Source: Cellulomonas shaoxiangyii (GTDB taxonomy: Bacteria > Actinomycetota > Actinomycetes > Actinomycetales > Cellulomonadaceae). From it: 64,000 bases of DNA. Every line of letters starts with the position of its first letter. Position 1 is the first letter of the stretch. Under the pieces are notes generated by a model. That model was not told where the DNA came from. It was given only the letters and a program-made list of their open reading frames with translations, and searched no databases. The position numbers were made by a program, and so were the translations under genes. The stretch spans positions 744,001-808,000 of the forward strand of contig NZ_CP039291.1 of assembly GCF_004798685.1 (NCBI RefSeq), read 5' to 3'. Below are positions 1 through 64,000 of this stretch, piece after piece.

Positions 1-684
1 GCCGCGCGGCTGCCGTGGACGCTCCTGCTCATGGTGCTCGGCCTCGGCGTCGGCGCCGTCGCGGCCGTCCCGCTGGCCCTGCTCGCCGCGCGCCGCCCCC
101 GGGGTGTCGTCGCGCGCGTGCTGACCTCGGGGCTGTGGGCCCTGTCCGCCGTGCCCGCGTTCGTCGTGGCGATGGGCCTCGTGGCGGTCCTCGCGCTCGG
201 TCTCGGCTGGCTGCCCACGGGCGGTCTCACCGACGCCGGCGCGGCGGTCACGCCCGGCCAGGTCGGCCGGCACCTCGTCCTGCCGGTGCTGTCCGTCGCG
301 CTGTCCCAGCTGCCCTGGATCACCCTGCACCTGTCGCGCGCGATGAGCGTCCAGCTGCGCAGCCCGGCCACGGACGCGGCCCGGCTGCGCGGCGTGCCCG
401 AGGGGCGCGTCCTGACGCGGCACGTGCTGCCGCCCGCCGCCGTTCCCACCCTCGCCGTCGCCGGGGCGCGGCTGCCCGAGGTCGTGGCCGGGTCCGTGCT
501 GGTCGAGGAGATCTTCTCCTGGCCCGGCCTGGGCCAGTCCCTCGTGGCCGCCGCGCTCGCGCAGGACTTCGCGCTGCTCGCCGCGAGCACCGTGCTGCTC
601 ACGGCCGTCGCGGTGCTCGGCGGGCTGCTCGCCGACCTGTGCCTCGTGCGGATCGACCCGAGGACGGACCCCGATGCGCTCTGA
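1..684 (+). CDS. ABC transporter permease, Dpp/Nik type (5' partial)
   Basis: This is the C-terminal part of an inner-membrane permease; the reading frame is already open at base 1, so the N-terminus lies outside the window. About 227 residues remain, with hydrophobic spans and a loop (LRSPATDAARLRGVPEGRVL) that matches the EAA-type contact with the ATPase subunit in the DppB/NikB family. It overlaps the next permease gene by 11 bases and is followed by a double ATPase and urease genes. Nickel is therefore the likely substrate, but di- or oligopeptide uptake cannot be excluded from sequence alone. Confidence 0.88.
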   Translation, partial: AARLPWTLLLMVLGLGVGAVAAVPLALLAARRPRGVVARVLTSGLWALSAVPAFVVAMGLVAVLALGLGWLPTGGLTDAGAAVTPGQVGRHLVLPVLSVALSQLPWITLHLSRAMSVQLRSPATDAARLRGVPEGRVLTRHVLPPAAVPTLAVAGARLPEVVAGSVLVEEIFSWPGLGQSLVAAALAQDFALLAASTVLLTAVAVLGGLLADLCLVRIDPRTDPDAL

Positions 685-1567
685 CCGCGTGCTGCACGAC
701 CGCCGGCCGGAGGCGGGCCCGCTCGGCGACGGCCCGCCCGACGCCCCGCGGCGCGCACCGAGGACGCGCCGGCTGCCCGCGGCCCGTGCGGTCGCGGTCG
801 CCGGGCTCGTCCTGCTGGTCGCGTACGCCGTGCTCGTCCCGCTGCTGCTGCCGGTCGACCTGGACCTCGTGGACTACGGGACCGGTGCGACGGCCCCCTC
901 CGCGGCCCACCCGTTCGGCACGGACCTGGCGGGGCGCGACCTGTTCGTGCGCTCCGCGCACGGGCTGCGCGTCTCGCTCGTCGCGGCCCTGGCCGGCGCG
1001 CTCGGGGCCGTCGTCGTCGGGTCGGTCGTGGGCGCGGCCTGCGCCCTGCTCGGCGGGCGCGCGGACCGGTGGGGGATGCGCCTGGTCGACGGCGTGAACG
1101 CCGTGCCGCACCTGCTGCTGGGCATCGTCGTGGCCGCCGCGCTGCGCGGGTCCCTCGTCACGATCGTGCTCGTCGTGGCGGCCACGCACTGGACCCAGAC
1201 GGCGCGCCTCGTGCGCGCCGAGCTGCTCGCCCTCGGCGCGCAGGACTTCTACCGCGCCGCGGTCGCGCTCGGCTTCACGCGCCGCCAGCTCCTGCGCCAC
1301 CACGCCGGGCCCCGCCTGGCCACGCAGCTCGCGGTCGCGTTCGGCCTGCTCGTGCCGCACGCCGTGTGGCACGAGTCGACGCTCACGTTCCTCGGTCTCG
1401 GGCTGCCCCCGCACCAGCCGTCGCTCGGCGCGCTGCTCGACCTGGGCCAGCAGGCGCTGCTGTCCCAGGCGTGGTGGACGCTCGCCGCGCCGGCCGGACT
1501 GCTCGTCGCCGTCACCGTCTGCCTGGCCGGCTGCCTGTCCGGCCGCGAGGGGGAGCACCATGCCTGA
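674..1567 (+). CDS. ABC transporter permease, DppC/NikC type
   Basis: Second membrane subunit of the importer, 297 residues. It has a charged cytoplasmic N-terminus, a first membrane span near residues 38-58, and then the characteristic HPFGTDLAGRD motif of DppC/NikC proteins. The EAA loop is visible as LGAQDFYRAAVALGFTRRQL, about residues 184-203. The ATG at 674 lies inside the end of the preceding permease gene, and its own stop overlaps the ATPase start, so the three genes are probably translationally coupled. Substrate assignment to nickel rests on the downstream urease genes. Confidence 0.88.
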   Translation: MRSDRVLHDRRPEAGPLGDGPPDAPRRAPRTRRLPAARAVAVAGLVLLVAYAVLVPLLLPVDLDLVDYGTGATAPSAAHPFGTDLAGRDLFVRSAHGLRVSLVAALAGALGAVVVGSVVGAACALLGGRADRWGMRLVDGVNAVPHLLLGIVVAAALRGSLVTIVLVVAATHWTQTARLVRAELLALGAQDFYRAAVALGFTRRQLLRHHAGPRLATQLAVAFGLLVPHAVWHESTLTFLGLGLPPHQPSLGALLDLGQQALLSQAWWTLAAPAGLLVAVTVCLAGCLSGREGEHHA

Positions 1568-3143
1568 ACCGCGTCCCGCGCACGCGTCGGCCTCCGTCGC
1601 CGTGCGCGGGCTCACCGTCGCCCACCAGGGCACCGTGGTGCTCGACGGGCTGGACCTCGACCTGGTGCCCGGCCGCGTGCACGTCCTGCTCGGCGCGTCG
1701 GGGGCCGGCAAGTCGACGGTGGTCGCGGCCCTCACCGGGACGCTCGCCGCCGGCGCACGCACCACGGGCACCGCGACCCTCGTGGCGAGCGGCCGGACCA
1801 CCGCGCTCGTGCCGCCCGCGCGGGAGGTGCGCCGGCTGCGCGGCCGCGTCGTCGGCACCGCGCCCCAGGGCGCGGGCGCTGCGTTCACGCCGACCGCGAC
1901 CCTCGCGGACCAGCTCCGCGAGGTGCAGCGGGCCGGGGGACGCGGCCCGCGGCTCGGCGCGGCGCACCCCCACCGGGCGGCCGGCGACGCCGAGCAGCTC
2001 GCGGAGCTCGCGCACGCCGCCGGGGTCGACCCGGCGTGGCTCACCCGGTACCCGCACCAGCTGTCCGGCGGCCAGCTCGCGCGCCTCAACCTGGTCGCCG
2101 CGATGGTCAACCACCCGCCCGTCCTGCTGGCCGACGAGCCGACGTCCGGCCTCGACGCGCAGGCCACGCGGACGGTCGGCGTGCTGCTCGCGTCCTACGC
2201 GCGGGCGGGGCACACCGTCCTCGTCATCACGCACGACGTCGCGCTGGCCCGCCAGGTCGCGGACACCGTCACGCGCGTGGCCGCGGGCCGGGTCGTCGCG
2301 CAGGGGAGCCCCGACGAGGTGCTGCGCGACCTCGCGCCGCCGGTGCGCTCGCGGGAGCCCGTGCCCGCGCACGCCCCGACGCTCGCGGCGCACGGCGTCG
2401 TCGTCGTGCGCGGCGGGCGCGCGGTCCTGGCGCCGACCGACGTCGCCGTGCGCGCGGGGGAGGTGGTCGGCCTGACCGGGCCGTCCGGCGTCGGCAAGTC
2501 GAGCCTCGCCGCGGTGCTGGCCCAGCTCGAGGCACCCGCGGCGGGGCACGTCACGCTCGCCGGGCGGCGCGTGCCGGGTGCCGGCCTCGACCTGCCGCCC
2601 GCGCAGCGGCGCCGCGTCGCGTGGGTCTCGCAGCACCCGCGCACCGCCGTGGACGCCCGCATGACCCTGCGCCGCGCCATCGAGCTGCCCGCGCGGCTCG
2701 CCGGCCGCGACGTCGACGCGGCCGCGGCGGCCGCCGCCGTCGGGCTGGACGCGGCCCTGCTCGGGCGCCGTCCGCACGAGGTGTCCGGCGGGGAGCTGCA
2801 GCGCGCGTGCGTCGCCCGGGCGCTGGCCCTCCAGCCGGAGTTCCTCGTGCTGGACGAGGTGACGTCCATGCTCGACGACCGCACCGCCGCGGACGTCCTC
2901 GACACGGTCCACCGGGTCGCGGCCGCCGGCACCGGCGTGCTCCTGGTCAGCCACGACGTGGCGGCGCTGCGCACGGTCTGCGACCGTGTGCTGTCCTTGC
3001 GTCCGGCCGACGGCGGCGCGGTGCTGGAGACCTGGGCGGCGACCGCCACCACGGCCGGCACCGGGCCCGCCCGACCGCCGGCCGCCCTGCCGTCCCCCAC
3101 CCCGAGCCCCGTCCGGAAAGGCACCGAGACCGCATGCACCTGA
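1560..3143 (+). CDS. ABC transporter ATP-binding protein with two fused ATPase domains
   Basis: A 527-residue protein carrying both importer ATPases in one chain, equivalent to NikD plus NikE. Domain 1 shows Walker [10 protein letters not shown], signature LSGGQ and Walker B VLLADEP. Domain 2 repeats this with [14 protein letters not shown] and FLVLDEV. Both appear catalytically complete. The start codon overlaps the upstream permease by 8 bases, and the last codons overlap the ureA start by 10 bases, which ties this transporter into the urease operon. The inferred role is to drive nickel uptake for urease assembly; peptide transport is the alternative. Confidence 0.88.
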
Positions 3144-3436
3144 CCCCCGCCGACCAGGAGAAGCTGCTGCTCGCCGTGGCGGGCATGGTCGCCCGCGACC
3201 GCCTCGCGCGCGGCGTGCGGCTCAACCACCCCGAGACCGTGGCGCTGCTGACCACGTGGGTCATCGAGCGCGCACGCGACGGCGCGTCCGTCGCCGAGCT
3301 GATGGAGTCGGGCCGCCACGTGCTCACGCGGGACGACGTGATGCCCGAGGTCGCGGACATGCTCACCGACGTCCAGGTGGAGGCGACCTTCGACGACGGG
3401 CGCAAGCTCGTCACCCTCCACCAGCCGATCGCCTGA
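3134..3436 (+). CDS. ureA: Urease subunit gamma
   Basis: A 100-residue UreA, the normal family length. It shows the expected N-terminus ([20 protein letters not shown]), the LNHPE segment and the C-terminal VTLHQPI motif. It forms the urease (UreABC)3 assembly with the beta and alpha parts encoded by the next gene. The ATG at 3134 lies within the last codons of the transporter ATPase gene, so nickel importer and enzyme are probably expressed together. The gap to the next gene is 32 bases and contains GAGGAGAA, a good ribosome binding site. Confidence 0.97.
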
Positions 3437-3468
3437 CCCGGCGCCCGCCGGCCGTCCCGAGGAGAACC

Positions 3469-5565
3469 ATGGCCCACCACGCCACCAGCGGCCCGGGTGC
3501 CGTCCGAGTCGCCGACGGCACGGTCGCGCTGAACGCCGACCGCGCCCCGCACGAGCGCATCGAGCTCGTGGTGCTCAACACCGGCGACCGGCCCGTGCAG
3601 ATCGGCTCCCACCTGCACCTGCCGGACGCCAACCCGGCCCTGCGCTTCGACCGCGCGGCCGCCCACGGGTTCCGGCTCGACGTGCCCGCCGGCACGTCCC
3701 AGCGCTTCGAGCCGGGGGCCTCCCGCACGGTCACCGCCGTCACCCTGCGCGGGGCGCGCCGCGTGCCCGGCATCCGCCGCGGCAAGGAGGACGGCGGCGA
3801 GCTCGGGCCCGTCGTCGTCCCGGACGCCGCTCCCGACGCGTCGCCCGCCGCTCCGGTGCCGGCGCTCGTCGTGCCGCGCGCGCGGTACGCGGCCCTCTAC
3901 GGCCCCACGGTGGGCGACCAGGTGCGCCTCGGGGACACGGACCTGTGGATCGAGGTCGAGGAGGACCGCACCGTCGGCGGCGACGAGGCCGTGTTCGGCG
4001 GTGGCAAGTCCATCCGCGAGTCGATGCTGCAGGGGTCGACGACGCGGGCCGAGGGCGCCCCCGACACCGTCATCACCAACGTCGTCGTGCTCGACTGGTG
4101 GGGCGTGGTCCGCGCGGACGTCGGCATCCGCGACGGCCGGATCGTGGCCCTCGGCAAGGCCGGCAACCCCGACGTGGCCGACGGCGTGCACCCCGCGCTG
4201 CGCATCGGCCCGTCCACCGACGTCATCAGCGGCGAGGGGCGGATCCTCACGGCCGGCGGCTTCGACGCCCACGTGCACCTGATCTCCCCGTCGCAGGTGC
4301 ACGAGGCGCTGGCCACGGGCATCACCACGATCGCGGGCGGGGGCACCGGCCCGTCCGAGGGCACCAAGGCCACCACCGTCACGCCCGGCGCGTGGCACCT
4401 GCGCGCGATCCACCGCAGCCTCGACCACCTGCCCGTCAACGTGCTGCTGCTCGGCAAGGGCAACACCGTCAGCGCCGCGGGGCTCGCGGAGCAGGCGCTC
4501 GCGGGCGCCGCGGGGTACAAGGTGCACGAGGACTGGGGCTCGACGCCGGCCGCGCTCGACGCCGCGCTGCGGGCCGCGCAGGAGTGGGGCCTGCAGGTCG
4601 CGCTGCACTCCGACTCGCTCAACGAGGCGGGCTTCCTCGAGTCCACGGTCGGTGCGATCGGGGGACGCTCGATCCACGCCTTCCACACCGAGGGCGCGGG
4701 CGGCGGGCACGCCCCCGACATCATGCGGCTGGCGGGCGAGCCCTACGTCCTGCCCGGCTCGACCAACCCCACGCTGCCGCACACCCGCAACACCGTCGCC
4801 GAGCACCTCGACATGCTCATGGTGTGCCACCACCTGAACCCGCGGGTGCCGGAGGACCTGGCGTTCGCGGAGTCGCGCATCCGCGCCACGACGATCGCGG
4901 CCGAGGACGTGCTGCACGACATGGGCGCGATCTCCATGACGTCGTCCGACGCCCAGGCGATGGGCCGCATCGGCGAGGTCGTCACGCGGACCTGGCAGGT
5001 CGCGCACGTGATGAAGCACCGCCGCGGCGCGCTGTCGGGCGCCCTGCCGGCCGACAACGAGCGCGCCCGCCGGTACGTCGCGAAGTACACGATCAACCCG
5101 GCGATCGCGCACGGGGTCGACGCCGAGATCGGGTCGGTGGAGGTCGGCAAGCTCGCCGACCTCGTGCTGTGGGACCCGCGGTTCTTCGGGGTGCGGCCGG
5201 ACGTCGTCGTCAAGGGCGGCGCCCTCGTGTGGGGCGCGCTCGGCGACCCCAACGCGTCCATCCCCTCGCCGCAGCCGGTGCTCCTGCGGCCCGCGCTCGC
5301 CGACGCGGCGGGCGCGGACCACTCCGTCTCCTTCGTCGCGCCGGCGGCCCTCGCCGACGGGCTGGCCGAGCGGCTGGGCCTGCGGCGGCGGCTCGCGGCG
5401 GTCGCCGACACCCGCGAGGTGACCAAGGAGCACATGCGGAACAACGACGTGTGCCCGCGCATCGACATCGACCCCGAGACCTTCGGGATCGAGGTGGACG
5501 GCGAGCGCGTGGAGCCGGCACCCGTCGACGAGGTCCCGCTCGCCCGCCTCTACTCGATGTTCTGA
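3469..5565 (+). CDS. ureC: Urease beta-alpha fusion (UreB-UreC in one chain)
   Basis: A 698-residue protein joining the beta subunit (about residues 1-106) to the alpha subunit (about 133-698) through a short Ala/Pro-rich linker, with no stop or internal frame change. All nickel-site residues are visible: H268 and H270 (HVH), the lysine to be carbamylated K351 (GYKVHEDW), H380, H406 and D494. The flap Cys453 and catalytic His454 lie in MVCHHLNP. The beta part has [10 protein letters not shown]. Hydrolyses urea to ammonia and carbamate in the cytoplasm. Separate ureB and ureC genes are usual in bacteria, and Helicobacter fuses gamma with beta, so beta-alpha fusion is unusual. Confidence 0.95.
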
Positions 5566-5632
5566 TGGTGGCGTCCTGATGGTGGCGTCCTGATGGTGGC
5601 GTCCTGATGGCGGCGTCCTGATGGCGGCGCCC
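5563..5632 (+). repeat. Five tandem 14-bp units, each with an overlapping stop-start TGATG
   Basis: The unit TGATGGTGGCGTCC is repeated five times exactly every 14 bases, at 5563, 5577, 5591, 5605 and 5619 (the last two with one or two substitutions). The first TGA is the stop of the urease fusion gene and the last ATG (5621) is the ureF start. Each internal ATG opens a four-codon reading frame (Met-Val/Ala-Ala-Ser) that ends on the TGA overlapping the next ATG. GGTGG in each unit could act as a weak ribosome binding site. This looks like slippage duplication of a coupled gene junction. Confidence 0.95.
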
Positions 5633-6331
5633 ACCACCGGTGCGGCGGCCGGCGTCGCACCGTCCGCCCTGCTGCTCACGCTGCTCGCGGACGCCCGCCT
5701 GCCGTCCGGCGGGCACACGCAGTCCGGCGGCCTCGAGCCGGCCGTGCGCGCCGGCATGCGGCCCGCGGACGTCGCGGCGTACGCGCGCGCCCGGCTGCGC
5801 ACGGTGACCGCCGTGGAGGCCGGGACGGCCGTCGTCGCGCGTGCCGCCGCCGCCGCGGGGGAGGACCTGGGACCGGTCGAGGCCGCGTGGGCCGCGCGGA
5901 CGCCGTCACCGGCGCTGCGTGCGAACGCGCGCCGGCTCGGCCGCGGCCAGCTGCGCGTCGCCCGGGCGCTGTGGCCGGCCGCCCCCGGCGACGGCCCGGA
6001 CCCGTGCGACGACCCGCGCGCCCGGACCTGGTCGCGGCCCGTGGTGCTCGGCGTCCTGGCGCACCGCGCCGGGGTGGACGCCCGCGACCTCGGTCGCCTC
6101 GTCGGCTACGACGACCTGCAGACTGTGGTCGCGGCGCTGCTCAAGCTCGAGCCCGGGGACCCGCTGGAGATGTCCGGCACGGTCCTCGCCCTCCTCCCGG
6201 AGGTCGAGGAGCTGGCCGCACGCGTGGCGCCGCTGCGCCGCCCCGGGGAGATCCCGGCCGGCGGGGCGCCGCTCATGGAACGGTGGGCGCAGGCCCACGC
6301 CGTCACGACCGAGAGGCTGTTCAGTGCCTGA
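5621..6331 (+). CDS. ureF: Urease accessory protein UreF
   Basis: A 236-residue UreF recognisable by [22 protein letters not shown] near the N-terminus. The family acts with UreD and UreG as the urease activation complex, gating nickel insertion and GTP hydrolysis. The start used is the last ATG of the upstream TGATG repeat; none of the earlier ATGs reads into this protein because each is closed after four codons. It overlaps the ureG GTG start by 8 bases. Confidence 0.95.
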
Positions 6332-7118
6332 GCACACCGCACCCGTCGCGCCCACGACCACGCCCGTCCCGCAGCGCGCGATGCGGCTCGGCGTCGCCGG
6401 CCCCGTCGGGACGGGCAAGAGCTCGCTCATCGCGACGCTCTGCCGCCGGCTGGCCGACCGGATCTCCCTCGCCGTCGTGACCAACGACATCTACACCGAC
6501 GAGGACGCGCGCTTCCTGCGCGCGGCCGGGGTGCTCGACCCCGAGCGCATCCGGCCCGTCGAGACCGGCGCGTGCCCGCACACCGCGATCCGCGACGACG
6601 TGACCGCGAACCTGCTCGCGGCGGAGGACCTGGAGGCGGACTTCGCCCCGCTCGACCTCGTCGTGATCGAGTCCGGCGGTGACAACCTGACCGCGACGTT
6701 CTCGCCCGCACTCGTGGACGCCCAGCTCTTCGTGCTCGACGTCGCCGGCGGCGGCGACGTGGTGCGCAAGGGCGGGCCGGGCATCGCGCGCGCGGACCTG
6801 CTCGTGGTCAACAAGACCGACCTGGGCCCGTACGTGGGCGTGGACGTCGAGCGGATGGTGCGCGAGGGACGCGAGGCGCGTGCGGGCCGCCCGGTGGTCG
6901 CGCTGTCGAAGCACGACGAGGCGTCCGTGCAGGAGCTGGTCGACTGGGTGCTCGGCACGCTCGCCTCCTACCGGGCCGGCGGTCACGTGGCGGTCGACCC
7001 GGGCCCGATGGCGCCGCACTTCCACGCCGACGAGGAGCACGAGCACGCGCACGGCGACGAGCCGCACACGCACGCCGAGCAGCACGCGCACGCGCCGGCC
7101 GGGACGCACCCGGCGTGA
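6324..7118 (+). CDS. ureG: Urease accessory GTPase UreG with C-terminal His-rich tail
   Basis: A 264-residue G3E-family GTPase. It has a P-loop at residues 26-34 (GPVGTGKSS), the metal-binding Cys84-Pro-His86, VVIESGGDN and the NKTD guanine-specificity motif. Residues 232-262 form a tail with ten histidines in 31 positions (for example [12 protein letters not shown]), a likely nickel-binding extension. Where UreG proteins carry such stretches they are more often N-terminal. The GTG at 6324 is chosen because it gives the usual few-base overlap with ureF; an ATG at 6381 would give a shorter protein starting just before the P-loop strand. No ureE is present. Confidence 0.95.
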
Positions 7119-8053
7119 CGCGGATCACCGTCGCGCCGGGCGCCGGCCGGTCGGTGCTCGGCCTGCGGTCGGGTGCCCTGGCCGTGCGCGTCCTCGCGCA
7201 GGACGAGGCGGGGGCACGGGTGGCGCTCGTCGCCAACGGCGCCCTGCTGCTCGCGGGGGACGCCGTCACGGTGCAGGTCGAGGTCGCCGACGGCGCCTGG
7301 CTGGAGGTCGTCGAGACCACCGGCACGGTCGCGTACGGGGGCCCGGAGCCGTCGCGCTGGGACGTCGACGTGCGGCTGGGCGCGGGGTCCACCCTGTGCT
7401 GGGACGCGCTGCCGTTCGTCGTCTCGCACGGGGCGCGCACGCACCGGCGCACCGACGTGCACCTCGGCGACGGCGCCCGCGCGCTGCTGCGCGAGACGCT
7501 CGTGCTGGGACGCGCCGGGCAGGCGGGCGGCGACCTGTGGACCCGGACCGCGGCGTACGACGCGCACGGCCTGCTGCAGGTCGAGGAGCTCGACCTGTCC
7601 CGGGCGACGCGGGGCCTGCCCGGGGTGCTGGCGACCACGGCCGCGGCGGCGGCGTGCCGCGTGGTCGACACGGTCCTGGCGCTGGGCTGGTCGCCGGCCG
7701 CGGACCCCGGCCCGGACGACGCGGCGACGCTCCTCGCGCTGGACCGCCCCGGTGCGGTGCTGCGCTGGCTCGGGTCCGAGCTGCACCGCGACACGGTCGG
7801 CGACCGCTGCGTGGCGGCGTGGGGGGACGAGCTCGCCGCCGGCCGCGCGGCACCGTCGTCGCACGCGGCACCGTCCTCGCACGCGCCCCCGCCCGCGCCC
7901 GCGCGGGTCGTCCCGACCCCGGCGCCGGCGCGCGACCCGGTCGCCCCCTCCCCGTCCCGCCCGCCGCGCGGCGCCGCGCCGCCCGGCCCACCCCCGCGCG
8001 CCGAGCGCGCCCACCCGACCTTCCGCACCACCGTCACCGAGGAGTACGCATGA
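7115..8053 (+). CDS. ureD: Urease accessory protein UreD/UreH
   Basis: A 312-residue UreD, the scaffold that binds apo-urease with UreF and UreG. Conserved family features include the [10 protein letters not shown] and [11 protein letters not shown] segments. The conserved domain ends near residue 245; the remaining ~65 residues are Pro/Ala/Ser-rich, including a repeated APSSHA, and look like a disordered extension. Starts on GTG overlapping the ureG stop by four bases (GTGA) and ends overlapping the next ATG (ATGA), so it is coupled on both sides. Confidence 0.9.
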
Positions 8054-9195
8054 CCACCACCGTCGCCGGGTTCGCCGGCGTCACCGGGAACGCCGGCGTC
8101 AAGGACGCCGTCCCGGACGTCAGCCTCGTGCACGCCACGGGCCCCACCACGTCGTCGGCCGTGTTCACCCGGTCCCTGTTCGCCGGCCCGAGCGTCGAGC
8201 TCAGCCGCAGCGGCGACCTCGCCGGCCTGCGTGCCGTCGTGGTCGTGTCGGGCAACGCGAACGTCGCGACCGGTGCGGCCGGCCTGGCCGACGCGGGCGC
8301 GCTGCGCGACTGGGCCGCGGACCGCGCCGGCTGCGCGCCCGAGCAGGTGCTCGTCGCCTCCACGGGCGTGATCGGCGTCCCGTACCCCATGGACCGGCTG
8401 CGCGCCGGCCTCGCCGCCCTGCCGGCGGCCGCACCGGTCGACCTCGACGCGGTCGCGCAGGCGATCATGACGACGGACACGCACCCCAAGGTCGCGACGC
8501 GGCAGGTCGGCGCGGCGCGCGTGGTCGGCATCGCGAAGGGCGTCGGGATGATCGAGCCCGACATGGCGACCATGCTGTCGTTCGTCTACACGGACGCCGA
8601 GGTGCCGGCCGACGACCTCGACCGGATCTTCCGCTCGGTGGTCGCGCGGACGTACAACGCCGTCAGCGTCGACACCGACACGTCGACGTCCGACACGGCC
8701 GCGGTCCTCGCGTCGGGCGCCGCCGGGCCCGTCGACCTCGCCGAGCTCGAGGCGGCCCTGCTCGAGGTGTGCACCGCGCTCGTGCGCATGATCGCGTCGG
8801 ACGGCGAGGGCGCGTCGACGCTGATCGAGGTGCGGGTGACCGGGGCGCGCGACGACGCGCAGGCCAAGCTGGTCGGCAAGTCCGTGGTCAACTCCCCGCT
8901 GGTCAAGACGGCCGTGCACGGCGCCGACCCCAACTGGGGGCGGGTCGCGATGGCCATCGGCAAGTGCTCGACCGAGACCGACATCCGCCAGGAGGCGGTC
9001 CGCATCGCGTTCGGCGGCCTGGAGACCTACCCGACGCTGCCCACGCCCGACGTCCGGGCGCAGCTCGAGGCGTACCTGGGCCGCGACGAGGTCGTCGTCG
9101 AGATCGACCTGGGCATCGCCGACGGCGCGTTCACCGTGTACGGCTGCGACCTGACCGAGGGCTACATCCGCATCAACGCGGACTACACGACCTGA
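8050..9195 (+). CDS. argJ: ArgJ-family ornithine/glutamate N-acetyltransferase in the urease operon
   Basis: A 381-residue ArgJ-fold protein. The oxyanion-hole Thr-Gly is in STGVIG (T105-G106), and the self-cleavage site is Ala173-Thr174 in DMATMLSF, so the autoprocessed alpha/beta enzyme should form. NSPLVKTAVHGADPNWGR and the terminal INADYTT are typical. The family moves acetyl groups between N-acetylornithine and glutamate in arginine synthesis. Its ATG overlaps the ureD stop (ATGA), so it belongs to this operon. There are no other arg genes here, so it may be a paralogue acting on an ornithine- or arginine-related compound rather than the housekeeping enzyme. Confidence 0.85.
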   Translation: MTTTVAGFAGVTGNAGVKDAVPDVSLVHATGPTTSSAVFTRSLFAGPSVELSRSGDLAGLRAVVVVSGNANVATGAAGLADAGALRDWAADRAGCAPEQVLVASTGVIGVPYPMDRLRAGLAALPAAAPVDLDAVAQAIMTTDTHPKVATRQVGAARVVGIAKGVGMIEPDMATMLSFVYTDAEVPADDLDRIFRSVVARTYNAVSVDTDTSTSDTAAVLASGAAGPVDLAELEAALLEVCTALVRMIASDGEGASTLIEVRVTGARDDAQAKLVGKSVVNSPLVKTAVHGADPNWGRVAMAIGKCSTETDIRQEAVRIAFGGLETYPTLPTPDVRAQLEAYLGRDEVVVEIDLGIADGAFTVYGCDLTEGYIRINADYTT

Positions 9196-9210
9196 CCGCG
9201 GGAGGGCCGG

Positions 9211-9241
9211 CGGTGCGCGCGGGAGTCCGCCGCGCGCACCG
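9211..9241. terminator. Bidirectional hairpin between the convergent argJ-like and esterase genes
   Basis: Perfect 12-bp arms CGGTGCGCGCGG (9211-9222) and CCGCGCGCACCG (9230-9241) around a 7-base loop. No T-run follows, which is common for terminators in high-GC actinobacteria. It sits between the two convergent stops. Confidence 0.7.
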
Positions 9242-9261
9242 CCGCGCTCGCCACCGTCCCG

Positions 9262-10896
9262 TCACACGGCCGAGCAGGCGACCGTCCCGGTGGGCGGCGT
9301 GCCGGTGCCGATGAAGCCGGCGGTCGTCGTCCCGCCGGTGTCGAGCCTGCCGTTCCACGCCGCGTTGCGGACCGTGACCGTGGCGCCGGACGTCGAGAAG
9401 TCGCCCGACCACCCCTGCTGGACCGCACCGCCCGACGGCAGGTCGAACGTCGCGCGCCACCCGCCGACGGCACGCGTCCCGGCCGTGACGGTGACGGACG
9501 CCTGGTACCCGCCCGGCCAGCGGCCCGCGACGGTGAGGGTCGCCGTGCACGTCGCTGCGGGGAACCCGGGCGTGCGGGTGGGCGTGGGCGTCGCGCTGGA
9601 CGTGGGGACGGGGGAGCCGGTCGGGCCCGTCGGCGACGGGATCGGGTAGCCGGTCGGGCCTGTGGGCGACGGCTGCGGCGGGGGCCCCGGCGGGGTCACG
9701 TCGGGCGAGGGCTCGATGCCCTCGACGCGCAGCAGCGACGTCACGAGCTCGGTGAGGCGCACCGCGACCACCTGGTGGTCGGAGAGCGACGGGTGCCAGT
9801 GGCAGCCGGTCAGGTCGAGGCCGCCGTACAGCCACGGGACCACCCGGTCGTCGCCCGCCGCCTCGGCCGCGAAGGCGATCTCCCGGGTGATGTCGCGCAC
9901 CTCGGGCGCCGTGTCGGGCGCACCGAGGACGATGAACGTCGTCGGGCCGTAGCGCTCGCGCAGCTGCGCGACGAACTCCTCGTACGCCGCGCGGTACGCC
10001 GTGCGCAGCGTCGCCGCGGTCCACGGCTCGCCGGCCCCCACCGGCGTCGAGAAGTCGTTGATGCCGAGGCCGACGACGACGACCTGGGGGTGCCAGCCCG
10101 CGGGCCGGTCCCACACGTCGCCGTCGACGGCCGGCAGCGCCCGGTCGGCGTAGGTGCGGAAGCTCGTCCCGGGCTCCCCGCCGGCGTAGTTGCGCACCAT
10201 GCCGCGCCCCGAGAACGCGTTGAGCTGGTAGTCGGCGCCGAGCGCCTGGGCCGTCAGGGCGGCGAACGAGCGGTCGGCGTTGGTCCGGCGGGCGACCTCG
10301 TCCCCGGTGCACTCGCGGGTCGGCGACTCGTTGCCGTACCCCGCGGTGTAGGAGTCCCCGAAGAACTCGAGCTGCACCCGGCGGGGCGCCCGGGCGGGCA
10401 GCACGGCCCCGCCCGGCGCGGCCACGAAGCCGCCGAACGTGGTGGTGGTCCACGGGCTCTCGTTGCGCCGGACCACCCGGATGGTGTGCTCACCGTCGCC
10501 CAGTCCCTGGAGCCACCGCGTGCCGGTGCCCGGCGTCACCCACGTCGCGACCAGGTGCCCGTCCAGGATGACGTCGTAGTCCCCGACGGCGTCGTCGAAG
10601 ACGACGCCGACGCCCGTGCCGCGGAAGCGGCCCTCGAAGTACACGCCCGGCCAGCCGAAGGCGAGCCCGTCCGCGGTCGGCACCACGCGCCCTCCGGTGT
10701 GCACGGTCGGGTCGGCGGTCGCGGCCGCCGCGCCGGCGGGTCCGGCGGCGGCCGGCGCGGCCGCGGCGGCGGCGCCGGGGGCCTGCGCTGCCGCACCGCC
10801 CGCCAGCATCAGGGAGGCGGTCGTGGCGAGCGCGGTCAGCACCAGTGCCGCGCTCGGACGAGGGTGTCGCACGGGTGTCTCCATCTCCGGGCGCAC
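9262..10896 (-). CDS. Secreted SGNH/CE2-type carbohydrate esterase with C-terminal CBM2
   Basis: A 544-residue exported enzyme. A signal peptide is seen at residues 1 to about 38, followed by an Ala-rich stretch. A beta-sandwich domain (about 60-165) and an SGNH hydrolase domain follow, the latter with nucleophile block FFGDSYTAGYG, GLGINDF and the late HWHPSLSDHQ. A Pro/Thr/Ser linker (about 395-440) leads to a family 2 carbohydrate-binding module. The layout matches CE2 acetyl esterases acting on xylan or other acetylated glycans. The GTG at 10896 follows a G-rich stretch; an in-frame ATG at 10884 is equally possible. Confidence 0.85.
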   Translation of the reverse strand: MRPEMETPVRHPRPSAALVLTALATTASLMLAGGAAAQAPGAAAAAAPAAAGPAGAAAATADPTVHTGGRVVPTADGLAFGWPGVYFEGRFRGTGVGVVFDDAVGDYDVILDGHLVATWVTPGTGTRWLQGLGDGEHTIRVVRRNESPWTTTTFGGFVAAPGGAVLPARAPRRVQLEFFGDSYTAGYGNESPTRECTGDEVARRTNADRSFAALTAQALGADYQLNAFSGRGMVRNYAGGEPGTSFRTYADRALPAVDGDVWDRPAGWHPQVVVVGLGINDFSTPVGAGEPWTAATLRTAYRAAYEEFVAQLRERYGPTTFIVLGAPDTAPEVRDITREIAFAAEAAGDDRVVPWLYGGLDLTGCHWHPSLSDHQVVAVRLTELVTSLLRVEGIEPSPDVTPPGPPPQPSPTGPTGYPIPSPTGPTGSPVPTSSATPTPTRTPGFPAATCTATLTVAGRWPGGYQASVTVTAGTRAVGGWRATFDLPSGGAVQQGWSGDFSTSGATVTVRNAAWNGRLDTGGTTTAGFIGTGTPPTGTVACSAV

Positions 10897-10989
10897 GGCG
10901 CGCCCCCCGCGTTCGTACCGGCCCCCTCACCTGCGCCACCAGGACCGAAGCGCTTCACATCCGCCGCCGCGCGAGCGACGACGACGCGG

Positions 10990-11664
10990 TCAGGCGCCGG
11001 CGGCGCGGACCAGGCCCGTCTCGTAGGCGAGCACGACCGCCTGGACGCGGTCCCGGACGCCGAGCTTGGCGAGGATGCGCCCGACGTGCGTCTTCACGGT
11101 CGCCTCGGCCAGGAACAGCGCGGTCGCGATCTCCGCGTTCGACAGGCCCTCGGCGACGTGCTCGAGCACCTCGACCTCGCGGGGTGTGAGCGCGGCGAGG
11201 CGCGGGTGCGGCGCACCGGGCTGCGGTGCGGCGCCGGACGCGGGCAGCCGCTCGGAGAACAGCTCGAGCATGCGCCGCGTGATGCGCGCCGACACCACGG
11301 CGTCGCCCGACGCGACGGTCTGCACCGCGGTCACGAGGTCGGCGGGCCGGGCGTCCTTGAGCATGAAGCCGCTCGCGCCGGCGTGCAGCGCGGCGAACGC
11401 GTACTCGTCGAGGTCGAACGTCGTGAGGATGAGCACGCGCACCTCGGGCTGCGCCTCGACGATGCGCCGGGTGGCCTCGATGCCGTCCATGCCGGGCATC
11501 CGCACGTCCATGAGGACCACGTCGGGGCGCAGCGCCGCGACCTGGCCGACCGCCGTGGCGCCGTCGCCCGCCTCGCCGACGACGTCGAAGCCGCCGCTCT
11601 CCAGCACGAGGCGGAAGCCCACCCGCACCAGCGCCTGGTCGTCCACCAGCAGGACCGTCGTCAT
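10990..11664 (-). CDS. NarL/LuxR-family response regulator
   Basis: A 224-residue regulator with an N-terminal receiver domain (phosphoacceptor Asp53 in LMDVRMPGMDG, acidic pair near residues 8-9, conserved Lys in FMLKDA) and a C-terminal LuxR helix-turn-helix (LTPREVEVLEHVAEGLSNAEIA). Its ATG overlaps the stop of the upstream kinase gene by four bases, so the pair is translationally coupled. It probably controls the adjoining ABC transporter genes of the same operon. Confidence 0.95.
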   Translation of the reverse strand: MTTVLLVDDQALVRVGFRLVLESGGFDVVGEAGDGATAVGQVAALRPDVVLMDVRMPGMDGIEATRRIVEAQPEVRVLILTTFDLDEYAFAALHAGASGFMLKDARPADLVTAVQTVASGDAVVSARITRRMLELFSERLPASGAAPQPGAPHPRLAALTPREVEVLEHVAEGLSNAEIATALFLAEATVKTHVGRILAKLGVRDRVQAVVLAYETGLVRAAGA

Positions 11665-13046
11665 GCGTCTCCCTCGTTCCACGGCAGCAGCGCGCGCACG
11701 CGCCACCCCTGCCCGTACGGACCTGCCTCGACCGTCCCGCCGAACGCGGCGGCCCGCTCCGTCATGCCGACGAGCCCGCGCCGGCTCCCGGGGCCGGCGG
11801 TCGCGGGTGCGGTGCCGCCCCGGTCGGTGACGACGACCTCGACGGCGTCCGCCCGCCGCCGCACGTCCACCTCGACGTCGGTCGCGACGGGCGCGTGCCG
11901 CAGCGTGTTGGTCAGCGACTCCTGCACGATCCGGTAGACGGCGAGCTGCAGCGCGGGGTCCAGCGCGTCGAGCCCGGTCACGGCGAGCCCGGACGTGCGG
12001 ACGGCCAGCCCCGCGGTCCGCGCACGCCCGACCAGCCGCGGCAGGTCGAGGCTGCCGGGCTGCGGCTCGAGCGGTGCGTCGCCGGCCGGGCCGTCGCCGT
12101 CGTCGTCGTGCAGGACGCCGAGGATGCGCCGCATGTCGCCGAGCGCGGCGCGGCCGGTGTCGACCAGCTCGTCGAGCGCCGCCCGCGCCCGGTCCGGCGC
12201 CCAGTCGAAGGCGGCGGACGCACCGCCGCCCAGCGCGACCATGACCGAGATGCTGTGCGCGACCACGTCGTGCATCTCGCGCGCGATCTGCGCGCGCTCC
12301 GACGCCTGCGCGAGGCGCGTCCGCTGCGCGTGCTCCTCCGCGCGGGCGCGTGCCGCCTCGGCCAGCGCGGCGACGCGCTGGCGCCGGGCGTGCACGAGGG
12401 TGCCGAGGCCGACCGCGAGCAGCGCGAGCACGACGACCGGGGCCGCCATGGCGAACCAGGCCGGGCTGGTCGCGAAGCCGAAGGGGCCGCTGCCGGTGAC
12501 CGCGGCGAACGCGTCGGCGTCGTCGGGGTCCACCCCGAGGGACTTCGCGCCCACCGTGCGGGCGAGGGGCAGCACCCGGGCGCCGACCAGCAGGGCGAGG
12601 ACGCTCGCCCCGGCCGCCGCCAGGAGGGTCCGCGGCGGCGCGGTGGTCGCCACGACGTAGAGCGCGAGGGCGACACCGAGCTCGAACCCGTTCGTCGCAC
12701 CCGTCAGCGCCAGCGACAGCACGCCGAGGACGGTCATCACGGCGGCGACGAGCACCGGCCGCCGCCGGCGCCACACGAGCGCGACGGCGCCCGCGAGCGT
12801 GAGCACCGCCGACGTGACCTGCATCAGCAGCACCCGCGGGCCGCCCAGCACCTCGTGCAGCCAGTACATCGAGTCCGCCCCGAGCCCGAGCAGCAGCGCC
12901 CACCCGGTGAAGACCGTCACGACGGCCGCGTCCACGAGGCCGGGGCGCCGAAGGAGGAACCGGCGGACGGGGCCGGGGCGGGGAACCGCAGCCTCGGCGA
13001 CGTCGGGACCCACCGGGTGCCCGCCCACGTCGCCTCCCGCCGTCAC
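11661..13046 (-). CDS. Sensor histidine kinase, HisKA_3 type
   Basis: A 461-residue membrane kinase. Hydrophobic spans lie between about residues 38 and 215, and a short coiled segment leads to the dimerisation helix with phosphoacceptor His259 (AREMHDVVAHS). The HATPase domain shows RIVQESLTNTLRHA and a late G-rich GSRRGLVGM. This is the DesK/NarX-like class that pairs with NarL-type regulators. The GTG at 13046 is preferred; upstream sequence in the same frame is low-complexity and lacks a signal. The 107-base gap to the permease gene has no clear terminator. Confidence 0.92.
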   Translation of the reverse strand: MTAGGDVGGHPVGPDVAEAAVPRPGPVRRFLLRRPGLVDAAVVTVFTGWALLLGLGADSMYWLHEVLGGPRVLLMQVTSAVLTLAGAVALVWRRRRPVLVAAVMTVLGVLSLALTGATNGFELGVALALYVVATTAPPRTLLAAAGASVLALLVGARVLPLARTVGAKSLGVDPDDADAFAAVTGSGPFGFATSPAWFAMAAPVVVLALLAVGLGTLVHARRQRVAALAEAARARAEEHAQRTRLAQASERAQIAREMHDVVAHSISVMVALGGGASAAFDWAPDRARAALDELVDTGRAALGDMRRILGVLHDDDGDGPAGDAPLEPQPGSLDLPRLVGRARTAGLAVRTSGLAVTGLDALDPALQLAVYRIVQESLTNTLRHAPVATDVEVDVRRRADAVEVVVTDRGGTAPATAGPGSRRGLVGMTERAAAFGGTVEAGPYGQGWRVRALLPWNEGDA

Positions 13047-13153
13047 GGTCGCATCCTCCCAGCCCTGCGGGGCTGGTCCCGCACCGCGGGCGTCGTGCGG
13101 GCGCGCCGGGGCGGACGGCCCCGCGGCCGCCCACCCCGGCACCTCGCCCGTGC

Positions 13154-14002
13154 TCAGGCGTCCCTCCGGCGCAGGAGCACGGCCGCCACCGCGAGCGCGC
13201 CGAGCGCCCAGGCGAGCATGACGCCGTAGCCGGTCCACGGCGGCAGGTCGCTGGTGATGCCGGTGATCACGGACCCGAGGTGGTCGTGCGTGACGAGGCG
13301 CGCACCGGCGCTCGTCGGCAGGTACGCGGTCGCCGCCTGCAGCGGCTGCCACGGGATCATCCCGAGCCCGTTCTCGACGACGAGCATCAGCCCCAGGACG
13401 ACCGTGATGCCGGCGGCGCTGCTGCGCACGAGCGCGCCGATCGCGAACGCGAGCGCCGCGGCGGTGGCGAGGAAGAGCGGGACACCCAGCATGATCCGCA
13501 GGTCGTCCGGGTCGCCCAGGTCGACCGGCATCCGGCCGTGCGCGAGCGACGGCGCGGCGACGGCCCAGCCGGCGGCGACCATCACGACCGACGCCGCCAG
13601 CACGGCGAGCACCGTGACGAGCAGCTTGGCGAGCAGCGCGGGGACGCGGGTGGGGGCGGCGGCGAGCGTCGAGCGGATCTGCCCGGTGCCGTACTCGCCG
13701 CTGATGGTCAGCACGCCGAACGTGCAGAACGCGAGCATGGCCAGCGGGATGCCGGCGGTGGCGTAGACCGACCCGACCCGCTCGGGGTCCGGGTACTCCC
13801 GGGCGAGCGCGCTGATGCTCGCCGACTGCATCCCGGCGAACGCCACACCGAGCACGACCCCGACGCCGAGCGTCCACCAGGTCGAGCGCAGCGAGCGGAG
13901 CTTGATCCACTCGGCGGCGACCAGGCGGCGGAAGGTGAGGGGGTGCACGGCGACGCGGCTGCGCGTCGGAGGGCCCGCGACGGTGGTGGTGAGCGTGGTC
14001 AT
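13154..14002 (-). CDS. ABC-2 type transporter permease
   Basis: A 282-residue membrane protein beginning with a short cytoplasmic segment (FRRLVAAEWIKLRSLRSTWW) that is typical of ABC-2 permeases, followed by about six hydrophobic spans. The loop ISGEYGTGQIRSTLAAAPTR is also characteristic. Coupled to the ATPase gene by an ATGA overlap. With that ATPase and the downstream two-component system it forms a four-gene module of the type often linked to antimicrobial or cell-envelope stress; the substrate cannot be told from sequence. Confidence 0.9.
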   Translation of the reverse strand: MTTLTTTVAGPPTRSRVAVHPLTFRRLVAAEWIKLRSLRSTWWTLGVGVVLGVAFAGMQSASISALAREYPDPERVGSVYATAGIPLAMLAFCTFGVLTISGEYGTGQIRSTLAAAPTRVPALLAKLLVTVLAVLAASVVMVAAGWAVAAPSLAHGRMPVDLGDPDDLRIMLGVPLFLATAAALAFAIGALVRSSAAGITVVLGLMLVVENGLGMIPWQPLQAATAYLPTSAGARLVTHDHLGSVITGITSDLPPWTGYGVMLAWALGALAVAAVLLRRRDA

Positions 14003-14934
14003 CGGCGGCCTCCTGCGGCGGCGTGGGACGGGGCGGAGCGGTACTCGACCGCGTCCGCGGTGAGCTGCATGTAGGCGTCCTCGAGCGAGGTCTCGACGGG
14101 TGCGAGCCCGTGCAGGACGAGCCCGGCGGCGGCCGCGACGGCGGCGACGGCCGGGGGCGTGCTGCCGGTGACCTCGAGCACGTCGTGCGCCACGGACGCG
14201 ACCACGACGCCGGGGTCGCGCGTCAGGACCGCCGCGAGCTGCGCGGCCGACGGCGTGCGGACCTGCACCGCGGTGGTCTGCGCGCGGGCGACGATCTCGC
14301 TGACGGGCGCGTCGGCGATGACGCGGCCGCGGCCGACCACGATCAGGTGGTCCGCCGTCAGGGCCATCTCGGTCATCAGGTGCGAGGACAGGAACACCGT
14401 CCGGCCCTCGGCGGCGAGCCCGCGCAGCAGGTGGCGCACCCACAGCACGCCCTCGGGGTCGAGCCCGTTGACGGGCTCGTCGAGGATGAGCGTCTGCGGG
14501 TCGCCGAGCAGCGCGGCCGCGATGCCGAGGCGCTGGCCCATGCCGAGCGAGAACGTCCCGGCGCGCTTGCCGGCGACCGGCGCGAGGCCCGTCATCTCCA
14601 CGACCTCGTCGACGCGGCGCCGCCCGATGCCGTGCGTCGCGGCCTGCGCGAGCAGGTGGCTGCGGGCGGACCGCCCGCTGTGCACGGCCTTCGCGTCGAG
14701 CAGCGCGCCGACCTCACCCAGGGGCGCGCGGTGCCGGGCGTAGTGCTTCCCGTTGACGGTGACCGTGCCGCTCGTCGGCCGGTCGAGGCCCACGACCATG
14801 CGCATCGTCGTCGACTTGCCCGCGCCGTTGGGGCCCAGGAACCCCGTCACCGTCCCCGGCCGGACCGTGAAGGTCATGCCGTCGACGGCCGTCCTGGCCC
14901 CGTACCGCTTCGTGAGCCCCGTGGCCTCGATCAT
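13999..14934 (-). CDS. ABC transporter ATP-binding protein (drug-export type)
   Basis: A 311-residue ATPase with Walker A GPNGAGKST, signature variant FSLGMGQRLGIAAAL, Walker B TLILDEPVNGLDPEG and switch histidine in SSHLM. The C-terminal ~85 residues form the extra domain usual in DrrA-like exporter ATPases. It is the first gene of the minus-strand operon; its ATG follows GAGGAGG. Together with the permease it would move a hydrophobic or peptide substrate outwards. Confidence 0.93.
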   Translation of the reverse strand: MIEATGLTKRYGARTAVDGMTFTVRPGTVTGFLGPNGAGKSTTMRMVVGLDRPTSGTVTVNGKHYARHRAPLGEVGALLDAKAVHSGRSARSHLLAQAATHGIGRRRVDEVVEMTGLAPVAGKRAGTFSLGMGQRLGIAAALLGDPQTLILDEPVNGLDPEGVLWVRHLLRGLAAEGRTVFLSSHLMTEMALTADHLIVVGRGRVIADAPVSEIVARAQTTAVQVRTPSAAQLAAVLTRDPGVVVASVAHDVLEVTGSTPPAVAAVAAAAGLVLHGLAPVETSLEDAYMQLTADAVEYRSAPSHAAAGGRR

Positions 14935-15075
14935 GCGTCCTCCTCGTTCGGTGTGACTCGAACGTAGGAGCGGGGCAGGGGGCGGCGGGACGCCCGTGCG
15001 GACCACATCGGCGGCGGCGCGGCGTACGCCGCGGGGATGACACCGTCACCCCCGCGGCGTCGCGCGCCGCGTGGC

Positions 15076-16173
15076 TCAGCGCAGCAGCGTGCCGGCGCGG
15101 CCGTACTGCTGCGGCACGGTCGGCTCGACACCGAGGTCGAGCGCGGCACGCAGCGGCCAGTACGGGTCCGCGAGCAGGGGGCGGGCGAGCGCGATCGCGT
15201 CGGCCGACCCGTCGGCCAGCACCGCCTCGGCGTGCGCCGCGTCGGTGATCATGCCGACCGCGACCGTGGGCACGCCCGCCTCCGCCCGGATCCGCGCGGC
15301 GAACGGCACCTGGTAGCCCGGGCCCGCGGGGATGCGCACCGACGGCAGGTTGCCGCCCGTGGAGACGTGCACCATGTCGACGCCCAGCGGTGCGAGGTCG
15401 GCGGCGAGACGCACCGTGTCGTCGGCCGTCCAGCCGGCGGGCTCGACCCAGTCGGTCGCCGAGACGCGCACGAGCACGACGACGCCCTCGCCGACGGCGG
15501 TGCGGACCGCCTCGACGACCTCGCGCACGAGGCGGGTGCGGTTCTCGAACGAACCGCCGTACGCGTCCCCGCGGCGGTTGCTGTCGGGCGACAGGAACTG
15601 GTGCAGCAGGTAGCCGTGCGCGGCGTGCACCTCGACCACGTCGTACCCGACCTCGACCGCCCGGACCGCCGCGTCGGCGAACGCGCGCACGACCCCGGCG
15701 ACGTCGTCGGTGGACAGTGCGCGGGGCGCGGGGGAGTCCGCCGCGAACGGCACGGCGCTCGGGCCGACCGTCTCCCAGCCGCCTTCGTCGGCACCGAGCG
15801 GGGCGCCGCCGCGCCACGGCGCGTCCGTGCTCGCCTTGCGGCCGGCGTGCGCGAGCTGGATGCCGGCCTTCGCGCCCTGCGCGTGCACCAGCGCGGTGAG
15901 GCGGCGGTGCCCCTCGGCCTGCGCCTCGTCCCACAGCCCGAGGTCGAACGGCGTGATGCGGCCCTCCGGCGTCACCGCCGTCGCCTCGGTGATGACGAGC
16001 GCCGCCCCGCCGACCGCCCGCGAGCCGTAGTGCTGCAGGTGCCAGTCGTGCGGCACGCCGGCCGCGGGGCCGGTCGGCTCCGCGGAGTACTGGCACATCG
16101 GCGCCATCCACACGCGGTGCGGGAACGTGACGCCGCGCAGCGTGAGGGGCGTGAACAGGGCGGGCGTGGTCAT
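15076..16173 (-). CDS. NADH:flavin oxidoreductase, Old Yellow Enzyme (YqjM-like)
   Basis: A 365-residue single-domain FMN enzyme of the OYE family. Visible landmarks are the N-terminal PLTLRGVTFPHRVWMAPMCQY, the flavin-contact HAGRKAS, the substrate-binding HAAHGYLLHQFLSP and the barrel-closing AIALARPLLADPYW. The Cys in MCQYS matches the redox-sensing cysteine of the YqjM subgroup. Such enzymes reduce activated alkenes (enones, nitro compounds) with NAD(P)H and often respond to electrophile stress. Flanked by non-coding gaps on both sides, so probably monocistronic. Confidence 0.92.
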   Translation of the reverse strand: MTTPALFTPLTLRGVTFPHRVWMAPMCQYSAEPTGPAAGVPHDWHLQHYGSRAVGGAALVITEATAVTPEGRITPFDLGLWDEAQAEGHRRLTALVHAQGAKAGIQLAHAGRKASTDAPWRGGAPLGADEGGWETVGPSAVPFAADSPAPRALSTDDVAGVVRAFADAAVRAVEVGYDVVEVHAAHGYLLHQFLSPDSNRRGDAYGGSFENRTRLVREVVEAVRTAVGEGVVVLVRVSATDWVEPAGWTADDTVRLAADLAPLGVDMVHVSTGGNLPSVRIPAGPGYQVPFAARIRAEAGVPTVAVGMITDAAHAEAVLADGSADAIALARPLLADPYWPLRAALDLGVEPTVPQQYGRAGTLLR

Positions 16174-16440
16174 CGGGGTCCTTCCGGATCGGCAGGCGGC
16201 GCGCGTGCGCGACCGCCTCGTGGGTCAACCGCCCCCGTCGTCCGGCTCTTCCGCCGGTGGGTGGCGGACGGGTCACGTGTGACACGCCCCACCGCGCCGC
16301 GCGAGCCGTCGCCGCGCGGGTCGCGCCCGTGGGACGGCGGTCCCGACCGCCGGAGGTCCCGGGTGCGTCGCCCGCGGGCGCGTCGTACGGTCGCCGCAGT
16401 GCCGTCGTCCCCGCCGGCGCCCGAGGCGTCAGGAGCGGAC

Positions 16441-17112
16441 GTGACCACGACCCCGGCGCCCGTCGGCGCCCCCGACGAGGGGGTGCCCCTGGGACGTCCC
16501 GCACCCCGTGCCCCCGCGCCGGCCGGCGCGCGCGGCGTGCTCGCCGTGCTGCTGGGCGGCCCTGCCGGCGTCGTCCGCGTCGCGGGTGTGGTGTGCGTGG
16601 TCGTCGCGCTCGTGGGGCGCGATCCCGTGGACGCGGCGTTGTTCTCGCTCGTCCTCGCGGGGCTGGTCGTCCCGCTCGTGGGACGCGTCGACCCGAGGCT
16701 CGACGCCGCCTACGGCGTGGGGCTGCTGCTGGCGGCCTGGTCCGGCGCGCTGGGGCTGTACGAGCGGGTGGCGTGGCTCGACGTCGTCATGCACCTGGTG
16801 GTCACGGGGCTGGTCGCCGCCGTCGTGCACCTCGTCATCGCGCGCCGCACGGGTGCCGTGGTCGACCCCGCACGCCCCGCGCCGGGCGTGACCCGGGCGG
16901 CGTCGGTGGCGGTGACGGCCGCCCTGGGGATGGCGCTCAGCGTGGCGTGGGAGGTCGGCGAGTACCTCGGCAACGCCTACGTCGACCCGGAGATCTACGT
17001 CGGGTACGCCGACACGGTGGGCGACCTGGTGATGGGCGGGCTGGGCTCCGCCGTCGCGGGCGCGCTGCTGCTGCGCGGGGCGCGCGGCGGGCGGGGCGGC
17101 GTCGCCGCCTGA
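16441..17112 (+). CDS. Predicted membrane protein, YjdF/DUF2238-like
   Basis: About 223 residues with five or six hydrophobic segments. YERVAWLDVVMHLVVTGL, WEVGEYLGNAYVDP and YADTVGDLVMGGLGSAVAGALL resemble the conserved histidine/acidic membrane motifs of YjdF-type proteins, whose function is unknown. The GTG at 16441 is preferred because AGGAGC lies 5 bases upstream; an in-frame GTG at 16399 is possible. Stands alone between a divergent flavoprotein gene and the next secreted protein. Confidence 0.7.
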   Translation: MTTTPAPVGAPDEGVPLGRPAPRAPAPAGARGVLAVLLGGPAGVVRVAGVVCVVVALVGRDPVDAALFSLVLAGLVVPLVGRVDPRLDAAYGVGLLLAAWSGALGLYERVAWLDVVMHLVVTGLVAAVVHLVIARRTGAVVDPARPAPGVTRAASVAVTAALGMALSVAWEVGEYLGNAYVDPEIYVGYADTVGDLVMGGLGSAVAGALLLRGARGGRGGVAA

Positions 17113-17244
17113 CCGCCAGACGGACGGTTCACCCGGGCGAAACAGGGGCAAACCGGTCGTGGTCGGCCGGTGGGCGTCGACACACTGGCAGACGCGGCAC
17201 CGGCCGACGCCCGGCACGGTGCGCATCGAACCCGGGGGAATCCC

Positions 17245-18360
17245 ATGCGCGTCCCGTCCGCCCTGCCGATCGCCACCCTCGCCGTCGCGGCCGCGCTCCT
17301 CGCGCCGCCGGCCCACGCCGTACCGGTGGCCGCCGCACCGCCGCCCGTCCCCGGGTGCGGCGCGACCCTCACGGCCGACGCACGCCTCACGGCGGACCTC
17401 ACGTGCCCGGCCGGGAACGGCCTGACGCTCGCCGCGGGCGTGACGCTCGACCTCGGCGGGCACGTGCTGCGCGGCGCCGGCGGGACCGGTGTCGTGGTGC
17501 CGGCCGCGGGCGACGTGACGGTCCGGCGCGGGACGATCACGGGATGGGACGTCGGGGTCGCCTCCCCGCCCACGGGCTGGGAGGAGGACCACGAGGGCAC
17601 GGTGACGGTCGAGCGCGTCCGGTTCGACGGCAACGGGTCCGCCATGGACGGGACCTCGCGGATCGCTGGCCCGAGCAAGACGTTCCTGGTCTCGGGGTCC
17701 GTCCTCACGGGCAACGTGACCGGGTTCTCGGCGACCCCCGGTCACGTCCGGTTCTCCCGGAGCACGTTCGAGGGCAACGACAGCGTGGTGCGCATCGACT
17801 CCGGGTACGCCCTGATCGAGGACTCGCGGGCCAGCGGCAACGGCACGGTCATGTCCTGCTACGAGGCCGGCTGCGACCTGCGGGGCAGCACCGTGGAGGA
17901 CAACGGGACGGTCGCGACCGGGTACTTCATGACGGCGATCGAGATCACCGACAGCACGGTCCGGCGCAACGACACCGTCGTCAGCAACGGCGGCGGCTAC
18001 GGGTACACGCGCGTCGAGCGCAGCAGGCTGAGCGACAACCGGCTCGCCGTGGACGCCGGTGACGCGTCCGTGACGGTCGTCGACAGCACGTTCACGCGCA
18101 ACGACGTCGCGTTCACGGCGCAGCCGGCGTTCGACGAGTCCGAGGTGACGCGGGTCGTCACGGGCAACCGCTTCCGGGACGGCGGCGACGCGATCCTGGT
18201 GGAGGAGGCCCCCGTGCGGCTCGGGAGCAACGACGCGCGACGCAACAGCCGCTGGGGGATCTACGCGCCGAACGCCGTGGACCTCGGCGGCAACACCGCC
18301 CGGGGCAACGGCAACGAGCCGCAGTGCGTCGGCGTCGTGTGCGGGGGCGTGCACTCCTGA
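17245..18360 (+). CDS. Secreted right-handed beta-helix protein
   Basis: A 371-residue exported protein. The signal peptide covers residues 1 to about 26 (AHA cleavage), followed by repeated short strands of the form T-V-x-x-N-x-S/T-V that stack into a parallel beta-helix (NosD/pectate-lyase-like repeats). Four or more cysteines could form disulphides. No polysaccharide lyase catalytic triad is evident, so activity is unassigned; a glycan-binding or degrading role would suit the neighbourhood. GGGGGA precedes the ATG at 17245. Confidence 0.8.
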   Translation: MRVPSALPIATLAVAAALLAPPAHAVPVAAAPPPVPGCGATLTADARLTADLTCPAGNGLTLAAGVTLDLGGHVLRGAGGTGVVVPAAGDVTVRRGTITGWDVGVASPPTGWEEDHEGTVTVERVRFDGNGSAMDGTSRIAGPSKTFLVSGSVLTGNVTGFSATPGHVRFSRSTFEGNDSVVRIDSGYALIEDSRASGNGTVMSCYEAGCDLRGSTVEDNGTVATGYFMTAIEITDSTVRRNDTVVSNGGGYGYTRVERSRLSDNRLAVDAGDASVTVVDSTFTRNDVAFTAQPAFDESEVTRVVTGNRFRDGGDAILVEEAPVRLGSNDARRNSRWGIYAPNAVDLGGNTARGNGNEPQCVGVVCGGVHS

Positions 18361-18422
18361 GCCCCTGGCCCGTCCCCGTCGCGGTGCCGTGCCGTGCCGT
18401 CCCGTCCCCGTGCCGTGCCAGG

Positions 18423-18908
18423 ATGCGGCGCGTGCCGCCCACGATCGCCCTCGACGACCCGCGCCGCGCCGACGTCCTCGCCCTGCTCGAGGAGCACCTC
18501 GCCGACATGTACGCGACCTCACCGGCCGAGTCGGTGCACGCGCTCGACCCGTCGGCGCTCGCGGTCCCCGGCGTGACGTTCTGGACCGCGCGCGACGACG
18601 CCGGCCTGCTGCTCGGGTGCGTCGCGCTGAAGGAGCTCGCGCCGGACGACGGCGAGCTGAAGTCCATGCGGACCGCCGCGGCGGCGCGCGGCCGCGGGGT
18701 CGGCGGCGCCCTGCTCGCGCACGTGCTCGGGCAGGCACGCGGGCGCGGCTACCGGACGCTGCACCTCGAGACCGGCACGCAGGACTTCTTCGCCCCGGCA
18801 CGGCGGCTGTACGCACGGGCCGGCTTCGCGCCGTGCCCGCCGTTCGGCGCGTACGTCGAGGACCCGAACAGCGCCTTCTACCGCCTCGAGCTGGCGCCCG
18901 CCGGCTGA
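18423..18908 (+). CDS. GNAT-family N-acetyltransferase
   Basis: A 161-residue single-domain acetyltransferase. The acetyl-CoA pyrophosphate loop is RGRGVGGALLAHVL (about residues 95-108), preceded by the GCVALKEL strand and followed by LETGTQ and the ARRLYARAGF segment. This arrangement is typical of PhnO/YncA-like small GNATs; the substrate is unknown. The 60 bases upstream are a low-complexity CCGTG-rich stretch. Confidence 0.9.
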   Translation: MRRVPPTIALDDPRRADVLALLEEHLADMYATSPAESVHALDPSALAVPGVTFWTARDDAGLLLGCVALKELAPDDGELKSMRTAAAARGRGVGGALLAHVLGQARGRGYRTLHLETGTQDFFAPARRLYARAGFAPCPPFGAYVEDPNSAFYRLELAPAG

Positions 18909-18938
18909 CGCCGTCGGCCGGCGGGCGGGGCCGGTGCG

Positions 18939-19961
18939 TCAGCCATGGCCGCCCACCGGCTCGAGCCCGTGCACGCGGCCGCCGGCGAGGGACGCGTGCG
19001 GGCGCGCCTCCGTCGCGGCGTCGAACCGCTCGCTGCGGCGTCGCACGGCGGCCTCCGCGTCCGCGTGCACGAGGTCGCCGTTGATCCCTGCCGCCGCCAG
19101 GACGCCCGCGGTCGCCGCTCCGCCCACCATCGCGGCCAGGTCGGTGGCGTTGCCCGCCACCCAGACGTCCGGCAGGTCGGTGCGGCCCCCCGGGGAGGAC
19201 GAGACGTACGTGCCGAACGGGTGCTCGCTCACGGTGCCGCCGAGCTGCTCGTACAGGTCCGCGTTGGCCACGAACCGGGGTGCCACGGCCACCGCGTCGA
19301 CGTCGAACCGGCGACCGTCCGCCAGGACGACCGCCCGCAGCGCGTCGTCGTCGTGGTCGAGCCGCTCCACCGTCCCCTGAACCAGGCGGACGTCGAGGGC
19401 CACGAGCTGCTCCCGCTCCGTGTCCTCCAGGTCGGGCCCGGAGTGCAGGAAGAGCGTGACGTCGTCGCTCAGCTGACGCATCAGCAGCGCCTGGTGCGGC
19501 GCGTTGTCGCTGGTCGCGAGCACGCCGATGCGCCGGCCGCGGACCTCCCAGCCGTGGCAGTACGGGCAGTGCAGCACGTCGGCGCCCCACCGCTCCCGCA
19601 CGCCCGGCACGTCGGGGAGGACGTCGGTCAGTCCCGTCGCCAGCAGCAGGACGCGGGCGCGGACGTCGCCGCCCTCGGCGAGGCTGACGACGAGGCCGTC
19701 GCCGTCGCGCCGCGCGCCCACGGCGCGGTCGCTGCGGACCTCGGCGCCGTAGGACTCGGCCTCCCGGCGGCCCGCGGCGAGCAGCTCCTGCGGGGGGACG
19801 CCCTCGCGGCCCAGCAGGTTGTGCGCGCCCGCGGCGGGCGCGTTGCGCGGCTCGCCCGCGTCGACGACGAGCACGGACCGCAGCGAGCGGCCCAGGGTCA
19901 CGGCGGCGGCCAGGCCGGCGGCCCCGCCGCCCACCACCACCACGTCGTACCGGTCGGTCAT
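18939..19961 (-). CDS. NAD(P)/FAD-dependent oxidoreductase, thioredoxin-reductase-like
   Basis: A 340-residue flavoprotein with the FAD-binding GGGAAGLAAAV near the N-terminus, a redox-active Cys pair CPYCHG in the thioredoxin-reductase position, and a late AGNATDLAAMVGGAATAG flavin motif. Residue order suits a TrxB relative, but the CPYCHGWE form and lack of a thioredoxin gene suggest a specialised disulphide oxidoreductase. Its ATG overlaps the stop of the upstream methyltransferase gene by four bases, so both are made from one message controlled by the divergent XRE-cupin regulator. Confidence 0.92.
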   Translation of the reverse strand: MTDRYDVVVVGGGAAGLAAAVTLGRSLRSVLVVDAGEPRNAPAAGAHNLLGREGVPPQELLAAGRREAESYGAEVRSDRAVGARRDGDGLVVSLAEGGDVRARVLLLATGLTDVLPDVPGVRERWGADVLHCPYCHGWEVRGRRIGVLATSDNAPHQALLMRQLSDDVTLFLHSGPDLEDTEREQLVALDVRLVQGTVERLDHDDDALRAVVLADGRRFDVDAVAVAPRFVANADLYEQLGGTVSEHPFGTYVSSSPGGRTDLPDVWVAGNATDLAAMVGGAATAGVLAAAGINGDLVHADAEAAVRRRSERFDAATEARPHASLAGGRVHGLEPVGGHG

Positions 19962-20908
19962 CGGGCACCTCCGTCGTGCATCGGGACGCCGGCCGCGCCG
20001 TGGCGGGCCGGGTCGGGGTCCTCGTGGGTGGACGGCCGGGCTCCGTCCGCGCGCCGCGCGACCCACACCGTGCGGCGCGTCCGCGCCGTCAGGGCGTCGA
20101 GCGCAGCGGGGTGCCGTGCGAGCAGGCGGTCCAGGGCCGCCACGTCGGCCGGGGCGAGCCGGTCGGCGAGCGCCGCGCGCACGTGGCCCAGCCACGCGCG
20201 CACGAACCGGCCGTCGGCGGCCTCGGCCGTGACGTGGTGGACGGCGTCGACGGTGAACCCCGCGTGCTCGAGGTGCGGCCGCCAGTCGGGATGAGCGTTC
20301 CACGGGGACATGGCGGCGGCGAGGCGGGACGCGAGACCGGGTGCCGACGGCAGGTCGTCGGGCAGCACCTGCGCCGGCTCGTCGAGCTCGGCGACCAGCG
20401 CGACGCCGCCGGGGCGCAGGGCGGCGTACGCGTCGCGCAGCACGCGGTCGGCCTGGGCCAGGTGGTGCAGCGAGGACGCGGCCCACACGACGTCGACGGT
20501 GCCGGTGGCGGGCCACGCGCTGTCGAGGTCGGCCTCGAGCGTGCGGACGCGGTCGCCGAGCCCGGCGCTGCGGGCCGCGGTGCGGACGCGCGCGAGCATC
20601 GCCGCGGAGCGGTCGACCGCGACGACGGTCGCCGCGGGCAGGCGCCGCGCGAGCGCGAGCGTCCCGGTTCCGGTGCCCGCACCCAGGTCGACGACCGTGC
20701 GCGCGTCCGGGCAGTGGCCGGCGACCAGGTCGGTCGCCGTCGTGAGCCAGGCGCCGAGCACCTCGGCGTCGAGGTCGAGCAGGGCGGCGTTCGTCGCCTC
20801 GTCGGCCGGGGAGGGATGGACGCCGCGGGCGTCGTGATGCGCGTCGAGACGGTGCCCGCGGTGCTCGTGGGCCGGGCGGTCGACCGGGTGGCCGGGCGTG
20901 GAGGTCAT
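19958..20908 (-). CDS. Class I SAM-dependent methyltransferase
   Basis: A 316-residue methyltransferase. Motif I is VVDLGAGTGTGTLALARRLP, the acidic residue after strand 2 is in VVAVDRSAAML, and WAASSLHHLAQADRVLRD is the post-I region of UbiE-like enzymes. The first 55 residues are His-rich (HEHRGHRLDAHHDARGVH) and may bind a metal or be disordered. The chosen ATG at 20908 leaves 48 bases to the divergent regulator start. The substrate is unknown; coupling to a disulphide oxidoreductase hints at a thiol- or metal-related reaction. Confidence 0.88.
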   Translation of the reverse strand: MTSTPGHPVDRPAHEHRGHRLDAHHDARGVHPSPADEATNAALLDLDAEVLGAWLTTATDLVAGHCPDARTVVDLGAGTGTGTLALARRLPAATVVAVDRSAAMLARVRTAARSAGLGDRVRTLEADLDSAWPATGTVDVVWAASSLHHLAQADRVLRDAYAALRPGGVALVAELDEPAQVLPDDLPSAPGLASRLAAAMSPWNAHPDWRPHLEHAGFTVDAVHHVTAEAADGRFVRAWLGHVRAALADRLAPADVAALDRLLARHPAALDALTARTRRTVWVARRADGARPSTHEDPDPARHGAAGVPMHDGGAR

Positions 20909-20949
20909 GCGGACGACGTTAGGCGACCGTTGTGCGAGAGACATAGGCT

Positions 20950-20966
20950 CTTGCGCATGACGCAAG
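20950..20966. promoter_or_regulatory. Palindrome overlapping the XRE-cupin start codon
   Basis: CTTGCG (20950-20955), spacer CATGA, CGCAAG (20961-20966): a perfect 6-5-6 inverted repeat containing the ATG at 20957. A regulator bound here would block its own translation start and the divergent promoter, as expected for an autoregulatory site. Confidence 0.5.
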
Positions 20967-21535
20967 AAGTGGACCTCGATGCCGTCGTCCGGCAGCGCGT
21001 GCGCGGGCTGCGGCTCGCCCGCGGCTGGTCACTGGAGGCCCTCGCGGCGCGCTGCTACCTCAGCCCCTCGACGCTGAGCCGCATCGAGACCGGCCACCGG
21101 CGCATCGCCCTCGACCAGCTCGTCCCGCTCGCGCGCGCGCTCGGCACCACGCTGGACCAGCTCGTCGAGCCGGTCCAGGACGAGGACGTCGTCATCCGGC
21201 CCGAGCCCGAGGAGGCCGAGGGCCTCACCACGTGGCTGCTGTCGCGGCCCGGTGCGATCCCCGGCGTGACCGTCGCGAAGATGCGCATCACGCCGGAGCG
21301 GCCCGTGCGCGGCACGGGCGTGCACCCCGGGTACGAGTGGTTCACGGTGCTGTCCGGCACGGTCCGCCTGCGGCTCGGCGAGCGCACGGTGCAGGTGCGG
21401 ACCGGCCAGGCGGCGGGCTTCTCGACGATGGTGCCGCACGCCGTCGACGCGCCCGAGGGCACCGCCGAGATCCTCAGCATCTTCGACCGCGACGGCGAGC
21501 GCGCCCACCTGCACGCGGGCGGCTCCGCCGGCTGA
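20957..21535 (+). CDS. XRE-family transcriptional regulator with C-terminal cupin
   Basis: A 192-residue regulator. A helix-turn-helix (WSLEALAARCYLSPSTLSRIETG, about residues 23-45) is followed by a cupin barrel (about 110-180) with HPGYEWFTVLSGTVRLRLG and a second histidine in VPHAVDA, so a ligand or metal could be sensed. It diverges from the methyltransferase/oxidoreductase pair across 48 bases, which is the usual place for the regulator of such an operon. Confidence 0.92.
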   Translation: MTQEVDLDAVVRQRVRGLRLARGWSLEALAARCYLSPSTLSRIETGHRRIALDQLVPLARALGTTLDQLVEPVQDEDVVIRPEPEEAEGLTTWLLSRPGAIPGVTVAKMRITPERPVRGTGVHPGYEWFTVLSGTVRLRLGERTVQVRTGQAAGFSTMVPHAVDAPEGTAEILSIFDRDGERAHLHAGGSAG

Positions 21536-21571
21536 CGGCGGCGCGCCCGCGCCCGTGGGCCGCGAGGCCGG

Positions 21572-21862
21572 TCACGAGGGCTTCGTGGCCTTCCCGTCGA
21601 GCCACAGGGTGTCGGACGCGTGCGCGTGCGTGCCGCCGGTCCCGACGTACTTCCCCGAGATCGTCGGCCCCTGCGTCAGCACGCGCCAGAACGCCATGGC
21701 GTGCCCGCGCCCGAGCCCGTGCTCCTCGGCGAACCAGGCGACCACCTGCCCCGCCTTCGTGCCGGGGGCGTCCAGGCCCTTCTCGTGCGCCACGGCGAGC
21801 AGCTCGCGCGGGGTCATGCCGGTGCGGTCCTCGATCGTGTCGAGGTAGGCCTGGAAGGACAT
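21572..21862 (-). CDS. DUF4287 domain protein
   Basis: A 96-residue protein recognisable by its start MSFQAYLDTIEDRTGMTPRE, the FAEEHGLGRGHAMAF segment and a basic C-terminus. Function is unknown; short proteins of this family are common in actinobacteria and act in the cytoplasm. It stands alone, with GC-rich non-coding sequence on both sides. Confidence 0.85.
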   Translation of the reverse strand: MSFQAYLDTIEDRTGMTPRELLAVAHEKGLDAPGTKAGQVVAWFAEEHGLGRGHAMAFWRVLTQGPTISGKYVGTGGTHAHASDTLWLDGKATKPS

Positions 21863-22082
21863 CGGGGCTCCCGTCGTCGCGGCGACGCCGCGCGCGTCGC
21901 CCGCCCTGCCCGACCGTCGGCGTGGGCGGGACTCATCGGGGTCACCCGCACGGGGGCACGACCTGCGCGGACGCGCGGCGGCTGGTGGGATGGGCGTCGG
22001 CCGGGGTGCTCCCGGGGCGCGGACCGGCGCCGCGACCGGCACGGTGACCGGCGCGGTGACCGGCACGGGGCGGGGTGGGTGC

Positions 22083-22736
22083 GTGCGCGCGGACGACGGT
22101 GGTGCGGTGCCCGCGTGGGCGGTCGCGTCGGCGGTGCTCGCGCCGGTCGCGATGATCGGCGGCTGGACCCTCGCGGCGGCCCTCCAGCCGGGCTTCGACC
22201 CCGTCGCCGGGACGATCAGCGCGCTCGCGGCCACGACGGCCACCGCGCCGGCGGTGATGACGGCCGGGCTCGCCCTCACCGGCGCGGCGCACGTCGGCAC
22301 GGCGCTCGGCACCCGCCCTCTGCCGCGCGCCGGCCGGCTCCTGCACGCGCTCGGCGGCATCGCGACGGTCGCGGTCGCCGCGCTGCCCGTCGACCGTGCC
22401 CCGCAAGCCCACGGGCTGGCGGCCGCGGTGGCGTTCGGCGCGCTCGCCCTGTGGCCGGCGGCGGCGTGGCGTCGCGGCACCACGCACGGCCGCACGGACG
22501 TGCGACCCGACCGGCCCGCGGTGACGCGCCCGGCGGTGGCGCTGACGGCCTCCGCGGTGCTGCTCGCGCTGCTGACGTGGTTCGTGCTCGAGCTCCAGGG
22601 CGTGGGCCCGGCCCGCGGTGCGTGGACCGGCCTCTCCGAGCGCGCGGTCGCCGGCGCGCAGGCCCTCTGGCCGCTCGCCGTGGTGCTCTCCCTGCGCGCC
22701 GACGCCGCACGACGCCGCTCCGGCACGCACCCCTGA
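22083..22736 (+). CDS. DUF998-like integral membrane protein
   Basis: About 217 residues with five to six hydrophobic helices. The segment ALQPGFDPVAGTISALAA matches the region after helix 1 in DUF998 proteins, which have no agreed function. The GTG at 22083 is preferred because the in-frame sequence before it (from an ATG at 21990) is a low-complexity run of Thr/Gly repeats made by ACCGGC-type nucleotide repeats and is unlikely to be translated. A cluster of 20-bp repeats follows the stop. Confidence 0.7.
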   Translation: MRADDGGAVPAWAVASAVLAPVAMIGGWTLAAALQPGFDPVAGTISALAATTATAPAVMTAGLALTGAAHVGTALGTRPLPRAGRLLHALGGIATVAVAALPVDRAPQAHGLAAAVAFGALALWPAAAWRRGTTHGRTDVRPDRPAVTRPAVALTASAVLLALLTWFVLELQGVGPARGAWTGLSERAVAGAQALWPLAVVLSLRADAARRRSGTHP

Positions 22737-22782
22737 CCCCGGCACCGGAGGCGCCTCCCGCAGCCGCCCGCTCGTCGAGGCC

Positions 22783-22906
22783 CCCGTCGGTGCCGAGTTC
22801 GCCCCGTCGGTGCCGAGCTCGCCCAGTCGGTGCCGAGTTCGCCCAGTCGGTGCCGAGTTCGCCGGTCCCCTGGGGCGTACTCGGGGTGCAAAGGGCGAAC
22901 TCGGCG
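22783..22906. repeat. Four 20-bp direct repeats plus an inverted copy
   Basis: Four consecutive 20-bp units with core GTCGGTGCCGAGTTCGCC run from 22783 to about 22862 (one unit has GAGCTC). An inverted core GGGCGAACTCGGCG lies at 22893-22906. The same GAGTTCG core recurs, again as direct plus inverted copies, at 32211-32284. The rest of the 22737-23029 gap shows no gene. The inverted arms could fold into a hairpin ending the upstream gene. Confidence 0.85.
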
Positions 22907-23029
22907 TCGGGGGAGGGCGGCGCGGGCCGGGGCGTCCGCCCGGGCCACGACGGCGGCGCGGGCGCAGCCCCGCGCCCGGCCCGGGCGCGCCGGGGACGGG
23001 GACGTCGGCCGGCGCGAGAGGATCGGGGG

Positions 23030-24076
23030 GTGCGTGCGCTGGTGGTCGAGGAGTTCGGTGCGGTCCCGCAGGTGCGGGAGGTGCCCGACCCGGCGTGCCC
23101 GGACGACGGCGTGGTCGTGCGGGTCGCCGCGACGGGGGTGTGCCGCAGCGACTGGCACGCGTGGCAGGGGCACGACGACGGCGTCCGGCTGCCGCACGTG
23201 CCCGGGCACGAGCTGGCGGGGACGGTCGTCGCGGTCGGGCCGGGGGTGCGGGACTGGGCTGTCGGTGACGTCGTGACCGTGCCGTTCGTGTGCGCGTGCG
23301 GGACGTGCGCGACGTGCCGCGCGGGGGAGCACCAGGTGTGCCCGCACCAGAGCCAGCCGGGGTTCACGCACTGGGGGTCGTTCGCGGAGCTCGTCGCGCT
23401 GCACCACGCCGACACGAACCTCGTGCGCGTGCCCGCCGGCATGACGGCCGTCGAGGCCGCCTCGCTCGGCTGCCGCTTCGCCACCGCGTACCGCGCGCTG
23501 ACGGTGCACGGCGCCGTGCGGGCGGGGGACGAGGTCGTGGTGCTCGGGTGCGGCGGCGTCGGGCTGTCCGCGGTCATGGTCGCCGCGTCGCTGGGTGCGC
23601 GTGTGGTGGCGGTGGACCCGTCTCCGGCCGCGCGCGCGGCCGCCCGTGCGGCGGGCGCGCACGTCGCCCTCGACCCCGCCGGTGGTACGCCCGCCGCGGT
23701 CGCCGCGCAGGTCGTGGCGGCCACGGACGGCGGTGCGCACGTGTCGCTCGACGCGCTCGGCAGCCCCGCGACGGCGCAGGCGGGCGTGCTGGCGCTGCGC
23801 CGCCGGGGCCGGCACGTCCAGGTGGGGCTGCTGCTGGGCGCCGACGCCGCGACGGCGCTGCCGATGGACCGCGTGGTCGCGCACGAGCTCGAGGTCTACG
23901 GGAGCCACGGCATGGCGGCGCACGAGTACCCCGCGATGCTGGCGGCGATCACGGCGGGGCGGCTCGACCCGGGTCGGCTCGTGGGCCGGACCGTCGGCCT
24001 CGACCAGGCGGCCGAGGCGCTGGCCGCGCTCGGGCGGCCGGGCGCAGGCGCGGGCATGACCGTCGTCGTGCTCTGA
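23030..24076 (+). CDS. Zinc-dependent alcohol dehydrogenase (MDR family)
   Basis: A 348-residue medium-chain dehydrogenase. Catalytic zinc ligands are in GVCRSDWHAW and PGHELAGTV, and the structural-zinc cysteines are CACGTCATCRAGEHQVC. The Rossmann nucleotide-binding motif is VLGCGGVGLSAVMV (about residues 168-181), with an acidic residue after strand 2 (VVAVDPS) suggesting NAD preference. It oxidises alcohols or reduces aldehydes in the cytoplasm. The GTG start at 23030 follows GGGGG. Confidence 0.93.
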   Translation: MRALVVEEFGAVPQVREVPDPACPDDGVVVRVAATGVCRSDWHAWQGHDDGVRLPHVPGHELAGTVVAVGPGVRDWAVGDVVTVPFVCACGTCATCRAGEHQVCPHQSQPGFTHWGSFAELVALHHADTNLVRVPAGMTAVEAASLGCRFATAYRALTVHGAVRAGDEVVVLGCGGVGLSAVMVAASLGARVVAVDPSPAARAAARAAGAHVALDPAGGTPAAVAAQVVAATDGGAHVSLDALGSPATAQAGVLALRRRGRHVQVGLLLGADAATALPMDRVVAHELEVYGSHGMAAHEYPAMLAAITAGRLDPGRLVGRTVGLDQAAEALAALGRPGAGAGMTVVVL

Positions 24077-24263
24077 CGCGACGTCCCGCGGGACGCCCCG
24101 CCGCACTGGCGGCCGGCGCTGTCATTCATCCGATGACCGGCCCGCATCGCGCGTGGCAGCGCGTTCCTCGGCCCGCCTGCCCGCTTTCACTCGAACGGGT
24201 GACAGTGAGGCCGGTGACCTGCGACGACGCGCCCCTTTCCCAGCGTGCGAGATGCCACCGACA

Positions 24264-24352
24264 ACGTTATCTACAGTCATAGGACGATTGACCACTGATT
24301 TCCGGCAGGGATAACGTCGTGCACGTCCTATTTGTACACCATCCTTACAAAT
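24264..24352 (+). promoter_or_regulatory. AT-rich chitinase control region with three inverted repeats
   Basis: An unusually AT-rich stretch before the chitinase. A possible promoter is TTGACC (24288-24293) with GATAAC (24310-24315). Three inverted repeats are present: ACGTTATC/GATAACGT (24264-24271 and 24310-24317), ATAGGACG/CGTCCTAT (24279-24286 and 24324-24331) and ATTTGTA/TACAAAT (24330-24336 and 24346-24352). The first two bracket or overlap the promoter. The rest of the 24077-24370 gap shows no gene. Confidence 0.55.
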
Positions 24353-24370
24353 CGACGAACGGGAGTCGAG

Positions 24371-26026
24371 ATGGTCAGGAGCAGTGCGCACCACCCCCGC
24401 CCGGGGTCGTCACGACGGCGTGCGCTCGCCGCCGCGCTGACGGCCCTCGGCGTGCTCGTCGCCGGGCTCGTCGCCGCGCCCGGTGCGAGCGCCGCGGGCG
24501 GGGTCACCGTCACGTTCACCTCCCAGGGCGACTGGGGGACGGGCCACCAGGTCGGCGTCACCGTCACCAACGGCACCTCGGCCGCCCTCCCCTCCTGGGC
24601 CGTCGACTTCACGCTGCCGGGCGGCGCCACGATCGGCAGCGCGTGGGACGCCGACCTCACCCGCAACGGCACCGCCTACCGCGCGACCAAGAAGGGCTGG
24701 GCCGGCCCGATCGCGCCCGGGGCGTCGCAGACCTGGGGCTACGTCGCCTCCGGACCCTTCGTGCGGCCCACCACGTGCACGGTCGACGGCGCCTCGTGCA
24801 GCGGCGGCGGCACCCCGACGTCGTCGCCCACGGCGACCCCGACGGCCACCCCCACCGTCACGCCGACCCGGACCCCGACGCCCACGCCCACGCCCACGAC
24901 GCCCCCGCCCGCCGGCGCCAAGGTCGTCGGCTACTTCGCCGAGTGGGGCGTCTACGCCCGCAACTACCACGTCAAGGACATCGACACCTCGGGCTCGGCG
25001 TCGAAGCTGACCCACATCCTCTACGCGTTCGGCAACACCACGGGCGGGCGCTGCTCGATCGGCGACTCGTACGCCGACGTCGAGAAGGCGTACACCGCCG
25101 AGCAGTCCGTCGACGGCGTCGCCGACACGTGGGACCAGCCGCTGCGCGGCAGCTTCAACCAGCTGCGCGAGCTGAAGAGGAAGTACCCGCACCTCAAGGT
25201 CATCTGGTCGTTCGGCGGCTGGACCTGGTCGGGCGGCTTCACGCAGGCGGCGCAGGACCCGGCCGCGTTCGCGGAGTCCTGCTACAACCTCGTGGAGGAC
25301 CCGCGCTGGGCGGACGTCTTCGACGGCATCGACGTCGACTGGGAGTACCCGAACACTTGCGGCCTGACGTGCGACGCGAGCGGCCCGCAGGCGTTCGACC
25401 GCGTCGTGACGGCGCTGCGCAACCGGTTCGGCCAGAACAACCTCGTCACCGCCGCCATCACGGCGGACGGCAGCAACGGCGGCAAGATCGACGCGGCGGA
25501 CTACGCCACGGCGGCGCAGAAGCTCGACTGGATCATGCCGATGACGTACGACTACTTCGGCGCGTTCGCCCCGTCCGGCCCGACCGCGCCGCACTCGCCG
25601 CTCACCGCCTACCCGGGCATCCCGCAGGAGGGCTTCAACTCCGAGGCGGCGGTGAACAAGCTCATCGCCAAGGGCGTCCCGGCGCGCAAGATCCTGCTCG
25701 GCGTCGGCTTCTACGGGCGTGGCTGGAACGGGGTCACGCAGTCCGCGCCCGGTGGTGCGGCGTCCGGCGCGGCGCCCGGCACGTACGAGCAGGGCATCGA
25801 GGACTACGAGGTCCTCAAGCAGCGGTGCCCGGCGACCGGCACGGTCGGCGGCACGGCGTACGCGCACTGCGGCACCCAGTGGTGGTCGTACGACACACCG
25901 CAGACCCTCGCCGGGAAGATGACGTGGGCGCGGAACAAGGGTCTCGGCGGCGCGTTCTTCTGGGAGCTGTCGGGCGACACCGCGAACGGCGAGCTCATCA
26001 CGGCCGTCTCCGGCGGCTGGCGCTGA
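24371..26026 (+). CDS. Secreted chitinase: CBM2 plus GH18
   Basis: A 551-residue exported chitinase. The signal peptide ends near residue 41 (ASA), a family 2 binding module spans about 44-143, a Pro/Thr linker about 148-181, and a GH18 barrel runs to the end. The catalytic block DGIDVDWEYP places the acid/base at Glu325; SFGGW and the late GGAFFWELSGD also fit GH18. It cleaves chitin outside the cell. The ATG at 24371 is chosen because GGGAG lies five bases upstream; an in-frame ATG at 24332 would add 13 residues. Confidence 0.95.
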   Translation: MVRSSAHHPRPGSSRRRALAAALTALGVLVAGLVAAPGASAAGGVTVTFTSQGDWGTGHQVGVTVTNGTSAALPSWAVDFTLPGGATIGSAWDADLTRNGTAYRATKKGWAGPIAPGASQTWGYVASGPFVRPTTCTVDGASCSGGGTPTSSPTATPTATPTVTPTRTPTPTPTPTTPPPAGAKVVGYFAEWGVYARNYHVKDIDTSGSASKLTHILYAFGNTTGGRCSIGDSYADVEKAYTAEQSVDGVADTWDQPLRGSFNQLRELKRKYPHLKVIWSFGGWTWSGGFTQAAQDPAAFAESCYNLVEDPRWADVFDGIDVDWEYPNTCGLTCDASGPQAFDRVVTALRNRFGQNNLVTAAITADGSNGGKIDAADYATAAQKLDWIMPMTYDYFGAFAPSGPTAPHSPLTAYPGIPQEGFNSEAAVNKLIAKGVPARKILLGVGFYGRGWNGVTQSAPGGAASGAAPGTYEQGIEDYEVLKQRCPATGTVGGTAYAHCGTQWWSYDTPQTLAGKMTWARNKGLGGAFFWELSGDTANGELITAVSGGWR

Positions 26027-26030
26027 CCCA

Positions 26031-26107
26031 CGTGCGCCGGCGCGCTGGGGTGCGCCGGCGCACGTGCACCACCGGCCCGGGTCCCCGCACGGCGGGGGCC
26101 CGGGCCG
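26031..26107 (+). terminator. Two successive strong hairpins after the chitinase
   Basis: First hairpin: 13-bp arms CGTGCGCCGGCGC (26031-26043) and GCGCCGGCGCACG (26052-26064). Second: arms at 26073-26088 and 26092-26107 pair over 16 positions with one T-G wobble and a three-base loop. Neither has a T-run. They probably end or stabilise the chitinase message. Confidence 0.7.
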
Positions 26108-26155
26108 TGGCGTGCCCCGGCCGGCGCGAGGCGTCCGCCGGTGCCGGACGAGTGG

Positions 26156-26185
26156 TTGACGTCACCTCCGTGCGTCGGGTAGACC
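26156..26185 (+). promoter_or_regulatory. Orphan sigma-A-like promoter
   Basis: TTGACG (26156-26161) and TAGACC (26180-26185) with an 18-base spacer, both close to the actinobacterial housekeeping consensus. No open reading frame with coding character follows on the plus strand; the next gene is on the other strand. It would transcribe the structured stretch described in the next entry. Confidence 0.5.
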
Positions 26186-26190
26186 TGTCC

Positions 26191-26365
26191 GTCGGTGGCA
26201 CAACGGCGTGGCGCCAGACGCATGACACGGGAGCGGCTCTCGGTAGGCCGCATCCGGCGTGCTCGTCCGGTCGGAGACGACGGCGAGCACGTGCGCGGTG
26301 AGAGCGCGACCACCCTCCCGGTCCTCTAACCCCCACTGACCAGGCGCCCCACCCGTGGGCGCCCG
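26191..26365 (+). ncRNA. Possible structured small RNA with C-rich loops
   Basis: The stretch after the orphan promoter can fold into several stems: CGTGCTCG/CGAGCACG (26258-26265 and 26284-26291), GCGC/GCGC (26293-26296 and 26304-26307), and GACC/GGTC around the loop ACCCTCCC. The same GGTC can instead pair with GACC around a loop holding five Cs. The end would be GGCGCCC/GGGCGCC (26343-26349 and 26357-26363). Short C-rich loops recall the actinobacterial 6C RNA, but I cannot confirm family membership. The whole 26027-26430 gap has no credible protein gene. Confidence 0.35.
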
Positions 26366-26368
26366 CAC

Positions 26369-26409
26369 GACCACGGGTCCCCGAGCGTGCGCTCGCGGGG
26401 CCCGTGGTC
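26369..26409. terminator. Long near-perfect hairpin after the aldo/keto reductase gene
   Basis: Arms at 26369-26387 (GACCACGGGTCCCCGAGCG) and 26390-26409 pair almost perfectly around a two-base loop, with one unpaired base. It lies 22 bases beyond the aldo/keto reductase stop on the minus strand and can also stop plus-strand transcription. Confidence 0.75.
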
Positions 26410-26430
26410 GGCGGTGCGGGTCAGCCCGGG

Positions 26431-27225
26431 TCAGGCCTGCGTGCCGAGCGTGTCGATCGCCGCGACCTCGTCCGCGGTCAGCTCGAACGCGAGGGCGCCG
26501 AGGTTCTCCTCGATGCGCTCCCGGCGCACGGACTTCGGGATGACGACGACGTCGTGCTGCACGTGCCAGCGCAGCACCACCTGCGCCGGCGTGACGCCGT
26601 GCGCGCGCGCCGCGGCCGCGATCGGCTCGGCGTCCAGGTCGGTCCGCTTGAGCGGGCTGTACCCCTCGACGACGACGCCGCGCTCCCGGTGCGCCGCGAG
26701 CAGGTCCGCGTCGTGGTCGACCGGCGAGTAGGGGATCTGGTTGACGGCGGGCGCCTCGCCGGTGGCGGCGATCAGCTCGTCGATCTGCGCGACGGAGTAG
26801 TTCGAGACGCCGATCGAGCGGACGAGGCCCTCGTCGCGCGCCTTGATGAACTCGGCCCAGACCTCGGGGCTGGCCTGCTTGTTCGGCGGCCAGTGGATGA
26901 GCCACAGGTCGAGGTGGTCGGTGCCGAGCGCGGCCAGCGACTCGGCCAGCGTCTGCCGCTCGCGGCCGGCGTGGTCCGGCGGCAGCTTGGTCGTGACGAA
27001 GACGTCGTCGCGGTCGATGCCGCGGGTCGCGAGCGCGCGGCCGACCTGCGCCTCGTTGCCGTAGCCGGTCGCCGTGTCGATGTGCCGGTAGCCGAGCTGC
27101 AGCGCGGCGCTGATGGCGAGCTCGGCCTCGGCGCCCTCGGCCTGCCACGTGCCGAAGCCGAGCACGGGGATGGCGCCGCCGGGCAGCGCGAGGGTGGGGG
27201 TCTGGGGGTGCGTGGGGTCGGTCAT
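26431..27225 (-). CDS. Aldo/keto reductase
   Basis: A 264-residue NADPH-dependent reductase of the AKR5 type (2,5-diketo-gluconate reductase-like). Catalytic residues are in RHIDTATGYGNE (Asp, Tyr), FVTTKL (Lys) and LWLIHWP (His); the cofactor end motif is IPKSVRRERI. It reduces aldehydes and ketones in the cytoplasm. The ATG at 27225 has GGTGAGG about nine bases upstream; an ATG at 27234 is in frame but has the same motif directly abutting it. Confidence 0.94.
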   Translation of the reverse strand: MTDPTHPQTPTLALPGGAIPVLGFGTWQAEGAEAELAISAALQLGYRHIDTATGYGNEAQVGRALATRGIDRDDVFVTTKLPPDHAGRERQTLAESLAALGTDHLDLWLIHWPPNKQASPEVWAEFIKARDEGLVRSIGVSNYSVAQIDELIAATGEAPAVNQIPYSPVDHDADLLAAHRERGVVVEGYSPLKRTDLDAEPIAAAARAHGVTPAQVVLRWHVQHDVVVIPKSVRRERIEENLGALAFELTADEVAAIDTLGTQA

Positions 27226-27283
27226 GGCGTCCATCCTCACCACGGTGGCGCCGCCGCGCCCGTCGGGGACGGTGCGGGCGGGG

Positions 27284-27889
27284 TCAGTCGAGCGTGCTGC
27301 CCAGCGCCTTGCGCAGGGTCAGCAGGAGGTTGCCGACGACCGCGTGCCGGTCGGCGTCGCCCGCGCGGACGGTCGACCACGCGAGGTAGAGCGCGGACCA
27401 CATCATCCCCAGCGACCAGTCGTCGGGCATGCGGGCGTCGAGCGTGCCGTCGGTGCGCCCGCGTGCGCACACCGCGACGAGCGCGTCGGCGTTGGTGACG
27501 TCGTTCGCCCACGCCTCCTCGGGCAGGAGGCCGGTGAACAGGATGGTGAGGAGGTCGCCGAGCTCGAGGTACTCCTGGGCGACGCGCAGCAGCGCCTCGA
27601 GCGCGGTGCCCTCGTCGAGGCGGGCGCGCGCGTGGGCGGCCCCGATGGCGGTGACGGCGTGGCGCGCGACGGCGTCGAGCAGGTCGGCGCGCTCGGGGAA
27701 GTAGCGGTGCAACGTCGTGCGCCCGACGTCGGCCAGCTCGGCGACCGTGCCGAGGGACGCCGCCGGGTCGGCCGCGAGCGCGCGGACCGCCGCGTCGAGG
27801 ATCGCCTGGCGGGTCCGGGCGCGTGCTCCGCTCTCGCCCGGCGACGAGGCGGCGGCCGGGGCGCGCCGCACGCGCGTGCTGTTCGCCAT
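27284..27889 (-). CDS. TetR-family transcriptional regulator
   Basis: A 201-residue repressor with an N-terminal helix-turn-helix (TRQAILDAAVRALAADP, then LADVGRTTLHRYFPERADLL) and a helical ligand domain with no recognised specificity. It diverges from the ABC exporter gene across 75 bases, so it probably controls that exporter. The start at 27889 lies within a perfect palindrome, which suggests autorepression; an in-frame ATG at 27904 is possible. Confidence 0.92.
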   Translation of the reverse strand: MANSTRVRRAPAAASSPGESGARARTRQAILDAAVRALAADPAASLGTVAELADVGRTTLHRYFPERADLLDAVARHAVTAIGAAHARARLDEGTALEALLRVAQEYLELGDLLTILFTGLLPEEAWANDVTNADALVAVCARGRTDGTLDARMPDDWSLGMMWSALYLAWSTVRAGDADRHAVVGNLLLTLRKALGSTLD

Positions 27890-27897
27890 GAGCGAAC
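27881..27897. promoter_or_regulatory. Palindrome overlapping the TetR start codon
   Basis: GTTCGC (27881-27886), spacer CATGA, GCGAAC (27892-27897): a perfect 6-5-6 inverted repeat including the regulator's start codon. Likely operator for the TetR protein; it lies 68 bases before the divergent exporter start. Confidence 0.5.
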
Positions 27898-27964
27898 GGT
27901 ACATCGGAAGGTCGCGGTGGGATATTCATTGACCGGTTTGGAACAGAGGTGCTCCACTCGAGGC

Positions 27965-29860
27965 ATGAGCGCCGAGCCCGCACCGCCGCCTCGTCCCGCC
28001 GGACCGACCGACCCCGACCCCGCGGACCCCGCGGGCGCGCCGCCGTCCGACCGGGGGTCCGTCCTGCCGAGCGGCGACCGCCTGCGCATACTCCTCGACC
28101 TCGTGCGGCCGCACCGGCGCACCCTCGGGCTCGGGCTCGCGCTCGGCCTGCTCGGCACGGCGCTCGCGCTCGCGACGCCCATGGTCACCAAGTGGGTGCT
28201 CGACACGCTGGGCGAGGACCGCTCGCTCGGACGACCCGTCGCGCTGCTGCTCGTCCTCTTCCTCGTCGGCTCGGCGGTGGGGTACGTGCAGTGGGTGGTC
28301 ATGGGCACGCTCGCCGAGCGGATCGTGCTCGACGCGCGCGAGTCGCTGGTCCGGCGCTACCTGCGCGCGACCGTGCAGGCCATCACCGGACGCCCCACCG
28401 GCGAGCTCGTCACGCGCGTCACCTCCGACACCGTGCTGCTGCGCGAGGCCACGTCGTCGAGCCTCGTCAGCCTCGTCAACGGCACGGTGGCGCTCGTGGG
28501 GACCCTCGTGCTCATGGGCGTGCTCGACCTCGTGCTGCTCGGCACGACGATGGCCGCGATCGTCGTGGTCTGCGCCGTCATGGCCGCGCTGCTGCCCGGC
28601 ATCGGCGTCGCCGAGAAGGCCTCGCAGGAGGCGCTCGGGCGCCTCGGCGGCACGCTGGAGGGGTCGCTGCGGGCCATGCGGACCGTCAAGTCGAGCCGGG
28701 CGGAGGCGCGCCAGGCGGCGGCGATCCTCGGGGCGGCACGCGACGCCCGCGACCACTCGGTGCGTGCGGTCCGCACGACGGCGCTGGCCTGGACGGTCGC
28801 GTGGGGCGGCATCCAGCTCGCGATCATCGTCATCCTCGGCCTGGGTGCGTGGCGCGTCGCGCAGGGCGAGCTGGCCGTCTCGAGCCTCGTGGCGTTCCTG
28901 CTCTACGCGTTCAACATCGTCGGGCCGATCACCGAGCTCACGCAGAGCCTCACGCAGCTGCAGTCCGGGGTCGCCGCGGCGGCGCGGATCGGCGAGGTGC
29001 AGGCCATGGACGTCGAGCCGGACGCCCCGGCCGGGCCCGACGGCCACGCGGCGCCCGCCCCGTACGCCCGCCGCGGCGCGACCGCGGACCGCGCCGCCGA
29101 CGGCCCCGTCCTCGAGCTGCGCGGCGTCACCGCCGCCTACGGCCCCGACCGGGAGCCCGCCGTGCGCGACCTGTCGCTCGTCGTGCCGCGGCGCGGCCAC
29201 ACCGCGCTCGTCGGCCCGTCGGGTGCCGGCAAGACGACCGTCTTCTCCCTGCTGCTGCGCTTCCTCGAGCCGCAGGACGGCGAGATCCTGCTCGACGGCC
29301 GCCCCTACGGCACGTGGAGCCACGCGGACGTGCGGGGACGGTTCGCGTACGTGGAGCAGGAGACGCCGGTCGTGCCCGGCACCATCCGCGAGAACCTGCT
29401 GTTCAGCAACCCCGACGCCACCGAGGACGAGCTCGTGCGCGCGCTCGCCGCGGTCCGCCTCGACGGGGTGTTCGACGACCTGCCCGACGGGCTGGGCACG
29501 CGCCTGGCGGAGACGTCGGTGTCCGGCGGGCAGCGTCAGCGCATCGCGCTCGCCCGCGCGCTGCTCTGCCGCCCCGACGTCCTCCTGCTCGACGAGGCGA
29601 CGGCCCAGGTGGACGGGCTGACGGAGGCCGCGGTGCACGACGTCATCCGCGCCATGGCCACCACGGGCGCGGTCCTCACCGTCGCGCACCGCCTGTCGAC
29701 CGTCGTCGACGCCGACACGATCCTCGTCCTCGAGGACGGGCGCGTCCGGGCGCAGGGCACCCACGCGCAGCTGCTCGTGGCCGACGCGCTGTACCGGGAC
29801 CTGGTGGAGGCGCTGCGGATCCACGACGCCACGGACGCCGCGGTGGCCGCCGACGCGTGA
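27965..29860 (+). CDS. ABC exporter with fused membrane and ATPase domains
   Basis: A 631-residue half-transporter. A Pro/Asp-rich N-terminus is followed by six membrane helices (about residues 50-340) and an ATPase domain with Walker A GPSGAGKTT, signature VSGGQ, Walker B VLLLDEA and the switch histidine in TVAHRLS. It would dimerise to export a lipid or drug. A low-complexity insertion (about 350-385) lies between the domains. Divergent from TetR, which probably represses it. Confidence 0.93.
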   Translation: MSAEPAPPPRPAGPTDPDPADPAGAPPSDRGSVLPSGDRLRILLDLVRPHRRTLGLGLALGLLGTALALATPMVTKWVLDTLGEDRSLGRPVALLLVLFLVGSAVGYVQWVVMGTLAERIVLDARESLVRRYLRATVQAITGRPTGELVTRVTSDTVLLREATSSSLVSLVNGTVALVGTLVLMGVLDLVLLGTTMAAIVVVCAVMAALLPGIGVAEKASQEALGRLGGTLEGSLRAMRTVKSSRAEARQAAAILGAARDARDHSVRAVRTTALAWTVAWGGIQLAIIVILGLGAWRVAQGELAVSSLVAFLLYAFNIVGPITELTQSLTQLQSGVAAAARIGEVQAMDVEPDAPAGPDGHAAPAPYARRGATADRAADGPVLELRGVTAAYGPDREPAVRDLSLVVPRRGHTALVGPSGAGKTTVFSLLLRFLEPQDGEILLDGRPYGTWSHADVRGRFAYVEQETPVVPGTIRENLLFSNPDATEDELVRALAAVRLDGVFDDLPDGLGTRLAETSVSGGQRQRIALARALLCRPDVLLLDEATAQVDGLTEAAVHDVIRAMATTGAVLTVAHRLSTVVDADTILVLEDGRVRAQGTHAQLLVADALYRDLVEALRIHDATDAAVAADA

Positions 29861-29912
29861 GCGGGCGTGCCGCGACCCGCGCCCCGTCGCGGGCCGGCAC
29901 CGGTCGCGCCGC

Positions 29913-30275
29913 TCAGCCGCCCGCCGGCGGGTCGGGCGGCGGCCCGAGCCCCGGGTGGCGCCGCCGCAGCACCGGCGGCGCCGCCCACCACCACGACTCG
30001 GCGAGCAGCGCGCCGACCAGCCCGGGCGCCGCCACGCGCAGGTCGACCAGGACCAGGTTCGTGCCCGCGTGGTGCGCGGTCGTCGAGTAGAGCGCGGGCT
30101 CCTGCGCGACCAGCGCACGGCGCTCGCCGTCGTCCTCGACCCGCACCGTCAGCCGGTGCTCGTCCCACAGGCGCGCGACGAGCGCGCGGTGGAACCAGGC
30201 GGGCTGCCCCCAGCTCGACCGCTCGGTCACGCCGGGCAGGGCGAGGGCCAGGCGACGCACGCCGTCGACGTCCAC
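29913..30275 (-). CDS. MmcQ/YjbR-like DNA-binding-fold protein
   Basis: A 120-residue protein beginning MDVDGVRRLALALPGVTERSSWGQPAWF, the pattern of the MmcQ/YjbR family, which has a CyaY-like fold and uncertain function. The C-terminus is Pro/Gly-rich. The GTG at 30275 is chosen because the family core begins immediately after it; longer in-frame starts add Ala-rich sequence only. Confidence 0.82.
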   Translation of the reverse strand: MDVDGVRRLALALPGVTERSSWGQPAWFHRALVARLWDEHRLTVRVEDDGERRALVAQEPALYSTTAHHAGTNLVLVDLRVAAPGLVGALLAESWWWAAPPVLRRRHPGLGPPPDPPAGG

Positions 30276-30366
30276 GGCACCAGCATGGCGCGCGCCACCG
30301 ACACCGTCACCGGCCGCCGCCGCCCGCACCGCCACGGCCACCGGTGGCCGGCTCAGCGCGCCGGCG

Positions 30367-31056
30367 TCACTCCTCGCCCGGACCGCTGCGCCCCGGCGCC
30401 GCCTGCAGCCGTCCGCCGCCGTGCCCGGTCAGCCCCAGCTCGTCGACGAGGAACAGGAACGCCTGCGCGTACGGCTGCCCCGCGGTCTCCTCGCGGACCC
30501 GGTCCCAGTCGATCTGCTCGCGCAGCGCGCGGGCCATCGGCAGCAGCCACGTGAAGTCGCAGTAGTGCTCGCCGAGCACGCGCATCTTGGCCGAGATGAT
30601 GTCGGTCGCCGGGAGCACGGGCATGCGCACGGCCAGCACCTCGAGCTCCTCGGCGCGTGCCAGCTGCTCGTGCGTGACCGGCTCCCCGACCATCCGGAAC
30701 AGCACGTCGACCAGCTGCCCGTGGTGGTACGCCTTGAACAGCCAGTTCTCGGCCGGCTCCTGCACGTCGAGCCCCGCGGCGGCGAGCGCCCCCTTGGCCC
30801 GGTCGACGTCCTCCTCCGCGATCGCGAAGTCGGCGTCGTGGCTCGGCTCCGGTGCGCCGCGCGCCCACGCCGCGTACCCGCCCACGAGCGCGAACGGGAT
30901 CTCCGCGTCCAGCAGCGCGACGGCCGTCCGGCGCAGGCCGTCCTGCAGGGCGGCACGGGCGTCGGGGGTCTCCGCACCCGTCGGTACGGGAAGGGGAGGT
31001 GGGGCCGCGCCGACGAGGGGGGCGGCGCCTGCGGTCGGCGTCGTCTCGGAGTGCAT
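30367..31056 (-). CDS. Nucleotidyltransferase-fold protein
   Basis: A 229-residue protein whose centre reads FALVGGYAAWARGAPEPSHDADFAIAEED. The GG-(x)n-DxD pattern belongs to the polymerase-beta nucleotidyltransferase fold found in antibiotic nucleotidyltransferases and AbiEii-like toxins. Both metal-binding acidic residues (HDADF) are present. A Pro-rich N-terminal ~30 residues precede it. No partner antitoxin-like gene adjoins; the substrate is unknown. Confidence 0.75.
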   Translation of the reverse strand: MHSETTPTAGAAPLVGAAPPPLPVPTGAETPDARAALQDGLRRTAVALLDAEIPFALVGGYAAWARGAPEPSHDADFAIAEEDVDRAKGALAAAGLDVQEPAENWLFKAYHHGQLVDVLFRMVGEPVTHEQLARAEELEVLAVRMPVLPATDIISAKMRVLGEHYCDFTWLLPMARALREQIDWDRVREETAGQPYAQAFLFLVDELGLTGHGGGRLQAAPGRSGPGEE

Positions 31057-31175
31057 GCACGGTGTCTACACCGGCCGCGCGGGGTCCGCAGGACGAGCGG
31101 GTCCGCGACGGGCGGGCGGCGCGCCCGGCCGAGCCTGCGCGCGCGTGGAGGCGGGTGGCGGGTCACAATCACGGC

Positions 31176-31940
31176 GTGCGGCTGGCCACCTTCAACATCC
31201 TGCACGGGCGATCCACCGTCGACGGGCAGGTCCACCTCGACCGCTTCGCCGACGCCGTGCGACGCCTCGACGCCGACGTCCTCGCGCTCCAGGAGGTCGA
31301 CCGCGGGCAGCAGCGCTCGCACGGGGCGGACCTCACCGCGGTCGCCGCGGAGGCGATGGGCGCGCCCCACCACCGGTTCGTCGCGACGCTGCACGGCGAG
31401 CCGGACCTGTGGGTGGCGGCGACCGGCGACGCGCAGCCGTCGGGCGCGGCGTACGGGATCGCGCTGCTCTCGCGCCTTCCGGTGCACGAGTGGCGTGTCG
31501 TCGCGCTGCCGGCGCTGCGCCGGCGCACGCCCATCCGCTTCCCGGGCGCGAGGTGGCCGGTGCTGGTGGAGGACGAGCCGCGGTCGGCGATCGCCGCGGT
31601 CGTCGAGACGGCCGACGGCCCCTGCACGGTCGTCGGCACGCACCTGACGTTCATCCCGGGCTGGAACGCGCGCCAGCTGCGGCACGTCGTGCGCGCGACG
31701 CGCACCCTGCCCGGGCCGCGCGTCGTCATGGGGGACCTCAACATGTCCGGTGACCGGCCGGCCCGCGTGTCGGGGCTGCGACCGCTCGCGCGGGCCTCCA
31801 CGTACCCGCTCACGGCGCCGCAGCGCCAGCTCGACCACGTGCTCGGCAGCGGCCGCGTGGCGGCCCGGTCGGCCGCGCGCTCCCTCGACCTGGGCCTGTC
31901 GGACCACCGCGCCCTCGCCGTCGACGTCACCCTGAGCTGA
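31176..31940 (+). CDS. Endonuclease/exonuclease/phosphatase-family protein
   Basis: A 254-residue EEP-fold enzyme. Metal and catalytic residues are visible: Asn in ATFNILHGR, Glu in ALQEVDRG, VVGTHLTF, MGDLNMSGD and a terminal SDHRALAV. Family members cleave phosphodiesters or phosphomonoesters of nucleic acids, sphingolipids or inositol phosphates; which applies here is unclear. The GTG start at 31176 is immediately before the first core strand. No signal peptide, so cytoplasmic. Confidence 0.88.
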   Translation: MRLATFNILHGRSTVDGQVHLDRFADAVRRLDADVLALQEVDRGQQRSHGADLTAVAAEAMGAPHHRFVATLHGEPDLWVAATGDAQPSGAAYGIALLSRLPVHEWRVVALPALRRRTPIRFPGARWPVLVEDEPRSAIAAVVETADGPCTVVGTHLTFIPGWNARQLRHVVRATRTLPGPRVVMGDLNMSGDRPARVSGLRPLARASTYPLTAPQRQLDHVLGSGRVAARSAARSLDLGLSDHRALAVDVTLS

Positions 31941-32210
31941 CCCGCCGGGGCAGCCCGACGCTCCCGGTACGCCGTCCACGTCGCTCAGGACGCGCCCACG
32001 CACGCCCGGCGCGCGCGCTCACCGCCGACCTGCCAGCCCACCACCGCCCCGGTCGCTCACTGCCGAGCCACCCGTCCTCCGACGTGCCACTCATGCCGAC
32101 GTGCCGACCCACCACCGCCGCGCTCGGCTCGCCGCGTCGCTGACGCGTGACCGACGCGCCGGGTCGTCGCCGACGCGCCCCCTCGGGACCCCGTCCTCGT
32201 CACCGGCTCG

Positions 32211-32284
32211 TCGAGTTCGTCACGTCCGCTCCGAGTTCGTCACACCCAGGTGACGAAGTGGGCGCGTAGGTGACGAACTCGGCG
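32211..32284. repeat. GAGTTCGTCAC direct and inverted repeats
   Basis: GAGTTCGTCAC occurs at 32213-32223 and 32233-32243; GTGACGAA at 32250-32257; and GTGACGAACTCGGCG at 32270-32284 as the reverse complement. CCGAGTTCGTCAC and GTGACGAACTCGG could form a 13-bp stem. The core matches the repeat cluster at 22783-22906. Confidence 0.85.
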
Positions 32285-32285
32285 T

Positions 32286-32334
32286 GGGCGTGGGCGTGGG
32301 CGTGGGGGTGGGCGTGGGGGTGGGGACGGGGGGA
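32286..32334 (+). repeat. GTGGGC-type tract with G-quadruplex potential
   Basis: Eight or more runs of three to six Gs separated by one to three bases (GGGCGT repeats). The plus strand could form a G-quadruplex. A G12 homopolymer follows at 32430-32441. Confidence 0.8.
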
Positions 32335-32643
32335 GTGCCTGGGGACGATGTCGATGCGCGGCGGCGGGATGCCGCACGGCCGACCGCGCGAGCGGGTTCG
32401 CAGGGCGCGGGGAGTGCTCGGTGCTGCGCGGGGGGGGGGGGCGTATCGGCGGTGCGCAGGGGGCGTGCGCGGGTGTCCCGCGGGCCCGGATCGGCCTCCC
32501 TCGGGGGACGTGCGTTGCGCGCTCGGGGGGCGGGTCTGGTCACGGTGCGTCGCGACCGACGGTGTCCGCTCCGACGTTCCCCGGGACCCACGCGACGACC
32601 GACGCCCCCGTCACCCGCACGGTGCCGGGGGCATCCGGCGGCC

Positions 32644-33006
32644 TCAGGACGCGTTCGCCGACCAGAGTGCGAGACCCAGCCACCCGAGCAGGGGAACGAC
32701 CAGCTGCAGCGCCACCGTGCCCACGGAGGTCCACAGCGCGACGCGTGCGATGCGGCCTTCGCCCCGACGCAGCCCGACGACGGCGAGCACGATCGCGACC
32801 GGGCCCAGCACGTTGGGCCCCGCGAGCGCCGGCACGAGCGTCCCGATCGCCGCGACGACCGTGACGGCGGCCAGCGCGAACGCGCCCACCGACCACCAGG
32901 GGGTGCCCTCGGTGCGGTCGTCGGCCGCGTCCGTGGGCGGTGGGGTGCCGGGCGCCGCGGCGCCCGGCGTGTCGGGACGGTCGGGTCCGGGGGTCGGGAC
33001 GCTCAC
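32644..33006 (-). CDS. Small membrane protein, DUF4190-like
   Basis: About 120 residues: a Pro/Thr-rich cytoplasmic N-terminus (to ~35) and then three hydrophobic helices, with GLRRGEGRIARVALWTSVGT between them. This two-part layout is common in actinobacterial DUF4190 proteins of unknown function. The GTG at 33006 is preferred because GAGGAGC lies four bases upstream. The frame stays open further upstream across an octanucleotide repeat array, so a longer product with a repetitive N-terminus is possible. Confidence 0.7.
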   Translation of the reverse strand: MSVPTPGPDRPDTPGAAAPGTPPPTDAADDRTEGTPWWSVGAFALAAVTVVAAIGTLVPALAGPNVLGPVAIVLAVVGLRRGEGRIARVALWTSVGTVALQLVVPLLGWLGLALWSANAS

Positions 33007-33076
33007 GGCTGCTCCTCGGTCGTCGCCGGGGCTCGCCGGTGCGGCGGGCGCCGGGATGGCACGAGGCCAGTCTGTG

Positions 33077-33196
33077 GCACGACGGCACGACGGCACGACG
33101 GCACGACGGCACGACGGCACGACGGCACGACGGCACGACGGCACGACGGCACGACGGCACGACGGCACGACGGCACGACGGCACGACGGCACGACG
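33077..33196. repeat. Fifteen perfect tandem copies of an 8-bp unit
   Basis: GCACGACG is repeated 15 times without a mismatch from 33077 to 33196, then breaks off in GCAG. It lies between the small membrane-protein gene (start 33006) and the FMN reductase stop (33240). All six frames are open through it; on the minus strand each frame reads a repeated eight-residue pattern (RRAVVPSC) with GTG codons every 24 bases. Copy number should be unstable by slippage. Confidence 0.97.
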
Positions 33197-33239
33197 GCAG
33201 CACCCCGGCGCGCGAACCGCACCGCGCCGTGGGCCGGTC

Positions 33240-33857
33240 TCAGGCGCCGAGCATGTCCTCGAAGGACGGGACGGCGTCGAACAGCCCGGCGCGTCCCACG
33301 GGTGCGCGGCCGGCGACCCGCTCGGCCAGCTGGACGCCCGCGCGGCGGACGCGGTCGGGCAGCGGCGCGACCTCGGCCGTCCCGGCGGCGGCCCAGTCGT
33401 CGGTGGCGGCGAACACGCCGGTCGGGACGACGTCCGCGCCGAGGTAGGCGAACAGGGGGCGCAGCGCGTGGTCCACCGCGAGGGAGTGGCGCGCCGTCCC
33501 ACCGGTGGCGCCGAGCACGACCGGCGTCCCGCGCAGCGCGTCCTTGTCGAGCACGTCCACGAACGACTTGAAGATCCCGGCGTAGGACGCGGTGAAGACG
33601 GGGGAGACCGCGACGACGCCGTCGGCGCCGGCGAGCGCCTCCTGCGCGGCGGCGAGATCGGCGCCGGCGTAGCCGGTGAGGGTCATGTCGACGACGGCGT
33701 GCGCGAGGTCGCGCAGCTCGACGACCGTGACGCGCGCCGCGACGCCGCGCTCGGCGAGGGCCGCGACGGCGGCGTCGGCGAGGCGGTCGGCGAGCATACG
33801 GGTCGACGAGGGCTGCGAGAGGCCGCCCGAGACGACGACGAGGGAGCGTTCGCTCAT
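33240..33857 (-). CDS. NAD(P)H-dependent FMN reductase (partner of an LLM monooxygenase)
   Basis: A 205-residue flavodoxin-fold reductase: VVVSGGLSQPSSTRMLADRL is the phosphate-binding loop and AVSPVFTASYAGIFKSFVDVLD the SsuE-like segment. It supplies reduced FMN to the LLM-type monooxygenase encoded 37 bases upstream on the same strand, as in the CE1758/CE1759 pair family. The physiological substrate of such pairs is usually an organosulfur or related small organic compound, not determinable here. Confidence 0.9.
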   Translation of the reverse strand: MSERSLVVVSGGLSQPSSTRMLADRLADAAVAALAERGVAARVTVVELRDLAHAVVDMTLTGYAGADLAAAQEALAGADGVVAVSPVFTASYAGIFKSFVDVLDKDALRGTPVVLGATGGTARHSLAVDHALRPLFAYLGADVVPTGVFAATDDWAAAGTAEVAPLPDRVRRAGVQLAERVAGRAPVGRAGLFDAVPSFEDMLGA

Positions 33858-33894
33858 GGAGGTGGTGCCTTCTTCCGGTGCTCTGCTGGCTGCG

Positions 33895-35064
33895 TCAGCG
33901 GACGGTGGCGGCGTCGAGGTCGTCCTCCGCCGTGCGGCCGGTCCAGTGGTCGGTCGTGCCGGTGCTCGCCGCGGGGATCGTGCCGGCCGCACGGGCGGCG
34001 GCGACGCGCTCGGCGTGGGACGGCGGGCCGGCCGGGACGTCGGCGGGGCGCCGCGCCTCGGCCTCCTTGCGGAGCACCGGGACGATGTCCTCCGCCAGGA
34101 TGTCGATCTGCTCGAGCACCGTCTTGAGCGGCAGGCCGGCGTGGTCGATGAGGAACATCTGGCGCTGGTAGTGGCCGACCTGCTCCCAGAACGCGCCGTA
34201 CCGGTCGATGACCTGCTGCGGGCTGCCGACGGTCAGGGGCGTCTCGCGCGTGAAGTCCTCCATCGAGGGGCCGTGCCCGTAGACGGGCGCGACGTCGAAG
34301 TAGGGCCGGAACTCGTTCCACGCGGCCTGCGAGCTCGTGCGGACGAACACCTGCCCGCCGAGCCCGACGATCGCCTGGTCGGCGCGACCGTGGCCGTGGT
34401 GCTCGTAGCGCTGGCGGTAGAAGTTCACCATCTGCGCGGTGTGCTGCATGGGCCAGAAGATCGCGTTGTGCAGGAACCCGTCGCCGTAGAACGCGGCCTG
34501 CTCGGCGATCTCGGGGGACCGGATCGAGCCGTGCCAGACGAACGGGGGCACGCCGTCGAGGGGGCGCGGGGTGGACGTGAAGCCCTGCAGCGGTGTGCGG
34601 AACTTGCCGGTCCAGTCGACGACGTCCTCCTCCCACAGGCGGCGCAGCAGCGCGTAGTTCTCGATCGCGAGCGGGATGCCCTGGCGGATGTCCTTCCCGA
34701 ACCACGGGTAGACCGGCCCGGTGTTCCCGCGCCCCATCGTCAGGTCCATGCGTCCGCCGGTGATGACCTGGAGCATCGCGTACTCCTCGGCGAGGCGGAC
34801 CGGGTCGTTCGTGGTGATGAGCGTGGTCGCGGTCGACAGGACGATGTTCTTCGTCCGGCCCGCGAGGTAGCCGAGCATCGTGGTGGGGGCGGACGGCACG
34901 AACGGCGGGTTGTGGTGCTCGCCGGTGGCGAAGACGTCGAGCCCCGCGGCGTCGGCGTGCTCGGCGATGGTGAGCATCGCGCGCACCCGTGCGGTGTCGT
35001 CGGGGGTGCGCCCGGTCGTGGGGTCGGTCGTGACGTCGCCGACCGAGAAGATCCCGAACTGCAT
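33895..35064 (-). CDS. LLM-class flavin-dependent monooxygenase
   Basis: A 389-residue luciferase-like barrel. MQFGIFSVGD, TGEHHNPPFVPSAP, LSTATTLITTNDPVRLAEEYAM and the GRGNTG loop are typical of the bacterial luciferase superfamily. FMNH2 would come from the downstream reductase. The C-terminal ~50 residues (RPADVPAG onward) extend past the barrel. A perfect palindrome lies 26 bases upstream of the start. Confidence 0.92.
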   Translation of the reverse strand: MQFGIFSVGDVTTDPTTGRTPDDTARVRAMLTIAEHADAAGLDVFATGEHHNPPFVPSAPTTMLGYLAGRTKNIVLSTATTLITTNDPVRLAEEYAMLQVITGGRMDLTMGRGNTGPVYPWFGKDIRQGIPLAIENYALLRRLWEEDVVDWTGKFRTPLQGFTSTPRPLDGVPPFVWHGSIRSPEIAEQAAFYGDGFLHNAIFWPMQHTAQMVNFYRQRYEHHGHGRADQAIVGLGGQVFVRTSSQAAWNEFRPYFDVAPVYGHGPSMEDFTRETPLTVGSPQQVIDRYGAFWEQVGHYQRQMFLIDHAGLPLKTVLEQIDILAEDIVPVLRKEAEARRPADVPAGPPSHAERVAAARAAGTIPAASTGTTDHWTGRTAEDDLDAATVR

Positions 35065-35089
35065 GCCGCACCTCTGGTTCCGATCAAAG

Positions 35090-35107
35090 TCGATGCGTTT
35101 GCATCGA
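35090..35107. promoter_or_regulatory. Palindrome upstream of the LLM monooxygenase gene
   Basis: TCGATGC (35090-35096), spacer GTTT, GCATCGA (35101-35107): perfect 7-4-7 inverted repeat in an AT-richer patch. A likely operator for the monooxygenase/reductase operon; no regulator gene adjoins it. Confidence 0.5.
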
Positions 35108-35137
35108 ACACCGCGCTCAACCGTGCCGCGCCCGACG

Positions 35138-35386
35138 CTATTCCGTGGTCTTCCCCGGCCCCGGCGTCGGTGTCGGCGGCGGTGTCGGCCCGTCGGTCGC
35201 CCACGTGCGGGTCGTCACGGTCGTCGTCACGTCGTCGGTGTCCGTCAGCACCGCGCTGGTGCTCCCGACGGCCGGCGTGACGGCCGCGGCGGCGGCGACG
35301 AGCAGCGCGACGGTCAGGCGCACCCACGTGCCGGCCCCGGTCGCGCCCGCGGGGGCGGGGCGTGCGTCAGTCGAGGAGGAGCGCAT
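35138..35386 (-). CDS. Very small SipW-dependent-type secreted protein
   Basis: An 82-residue protein. A hydrophobic segment (VRLTVALLVAAAAAV, about residues 21-36) leads to STSAVLTDTDDVTTTV, which resembles the signal and start of TasA/camelysin-type proteins that are processed by SipW peptidases. The C-terminus is a Pro/Thr run. Its start overlaps the end of the signal peptidase gene by 20 bases, so co-expression is likely. Too short to contain the full TasA domain; possibly a minor subunit or a remnant. Confidence 0.65.
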   Translation of the reverse strand: MRSSSTDARPAPAGATGAGTWVRLTVALLVAAAAAVTPAVGSTSAVLTDTDDVTTTVTTRTWATDGPTPPPTPTPGPGKTTE

Positions 35387-36086
35387 CGACCCTCCTGTCG
35401 TCCGCCGTGCGCCGGCCCCCGCGGGTGCGGCGTCGGCGTCGCGCGTCGAGCACGGAGAGCACCTCCAGGGTGGCGAGCGCGAGCAGGGGCGGCACCAGCA
35501 TGACGGCGCGCCCGGCCGACGAGGTCGCCCAGACCAGCGTGTCGCCCCACCCGTGGTGCACCCGCAGCAGCACGCCGCGCACGCGCTCCAGGGGCGTCGC
35601 GTTCGGGTCCGGCTCGGGGTTCGCGTCGCCCTGCGTGCGCAGGTACGGCTGCAGGACCGGCTCGCCGGACCCGTCCAGGACCGGCTCCATCCGCCCCGTG
35701 CCGTCGTCCTGCATGGCCGGCAGGCGGTGCAGGGACACGATCCGGTGGGTCACGAGCGACGTGCCCCCCACGGGCTGGAACGTCACGATGAGGCCCGGCT
35801 TCAGCTCCGACGCGTCCCGCACCGAGCGCAGCACGACGACGTCGCCCTCGACGAACCGCGGCGCCATCGACCCCGACGTCACCACCAGCAGGCGCTCGCC
35901 CTGGAGCTGGTACCAGGACGGGACGAGCAGCGTGACGGCGTACGCGAGGACGCCGCCGACGACGACCGTCCAGAGCAGCGCGGACACGGCCTGCCGCACG
36001 CGCCGGTCGCGGCCCGCCGTGGGCACGTCGGGGCGCGCGGCCCGTCGCTCGACGAAGGGCTCTGCGTCCGGTCGCTGCGTCCTCAT
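35367..36086 (-). CDS. sipW: Signal peptidase I, SipW (ER-type)
   Basis: A 239-residue membrane peptidase. The nucleophile Ser is in VVTSGSMAPRF and the partner residue is His in VTHRIVS, the Ser-His arrangement of ER-type/SipW enzymes rather than Ser-Lys. Hydrophobic segments lie near residues 33-55 and 190-215. It should process the two flanking SipW-dependent-type proteins at the membrane. A Pro/Asp-rich insertion (about 130-165) lies in the catalytic domain. Confidence 0.88.
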   Translation of the reverse strand: MRTQRPDAEPFVERRAARPDVPTAGRDRRVRQAVSALLWTVVVGGVLAYAVTLLVPSWYQLQGERLLVVTSGSMAPRFVEGDVVVLRSVRDASELKPGLIVTFQPVGGTSLVTHRIVSLHRLPAMQDDGTGRMEPVLDGSGEPVLQPYLRTQGDANPEPDPNATPLERVRGVLLRVHHGWGDTLVWATSSAGRAVMLVPPLLALATLEVLSVLDARRRRRTRGGRRTADDRRVDALLLD

Positions 36087-36135
36087 CAGCCCGACGTCCT
36101 CACCACCCCGGCGTCCTCGTCCCCGCGGGGAGAGG

Positions 36136-36819
36136 TCAGGAGTTGTTGACGGTCTGCTCGGAGTCGAGGCGGAACGTCAGGTCGGCGGCGGTGTTCTGGT
36201 AGGTGTTCCCCGCGTCCCGCGACATGTCGACGCGCACGCACAGCGTCTCGGCGCCGTTCACGCCCGCGAGCACGCGGTCGCCGGTCTGGGGGCCGGTCGC
36301 CGGGTCGCCCACGACGGGGGCGAACACGTCGGGGGTGGACGGCAGGCCGAACTCCGCCGCCGCGGTCGCGGTGTCGCCGAGCGCGGTCCCGGCGGCGGTG
36401 CTCTCGAGCGTGCACGTCGCGTCGGCGTACACGCGTGCGCGCAGCTGCCCGCGCAGGTCGCCCGTGCCGGCGGTCCCCGTGCTCGGCGTCGCGCTGCTGG
36501 ACGTCAGGCTCACGGCGTAGCGCAGCTCGAGCGAGCCCGCGTTGGTGACCTGCACGGGTGCGACCACGGAGCCGCCGGGAGCCAGGCCCCCGACCGGCAG
36601 GGCGAACTCCGCGCCCGTGGCACCGAGCACGAGGGTGCCCGTGCTGATCCGGCCGGTGAGCGCGTCCTGGTCCGTGAAGAGGGCGGAGGTCGTCAGCGAC
36701 GTCACGCCGACCACGGCCAGCGCCAGGATGGAGCCCGTGGCCCACGCGCGGCGGCGGCGCGCGGCGTCCTCGCGCGAGGGCGCCGGGTCGATCATCTCCT
36801 CGAGCAGCTCGTCCATCAT
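36136..36819 (-). CDS. SipW-dependent-type secreted protein, TasA-like
   Basis: A 227-residue exported protein. A charged N-terminus (to ~25) precedes the signal region ATGSILALAVVGVTSLTTSALFTDQDALTG, which matches the SipW-dependent signal pattern with the F(T/S)D motif after cleavage. The rest is beta-rich and Thr/Ala/Gly-rich, as in TasA/camelysin surface or fibre proteins. It lies 49 bases upstream of sipW, its likely processing enzyme. Two adjacent ATGs (36819, 36816) could start it. Confidence 0.82.
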   Translation of the reverse strand: MMDELLEEMIDPAPSREDAARRRRAWATGSILALAVVGVTSLTTSALFTDQDALTGRISTGTLVLGATGAEFALPVGGLAPGGSVVAPVQVTNAGSLELRYAVSLTSSSATPSTGTAGTGDLRGQLRARVYADATCTLESTAAGTALGDTATAAAEFGLPSTPDVFAPVVGDPATGPQTGDRVLAGVNGAETLCVRVDMSRDAGNTYQNTAADLTFRLDSEQTVNNS

Positions 36820-36935
36820 GGTCGCGCGTCCCCTCCCGGGTGCCGGTGCGGCGGTGTGCCTGCCGGCGGGTAGACCTCACCTTGTCGGTCCTCATCGGCC
36901 GGCACGGCGCGCACCTTGAGCCGGTCGTGCAGGAT

Positions 36936-39041
36936 TCACCCGATGGGGTGAAGCACCGGGTGGTCGCCGCGGGCCGCACCACCCGGTGGGTGCACCTCGT
37001 GGGCCGGTCCGGGCCGGGCCCACAGGTACCCCTGGGCCTGGTCGACGCCCAGGCGCTGGAGCGTGCGGGCCGTGACCTCGTCCTCGACGCCCTCGGCCAC
37101 GACGCGCAGGCCGAACGAGTGCGCGAGGTCGACCATCGCCTGCACGACCAGCTCCGAGCCCTCGCGCTCGCCGTCGCCGAGGTCGGCCACGAACACCCGG
37201 TCGATCTTGAGCTCGGCGACGGGCAGGTCCCGCAGCTGGGAGATCGACGTCGTCCCCGTGCCGAAGTCGTCGATGGCGACCCGCACGCCGAGCGCTCCGA
37301 GGCGCTCGAGCACCGGGACGACCCGCGAGCGGTCGGCGACGAGCGCCGTCTCCGTGATCTCGACCTCCAGCAGGTCCGGCCGGACCCCGTGCCGCGCGAG
37401 CAGCTCCTCGATGGTGTCGACGACCTCGGGGTCCGCGACGTCGTGGGCCGACAGGTTCACGGCCACGGGCACCGCCGTGCCGTCGGCCGACCACTGCGCG
37501 AGCTGGCGGACGGCGGCGTCGAGCGCGAACGTCGTGAGGCGGTGGATGAGCCCGGACTGCTCGGCGAGCGGCACGAACGTGCCCGGGCCGACGAGCCCGC
37601 GCGTGGGGTGGTGCCAGCGCATCAGCGCCTCCAGCCCGACCGTGCGCTCCGAGGCCAGCTCGATCTTCGGCTGGTAGTGCATCTCCAGCTGGCTGGCGCC
37701 GGGGCCGCCGTCGGCCCCGCGGCCGGCGCCCTCGCGCGCGCGGGCCGCCTCGTGCTCCTCGAGCGCGGCGTGCAGCTCGCCCATGAGCACGAGGCGTGCG
37801 GGCGAGGAGTCGTCGGCGCCGGGGGAGTACACCGCGACGCCCGAGCGCTGGTGCTTGGCCGCGTACATGGCGATGTCCGCGGTGCGCATGAGCGACGACG
37901 GGTCCTCGGCGTGGTCCGGCAGGCACGCGACGCCGACGGACGTGTCGACGTGCAGCGCGAGGTCGCCCAGCTCGAACGGCGCCGAGAAGAGGCCGCGCAC
38001 CCGCTGCGCCAGGCGCTCGGCGTTCGCGACCGAGCGCACGTCCGGCAGCAGGATCGCGAACTCGTCGCCACCGAGCCGGGCGACGACGTCGTCGTCGCGC
38101 AGCGCGTTGCGCAGCCGCGCCGCCACGAGCTCGAGCAGCGCGTCGCCGTGGTCGTGCCCGAGCGTGTCGTTGATGTCCTTGAACCGGTCGATGTCGAGCA
38201 GGATCAGCCCGACGCGCGAGTGGTCCTCGCGCGCGTCGCGCACCGCGCGCTGCATCTGCTCGGTGAGCAGGCGCCGGTTCGGCAGGCCCGTGAGGGAGTC
38301 CAGCATCGCCAGGCGCGCGTTCTCGAGCGCCGCCGTGCGCAGGCGCCGCGACGTCGAGTGCACGATCTGGAAGAGCAGCAGCCACAGCACCACGAGGCTG
38401 CCCGCGACGACGAGCGCCACCGTGCGGACGGTGTCCGTGAGCGTCTGCTGCGTGCGCGTGTGGTCGAGCATGACCTCCGCGACGCCGACGGGCAGGTCGG
38501 CCGTCCCGTCGGTGGCGGTGCCGGCCGGGAGGGCGCCGCCGGCGGCCGTGCCGGACGGGAGGACCGGCACGTAGACGTCGAGGACCGTGCCCCTCTGCGT
38601 CGCCTCCGTCGGGTCCGTCGCGGCGCCACCCTCCCGCACGTCGGACTGCACCACGGCGTGCGGCGCGCGGCTCCGGAAGACCTCCTCGAACCGCTGCGTG
38701 TGCGCCAGCCCGGTGCCCGCGTCGCGCGAGGAGTACATGAGCCGGCCGTCGGTGCTCCACAGGCGCAGCTCGACGAGCTCGGACCCGAACCCGGCCGTCG
38801 CCGCCGCCACCGCCGCCTGGTCCTGCTCGGGCAGGACGCCGGTCACGTACGCGCCCGCGGGCGTGACGCCCGCCGCGTAGGCCGCGACCGTGACCGCCAG
38901 GCCGGTGCCGTCGCGCACCGACTGCTCGCGCATCTGCGAGGACGTGACGAGGACCAGCGCGGCGCCGACGACGGCCATGCCGACGAGGCTCACGACCGCG
39001 AACCGGCGCGTGAGGCTCGGACGACGTCGACTGGCGGGCAC
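36936..39041 (-). CDS. Membrane GGDEF-EAL cyclic-di-GMP protein
   Basis: About 701 residues. Two membrane helices (about 15-35 and 190-215) flank an extracytoplasmic sensor region. A GGDEF domain has intact GGDEF and an upstream RDDD inhibitory site five residues before it. The EAL domain has EALMRW, the NLS motif, EITET, IDDFGTG, ELKIDRVF and AEGVE, so both cyclase and phosphodiesterase sites look competent. It would make and/or break c-di-GMP in response to an external signal. The GTG at 39041 has GAGG five bases upstream; a GTG at 39047 is also in frame. Confidence 0.92.
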   Translation of the reverse strand: MPASRRRPSLTRRFAVVSLVGMAVVGAALVLVTSSQMREQSVRDGTGLAVTVAAYAAGVTPAGAYVTGVLPEQDQAAVAAATAGFGSELVELRLWSTDGRLMYSSRDAGTGLAHTQRFEEVFRSRAPHAVVQSDVREGGAATDPTEATQRGTVLDVYVPVLPSGTAAGGALPAGTATDGTADLPVGVAEVMLDHTRTQQTLTDTVRTVALVVAGSLVVLWLLLFQIVHSTSRRLRTAALENARLAMLDSLTGLPNRRLLTEQMQRAVRDAREDHSRVGLILLDIDRFKDINDTLGHDHGDALLELVAARLRNALRDDDVVARLGGDEFAILLPDVRSVANAERLAQRVRGLFSAPFELGDLALHVDTSVGVACLPDHAEDPSSLMRTADIAMYAAKHQRSGVAVYSPGADDSSPARLVLMGELHAALEEHEAARAREGAGRGADGGPGASQLEMHYQPKIELASERTVGLEALMRWHHPTRGLVGPGTFVPLAEQSGLIHRLTTFALDAAVRQLAQWSADGTAVPVAVNLSAHDVADPEVVDTIEELLARHGVRPDLLEVEITETALVADRSRVVPVLERLGALGVRVAIDDFGTGTTSISQLRDLPVAELKIDRVFVADLGDGEREGSELVVQAMVDLAHSFGLRVVAEGVEDEVTARTLQRLGVDQAQGYLWARPGPAHEVHPPGGAARGDHPVLHPIG

Positions 39042-39158
39042 GTGCACCTCGTGGCTGGGGGCGACCCGGGGGCGGAGACCTCGCGGTCAGCGTAGGTCGT
39101 CGGCGCTCGCGTGCACGACACGGTGCCCGCCGCGGCGCGTCGGTGCGGTCGACGGCCC

Positions 39159-39228
39159 CGCCGGGAACGCCCGCCGGGAACGCTCGCCGGGAACGCTCGC
39201 CGGGAACGCCCGGCGTCCCGCCGGTGTT
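39159..39228 (+). promoter_or_regulatory. SigR/SigH-like msrB promoter within a four-copy repeat
   Basis: Four tandem 13-bp units (CGCCGGGAACGCY) fill 39159-39210, each with a GGGAAC box. The last box GGAAC (39203-39207) lies exactly 18 bases before GTT (39226-39228), matching the GGAAT-N18-GTT consensus of actinobacterial SigR/SigH redox-stress sigma factors. Transcription would begin about 25-30 bases before the msrB GTG. Confidence 0.6.
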
Positions 39229-39261
39229 GTCGCTGTCGACCGAGGGAAGAAGGAGGACGAC

Positions 39262-39681
39262 GTGGGTTACCCCGTCCAGAAGACCGACGAGCAGTGGGCG
39301 CTCGAGCTCGAGCCGCAGGAGTTCGCGGTGCTGCGCCGCGCGGGCACGGAGCGCGCGTGGACCGGTGAGCTGCTCGACGAGAAGCGCGATGGCGTGTACC
39401 GCTGTCGCGCGTGCCGCAACGAGCTGTTCCGGTCCGACACGAAGTTCGACTCGCACTGCGGGTGGCCGAGCTTCTTCTCGCCGCTCGCGGGCGACCGCGT
39501 GGAGCTGGTGGAGGACCGCAGCCACGGCATGGTCCGCACCGAGGTGCGCTGCGCCGGCTGCGGCTCCCACCTGGGGCACGTCTTCGACGACGCCCCCCAG
39601 ACGCCGACCGGTGACCGCTTCTGCATGAACTCCGTCAGCCTCGCGTTCGAGCCCTCCGCAGAGGCCGACGCGCGCGCCTGA
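39262..39681 (+). CDS. msrB: Peptide-methionine (R)-S-oxide reductase
   Basis: A 139-residue MsrB. Zinc ligands are Cys48/Cys51 (CRAC) and Cys97/Cys100 (CAGC), the catalytic cysteine is Cys121 in RFCMNSVSL, and Cys66 (HCGWPS) can act as resolving cysteine. It repairs methionine R-sulfoxide in proteins. AGGAGG precedes the GTG start at 39262. The upstream SigR/SigH-like promoter fits induction by oxidative stress. Confidence 0.95.
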   Translation: MGYPVQKTDEQWALELEPQEFAVLRRAGTERAWTGELLDEKRDGVYRCRACRNELFRSDTKFDSHCGWPSFFSPLAGDRVELVEDRSHGMVRTEVRCAGCGSHLGHVFDDAPQTPTGDRFCMNSVSLAFEPSAEADARA

Positions 39682-39767
39682 CGACACGCCGCGGACACGC
39701 CGCGCGCCGACGAACTGCCTGGTGCAGGTGACTGAAGTCGTGCGCGCGGCGTGCCGATAATGACGGC

Positions 39768-40520
39768 GTGGAGGAGGCCCTGACAGTCCGGCGATGGCGG
39801 CGGTACGGCGCCGACCGCCTGTTCGTGACGCACGAGACCGGGGGCCGCGTGGGCTCCGTCGACCTGCAGTCCGGCGAGGTCGTCGCGGACGACCCGGTCC
39901 TCGAGGCCGGTCTGCGCCGGGCCGCCCAGGAGTACCTGCGTGCCGACCTGGCGGAGCTGGTGCTCCCGCTGCGCGCCACCGGCTCGCTGGACGCCCTCGA
40001 CGAGGCCGGGCTCGACGCCTGGCTGGGGGCCGACCGCGCGCGCGGCGAGCGCGGCAGCCCGCTGGGCGTGCGCCTCGACCGGCTGGCCGAGATCGGCTGG
40101 CAGACCGTGCACGACGTGCCGCTCGGCCGCCAGGGCACGGTCCTCGAGCACCTGCTCATCGGCCCGGGCGGCCTGTTCACGATCTCCGAGCGCCGCCACC
40201 CCGGCAGCCGTGTCCGCGTCGAGGCGCGCACGATGCACGTCGACGGCCGGTCCGTGACCCACCTGCGCGACGCCCGCCTCGAGGCGGGGCGCGTGCAGGG
40301 GCTGCTGCAGTCGGCGGGCTGCGCCGGCGTGAGCGTGCGTGCCGTCCTCGTGGTCACCGGCGAGCTCGAGCTGGACCCGCAGCACCCGCCGCAGGACGCG
40401 ATGGTCGTCGCGAAGCACGCGGTGCCGAACGTCTTCCGTCTGCTGCCGCAGCGCCTCGACGAGGCGCGCGTGCACGCGTACGCGCAGGTCGCCCGGCGCC
40501 GCACGACCTGGGCCCGCTGA
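39768..40520 (+). CDS. NERD-domain protein
   Basis: A 250-residue cytoplasmic protein. Residues from about 105 (IGWQTVHDVPLGRQGTVLEH, LLIGPGGLFTISERRHPGS, RLEAGRVQGLLQ) match the nuclease-related NERD domain, though the usual Asp/Lys pattern is only partly kept (ISERRHP in place of IDTK). The N-terminal ~90 residues are not recognised. Function is unknown. The GTG at 39768 is the first start after a long stem (arms 39696-39707 and 39742-39753) that may end msrB transcription. Confidence 0.7.
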   Translation: MEEALTVRRWRRYGADRLFVTHETGGRVGSVDLQSGEVVADDPVLEAGLRRAAQEYLRADLAELVLPLRATGSLDALDEAGLDAWLGADRARGERGSPLGVRLDRLAEIGWQTVHDVPLGRQGTVLEHLLIGPGGLFTISERRHPGSRVRVEARTMHVDGRSVTHLRDARLEAGRVQGLLQSAGCAGVSVRAVLVVTGELELDPQHPPQDAMVVAKHAVPNVFRLLPQRLDEARVHAYAQVARRRTTWAR

Positions 40521-40597
40521 CGGCGCACGGACGGACGGCACGCGCCGACCGCGACGCGGTGCTCCGCCGGCCCGGGCCCCTGCGCGAGGATGGGCCC

Positions 40598-41068
40598 ATG
40601 AGCGACGACCCCGTGCTGCGCCTCGAGCGCGAGCTCGGTCTGTTCATGCGCCGGGCGCGCGCGGCCGCGGCCGGTGTCTCCCGCGACGTGCACCCCGACC
40701 TGGACCCGTCGGCGTACTCGCTGATGTCCGCGGTCGCCGCCGACCCGGGCACGCGCGCGAGCGACCTCGCGGACCGGCTCGGGGTGGGCCGCGGGACGAT
40801 GTCGCGCCAGCTCGCCCGCCTGGAGCGGCTGGGCCTCGTGGCACGCGAGGCGGACCCGCGCGACTCGCGCAGCCACCCGCTGACGCTCACCGCCGAGGGT
40901 GCCCGGCGCCTCGCCGCGGCCCGGACGGCCCGGCGGGAGTGGTTCCGTGCCGCGCTCGGCAGCTGGGGGCCGCAGGAGCTCGAGGACCTCGCCGAGCAGC
41001 TCGCGAGGCTCAACACGGCGCTCGGCGAGCGTGCGCGCGCGACCGGCAGCGACACCCCCGGCGCCTGA
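40598..41068 (+). CDS. MarR-family transcriptional regulator
   Basis: A 156-residue winged-helix regulator: RASDLADRLGVGRGTMSRQLARLERLGLVAREADPRDSRSHPLTLT covers the DNA-recognition helix and wing. It converges with the MFS drug-efflux gene, whose promoter carries inverted repeats of a type MarR proteins use. It may repress that pump, but this is inference from position. Confidence 0.92.
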   Translation: MSDDPVLRLERELGLFMRRARAAAAGVSRDVHPDLDPSAYSLMSAVAADPGTRASDLADRLGVGRGTMSRQLARLERLGLVAREADPRDSRSHPLTLTAEGARRLAAARTARREWFRAALGSWGPQELEDLAEQLARLNTALGERARATGSDTPGA

Positions 41069-41125
41069 GACGTCGCCGGCGGGCGGCACCTGCCGGCGGG
41101 CGCGCACGCCCACGGGCGTCCGGGG

Positions 41126-42757
41126 TCAGGCGCTCGCGGCGCCGGACTCCTCGGCCTCGAGCCGCTGCTGGATGCCCGACCGGTTGCCGAGCGGCACCTC
41201 GCGCAGCAGCAGGACGGCCACGAGCGAGAGCAGCGCGATCGGTGCCGCGACGAGGAACACGTCGGCGACGCCCACGCCGAACGCGTGCTCGACGACGTGG
41301 CGCAGCGGGGCGGGCAGCGTGGCCACGTCCGGCAGGGTCGACGTGCTGCCGCCGAGCGCGCCGGGGTCGATGCCCTCCGCGCGCAGGCCGCCGACCATGA
41401 GGTCCTGCACCCGGTGCGAGAGCATCGCGCCGAGGGCCGAGACGCCGAGCGTGCCGCCCAGGGTGCGGAAGAACGCGACCGTCGCGGTGCCGGACCCGAC
41501 GTCCTGCACGGGCAGCGTGTTCTGCGCGGCGAGCACCAGGTTCTGCATGAGCATCCCGACGCCGGTGCCCAGCACGGCCATGTAGACGCCGAGCAGCCAG
41601 AACGACGTCGTCTCGTCGATCGTGCCCATGAGCGCGAGCCCGGCGACCAGCATCACGGAGCCGGCGATCATGAACTTCTTGTAGCGGCCCGTGCGCGAGA
41701 TGGCCCGGCCCGACCAGGTCGAGGCGAGGAACGTGCCGGCGACCATCGGGATCGTCAGGAGGCCGGACTCGGTGGGCGTGCGGCCGCGGGCCAGCTGGAG
41801 GTACTGGCTGAGGTAGACCTGCGAGCCGAACAGCGCGATGCCGACGGCGACGGACGCGACCACGGACAGCACGACGGTGCGGTCGCGGAAGAGGCGCAGC
41901 GGGATGATCGGCTCGGGGGCGCGGTGCTCGACGGCGATCGCCGCACCGAGCGCGACGAGCGAGCCGCCGACCATGGCGACCGTCTGCCACGACGCCCACG
42001 CGAACGACTCGCCGGCGAAGGTCACCCACAGCAGGAGCGTCGCGATGCCGGCGGACAGCAGGACGGCGCCGGCCCAGTCGATCTGCACGCGGCGCCTGCG
42101 CGTCGGGGGCAGGTGCAGCGTGCGCTGCAGCACGATGATCGCGGCGACGGCGAACGGCAGGCCGACGAAGAAGTTCCAGCGCCAGCCGGCCGCGTCGGTG
42201 ATGACGCCGCCCAGGAGCGGCCCGCCGACCATGCCGACGGCCATCACGGCGCCCATGAGGCCCATGTACCGGCCGCGCTCGCGGGGGCTGATGATGTCGG
42301 CGATGAGGACGGTGCCCAGGGCGGTCAGGCCGCCGGCGCCGATGCCCTGCACGGCGCGCATGCCGATGAGCATCTCGGTGCTCTGCGAGAAGCCGGCGAG
42401 AGCCGAGGACACGACGGAGATGGTGAGCGCCACCTGGACGAGCACCTTGCGGTTCGTCAGGTCGGCGAGCTTGCCCCAGATGGGCGTCGAGATCGTCGTC
42501 GTCAGCAGGGTGGCGGTGACGACCCAGGTGAAGGCGGACTGGGAGCCGTCCAGGTCGGTGATGATCCGCGGCAGGGACGTCGAGACGACGCTCGTCGCGA
42601 GGATCGAGACGAACATCCCCAGCAGGATGCCGGACAGGGCCTCGAGGACCTCGCGGTGGCTCATGGCCGGGCGGGCGTCGGCGACGGCGGGTGGGACGTC
42701 GCCGGGGTGCGCGGCGTCGCGCCGTCCGGTCGTGCGGGTGTCGGGCTGGGTACTCAC
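41126..42757 (-). CDS. MFS multidrug efflux pump, DHA2 (14-helix) family
   Basis: A 543-residue transporter with 14 predicted helices. Motif A is GKLADLTNRKVL, motif C appears around GMVGGPLLGGVITDAAGWRWNFFVGLPF, and motif B is MRAVQGIGAGG. These fix the EmrB/QacA type of proton-driven drug exporter. The start is a GTG at 42757. Operator-like repeats lie 90-140 bases upstream. Confidence 0.93.
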   Translation of the reverse strand: MSTQPDTRTTGRRDAAHPGDVPPAVADARPAMSHREVLEALSGILLGMFVSILATSVVSTSLPRIITDLDGSQSAFTWVVTATLLTTTISTPIWGKLADLTNRKVLVQVALTISVVSSALAGFSQSTEMLIGMRAVQGIGAGGLTALGTVLIADIISPRERGRYMGLMGAVMAVGMVGGPLLGGVITDAAGWRWNFFVGLPFAVAAIIVLQRTLHLPPTRRRRVQIDWAGAVLLSAGIATLLLWVTFAGESFAWASWQTVAMVGGSLVALGAAIAVEHRAPEPIIPLRLFRDRTVVLSVVASVAVGIALFGSQVYLSQYLQLARGRTPTESGLLTIPMVAGTFLASTWSGRAISRTGRYKKFMIAGSVMLVAGLALMGTIDETTSFWLLGVYMAVLGTGVGMLMQNLVLAAQNTLPVQDVGSGTATVAFFRTLGGTLGVSALGAMLSHRVQDLMVGGLRAEGIDPGALGGSTSTLPDVATLPAPLRHVVEHAFGVGVADVFLVAAPIALLSLVAVLLLREVPLGNRSGIQQRLEAEESGAASA

Positions 42758-42845
42758 GCAGGGTCTCGCTTCCGGGGCGTGCAGGGCGGGGGACCGGCGG
42801 CGTCGGCGGTCGTGATCGGTAGGGCGCCCGGAGGGGCGTCAGAAG

Positions 42846-42894
42846 GTTGCGTAGGGCAACTTTAAATCGGATCGTTACCTCGGGCAACCGTTGC
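42846..42894 (-). promoter_or_regulatory. Promoter of the DHA2 pump flanked by two GTTGC/GCAAC palindromes
   Basis: GTTGC-N5-GCAAC at 42846-42860 and GCAAC-N-GTTGC at 42884-42894 flank an AT-rich stretch containing TTTAAA. On the minus strand TTGCCC and TTAAAG, spaced by about 16 bases, could be the -35 and -10. Repressor binding at both sites would cover the promoter. Confidence 0.5.
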
Positions 42895-42914
42895 GGGGGT
42901 GAGGTTGTTCCTGG

Positions 42915-42964
42915 ACGCACGAGGGCCCGGTCACACCGCGTGGTGCGACCGGGCCCTCGTGCGT
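42915..42964. terminator. 18-bp-stem terminator after the sugar-porter gene
   Basis: Perfect arms ACGCACGAGGGCCCGGTC (42915-42932) and GACCGGGCCCTCGTGCGT (42947-42964) around a 14-base loop, ten bases past the sugar-porter stop on the minus strand. It also insulates the pump promoter. Confidence 0.85.
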
Positions 42965-42973
42965 GCGGGTGCG

Positions 42974-44446
42974 TCAGGTGCGCGGGCGCCGCCGCTCCAC
43001 CTGCAGCCCCTCCATGTCCTCGAGCTGGATGTTCTTCGTCTCCGGCACCTTGGTGAGCACGAAGAAGAAGGAGATCAGGGCGAACGTGGCGTACATGAAG
43101 TACGGCACGGTGGCCCCGAACCGCTCGAGCAGCTCCGGGAACGAGACCGTGATGAGGAAGTTCGCGATCCACTGCGCCGACGCCGCCACGCCCAGGGCGG
43201 CGGCGCGGATGCGGTTCGGGAACATCTCGCCGAGCAGCACCCACACGAGCGGCCCCCACGTGGCGCCGAAGAACACGACGAACGCGTTCGCGGCGACGAC
43301 GGCCACCACGCCCCACGGGTCCGGCAGCGACACGTTGTCGCCCGTCCCGACGGAGTTCATGAACGCGATCCCGACGAGCGCGAGCGAGAGCGTCATGCCC
43401 GCGGAGCCGATCAGCAGCAGCGGCCGCCGGCCCACCTTGTCGATGAGCGCGATCGCGATGAACGTCACCAGCACGTTCGTCACCGACGTGATCGTCGACG
43501 TCGTGAACGACTGCCCCTCGTCGAAGCCGACGGCCTGCCACAGCGTCGTCGAGTAGTAGAAGATCACGTTGATCCCGACGAACTGCTGGAAGACCGACAG
43601 CATGATGCCGACCCACACGACGGGCAGGAGCCCCAGCACCGGCCCCCGCAGGCTCGCCTGGTGGGCGAGCAGCTGGTCGGTGCGGATCGTCTGCTCGATC
43701 TCCTCGACGCGCTGGGTCGCGTCCTCGTCCGGCGGCAGCACGTCGTGCAGGACGGCGATCGCCTCGTCGCGGCGGCCCTGCGAGACGAGGTACCGCGGCG
43801 ACTCCGGGATGCGCAGCGCCAGCACGCCGTACACCGCCGCCGGCACCACGCCGACGAGGAACATCCAGCGCCACGCCTCCTGACCGAGCCACAGCTCGGC
43901 CGCCGCGCCCCCGGCGGACGTCGCGAGGAGCTGGTCGGACAGCAGGGCGGCGAAGATGCCGAGGGTGATGGCGAGCTGCTGCAGCGAGCCGAGACGCCCG
44001 CGCAGGCGCGCGGGGGCGATCTCCGCGATGTAGGCGGGCGCGATCACCGACGCGATGCCGATGCCGATGCCGGCCACGACCCGCCACAGCGCGAGGTCCC
44101 ACGCCGAGAACGCGAGGCCGGACAGCACCGACGAGACGAAGAAGAGGATCGCGCCGAGCACCATGACCCGCGTGCGGCCCCAGCGGTCGGACAGGCGCCC
44201 CCCGAGCCAGGCCCCGAACGCGGACCCCAGCAGGGCGATCGCGACCACGAAGCCGGTCACCACGCCCGAGAGGTCGAACTGGCCCTGGACGGCGTCGACG
44301 GCGCCGTTGATGACGGAGCTGTCGAAGCCGAAGAGGAAGCCGCCGACCGCGGCCGCCACGGACAGGGCGACCGCCTTGCCCGCGTGCCGGCTGCGCGCGC
44401 CGCCCGCCCCGCTCGGAGTCGCCCCGTGCGATGCCGCACCAGACAT
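42974..44446 (-). CDS. MFS sugar:proton symporter (sugar porter family)
   Basis: A 490-residue, 12-helix sugar porter. Family signatures are GGFLFGFDSSVINGAV (helix 1), GGRLSDRWGRTRVM, PAYIAEIAPARLRGRLGSLQQL (helix 4-5), PESPRYLVSQGR, QQFVGINVIFYYS (helix 7) and a terminal PETKN. This is the XylE/GalP/glucose-porter group; the sugar is not fixed by sequence. Single gene with its own terminator. Confidence 0.94.
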   Translation of the reverse strand: MSGAASHGATPSGAGGARSRHAGKAVALSVAAAVGGFLFGFDSSVINGAVDAVQGQFDLSGVVTGFVVAIALLGSAFGAWLGGRLSDRWGRTRVMVLGAILFFVSSVLSGLAFSAWDLALWRVVAGIGIGIASVIAPAYIAEIAPARLRGRLGSLQQLAITLGIFAALLSDQLLATSAGGAAAELWLGQEAWRWMFLVGVVPAAVYGVLALRIPESPRYLVSQGRRDEAIAVLHDVLPPDEDATQRVEEIEQTIRTDQLLAHQASLRGPVLGLLPVVWVGIMLSVFQQFVGINVIFYYSTTLWQAVGFDEGQSFTTSTITSVTNVLVTFIAIALIDKVGRRPLLLIGSAGMTLSLALVGIAFMNSVGTGDNVSLPDPWGVVAVVAANAFVVFFGATWGPLVWVLLGEMFPNRIRAAALGVAASAQWIANFLITVSFPELLERFGATVPYFMYATFALISFFFVLTKVPETKNIQLEDMEGLQVERRRPRT

Positions 44447-44611
44447 CGTCCACCCCCCGTATGAGCCCGAGACCGACCGGACGGCCTGGTCACCCTCACT
44501 CTGGACCTGCGCCCCACGTGCCGCACGCGGAGCCCGCCGCCGCGGCCGGTCCGGGGGCGAGCGTCCGGTCGGACGGTGGCACGTGCCCGTGCGCGGGTGC
44601 ATCATCGCCCG

Positions 44612-45277
44612 GTGGCAGCGACCGAGGGACGTGACGGCGGCGCGGGGCAGGAGCCCCGGCGCCACCACCGGCCCGCGCCGTTCGACCCCGCCCGCGCCGA
44701 CGCCCTGCCCGGCAACGCCGACCCGCAGCTGCGCGGCGAGATCGCGCACACCACGGCGGCGGCGCTCGTGCACCGCGCCCGGGCCTCGCAGGACCCCGAG
44801 GTCGTGCAGCGGCTCGTCTCCCTCGTCGAGACCGAGGGGCTCGACCTGGTCGCGGCGATGTGGGCGGACAGCCCCGCCGACACCCTGCCCGGCGCCCTGT
44901 GGCGCCTGTACGTGCTGCGCGAGTGGGTCCGGCGGGACCCGGGGACGGTCGCGGACCGGTACCGCATGGGCGTCGCCTCGGCCCCCGTCCACGACGTCGT
45001 CGCCGGCGTGGTCAGCCCGCCGGGGCCCGCGGACGTGCGGGCCGTCGCGGACGCCGTCCTGTCCGGGGTCTACGCGGGGGACCTCGCGGTCGCGCTCGAG
45101 CGGGCGGCCGCCTTCTGCCAGGTGCTCGCCACGGGCGCGGCGTTCGACGCCGACCACCTCGACGTCGTCGACCCCGGTGCGGCGGCCCGCACGACGCGCG
45201 GCGCGGCGTCGCTCGTGCGCACCGCGGAGGAGCTCGCCGCCGCCGCGGCGCTGTGGCGCGCAGGCCGCCTGGAGTGA
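44612..45277 (+). CDS. Conserved actinobacterial protein of unknown function
   Basis: A 221-residue, mostly helical, acidic protein with no motif I recognise. Composition and codon use are normal for the region. Notable stretches are LPGALWRLYVLREWVRRDPGTVADRYR and AVADAVLSGVYAGDLAVALERAAAFCQVLATG. No signal peptide or membrane span. The GTG at 44612 is the earliest plausible start; its ribosome site is weak. It stands alone between an MFS gene and hipA. Confidence 0.65.
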   Translation: MAATEGRDGGAGQEPRRHHRPAPFDPARADALPGNADPQLRGEIAHTTAAALVHRARASQDPEVVQRLVSLVETEGLDLVAAMWADSPADTLPGALWRLYVLREWVRRDPGTVADRYRMGVASAPVHDVVAGVVSPPGPADVRAVADAVLSGVYAGDLAVALERAAAFCQVLATGAAFDADHLDVVDPGAAARTTRGAASLVRTAEELAAAAALWRAGRLE

Positions 45278-45414
45278 CGGCGGCCGGCCGCCCAACCGCG
45301 ACCCCGTCTCGCTCACCCTCGAGCCGCGCGGCACGTCCGACACCGGCGACGGTGCACCAGAGCGAGCGCGGTGGCGTCCGACACACCAGCAGTGGCGGCT
45401 CGGCCTCGACGTAC

Positions 45415-46683
45415 CTACCGCAGCGCGGCCAGGGTCACGTCCGCCAGGCTCTGGACCCGGGTGAGCATCCGGGTGCGCAGCTCCGAGTCGGCGAACGGGT
45501 CGAACGCCGCCTCGAGCGCCCCGGGCAGCTGCCCGGCCAGCCGGCGCACCTCGCCGCGAACGAGGTCCCGCGGGACCCTGCACCCGTCCGCGAACCGGTC
45601 CCAGTGCCGGGGCTCGACCGTCCCGAACGTCCGGCGCCCACCGATCGACATCGCCGAAGCGGTGATCTCGCTGTCCGCGCGACGAGCGTCGTACGGCAAC
45701 GCTGACGCGATGTCGTACAGCGGAGCGAACCGCACCTGCGGACCGGCGAGCAGGACCGAGTAGTTCTTCGCGTGCGCGTCCGGGGCCCCGATGAGGTAGT
45801 TCACGATCACCGCCTGGACGAGCTCGAGGACGTCACGCTCCGGATCGGTCGCGACCTCCCGCAGCAGCTGGGCGACGTCAGCTGCCGACGGTCCACGTGA
45901 CGCCTCGTACTTGCGTCGCGGGTGCACGGACAGCGCCTGGCACATGTCCTCCTGATGGATGCGCGTGACCGACCCGTCCGCGGTCCGGCGCCGGTCGTAG
46001 CGCCCGACCACGAGCGCCGGCTCGTCGTCGAAGTGTGTGTACGTCGTGCTGACCGCACGCAGCCCGCACGCGCCGACCGCCGTCAGGCACACGTGCTCGT
46101 TCAGCGCCTGGTCCCGGTACCCGGGCACTCCGGGCTTGATGATGTGCGTCGAGGGCGCGTCCCCGACCGGTTCGCACCAGCGCCCCTGGGCGTCACGCGC
46201 GAGCGTGAACTTGCCCTGCGCGCCGGCCAGGCTCCACCTCTCACCGGGCACCGTCCACGCGCTGTCGTCCGACCGCAGGTCCCGGAGCCGCGCGGCGATG
46301 TCCGCGTCGGACACCGGCTCCAGGCGCCCGGGACGGGCGAGGTCCTCATCGTCGCGCGCTCCCACGAACTGGACCGCGCCGGCGCAGTCGAGCCCCATGT
46401 GCTCGAGCAGCGCGAAGTAGTTGACCGCGCTGACGTCGAACAGCCGTGCCCAGCGCTCGCGGACCTCCTCGCTGTCGGGCAGGAGGCCGGCCATGAACGG
46501 GTCGATGCGCCGCCCTGGGTACGAGGCGGGCGCCAGCGGCATCGAGAGGGACAGCGGGGTCGCGTCGACGTCGCCGGCGTACTGGGCGTCGTACGTGAAC
46601 GTGTGCCGGCCCGAGTGGCTCTGGGTGACGTGCCCGATGACGCGTCCGTACAGCAGGACGTCCAGGTGCCGCTCGCCGCTCAC
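45415..46683 (-). CDS. hipA: HipA-family serine/threonine kinase toxin
   Basis: A 422-residue kinase. The N-terminal HipA domain includes LSLSMPL and FMAGLLPDSEEVRERWA. The ATP loop with the autophosphorylation-type serine is WSLAGAQGKFTL, the lysine-bearing THIIKP follows, then VGRYDRR and IHQEDMCQAL. The catalytic loop is APDAHAKNYS and the metal-binding Asp is in PLYDIAS. E. coli HipA phosphorylates glutamyl-tRNA synthetase, inducing dormancy; the target here is unproven. The GTG start overlaps the hipB stop by four bases (GTGA). Confidence 0.93.
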   Translation of the reverse strand: MSGERHLDVLLYGRVIGHVTQSHSGRHTFTYDAQYAGDVDATPLSLSMPLAPASYPGRRIDPFMAGLLPDSEEVRERWARLFDVSAVNYFALLEHMGLDCAGAVQFVGARDDEDLARPGRLEPVSDADIAARLRDLRSDDSAWTVPGERWSLAGAQGKFTLARDAQGRWCEPVGDAPSTHIIKPGVPGYRDQALNEHVCLTAVGACGLRAVSTTYTHFDDEPALVVGRYDRRRTADGSVTRIHQEDMCQALSVHPRRKYEASRGPSAADVAQLLREVATDPERDVLELVQAVIVNYLIGAPDAHAKNYSVLLAGPQVRFAPLYDIASALPYDARRADSEITASAMSIGGRRTFGTVEPRHWDRFADGCRVPRDLVRGEVRRLAGQLPGALEAAFDPFADSELRTRMLTRVQSLADVTLAALR

Positions 46684-46943
46684 AGCGGTCGGGTGTCGTG
46701 CTCGAGGGAGTCCAGGGTGAACGTCGCCGTGCTCGCCGGAGCCAGGCGCAGCTCGAGGTCCAGGGCACGCAGGACGTCCAGCGCCTTGCCGAGCTCACCG
46801 GTCGGGTGGCCCTGCTCGAGCGTGCGGAGCGTCGGGCGCGAGATCCCGGCCTTGTCCGCCAGGGCCTGCTGGCTCAGGCCGGCATTGACCCGTGCGGCGC
46901 GCAGCTGGGCCCCGAGCTCGCGTGCGTCGCTGATTCCGCGCAT
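46680..46943 (-). CDS. hipB: HipB-like XRE antitoxin
   Basis: An 87-residue helix-turn-helix protein: LGAQLRAARVNAGLSQQALADKAGISRPTLRTLEQG is the XRE DNA-binding domain, and the C-terminal ~30 residues (ELRLAPASTATFTLDSLEHDTRPL) form the toxin-contact tail. It would neutralise HipA and repress the operon through the inverted repeats just upstream. The ATG at 46943 begins the conserved part; the longer frame upstream crosses the operator and is unlikely to be translated. Confidence 0.92.
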   Translation of the reverse strand: MRGISDARELGAQLRAARVNAGLSQQALADKAGISRPTLRTLEQGHPTGELGKALDVLRALDLELRLAPASTATFTLDSLEHDTRPL

Positions 46944-46961
46944 GTGTGGCAACGTACTCTT

Positions 46962-47001
46962 CCATCCGAGAATGTCAAGGTACGTTTCCATACTCGGATG
47001 G
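46962..47001 (-). promoter_or_regulatory. hipBA operator/promoter inverted repeat
   Basis: CCATCCGAG (46962-46970) and CTCGGATGG (46993-47001) are perfect 9-bp arms in an AT-rich stretch 19 bases upstream of hipB. TGGCAACG also occurs on both sides (46947-46954 and about 46999-47006). The paired TCC/GGA pattern recalls HipB operators. Confidence 0.6.
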
Positions 47002-47406
47002 CAACGCACGCTCGCGCATCCCGCCGCGCCGGCCTGAACCCGACCGACCAGGTGGCGCCGCGTGTGGCCGACCTGACGTACCGGACGCGTGATGATCGTC
47101 ACCGGCCCGCCGGTCGCCGGGTGCGCGCGCGGCTCGGCGCCTAAACTGGACGGGACGCCGGGTCGCGGTGGCCCCGGGCTCCATTTTCAGCCGCTACGAG
47201 CGGCCTTGTGCCGAGAGGCGCCCCGCGGCCCGGCGTCGCCGCACCACCCGCGCGCTGCGCGGGCGTCGCGCTGTCGGCCGCGGGCACCCGGCCGCGGCGG
47301 TCGACCGGGACCCTCGTCCGGTGCACCTGCCGTTCGCGGGCCGTTAGGCTGGGCGCCGCCCGTGCACCCGCCGGGCGTCTGTCTCGTCCCAGCCCCGGAG
47401 CTCTCC
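47002..47406 (+). other. Non-coding gap between hipB and the phosphate-transport genes
   Basis: No credible gene. A good -10 box TAGGCT (47345-47350) lies about 57 bases before the DUF47 start, with no clear -35. Another -10-like TAAACT is at 47142-47147. A small stem GCCGCT/AGCGGC occurs near 47190. The pit operon promoter is probably at 47320-47350. Confidence 0.5.
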
Positions 47407-48027
47407 GTGCGCCTGCGCCTGACACCGCGCGACCCCTCGTACTTCGACCTCTTCGCCGCCCAGGCGTCGTACCTCGTCGTCGGTGCGAACCTGCTGGCCG
47501 AGATCCTCGGGGCGGACCGTGCCACCCGCAAGGACATCAACCGGCGGATGGCCGAGGCGGAGCACGCCGCCGACGACGCCACGCACACGATCATGCGGCG
47601 GCTGAACCAGACGTTCGTCACCCCGTTCGACCGCGACGACATCTACAACCTCGCGTCGAGCCTCGACGACTGCATGGACTTCATGGACGAGGCCGCCGAC
47701 CTCATCGTCCTCTACAAGGTCGACGAGCTGCCCGCGCGCGTCTCCGACCAGGTGCAGGTGCTCCAGCGTGCCGCTGAGCTGACGGCCGAGGCGATGCCCC
47801 GGCTGCGCTCGATGGACTCGCTCCAGGAGTACTGGGTCGAGGTCAACCGCCTCGAGAACCAGGCCGACAAGACCCACCGCAAGCTCCTCGCCCAGATGTT
47901 CGACGAGATCACCGACCCGATCCTCCTGCTCAAGCTCAAGGAGATCGTCGAGAAGCTCGAGGACGCGGCCGATGCGTTCGAGAAGGTCGCGAACAGCATC
48001 GAGACGATCGCACTCAAGGAGTCCTGA
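47407..48027 (+). CDS. DUF47 family protein (Pit accessory)
   Basis: A 206-residue, PhoU-like helical protein. NRRMAEAEHAADDATHTIMRRLNQTFVTPFDRDDIYNLASSLDDCMDFMDEAADL is the family signature. DUF47 proteins are encoded next to Pit phosphate transporters and are thought to modulate them. Six bases separate it from the transporter gene. The GTG at 47407 opens directly into the conserved domain. Confidence 0.93.
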   Translation: MRLRLTPRDPSYFDLFAAQASYLVVGANLLAEILGADRATRKDINRRMAEAEHAADDATHTIMRRLNQTFVTPFDRDDIYNLASSLDDCMDFMDEAADLIVLYKVDELPARVSDQVQVLQRAAELTAEAMPRLRSMDSLQEYWVEVNRLENQADKTHRKLLAQMFDEITDPILLLKLKEIVEKLEDAADAFEKVANSIETIALKES

Positions 48028-48033
48028 GCTCCG

Positions 48034-49038
48034 GTGGAACTCGCGCTCGTCGTCTTCGTTGTCGCGCTCGCACTCGGGTTCGACTACACCAACGGCTTCC
48101 ACGACGCCGCCAACGCCATCGCCACGTCGGTCTCGACGCGCGCGCTGACGCCCCGGGCGGCGCTGGTCATGGCCGCGATCATGAACTTCGCCGGTGCCCT
48201 GCTGGGCACGGACGTCGCCGAGACCATCGCGACGGCGATCGTCGACCTCCAGGGCGAGCCGTCGCACTCCGCGCTCGTCGTCGTCCTGTGCGCGCTCGTC
48301 GGGGCCATCACGTGGAACCTCGTGACCTGGTGGTTCGGCCTGCCGTCGTCGTCGACGCACGCCCTCATCGGCGGGCTCGTCGGCGCGGGCCTCGCCGCCG
48401 GCTTCGGCATCTACGGCTCGGCGATCGTCGACAAGGTCGTCCTCCCGATGATCTTCTCGCCGCTCATCGGGTTCGGGCTGGCGTTCCTGCTGATGGCCGG
48501 GCTGCTGTGGATCATCCGCAACCGCGCGCCGTCCAAGGTCAACCGCCGCTTCCGCATCGCCCAGACCGTCTCCGCCGCCGCCATGGCGCTCGGGCACGGC
48601 CTGCAGGACGCGCAGAAGACGATGGGCGTCATCTTCCTGGCACTGCTCACCGTCGGCTGGGCCGACCCCGACGGCGGCATCCCGCTGTGGGTCAAGCTGT
48701 CCGCCGCGGCGGCGATCTCGCTCGGCACGTACGCCGGCGGCTGGCGGATCATGCGCACGCTCGGGCGGCGCATCATCGAGCTCGACCCGGCCCGCGGCTT
48801 CGTGGCCGAGTCGGTGTCCGCCGTGGTGCTCTACGTCAACGCGTTCTTCCTGCACGCGCCCGTCTCGACCACGCACACGATCACCTCGGCGATCATGGGC
48901 GTCGGCGCGACCAAGCGGCTGTCGGCCGTCCGCTGGGGCGTCGCGAAGAACATCCTCGGGGCGTGGCTCCTGACGATCCCCGCGGCCGCGCTCGTCGCCG
49001 CCGTCGTGTTCTGGATCCTGCACCCGATCCTCGGCTGA
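48034..49038 (+). CDS. pit: Low-affinity inorganic phosphate transporter, PiT family
   Basis: A 334-residue membrane transporter with about ten helices. Both PiT signatures are present: GFDYTNGFHDAANAIATSVSTRAL at the N-terminus and GLPSSSTHALIGGLVGAG plus the second-half APVSTTHTITSAIMGVGATKRLSAVRWGVA. It imports metal phosphate with protons. Operon with the DUF47 gene, ended by a hairpin. Phosphate import fits the polyphosphate kinase gene 11 kb downstream. Confidence 0.95.
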   Translation: MELALVVFVVALALGFDYTNGFHDAANAIATSVSTRALTPRAALVMAAIMNFAGALLGTDVAETIATAIVDLQGEPSHSALVVVLCALVGAITWNLVTWWFGLPSSSTHALIGGLVGAGLAAGFGIYGSAIVDKVVLPMIFSPLIGFGLAFLLMAGLLWIIRNRAPSKVNRRFRIAQTVSAAAMALGHGLQDAQKTMGVIFLALLTVGWADPDGGIPLWVKLSAAAAISLGTYAGGWRIMRTLGRRIIELDPARGFVAESVSAVVLYVNAFFLHAPVSTTHTITSAIMGVGATKRLSAVRWGVAKNILGAWLLTIPAAALVAAVVFWILHPILG

Positions 49039-49053
49039 GCCCGGCACGACCGC

Positions 49054-49090
49054 CCCGCGCCCCAGGGCCGTCCGGGTGCAGGGGCGCGGG
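49054..49090. terminator. Hairpin between convergent pit and lacI-type genes
   Basis: CCCGCGCCCC (49054-49063) and GGGGCGCGGG (49081-49090) form a perfect 10-bp stem with a 17-base loop, immediately before the LacI-family stop codon. Probably serves both genes. Confidence 0.6.
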
Positions 49091-50107
49091 TCAGGCGCTG
49101 GTGCGGACGACCAGGCTCGCGGGCATCGTCACCGACTTGTGCGGCCCGCCGGCGACGACGTCGAGCAGCAGGCCGACCATCTCGGCGCTGATGAGGTCGA
49201 ACGGCTGGTGCATCGTCGTCAGCGGCGGGTCGAGGGTCGCCGCGAGGCCGGCGTCGTCGAACCCGCCGACGGCGACGTCCGCGGGGACGCGGCGCCCGTG
49301 CTTGCGCAGGGTCGCGATGGCGCCGGCGGCCATCGTGTCCGACGCCGCGAACACGGCGTCGAGGTCGGGGACGCGGTCCAGGAGCTCCGCCATGGCGGCG
49401 GCACCGGACCCGGCCGTGTAGTCGCCGTAGGCCACGTACCGCGCGTCGTAGTCGGCGCCCAGCTCGTCGCGGTACCCGTCGAGGCGGTACCGGCCGCCGG
49501 GGGTGTCGAGCGGTCCGGCGATCATGGCGACGCGCCGCCGGCCGGTCGAGCGCAGGTGCCGGACCATGGTGCGGGCACCGCCGACCTCGTCGACGGAGAC
49601 GGACGCGACCTGGCCGGTGTACCCGAGCGGGAGCCCGCACGAGACGGTGGGGATGCCGCGGGCGACGAGGTCCGCGAGCAGCGGGTCGTCGGCGTGCGTG
49701 GAGATGAGCAGGACCCCGTCGACGTGGCCGTCGGCGACGTACGCGGCCGCGTTCTCGCGCTCGACCGGGGTGCCGGCGACGAGGAGGACGAGGGTCATCT
49801 GGCGACGGGCGAGGGCCTCGGCCGCGCCGCGCAGGAGGATCGCGAAGTTCGGGTCCGCGAAGAGCATGTCCTGCGGCTCGGTCAGCAGGAACGCCAGGGA
49901 GCTGCTGCGGCCCGTGGCGAGGGAGCGGGCGTGCTGGTTGGTGCGGTACCCGGTGTCGGCGATGGCCCGCTCGACGGCGACGCGGGACTCCGGGGACACC
50001 CAGCGGCCGCCGTTGATGACGCGCGACACGGTGCCACGGGAGACGCCGGCCGCGGCGGCGACGTCTCGGATCGTCGGGCGCCCACGGCCCGTGGCGGTGC
50101 TGACCAC
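49091..50107 (-). CDS. LacI-family regulator of galactan/galactoside use
   Basis: A 338-residue repressor. The helix-turn-helix is TIRDVAAAAGVSRGTVSRVINGGRWVS, the hinge follows (NQHARSLATGRSSSLAF), and the periplasmic-binding-like sensor domain ends with TTMHQPFDLISAEMV. It diverges from the beta-galactosidase gene. One copy of a perfect palindrome lies in front of its own gene and two in front of the galactosidase gene, so it probably controls both; the effector is likely a galactose oligomer. Confidence 0.94.
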   Translation of the reverse strand: MVSTATGRGRPTIRDVAAAAGVSRGTVSRVINGGRWVSPESRVAVERAIADTGYRTNQHARSLATGRSSSLAFLLTEPQDMLFADPNFAILLRGAAEALARRQMTLVLLVAGTPVERENAAAYVADGHVDGVLLISTHADDPLLADLVARGIPTVSCGLPLGYTGQVASVSVDEVGGARTMVRHLRSTGRRRVAMIAGPLDTPGGRYRLDGYRDELGADYDARYVAYGDYTAGSGAAAMAELLDRVPDLDAVFAASDTMAAGAIATLRKHGRRVPADVAVGGFDDAGLAATLDPPLTTMHQPFDLISAEMVGLLLDVVAGGPHKSVTMPASLVVRTSA

Positions 50108-50173
50108 GGGGCGACTCTAGCCCCGGCGGCCGCGGGAGCGGTGCCACGGTCCGGGCGGTCCGCGGGGCCGGGG

Positions 50174-50189
50174 CTGTGCACGGTCACAG
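50174..50189. promoter_or_regulatory. LacI-type operator copy 1
   Basis: CTGTGCACGGTCACAG: perfect CTGTG-N6-CACAG palindrome, 67 bases upstream of the LacI-family start codon. Confidence 0.7.
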
Positions 50190-50240
50190 GTCGATAACGA
50201 GGCATCCGAGGGCTTGTCGACCGGGCGGACGCGTGCTTAC

Positions 50241-50273
50241 CTGTGCGCGGTCACAGGCTGTGACCGTGCACAG
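50241..50273. promoter_or_regulatory. LacI-type operator copies 2 and 3
   Basis: CTGTGCGCGGTCACAG (50241-50256) and CTGTGACCGTGCACAG (50258-50273), the second being the reverse complement of copy 1. They lie 36-68 bases before the beta-galactosidase ATG and would block its promoter; looping to copy 1 is possible. Confidence 0.7.
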
Positions 50274-50308
50274 TCCGGCGGCTGTGCGGCGCGACCCGAC
50301 GGAGTGTC

Positions 50309-52336
50309 ATGACCGACCCGACCTGGTTCCCCCGCGACGCGATCGCCTACGGCGGGGACTACAACCCCGAGCAGTGGCCGCGCGAGGTGTGGGACGAGGA
50401 CGTCGCCCTCATGCGCGATGCCGGGGTCAACCTGGTCAGCGTCGGCATCTTCTCCTGGGCCGTGATGGAGCCGCGCGAGGGCGAGCTCGACCTCGCCTGG
50501 CTGGACGAGCTCCTCGACCTCCTGCACGCGAACGGGATCGCGGTCGACCTCGGCACGCCCACGGCGTCGCCGCCGGCCTGGTTCTTCGCCGCCCACCCCG
50601 ACGCCCGCGTCGTCACCCGCGACGGCACCGTGCTGGGCTTCGGCTCGCGGGGCATGGCCTCCCCGAGCCACCCCGCGTACCGCGCCGCGGCCGTGCGCAT
50701 CGCGACGGCCCTGGCCGAGCGCTACGCCGACCACCCGGCGGTCGTCCTGTGGCACGTGCACAACGAGTACGGCGCACCGGTCGGCGAGGACTTCTCGCCG
50801 GCCGCCGTCGCGGCGTTCCGCGCGTGGCTGCAGGACCGCTACGGCTCGCTCGACGCGCTCAACGCGGCCTGGGGCACGGGGTTCTGGGGCCAGCGCTACC
50901 TGGAGTGGGAGCACGTCGGCGCGCCCGCCGCGACCCCCTCGGTGGCCAACCCCGCGCAGCGGCTCGACTTCGCGCGGTTCACGGACCACCAGCTGCGGGC
51001 CTGCTTCGTCGCCGAGCGCGACGCGATCCGCGTGCACGCCCGGCAGCCGGTCACGACGAACTTCATGGCCAACGAGTGCCCGACCACGGACCTGTGGGCG
51101 TGGGCGCGCGAGGTCGACGTCGTCTCGAACGACCACTACCTCACCGCCGCGGACGAGCGGAACCACGTCGGCCTCGCGCTCGCCGCGGACCTCACCCGCT
51201 CGGTCGCGGGCGGCCGGCCCTGGCTGCTCATGGAGCACTCGACGTCCGCGGTGAACTGGCAGCCGCGCAACGTCGCCAAGCGTCCGGGGGAGATGGCCCG
51301 CAACTCCCTCGTCCACCTGGGCCGCGGCGCGGACGCGGTCATGTTCTTCCAGTGGCGCGCCTCCCGCAGCGGCGCCGAGAAGTTCCACTCGGCGATGCTG
51401 CCGCACGCGGGGACGCGCTCGCGCGTGTGGCGCGAGGTCGTCGGGCTCGGGCAGGACCTGGCGCAGCTGGGCGAGGTGCGCGGCTCCACCGTGCGCGCCG
51501 ACGTCGCGCTGCTGTGGGACACCGAGTCGTTCTGGGCGCAGGACCTCGAGTGGCGGCCCTCGGTCGACGTCGGCCACCGGGAGCGCGTGCGCGCCTACTA
51601 CGAGCGCCTGTGGCGCGACGGCGTGACGGTCGACATGGCGCACCCGTCGCAGGACCTGTCGCGGTACCGGCTGGTCGTCGCCCCCGCGTCCTACCTGCTC
51701 ACGCAGGCGTCCGCCGACAACCTGCGCGCCTACGTCGCGGGCGGCGGCACGCTGCTCGTATCGTTCTTCTCGGCGGTCGTCGACGAGCACGACGCGGTGC
51801 ACCCCGGCGGCTTCGGCGCGCCGCTGCGTGACGTGCTCGGCCTGACGGTCGAGGAGTTCCTGCCCCTGCGCGCCGGGGACGCGACCCGCCTGGCGTGGAC
51901 GCACGGCACGGAGCGCGAGCTCGCGTCCGCGGTCTGGCAGGACGACGTGGTGCTCGAGGGCGCCGACGTCGTCGCCACCTACCTCGACGGTCCGGCCGCG
52001 GGCGGCCCCGCGATCACGCGGCACGCCCACGGCGAGGGCACCGCCTGGTACGTCTCGACCCCGCTGGGGATCGACGCCCTGGCCCCCGTCCTGGCCGCCG
52101 TGTACGAGGACGCCGGCATCACGCCCCCGGGCCTGCCCGAGGACGTCGAGGTCGTCACCCGCCACGGCGCGGACGCGGACTACGTCGTCGCTGTCAACCA
52201 CTCCGGCGACGACGCCAAGGTGCCGGTCGCCGAGGGCGTCGAGCTGCGCAGCGGCACCGCCGTCGCCGGCACGCTCGACCTGCCCGCGGGCGACGTCGCG
52301 GTCGTCCGCGTCCCGCACGGGGGTGGTCGCCCCTGA
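50309..52336 (+). CDS. GH42 beta-galactosidase
   Basis: A 675-residue enzyme with the GH42 barrel, trimerisation domain and C-terminal beta domain. The N-terminal YGGDYNPEQWP is a GH42 hallmark; the acid/base is Glu153 in HNEYG and the nucleophile Glu309 in LLMEHSTS. With no signal peptide it acts on imported galactosides, consistent with the sugar importer encoded next. The ATG at 50309 follows GGAG. First gene of the galactan operon and directly under the LacI-type operators. Confidence 0.96.
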   Translation: MTDPTWFPRDAIAYGGDYNPEQWPREVWDEDVALMRDAGVNLVSVGIFSWAVMEPREGELDLAWLDELLDLLHANGIAVDLGTPTASPPAWFFAAHPDARVVTRDGTVLGFGSRGMASPSHPAYRAAAVRIATALAERYADHPAVVLWHVHNEYGAPVGEDFSPAAVAAFRAWLQDRYGSLDALNAAWGTGFWGQRYLEWEHVGAPAATPSVANPAQRLDFARFTDHQLRACFVAERDAIRVHARQPVTTNFMANECPTTDLWAWAREVDVVSNDHYLTAADERNHVGLALAADLTRSVAGGRPWLLMEHSTSAVNWQPRNVAKRPGEMARNSLVHLGRGADAVMFFQWRASRSGAEKFHSAMLPHAGTRSRVWREVVGLGQDLAQLGEVRGSTVRADVALLWDTESFWAQDLEWRPSVDVGHRERVRAYYERLWRDGVTVDMAHPSQDLSRYRLVVAPASYLLTQASADNLRAYVAGGGTLLVSFFSAVVDEHDAVHPGGFGAPLRDVLGLTVEEFLPLRAGDATRLAWTHGTERELASAVWQDDVVLEGADVVATYLDGPAAGGPAITRHAHGEGTAWYVSTPLGIDALAPVLAAVYEDAGITPPGLPEDVEVVTRHGADADYVVAVNHSGDDAKVPVAEGVELRSGTAVAGTLDLPAGDVAVVRVPHGGGRP

Positions 52337-52463
52337 GGTCGCCCCACGCCCGTCGCTCTCCCGCGTGAGCCGCCTCCCGGCAGCCCACGCCGTACGTCCC
52401 CGTCGCAGCGCCGCGATCCTCTCCGGACGCGTGCACCGCGACACCACCCCGGAAGGAACGCAC

Positions 52464-53714
52464 ATGCGCAAGTCAGCACTCCCGGTCGCGATGGTCGCGG
52501 CCGTCGCCCTCCTCGCCGCCTGCAGCGGCGGGAGCGACGACACCACCCCCACGGCCGAGGCCACGTCCGGCGAGGGCGCCGGCGCGGGTACCAGCCTCAC
52601 CGTCTGGGTCGACGAGAACCGCGAGCCCGCCGTCGCGGCCGCCGCGGAGGACTTCGAGGAGTCGACCGGCGTCACGGTCGAGCTCGTCCAGAAGAACTTC
52701 GAGGACATCCGCGCCGACTTCCTCGCGCAGGTGCCCACGGGCGAGGGCCCCGACATCACGGTCGGCGCCCACGACTGGCTCGGCTCGCTGATCGTCAACG
52801 GCGTCGTCGACTCGATCGACCTCGGCGAGACGGCCGCGGACTTCGAGCCCGTCGCCACCGAGGCGTTCACCTACGACGGCCAGATGTACGGCCTGCCGTA
52901 CGCGCTGGAGTCCGTCGCGCTGGTCCGCAACACCGCGCTCGTGCCGGAGCCGGCACCGGCGACCTTCGACGAGATGATCGCGGCGGGCCGCGCGGCCGGC
53001 ACGAAGCTGCCGTTCGTCATCAACACCAACGGCACCGCGGGTGACGGCTACAACTACTACGCGCTGCAGACGTCGTTCGGCGCGCCGGTGTTCATGCAGG
53101 AGGAGGACGGCTCCTACACCAACGAGCTGGGCATGGGCGGCGAGCCCGGCCACGCGTTCGCGACGTGGCTCGGCCAGAACGGCATGGCCGGCTCGGGCGT
53201 CTTCAGCACCGACTGGACCGACGAGATCGCGCGCCAGGAGTTCGCCGACGGCAACGCGCCGTTCGCGATCACCGGGCCGTGGGCGATCACGGGCTTCCAG
53301 GAGGCCGGCGTCGACTTCGCCGTCGAGCCGATCCCGTCGGCCGGCGGCGAGACCGCGGCGCCGTTCGTCGGCGTGCAGGGCTTCTACCTGTCGGCGCAGA
53401 GCGACAACGCGCTGCTCGCGCAGGACTTCCTCGTCAACTACCTGTCGACGCCCGAGGCGCAGCGCGCGCTGTACGACGCCGACCCCCGCGTCCCGGCGCT
53501 GCTCTCGGTCGCCGAGGACGTCTCGTCCGACCCGGTCATCGGCGGGTTCGTCGCCCAGGTGAAGAACGGCACGCCGATGCCGTCGATCCCCGAGATGGCG
53601 GACGTGTGGGACCACTGGAACGCGGCCGAGGCCGCGATCATCTCCGGCTCGTCCGAGCCGGTGGCCGCGTGGGACAAGATGCTCGGCGACATCCAGTCGT
53701 CCATCGGCGGCTGA
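52464..53714 (+). CDS. Sugar ABC transporter substrate-binding lipoprotein
   Basis: A 416-residue family 1 solute-binding protein, MalE-like. The lipoprotein signal is LLAACSGG, so Cys20 would be lipidated. Binding-protein features include SLTVWVDE, TGEGPDITVGAHDWLG, YGLPYALESVALVRNT and FAITGPWAITGF. It would capture galacto-oligosaccharides released by the galactanase and deliver them to the two permeases. GGAAGGA lies ahead of the ATG. No ATPase is encoded here; an MsiK-type shared ATPase elsewhere is likely. Confidence 0.95.
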   Translation: MRKSALPVAMVAAVALLAACSGGSDDTTPTAEATSGEGAGAGTSLTVWVDENREPAVAAAAEDFEESTGVTVELVQKNFEDIRADFLAQVPTGEGPDITVGAHDWLGSLIVNGVVDSIDLGETAADFEPVATEAFTYDGQMYGLPYALESVALVRNTALVPEPAPATFDEMIAAGRAAGTKLPFVINTNGTAGDGYNYYALQTSFGAPVFMQEEDGSYTNELGMGGEPGHAFATWLGQNGMAGSGVFSTDWTDEIARQEFADGNAPFAITGPWAITGFQEAGVDFAVEPIPSAGGETAAPFVGVQGFYLSAQSDNALLAQDFLVNYLSTPEAQRALYDADPRVPALLSVAEDVSSDPVIGGFVAQVKNGTPMPSIPEMADVWDHWNAAEAAIISGSSEPVAAWDKMLGDIQSSIGG

Positions 53715-53720
53715 CCTGAC

Positions 53721-53760
53721 CGTGGGCGTCGGCCGTTCCCCCCGACGGCCGGCGCCCACG
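53721..53760 (+). terminator. Strong stem-loop between binding-protein and permease genes
   Basis: Arms 53721-53736 and 53745-53760 pair over 16 positions (one T-G wobble) around an 8-base C-rich loop. Its site, just past the binding-protein stop, suggests partial termination or 3' protection that makes more binding protein than permease. Confidence 0.7.
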
Positions 53761-53818
53761 CCCCCCGCGCACCCCGCGCACGCACGTCCGCGACGTCACC
53801 GAGCACGACGGAGAACCG

Positions 53819-55435
53819 ATGTCCACGCAGCAGACCCTCGCGCCGGCGGACCCCGCCGCCGGCGCACGCGAGCCGCACGCGCGGCGCTGGGACGGCAGGG
53901 GTGGCGGCTTCCTGGTGAAGCTCGTGCTCATGGCGCTCGTGAACGCCTTCGGGGTGTCGGTGCTGTGGGCCGCGTACGCGCAGGAGTCGTGGGCGATCTT
54001 CGGCGCCTCGCTCGTGCTGCTCGTCGTGGCCGACTGGGTGTACTTCAGCAAGCGCGTGCTGCCGATGAAGTACATCCTCCCGGGCCTGGTCTTCCTGCTC
54101 GTCTTCCAGCTCTTCTCCATGGGCTACACCGCGTACGTCGCGCTCACGAACTACGGCACGGGTCACAACACGACCAAGGAGCAGGCGGTCGACGCGCTGC
54201 TCATCCAGGCCGAGCGTCGCGTCGAGGACTCCCCGAGCTACCCCCTCACGGTCGTCCAGCGGGGTGACGAGCTCGGGTTCGCGATCGTCGACGAGGGCGA
54301 CGTGCGGGTCGGGTCCGCCGAGGAGCCCCTGGCCGACGCGGGTGACGCGTCCCTCGACGGCGAGCGCGTCACGGCCGTGCCCGGCTGGGAGGTCGTGCCG
54401 TACACGACCCTCATCTCGGACCCGGCGCTGCAGGAGCGGGTGGTCGACCTGCGCGTGCCCGTGTCGGACGACGCGGACGACGGCTCGATCCGCACCCGCG
54501 AGGGGTCGACCGGGCAGGTGTACTCGTCCGCGCTCGAGCACGACGAGGCGGCGGACACGCTGACGAACACCGAGACGGGCGCGGTGTACCGCGCGACGGA
54601 CGGCGGCCGGTACGTCTCCGACGACGGCGAGGCGCTGCCCGTCGGCTGGCGCGTCCACGTCGGCCTCGAGAACTTCACGCGCGCGTTCAGCGACGACACG
54701 TACTCCGGCCCGCTGCTGCGGATCACCGTGTGGACGTTCGCGTTCGCGATCGCCACGGTGGCCACCAGCTTCCTGCTCGGGCTGGTGCTCGCACTCGTGT
54801 TCAACGACACGCGGCTGCGGGGGCGCAGGGTCATGCGGACCCTGTTCATCCTCCCGTACGCGTTCCCGGCGTTCCTGTCCGCGCTGCTGTGGCGCGGCAT
54901 GCTCAACGCCAACCCCGACTACGGGATCGTCAACCAGCTGTTCTTCCTCGGCACCCGCATCGCGTGGCTCGACGACCCGCTGCTGGCCAAGCTGGCGGTC
55001 ATCGGCGTCAACCTGTGGCTGAGCTTCCCGTACTGGTTCCTCGTGTGCACGGGTGCCCTGCAGTCCCTGCCGGAGGACGTCATGGAGGCCGCCCGGATCG
55101 ACGGCGCCGGCCGGTGGCGGACGTTCCAGTCGATCACGATGCCGCTGCTGCTGGTCTCGACCACGCCGCTGCTGATCTCGTCGTTCGCCTTCAACTTCAA
55201 CAACTTCACGCTCGTCTACATGCTGACGGGCGGCGGGCCGCGGTTCACCGACACGTCGGCGACTCTCGGGCACACCGACATCCTCATCTCGATGATCTAC
55301 CAGCTGTCGGGCGTGGCCGGCGGCCGCGCCGACTACGGCCTCGCGAGCGCGCTGTCGATCATCGTCTTCCTCATCATCGGCACGATCTCGGCGCTGGCGT
55401 TCCGCCGGACCCGCAAGCTGGAGGAGGTCCTCTGA
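53819..55435 (+). CDS. Sugar ABC transporter permease, MalF type
   Basis: A 538-residue permease with eight or so helices and a large extracytoplasmic loop (about residues 120-275) after helix 3, as in MalF. The EAA contact loop is EAARIDGAGRWRTFQSITMPLL. It pairs with the next gene product. Stop and next start overlap as TGATG. Confidence 0.95.
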   Translation: MSTQQTLAPADPAAGAREPHARRWDGRGGGFLVKLVLMALVNAFGVSVLWAAYAQESWAIFGASLVLLVVADWVYFSKRVLPMKYILPGLVFLLVFQLFSMGYTAYVALTNYGTGHNTTKEQAVDALLIQAERRVEDSPSYPLTVVQRGDELGFAIVDEGDVRVGSAEEPLADAGDASLDGERVTAVPGWEVVPYTTLISDPALQERVVDLRVPVSDDADDGSIRTREGSTGQVYSSALEHDEAADTLTNTETGAVYRATDGGRYVSDDGEALPVGWRVHVGLENFTRAFSDDTYSGPLLRITVWTFAFAIATVATSFLLGLVLALVFNDTRLRGRRVMRTLFILPYAFPAFLSALLWRGMLNANPDYGIVNQLFFLGTRIAWLDDPLLAKLAVIGVNLWLSFPYWFLVCTGALQSLPEDVMEAARIDGAGRWRTFQSITMPLLLVSTTPLLISSFAFNFNNFTLVYMLTGGGPRFTDTSATLGHTDILISMIYQLSGVAGGRADYGLASALSIIVFLIIGTISALAFRRTRKLEEVL

Positions 55436-56337
55436 TGGCCACCACGACGACCCTCCCCGCGACCGCGACGACGTCCGACCGCGCCCGCGGGCGCCGCCGC
55501 CGCTGGTTCGCCGAGGTGGGGTGGAAGTACCCGGTCGCCGCGGTCGTGGTGTTCTACGCCGCGTTCCCGCTGGTGTACGTCCTGTCGGCCGCCCTGGCGC
55601 GCACCGGCACGCTCACCGGCTCGACCGAGCTGTTCCGGACGTTCTCGACCGCCAACTTCGAGGCGCTCGACGGCACGCGGTTCTGGTCGTGGGCGGTCAA
55701 CAGCCTCGTGGTCGGCGGTGCCACCGCGCTCGGCTCGGTGCTCATGGGCGCCGCCGCCGCGTACGCGTTCTCGCGGTTCTCGTTCCGCGGGCGCCGCGGC
55801 GGCCTGACCGCGCTGCTCATCATCCAGATGTTCCCGCAGATGCTCGCGTTCGTCTCGATCTTCCTGCTGCTGCTCGCGCTCGGGAACGTGGTGCCGGCCC
55901 TCGGGCTCAACAGCACGGTCGCGCTGATCTGCGTGTACCTGGGCGGTGCCCTCGGGACGAACACGTTCCTCATGTACGGGTTCTTCAACACGATCCCGCG
56001 CGAGCTGGACGAGGCCGCGCGCATCGACGGCGCCACGCACGCGCAGATCTACTGGGGCATCATCCTGCGGCTCGTGACGCCGATCCTCGCGGTCGTCGGC
56101 CTGCTGTCGTTCATCTCCACGTTCGGCGAGTTCATCCTCGCGCGCGTGATCCTCACGTCGCAGGACCGCTGGACGCTCGCCGTCGGCATGTACGGCTGGG
56201 TGTCGCAGGAGCTCAACGCGAACTGGGGCCTGTTCGCCGCCGGTGCGGTGATCGCGGCCCTGCCCGTGCTCCTGCTCTTCCTCTTCCTGCAGAAGTACAT
56301 CGTCGGCGGCCTCACCGCCGGCTCCGTCAAGGGCTGA
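55435..56337 (+). CDS. Sugar ABC transporter permease, MalG type
   Basis: A 300-residue, six-helix partner permease with the EAA loop DEAARIDGATHAQIYWGIILRL. Its ATG overlaps the MalF-type stop, so both subunits are made in equal amounts. Together they import galacto-oligosaccharides (inferred from GH42/GH53 neighbours). Confidence 0.95.
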   Translation: MATTTTLPATATTSDRARGRRRRWFAEVGWKYPVAAVVVFYAAFPLVYVLSAALARTGTLTGSTELFRTFSTANFEALDGTRFWSWAVNSLVVGGATALGSVLMGAAAAYAFSRFSFRGRRGGLTALLIIQMFPQMLAFVSIFLLLLALGNVVPALGLNSTVALICVYLGGALGTNTFLMYGFFNTIPRELDEAARIDGATHAQIYWGIILRLVTPILAVVGLLSFISTFGEFILARVILTSQDRWTLAVGMYGWVSQELNANWGLFAAGAVIAALPVLLLFLFLQKYIVGGLTAGSVKG

Positions 56338-59085
<2,748 letters not shown>

Positions 59086-59091
59086 GCACCT

Positions 59092-59120
59092 CCCGGGCCG
59101 GCCGCCGCGGCCGGCCCGGG
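59092..59120. terminator. 13-bp-stem terminator after the galactanase
   Basis: CCCGGGCCGGCCG (59092-59104) and CGGCCGGCCCGGG (59108-59120) form a perfect stem with a three-base loop between the convergent galactanase and Nudix gene ends. Confidence 0.8.
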
Positions 59121-59138
59121 GTCGCCCCGGGCCGCGCG

Positions 59139-60116
59139 TCAGCCCGCGGCGGTGGACCGGTGGGTCTCCGTCGCGACGACGCGCGGCCCGCGGCGCGTCA
59201 TGGCGGCGTGCGCCACGAGCACCTCGCCGGGCTGCAGGTACGGGTTCTCGGTGGGCAGCCTGTTCGCCACGGGGCGGCGCGCGTGCGTGGCCAGCACGTC
59301 CAGCACCGTCGGCAGCACGGGCCGGTGCGTGCACAGCACGGTGTCGACGCGCTCGTCGAGGCACCGGCCCACCACCGCCGCGACGCGGGCGGGCGACTCG
59401 TCGTGCTCGGCCTCCGTGAGCTCCGGGGAGATCTCCGGGGCGAGCCGAGCGGCGTGCGCGAAGGGGGCCATGGTGGCCGCGCACCGCTCCCAGTCGCTCG
59501 TCACGACGTGCCCCACGCCGAATGCGGCGAGCACGGGCACCATCGCGTCGGCCTGCCGCCCGCCGAGCCCGGTCAGCGGCCGGTCGCCCTCGGCGCCGTC
59601 CCACTGGCTGCGCTTGCGCGCCTGCCCGTGCCGCGCGACGACCAGGGCCCGCGTGTCGAGCCGGTCCTTGGCGAACGTCTCGACGAGCGCGTCGAGCGGC
59701 CGCCGGTCCTCCTGCCGGGTCAGGCGCTTGGCCGCGGTGCGCACGTCGTACCACTCCCAGCGGTCGATCTCGTCCGCCTCCGCGCGCGGCACCGGCGGGC
59801 GCGCCTCGAGCGGTGCCCGGTCCCCGCGGCCGGCGGGCTGCGCGGCCCAGTAGCGGACGACCTTGCGCCGCCCGTCCGCGAGCGTGTACTCCAGCCCGGG
59901 CAGCGGGACGCCGAGCACGACCGCCAGCCCGGTCTCCTCCTCGACCTCGCGCACGGCGGCGGCGGGCGCCGCCTCGCCCGGGTCGAGCTTGCCCTTCGGC
60001 CAGGACCAGTCGCGGTACCGCGGCCGGTGGACCAGCGCGACCTGCACGCGGCCGGCCCGCACGCGCCACACGAGAGCGCCGGCGGCCTCGACCGCGGGCC
60101 GGACGGGCGGGCTCAC
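59139..60116 (-). CDS. Nudix hydrolase fused to histidine phosphatase (MutT1-like)
   Basis: A 325-residue two-domain protein. The Nudix box is GKLDPGE plus REVEEETGL (about residues 42-64); the second domain starts near 160 with the phosphatase RHG motif VARHGQA. This matches mycobacterial MutT1, which hydrolyses 8-oxo-dGTP and diadenosine polyphosphates. Its GTG start overlaps the ppk stop by four bases, so the pair is one operon, as next to ppk in mycobacteria. Confidence 0.93.
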
Positions 60117-62341
60117 CGTGCGGAGCCCGGCCGGCGCCTCTGCCGCTGGATGAGGGCCTGCTGGAGGTCGACCAGCGGGCCGCCCGGCCCGCGGTGGTGC
60201 CGCTCCCAGACGCCGTCAGCGCGCAGGTGCCACGTGGACGTGCGGTCGTCGGTCGACTCGTCGAGGAGCTCGACGAGCTCGGCGACCTGCGCGGGGTCGG
60301 CGACCCGCACGAGCGCCTCGACGCGCCGGTCGAGGTTGCGGTGCATGAGGTCGGCCGACCCGATGAACACCTCCGGTCCCTCGAAGCCGTCCTCGGGGTC
60401 GGGCGTCGCGTGCGCGAACGCGAAGACCCGCGAGTGCTCGAGGAACCGGCCGAGGATGGAGCGCACGCGGATCGTCTCCGACAGACCGGGCACGCCGGGG
60501 CGGAGCGCGCAGATGCCCCGCACGTTGATGTCCACGGGGACGCCCGCCTGCGAGGCGCGGTACAGCGCGTCGATCGTGGCCTCGTCGACCATCGAGTTGA
60601 CCTTGATCTTGATCCACGCGGGCTCGCCGCGCCGGGCGGCCTCCGCCTCGCGCTCGATGCGCTGGACGAGCCCCGTGCGCACCGAGCGCGGTGCGACGAG
60701 CAGGCGGTGGAACCGCGACTTGGGTGCGTAGCCGGAGAGCTGGTTGAACAGGCGCGTGAGGTCCTGCCCCACCTCCGGGTCCGCCGTGAGCAGGCCGAGG
60801 TCGGTGTACAGCCGCGCGGTCTTCGGGTGGTAGTTGCCCGTGCCGACGTGGCTGTAGCGCCGCAGCCCGTCCGCCTCCTGCCGCACGACGAGCGAGAGCT
60901 TGCAGTGCGTCTTGAGGCCGACGATGCCGTACACGACGTGCACGCCGGCCTGCTCGAGCTTGCGCGCCCACGAGATGTTGTTCTGCTCGTCGAAGCGCGC
61001 CTTGATCTCCACGAGCGCCAGCACCTGCTTGCCTGCCTGCGCGGCGTCGATCAGGGCGTCGACGATCGGGGAGTCGCCGGACGTGCGGTACAGCGTCTGC
61101 TTGATCGCGAGCACGTGCGGGTCGGCGGCGGCCTGCTCGAGGAACGTCTGCACCGACGTCGAGAACGAGTCGTACGGGTGGTGCAGCAGGATGTCGCGCG
61201 CCCGGATCGCGGCGAAGACGTCCGTCGCGCTGGCCGACTCGACCTCGGCGAGGTGCCGGTGCGTCGCCGGGACGAAGCGCGGGTACTGCAGCTCCGGCCG
61301 GTCGAGGTCCGCGATGAGGGTGAGGCCCGTGTGGTCGAGCGGGGCGGGGAGCTCGTACACGTCGTCCTCGGACATGCCGAGCTCGCGGACGAGGAACTTG
61401 CGGACCCGGTTGCTGATGCCCTCGGCCAGCTCCAGGCGCACCGGGGGCCCGAACCGGCGGCGCAGCAGCTCCTTCTCCATCGCCTTGAGGAGGTTCTCGG
61501 CGTCGTCCTCCTCGACCTCCACGTCCTCGTTGCGCGTGATGCGGAACGTGTGGAACTCGCGCACCTCCATGCCGGGGAACAGCTGGTCGAGGTGCTGGGC
61601 GATCACGTCCTCGACGGGCACGAACGACATCGGCCCGCTCTCGGCGCCCGCGCGCGCGGGCACGCTCGGGCGGCCCGACGCGTCCACCGCGATGTAGCGG
61701 GGGAGCAGCGGCGGCACCTTCACGCGCGCGAAGTGCTCCTTGCCGCTCGCGGGGTTGACGACGCTGACGGCGAGGTTGAGCGAGAGCCCCGAGATGTACG
61801 GGAACGGGTGCGCGGGGTCGACGGCCAGCGGCGTCAGCACGGGGAAGATCTGCCGGCGGAAGAACTTGTGCAGCCGGTCCTGCTCGGCCTCGCCCAGGTC
61901 GTCCCAGCGCACGATCGTGATGCCCTCGGCGGCGAGCGCCGGCTGCACGTCCCGCTGGAAGACCGCCGCGTGGCGCTCCATCAGCTCGTGCGCGCGCTCG
62001 CTGATCGCCTCGAGCACCTGCCGGGGGGACAGCCCCGACGCGGCCGTGACGGCGATGCCGGTCGCGATGCGGCGCTTGAGCCCGGCCACGCGGACCATGA
62101 AGAACTCGTCGAGGTTGGACGCGAAGATCGCGAGGAACCGCACGCGCTCCAGCAGCGGCTGCTCCGGGTCCTCCGCGAGCTCGAGGACACGCTGGTTGAA
62201 CGCGAGCCACGAGAGCTCGCGGTCGAGGAACCGGTCGTCGGGGAGCGGCGTGGGCGCGGGCAGCTCCCGCGGGTCCTCGGTGTCGACGTGCTCGGCGATG
62301 CTCGCGGCGAGCTGCGGGTCGATCGCAGGGGCGTCGGTCAT
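60113..62341 (-). CDS. ppk: Polyphosphate kinase 1
   Basis: A 742-residue PPK1. The N-terminal domain has [19 protein letters not shown] and [17 protein letters not shown]; the catalytic C-terminal domains have [18 protein letters not shown], the histidine motif [22 protein letters not shown] and [22 protein letters not shown]. It polymerises ATP gamma-phosphate into polyphosphate. The ATG at 62341 is chosen because the conserved protein starts soon after; upstream in-frame starts add only basic, unconserved residues. Confidence 0.96.
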
Positions 62342-62444
62342 GTGCCCATGGTGGCACCGCCGGGTGAACCCGTCGTGTCGTCGTGGCGGAGCGTCACGTG
62401 CGGGGAACGTCACCTCCGCGGGGCGTCGGCACGAGGGCGGGGCG

Positions 62445-63416
62445 TCAGCGCGCGGGAGGCGCGCCGTCCGGCGCGGGGCCGTACATGACGTCGACGGCGG
62501 CGCGCCGGAAGCCCGCCCGCTCGTACGTGTGCACGGCCACCGTGTTCTCGGCGCCCGTGTAGAGGATCGCCGTGCGCAGCCCGCGCTCGCGCAGGTGCGC
62601 GAGCCCGAGCGCGGTCAGCGCGCGTCCCAGGCCGAGGCCCTGTGCGTCCGGGTCGACGCCGACGACGTAGATCTCGCCGACCTCCTCGTCGGCCCCCGCG
62701 TCGGGCGCCGCACCGCGCGGGTGGACCTTGGTCCACACCGAGCCGAGCAGCTGGCCGTCGCGCTCGGCGAGCAGGAAGCCGGCCGGGTCGAACCACGGCT
62801 CGTCCTCCCGCGCGCGCAGGTCGGCCGACGTCATGCGGCCCTGCTCCGGGTGGTGCGCGAACGCGCGCGCGTTGACGCGCCGCCACGCCTCCTCGTCCTG
62901 GCCGGGCACGAACGGGCGCACCGTGACGCCCGCGGGCAGCGCGGCCGGCGCGGGCGGGTGCGCCTCGAGGTCGACGGCCATCCGCAGCAGCTCGCGCACG
63001 ACGACCAGGCCGGCGGCGTCCGCCGTCGCGCGCGCGGCCGGGACGTCCCCGTGCGCCCACACCGAGAGGCGGCGGCCGGGCACGGTGGCGGTCTCCGCCT
63101 GCGCGGCCACGAGCAGCGCCGACGCCACGCCGCGCCGCCGGTGGTCGGGGTGGACGACGACCTCGCCGCTCACCCGCGTCGACGTGCCCACGTCGAGCTG
63201 CGCGTAGCCGACGAGCGTCCCGTCGGCGGCGTGCGCGAGCAGGTGCACGACCGGCGCCTCGGGCTCGGTGAGCCACAGCAGCGGCTGCTCGGACAGGGGC
63301 GCCACGCCGTCGGCACGGGTCGCGTCGTGGTGCAGGCGCCCGACCGCGTCCGCCGTGGCGGGGTCCAGGGGCCCCGCGACGGCCGTCACGAGCGTCGCGT
63401 CGGTGTCGGACGTCAT
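62445..63416 (-). CDS. mshD: Mycothiol synthase (tandem GNAT)
   Basis: A 323-residue protein of two GNAT domains. Domain 1 has [17 protein letters not shown]; domain 2 has [51 protein letters not shown] and the terminal YERAGFRRA. This is MshD, the last step of mycothiol synthesis (acetylation of Cys-GlcN-Ins), and it marks the organism as an actinobacterium. The ATG at 63416 gives the family length. Confidence 0.95.
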
Positions 63417-63572
63417 GCGCCCATCCCATCACGCGACGGTCCGGTGCGGGGCGGGTGGGCCAGGAGGGCCCTCCCGCTCGTCGGCGGCGTGTGGAGGCCT
63501 CGTGCACGTGGGCCCTCCGACGCTGACGCACCCGTCCCGGACGCGGGGTCCGCCGGTACCGTGGACGCCGCC

Positions 63573-64000
63573 ATGGACTCTCCCGCCAGCGCCACCCCCG
63601 CCCTGCGCGGGCGGCGCGCGCGCCGGGCGACGCGCGGTCCCCGCACGGTCGAGGTCGACGTCGTCGTGATCGGTGCGGGCCAGGCCGGCCTCTCCGCCGC
63701 CTACCACCTGCAGCGGACCGGGCTCGTGGCCGTCGGGTCGCGGGGCTGGGAGCAGGCGGCGGGCACGTTCGTCGTCCTGGACGACAACGCGCGGGCCGGC
63801 GGTGCGTGGCAGCACCGCTGGCGCAGCCTGACGATGGCCGACGCGCACGGGATCCACGACCTGCCCGGCATGCCGCTCGTGGTCGTCGACCCGGCCGAGC
63901 CCGCCGCCGACGCCGTGCCCTACTACTTCGCGCAGTACGAGGACGCCTACGGGCTGAACGTGCAGCGGCCCGTGCGCGTCGAGCGCCTCGAGCGCGCCCG
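63573..64000 (+). CDS. FAD/NAD(P)-binding oxidoreductase, 3' partial
   Basis: The first 142 residues of a flavoprotein that runs off the window with the frame still open. After a basic N-terminus (to ~25) comes VDVVVIGAGQAGLSAAYHLQRTG, the FAD-binding fold, and then GGAWQHRWRSLTMADAHGIHDLPGMPL, as in flavin-containing monooxygenase-like proteins. The ATG at 63573 is the only credible start after the non-coding gap. Confidence 0.85.
   Translation, partial: MDSPASATPALRGRRARRATRGPRTVEVDVVVIGAGQAGLSAAYHLQRTGLVAVGSRGWEQAAGTFVVLDDNARAGGAWQHRWRSLTMADAHGIHDLPGMPLVVVDPAEPAADAVPYYFAQYEDAYGLNVQRPVRVERLERA

Follow-up and report, generated by a model that had tools for sequence, protein, structure and literature searches.

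The fused urease gene ureBC and the accessory gene ureF of Cellulomonas shaoxiangyii are separated by five TGATG stop-start overlaps placed in tandem at exactly 14 bp from one another, and we propose that this array probably acts as a translational relay, in which serial termination and re-initiation would carry translation from ureBC to ureF. It lies in a stretch of 64,000 nucleotides, analysed as a whole and called here the window (Table 1). A ribosome finishing UreBC at the UGA at 5563 would re-initiate on the overlapping AUG at 5565, the first mini-frame would give MVAS, and the next UGA again overlaps an AUG, so that the hop would be repeated and, after four mini-frames, UreF would be started at 5621. 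That ribosomes actually make these hops we infer from the sequence. Every hop would occur at -1 nt, as at a normal TGATG pair, so that coupling could persist across an insertion of 56 nt. The array would go back to a stop-start overlap between ureBC and ureF that was duplicated in tandem, and it would have survived because the 14-bp length of its unit (2 mod 3) keeps the chain closed.

The TGATG units begin at 5563, 5577, 5591, 5605 and 5619, with ATG codons at 5565, 5579, 5593, 5607 and 5621, and the TGA closing every mini-frame shares one base with the following ATG. The exact spacing of the five units and the closure of each mini-frame on the next TGATG (MVAS three times, then MAAS) had been noted in a preliminary description of this DNA, and both are confirmed by our analysis; its count of up to four re-initiations on the way to ureF holds for the mini-frame starts, whereas the total to ureF is five initiations if ureF's own is included. 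Units 1 to 3 are identical, unit 4 differs from them by one base and unit 5 by two, and Tandem Repeats Finder reports the region 5562-5629 with period 14, 4.9 copies, 98% matches and a score of 122. The motif TGATG-N9-TGATG occurs four times in the window; in 100 shuffles that preserved the dinucleotides it averaged 0.01 and never reached four. A degenerate two-unit motif has no second site in the organism's own 3.9-Mb genome. With its four steps the urease array is the longest among the arrays read that separate two coding genes. In the ureF frame, from the last in-frame stop at 5591 to position 5700, the sole ATG, GTG or TTG codon is the one at 5621, and CTG codons stand at 5618, 5669, 5672 and 5681.

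Duplex energies, calculated with what we take to be the anti-Shine-Dalgarno letters, are -0.2 kcal/mol for the first ATG of the array, -6.3 for the second to fourth and -5.0 for the ureF start at 5621, compared with own-genome medians of -8.7 kcal/mol for direct TGATG starts (n=25) and -6.3 for gapped starts (n=442). A strong independent ribosome site for 5621, which the preliminary description had named as a point against its reading, was thus not found, although the start does have a weak one. ATG1 lacks a Shine-Dalgarno-like sequence, and therefore entry from ureBC would be its natural route; the weak Shine-Dalgarno-like sequence at ATG2 to ATG4 and at ureF makes direct initiation possible, which we count against the relay.

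According to Pfam, the operon reads ureA, ureBC, ureF, ureG, ureD, with ABC transporter genes upstream, the gamma subunit being encoded separately and the ureBC stop (TGA 5563-5565) forming part of the first TGATG. The genome also holds a second, diverged urease alpha-like stretch (L020, G000:C1:2098304-2098957), with 45% identity to the C-terminal 220 aa. Elsewhere in the window, positions 33076-33199 are occupied by a perfect 8-bp tandem repeat, GGCACGAC, in 15.5 copies.

Table 1. Features of the urease operon and of the ureBC-ureF array (positions in the window).
Feature	Positions	Strand	Remarks
ureA, urease gamma subunit	3134..3436	+	Pfam PF00547, E 3.5e-44
ureBC fusion, urease beta and alpha, 698 aa	3469..5565	+	PF00699, PF00449 and PF01979 in one frame
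relay unit 1 (putative)	5563..5576	+	TGATGGTGGCGTCC; ureBC stop overlaps ATG 5565
mini-frame 1	5565..5579	+	MVAS and stop
weak SD-like GGTGG	5567..5571	+	7 nt before next ATG; repeated in units 2 and 3; unit 4 has GGCGG
relay unit 2 (putative)	5577..5590	+	same letters as unit 1
mini-frame 2	5579..5593	+	MVAS and stop
relay unit 3 (putative)	5591..5604	+	same letters as unit 1
mini-frame 3	5593..5607	+	MVAS and stop
relay unit 4 (putative)	5605..5618	+	TGATGGCGGCGTCC
mini-frame 4	5607..5621	+	MAAS and stop
fifth TGATG, ureF start	5619..5632	+	TGATGGCGGCGCCC; likely parental junction (cf. single-TGATG relatives)
ureF, urease accessory protein	5621..6331	+	Pfam PF01730, E 4.7e-16
ureG	6324..7118	+	PF02492 on 6381-7115; GTG start at 6324 from gene finder
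ureD	7115..8053	+	PF01774, E 3.8e-17

Two Kribbella genomes (L022, L024) and one member of the own genus (L010) have a single TGATG at the ureC-ureF junction, and such a single overlap between ureC and ureF is likely to be the parental state. The ureF search matched 119 of 345 genomes, from which 30 loci and 40 more further down the hit list entered the survey; of its 85 loci 70 were placed and 15 were not, and, with one genome counted twice (G051, as L009 and L457), 69 distinct junctions remain. Among the 70 placed rows, 43 have no overlapping start, 20 start ureF directly at the overlap and seven show a closed chain, with no misframed or broken chain at any placed junction. Besides the window, the closed chains are those of L015 (MVVPG, then MTTR), L461 (MGARP), L480 (10 aa), L490 (one 14-nt step, MAGS), L478 (37 aa) and L476 (95 aa), and the two long bridging frames of L478 and L476 may be separate genes.

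A natural series of such steps occurs between aroA and rsgA. Across 13 species of one genus (g28), inner steps are absent in four, a single 14-bp step is present in one and a single 11-bp step in another, two species have two steps and two have three, while two further species carry closed chains entered via GTG and the last lacks an overlapping start. The TGATG pattern search itself had brought up three of the 13 (G063, G142, G177) but not the other ten. The spacers diverge across species, and the TGATG is mostly kept and the closed frame always. In G173 the altered stop is compensated by an ATGA overlap, and therefore the chain is still closed. Over 30 genomes of eight genera, 29 junctions could be placed: 15 are relays (in five genera), 10 are direct and four lack an overlapping start, none of the 29 being misframed or broken; 14 of the 15 relays close on TGATG and one on ATGA. 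It seems that the frame is kept rather than the product, as the peptides of the aroA-rsgA mini-frames are not conserved. One of these loci (L398, in G091) has a one-step relay whose 10-aa frame MRALAGRRGR covers 32 nt and includes a Shine-Dalgarno-like AGGGGG ahead of the TGATG of rsgA. The recC-recB junction was located in seven of the 13 g28 genomes, with a single TGATG in six and two extra steps in one, and between a zincin-like gene and tilS a chain stands at one of 14 placed loci (8 of the 22 loci were unplaced).

If the closed frame matters, periods of 14 and 17, which are 2 mod 3 and close the chain, can be compared with 13 and 16. Of 200 same-family genomes, 9 contain three TGATG spaced by 14 bp and none contains the reversed pattern. 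For the comparison of periods, with gaps of 8 to 12 in the family search, we counted each equal-gap array once and merged overlapping rows; most family-search rows outside periods 13, 14, 16 and 17 were omitted, and the class search was counted without two of its 8-bp arrays. In the family (221 genomes) periods 14 and 17 occur 22 times versus 3 for 13 and 16 (21 versus 3 without the window), in the class (246 genomes) 31 versus 11, and, pooled without the window and among the matches listed, 64 versus 23 (p=1.3e-5). Outside the family, the matches listed for the order are not biased in period (13 versus 9, p=0.52), nor are arrays of at least four copies in viral contigs (68 versus 73), and both results are counted against the relay. 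Only one of the 141 viral arrays of periods 13, 14, 16 and 17 passed the junction length test, and some of the period-16 ones are 8-bp arrays. In the viral loci covered, the TGATG arrays of at least four copies included 50 with a 14-bp and 55 with a 16-bp period, none of which passed that test. A pattern search with wide gaps was discarded, as in-frame coding matches dominated it.

The context of the arrays was read under a rule by which both sides count as coding when their frames fit, they span at least 60 codons and their third-position G+C is 0.9 or higher; arrays sharing the same flanks were treated as one (the second G129 copy, L364), and the order-level period-16 arrays G263:C4 and G559:C37 lay outside the arrays read. 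Of the arrays with a period of 14 or 17, 10 of 33 have a two-sided coding context, and of those with 13 or 16 none of 16 (two-sided p=0.020). Five of the latter 16 (L344 twice, L370 twice, L371) are arrays of an 8-bp unit, and 8 is also 2 mod 3; without them the comparison is 10 of 33 versus 0 of 11 (p=0.046). The ten arrays correspond to eight gene pairs, namely ureBC-ureF of the window and, in related actinobacteria, aroA-rsgA (three species), zincin-like peptidase-tilS, recC-recB, GT4-GDSL, rnc-mutM, an unknown gene-GT2 and GT4-GNAT. With the window excluded, all seven gene pairs have relay-compatible periods, the probability of which is 0.0016 if periods 13 to 17 are equally likely. Among 34 arrays of period 15 that were read, one (L093) satisfies the two-sided third-position rule; it was not counted as a junction, because neither side has a Pfam family and its second-position G+C of 0.69 and 0.80 resembles that of shadow frames of the other strand, and if counted it would make seven of eight pairs, with a chance of 0.0085 instead of 0.0016. 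The remaining 23 with period 14 or 17 do not separate two coding genes; the relay leaves them unexplained, which counts against it. Some of these 23 are near-junctions; in one, between 6-phosphogluconolactonase and O-methyltransferase genes (L026), the first start has been lost and the chain ends on ATGA. At L344 (G447:C2 near 829176) the 8-bp unit array TGATGCGG (ATG CGG TGA) stands directly before an ORF beginning MRTTLDIDPVVLSAARAKAAAE, which presumably encodes a protein resembling a VapB-type antitoxin.

A related signal was found across the own genome, in a sample of 1.6 Mb (80 stretches) where about 1,430 genes and, among them, 737 close co-directional pairs were called by a simple home-made gene finder that relies on codons. 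We considered pairs in which the next gene follows a TGA stop at a distance of 4 to 150 nt, defined the frame as start minus stop, modulo 3, so that frame 1 is the one reached via one bridging mini-frame, and compared pairs with an ATG or GTG overlapping the upstream stop with pairs without such a start. Frames 0, 1 and 2 hold 12, 55 and 37 pairs with an overlapping start and 92, 93 and 100 without, so that the ratio of frame 1 to frame 0 is 55:12 against 93:92 (p=5.2e-6); at gaps of up to 40 nt it is 26 versus 5 against 31 versus 25 (p=0.009). Among frame-1 pairs, a stop overlapping the downstream start was found in 35 of 55 with an overlapping start versus 27 of 93 without (p=6.1e-5). The bias rests on GTGA overlaps, the counts with ATG overlaps only being 10 versus 3 (p=0.25), and the few TGATG starts taken alone, with an overlapping start, fall in frames 0, 1 and 2 in numbers of 7, 2 and 4. 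A replicate in 400 kb of G168 has the same direction, though it is not significant (8 versus 2 against 23 versus 19, p=0.17; closure in 4 of 8 versus 8 of 23). The result is exploratory, because the analysis was designed after examples had been looked at, and some bridging frames at longer gaps may be real small genes. Moreover, closure on NTGA comes easily, because every base other than C yields a start when it precedes TGA, and we count this against the relay. The own genome contains a second, repeat-free multi-step relay by sequence (L545, position 9788, + strand; G000:C1 about 569789), in which MVAP is followed by VTRRR; it leads from a gene with a phosphoribosyltransferase domain into a 232-aa ORF starting on TGATG.

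Published work on coupling bears on the relay from both sides. According to one study of E. coli and Haloferax, re-initiation is almost lost at gaps of about 20 nt (PMC10666635); on that basis ureF, behind a gap of 55 nt, should be uncoupled if nothing bridges the gap. In phage fr constructs a ribosome that re-initiates picks the start nearest to the stop (PMC12548453), and by this rule together with the limit of about 20 nt (PMC10666635) a ribosome coming off ureBC would be predicted to begin at 5565 and to be handed along the chain. Other work in E. coli, cited in PMC12548453, describes coupling at +25 nt and weaker coupling at +50 to +350 nt, by which the bridge would be unnecessary, and this we count against the relay.

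The array may also be regarded as a neutral tandem repeat, in which slippage duplicated the junction, ureF is started from its own weak site or by scanning, and the closure of the frame is irrelevant. The near identity of the units, which would then be young, speaks for this, as do the weak Shine-Dalgarno-like GGCGG ahead of ureF, the location of most tandem TGATG arrays read outside pairs of coding genes, and the unbiased periods in the order outside the family (among the matches listed) and in viral contigs. It would not account, however, for the excess of relay-compatible periods in family and class, for the fact that all ten of the arrays read between coding genes (periods 13, 14, 16 and 17) have 14 or 17, or for aroA-rsgA chains that stay closed at all 29 junctions despite diverging spacers, and we consider it unlikely. 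The relay itself is weighted lower than it would otherwise be, because the order-level count is unbiased and 8-bp arrays are among the controls.

Damping or tuning of the accessory protein relative to the enzyme had been suggested in the preliminary description along with re-initiation; the relay part of that interpretation is supported, as only relay-compatible periods occur at other gene pairs, while a reduction of UreF by loss at each hop would be, we infer, a side effect and not the selected purpose. That the array was selected as a tuning device, losing ribosomes at the hops and lowering UreF with copy number as the dial, appears improbable to us. UreF is presumably required in smaller amounts than the enzyme, and the variation of aroA-rsgA from 0 to 3 steps means that such a dial exists in principle, but arrays stand at unrelated pairs (recC-recB, tilS, mutM, rsgA) with no obvious reason in common for a lower dose. 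As a further possibility, five exact repeats might serve as binding sites, and the stop-start pattern would then be a by-product of an RNA or DNA element such as a structure, a riboswitch or regulator sites. We rejected the array as an RNA structure or known RNA family, since it folds no better than shuffled sequence (z +1.22, with 179 of 200 shuffles folding at least as well) and a search of 5300-5900 against Rfam gave no match at E up to 1; taken with the aroA-rsgA spacers, which vary while the TGATG mostly and the closed frame always persist, this makes such an element very improbable.

The serial relay proposed here has its closest natural relatives in repeats known from operon junctions of mycobacteria, the MIRUs, whose unit is 77 bp long and thus also 2 mod 3. 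A MIRU is a short repeat with an internal small frame coupled to the neighbouring gene, and therefore its insertion at a junction costs little (PMC12548453); several units may stand together, as between senX3 and regX3 (PMC7884335). The urease array has the same arrangement in its sequence, with four mini-frames each closed on the next start. MIRUs, however, are longer, dispersed, thought to be mobile and spaced at -4 nt (PMC12548453), whereas the two-unit motif of the 14-bp urease array is present at one place in 3.9 Mb, looks locally duplicated and has a spacing of -1 nt (TGATG). Coupling at a single TGATG or ATGA is well described (PMC6728339, PMC10666635); it depends on a one-base overlap of stop and start across which the same ribosome is thought to continue, and in most studies strongly on distance (PMC6728339, PMC10666635, PMC12548453). 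The overlap of the upstream stop with a start by 1 or 4 nt is found at 5563 and at each later step, but ureF does not begin at that first overlap; it starts at the fifth TGATG, 56 nt further on. In these papers coupling consists of one overlap per gene pair, and the urease array has five in series with 55 nt bridged by four mini-frames. Bicistronic design leaders of synthetic biology likewise use a short frame that delivers the ribosome to a coupled start (PMC12548453), but they are engineered with one leader, whereas the array is natural, within an operon and has four in series. The small intergenic frame mgtQ, between mgtC and mgtB of Salmonella, promotes translation of the next gene, and does so, as far as the available part of PMC8092293 goes, via ribosome-destabilising residues and RNA structure and not by serial closure of frames. 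A full-text literature search, with subscription papers mostly outside its coverage, returned no report of serial TGATG relays.

We would tentatively suggest, as a possibility held with less confidence than the relay itself, that bridging mini-frames constitute a general unannotated layer of high-GC actinobacterial operons, in which frames of a few codons, reaching from the upstream stop to the downstream start, might carry the ribosome over gaps, and relays might gain and lose steps of 2 mod 3 through tandem duplication, the four-step urease array being the longest read between coding genes. It is debated whether the same ribosome walks on or merely opens the RNA for another (PMC12548453), and this debate becomes testable with a natural series in which real gene pairs are bridged by 0 to 4 steps: putting the chain out of frame at constant distance should have an effect only if one and the same ribosome moves along it. 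Should the frame bias seen across the genome hold, many short operon gaps would be translated, and the rule that coupling requires direct overlap would gain a natural bypass.
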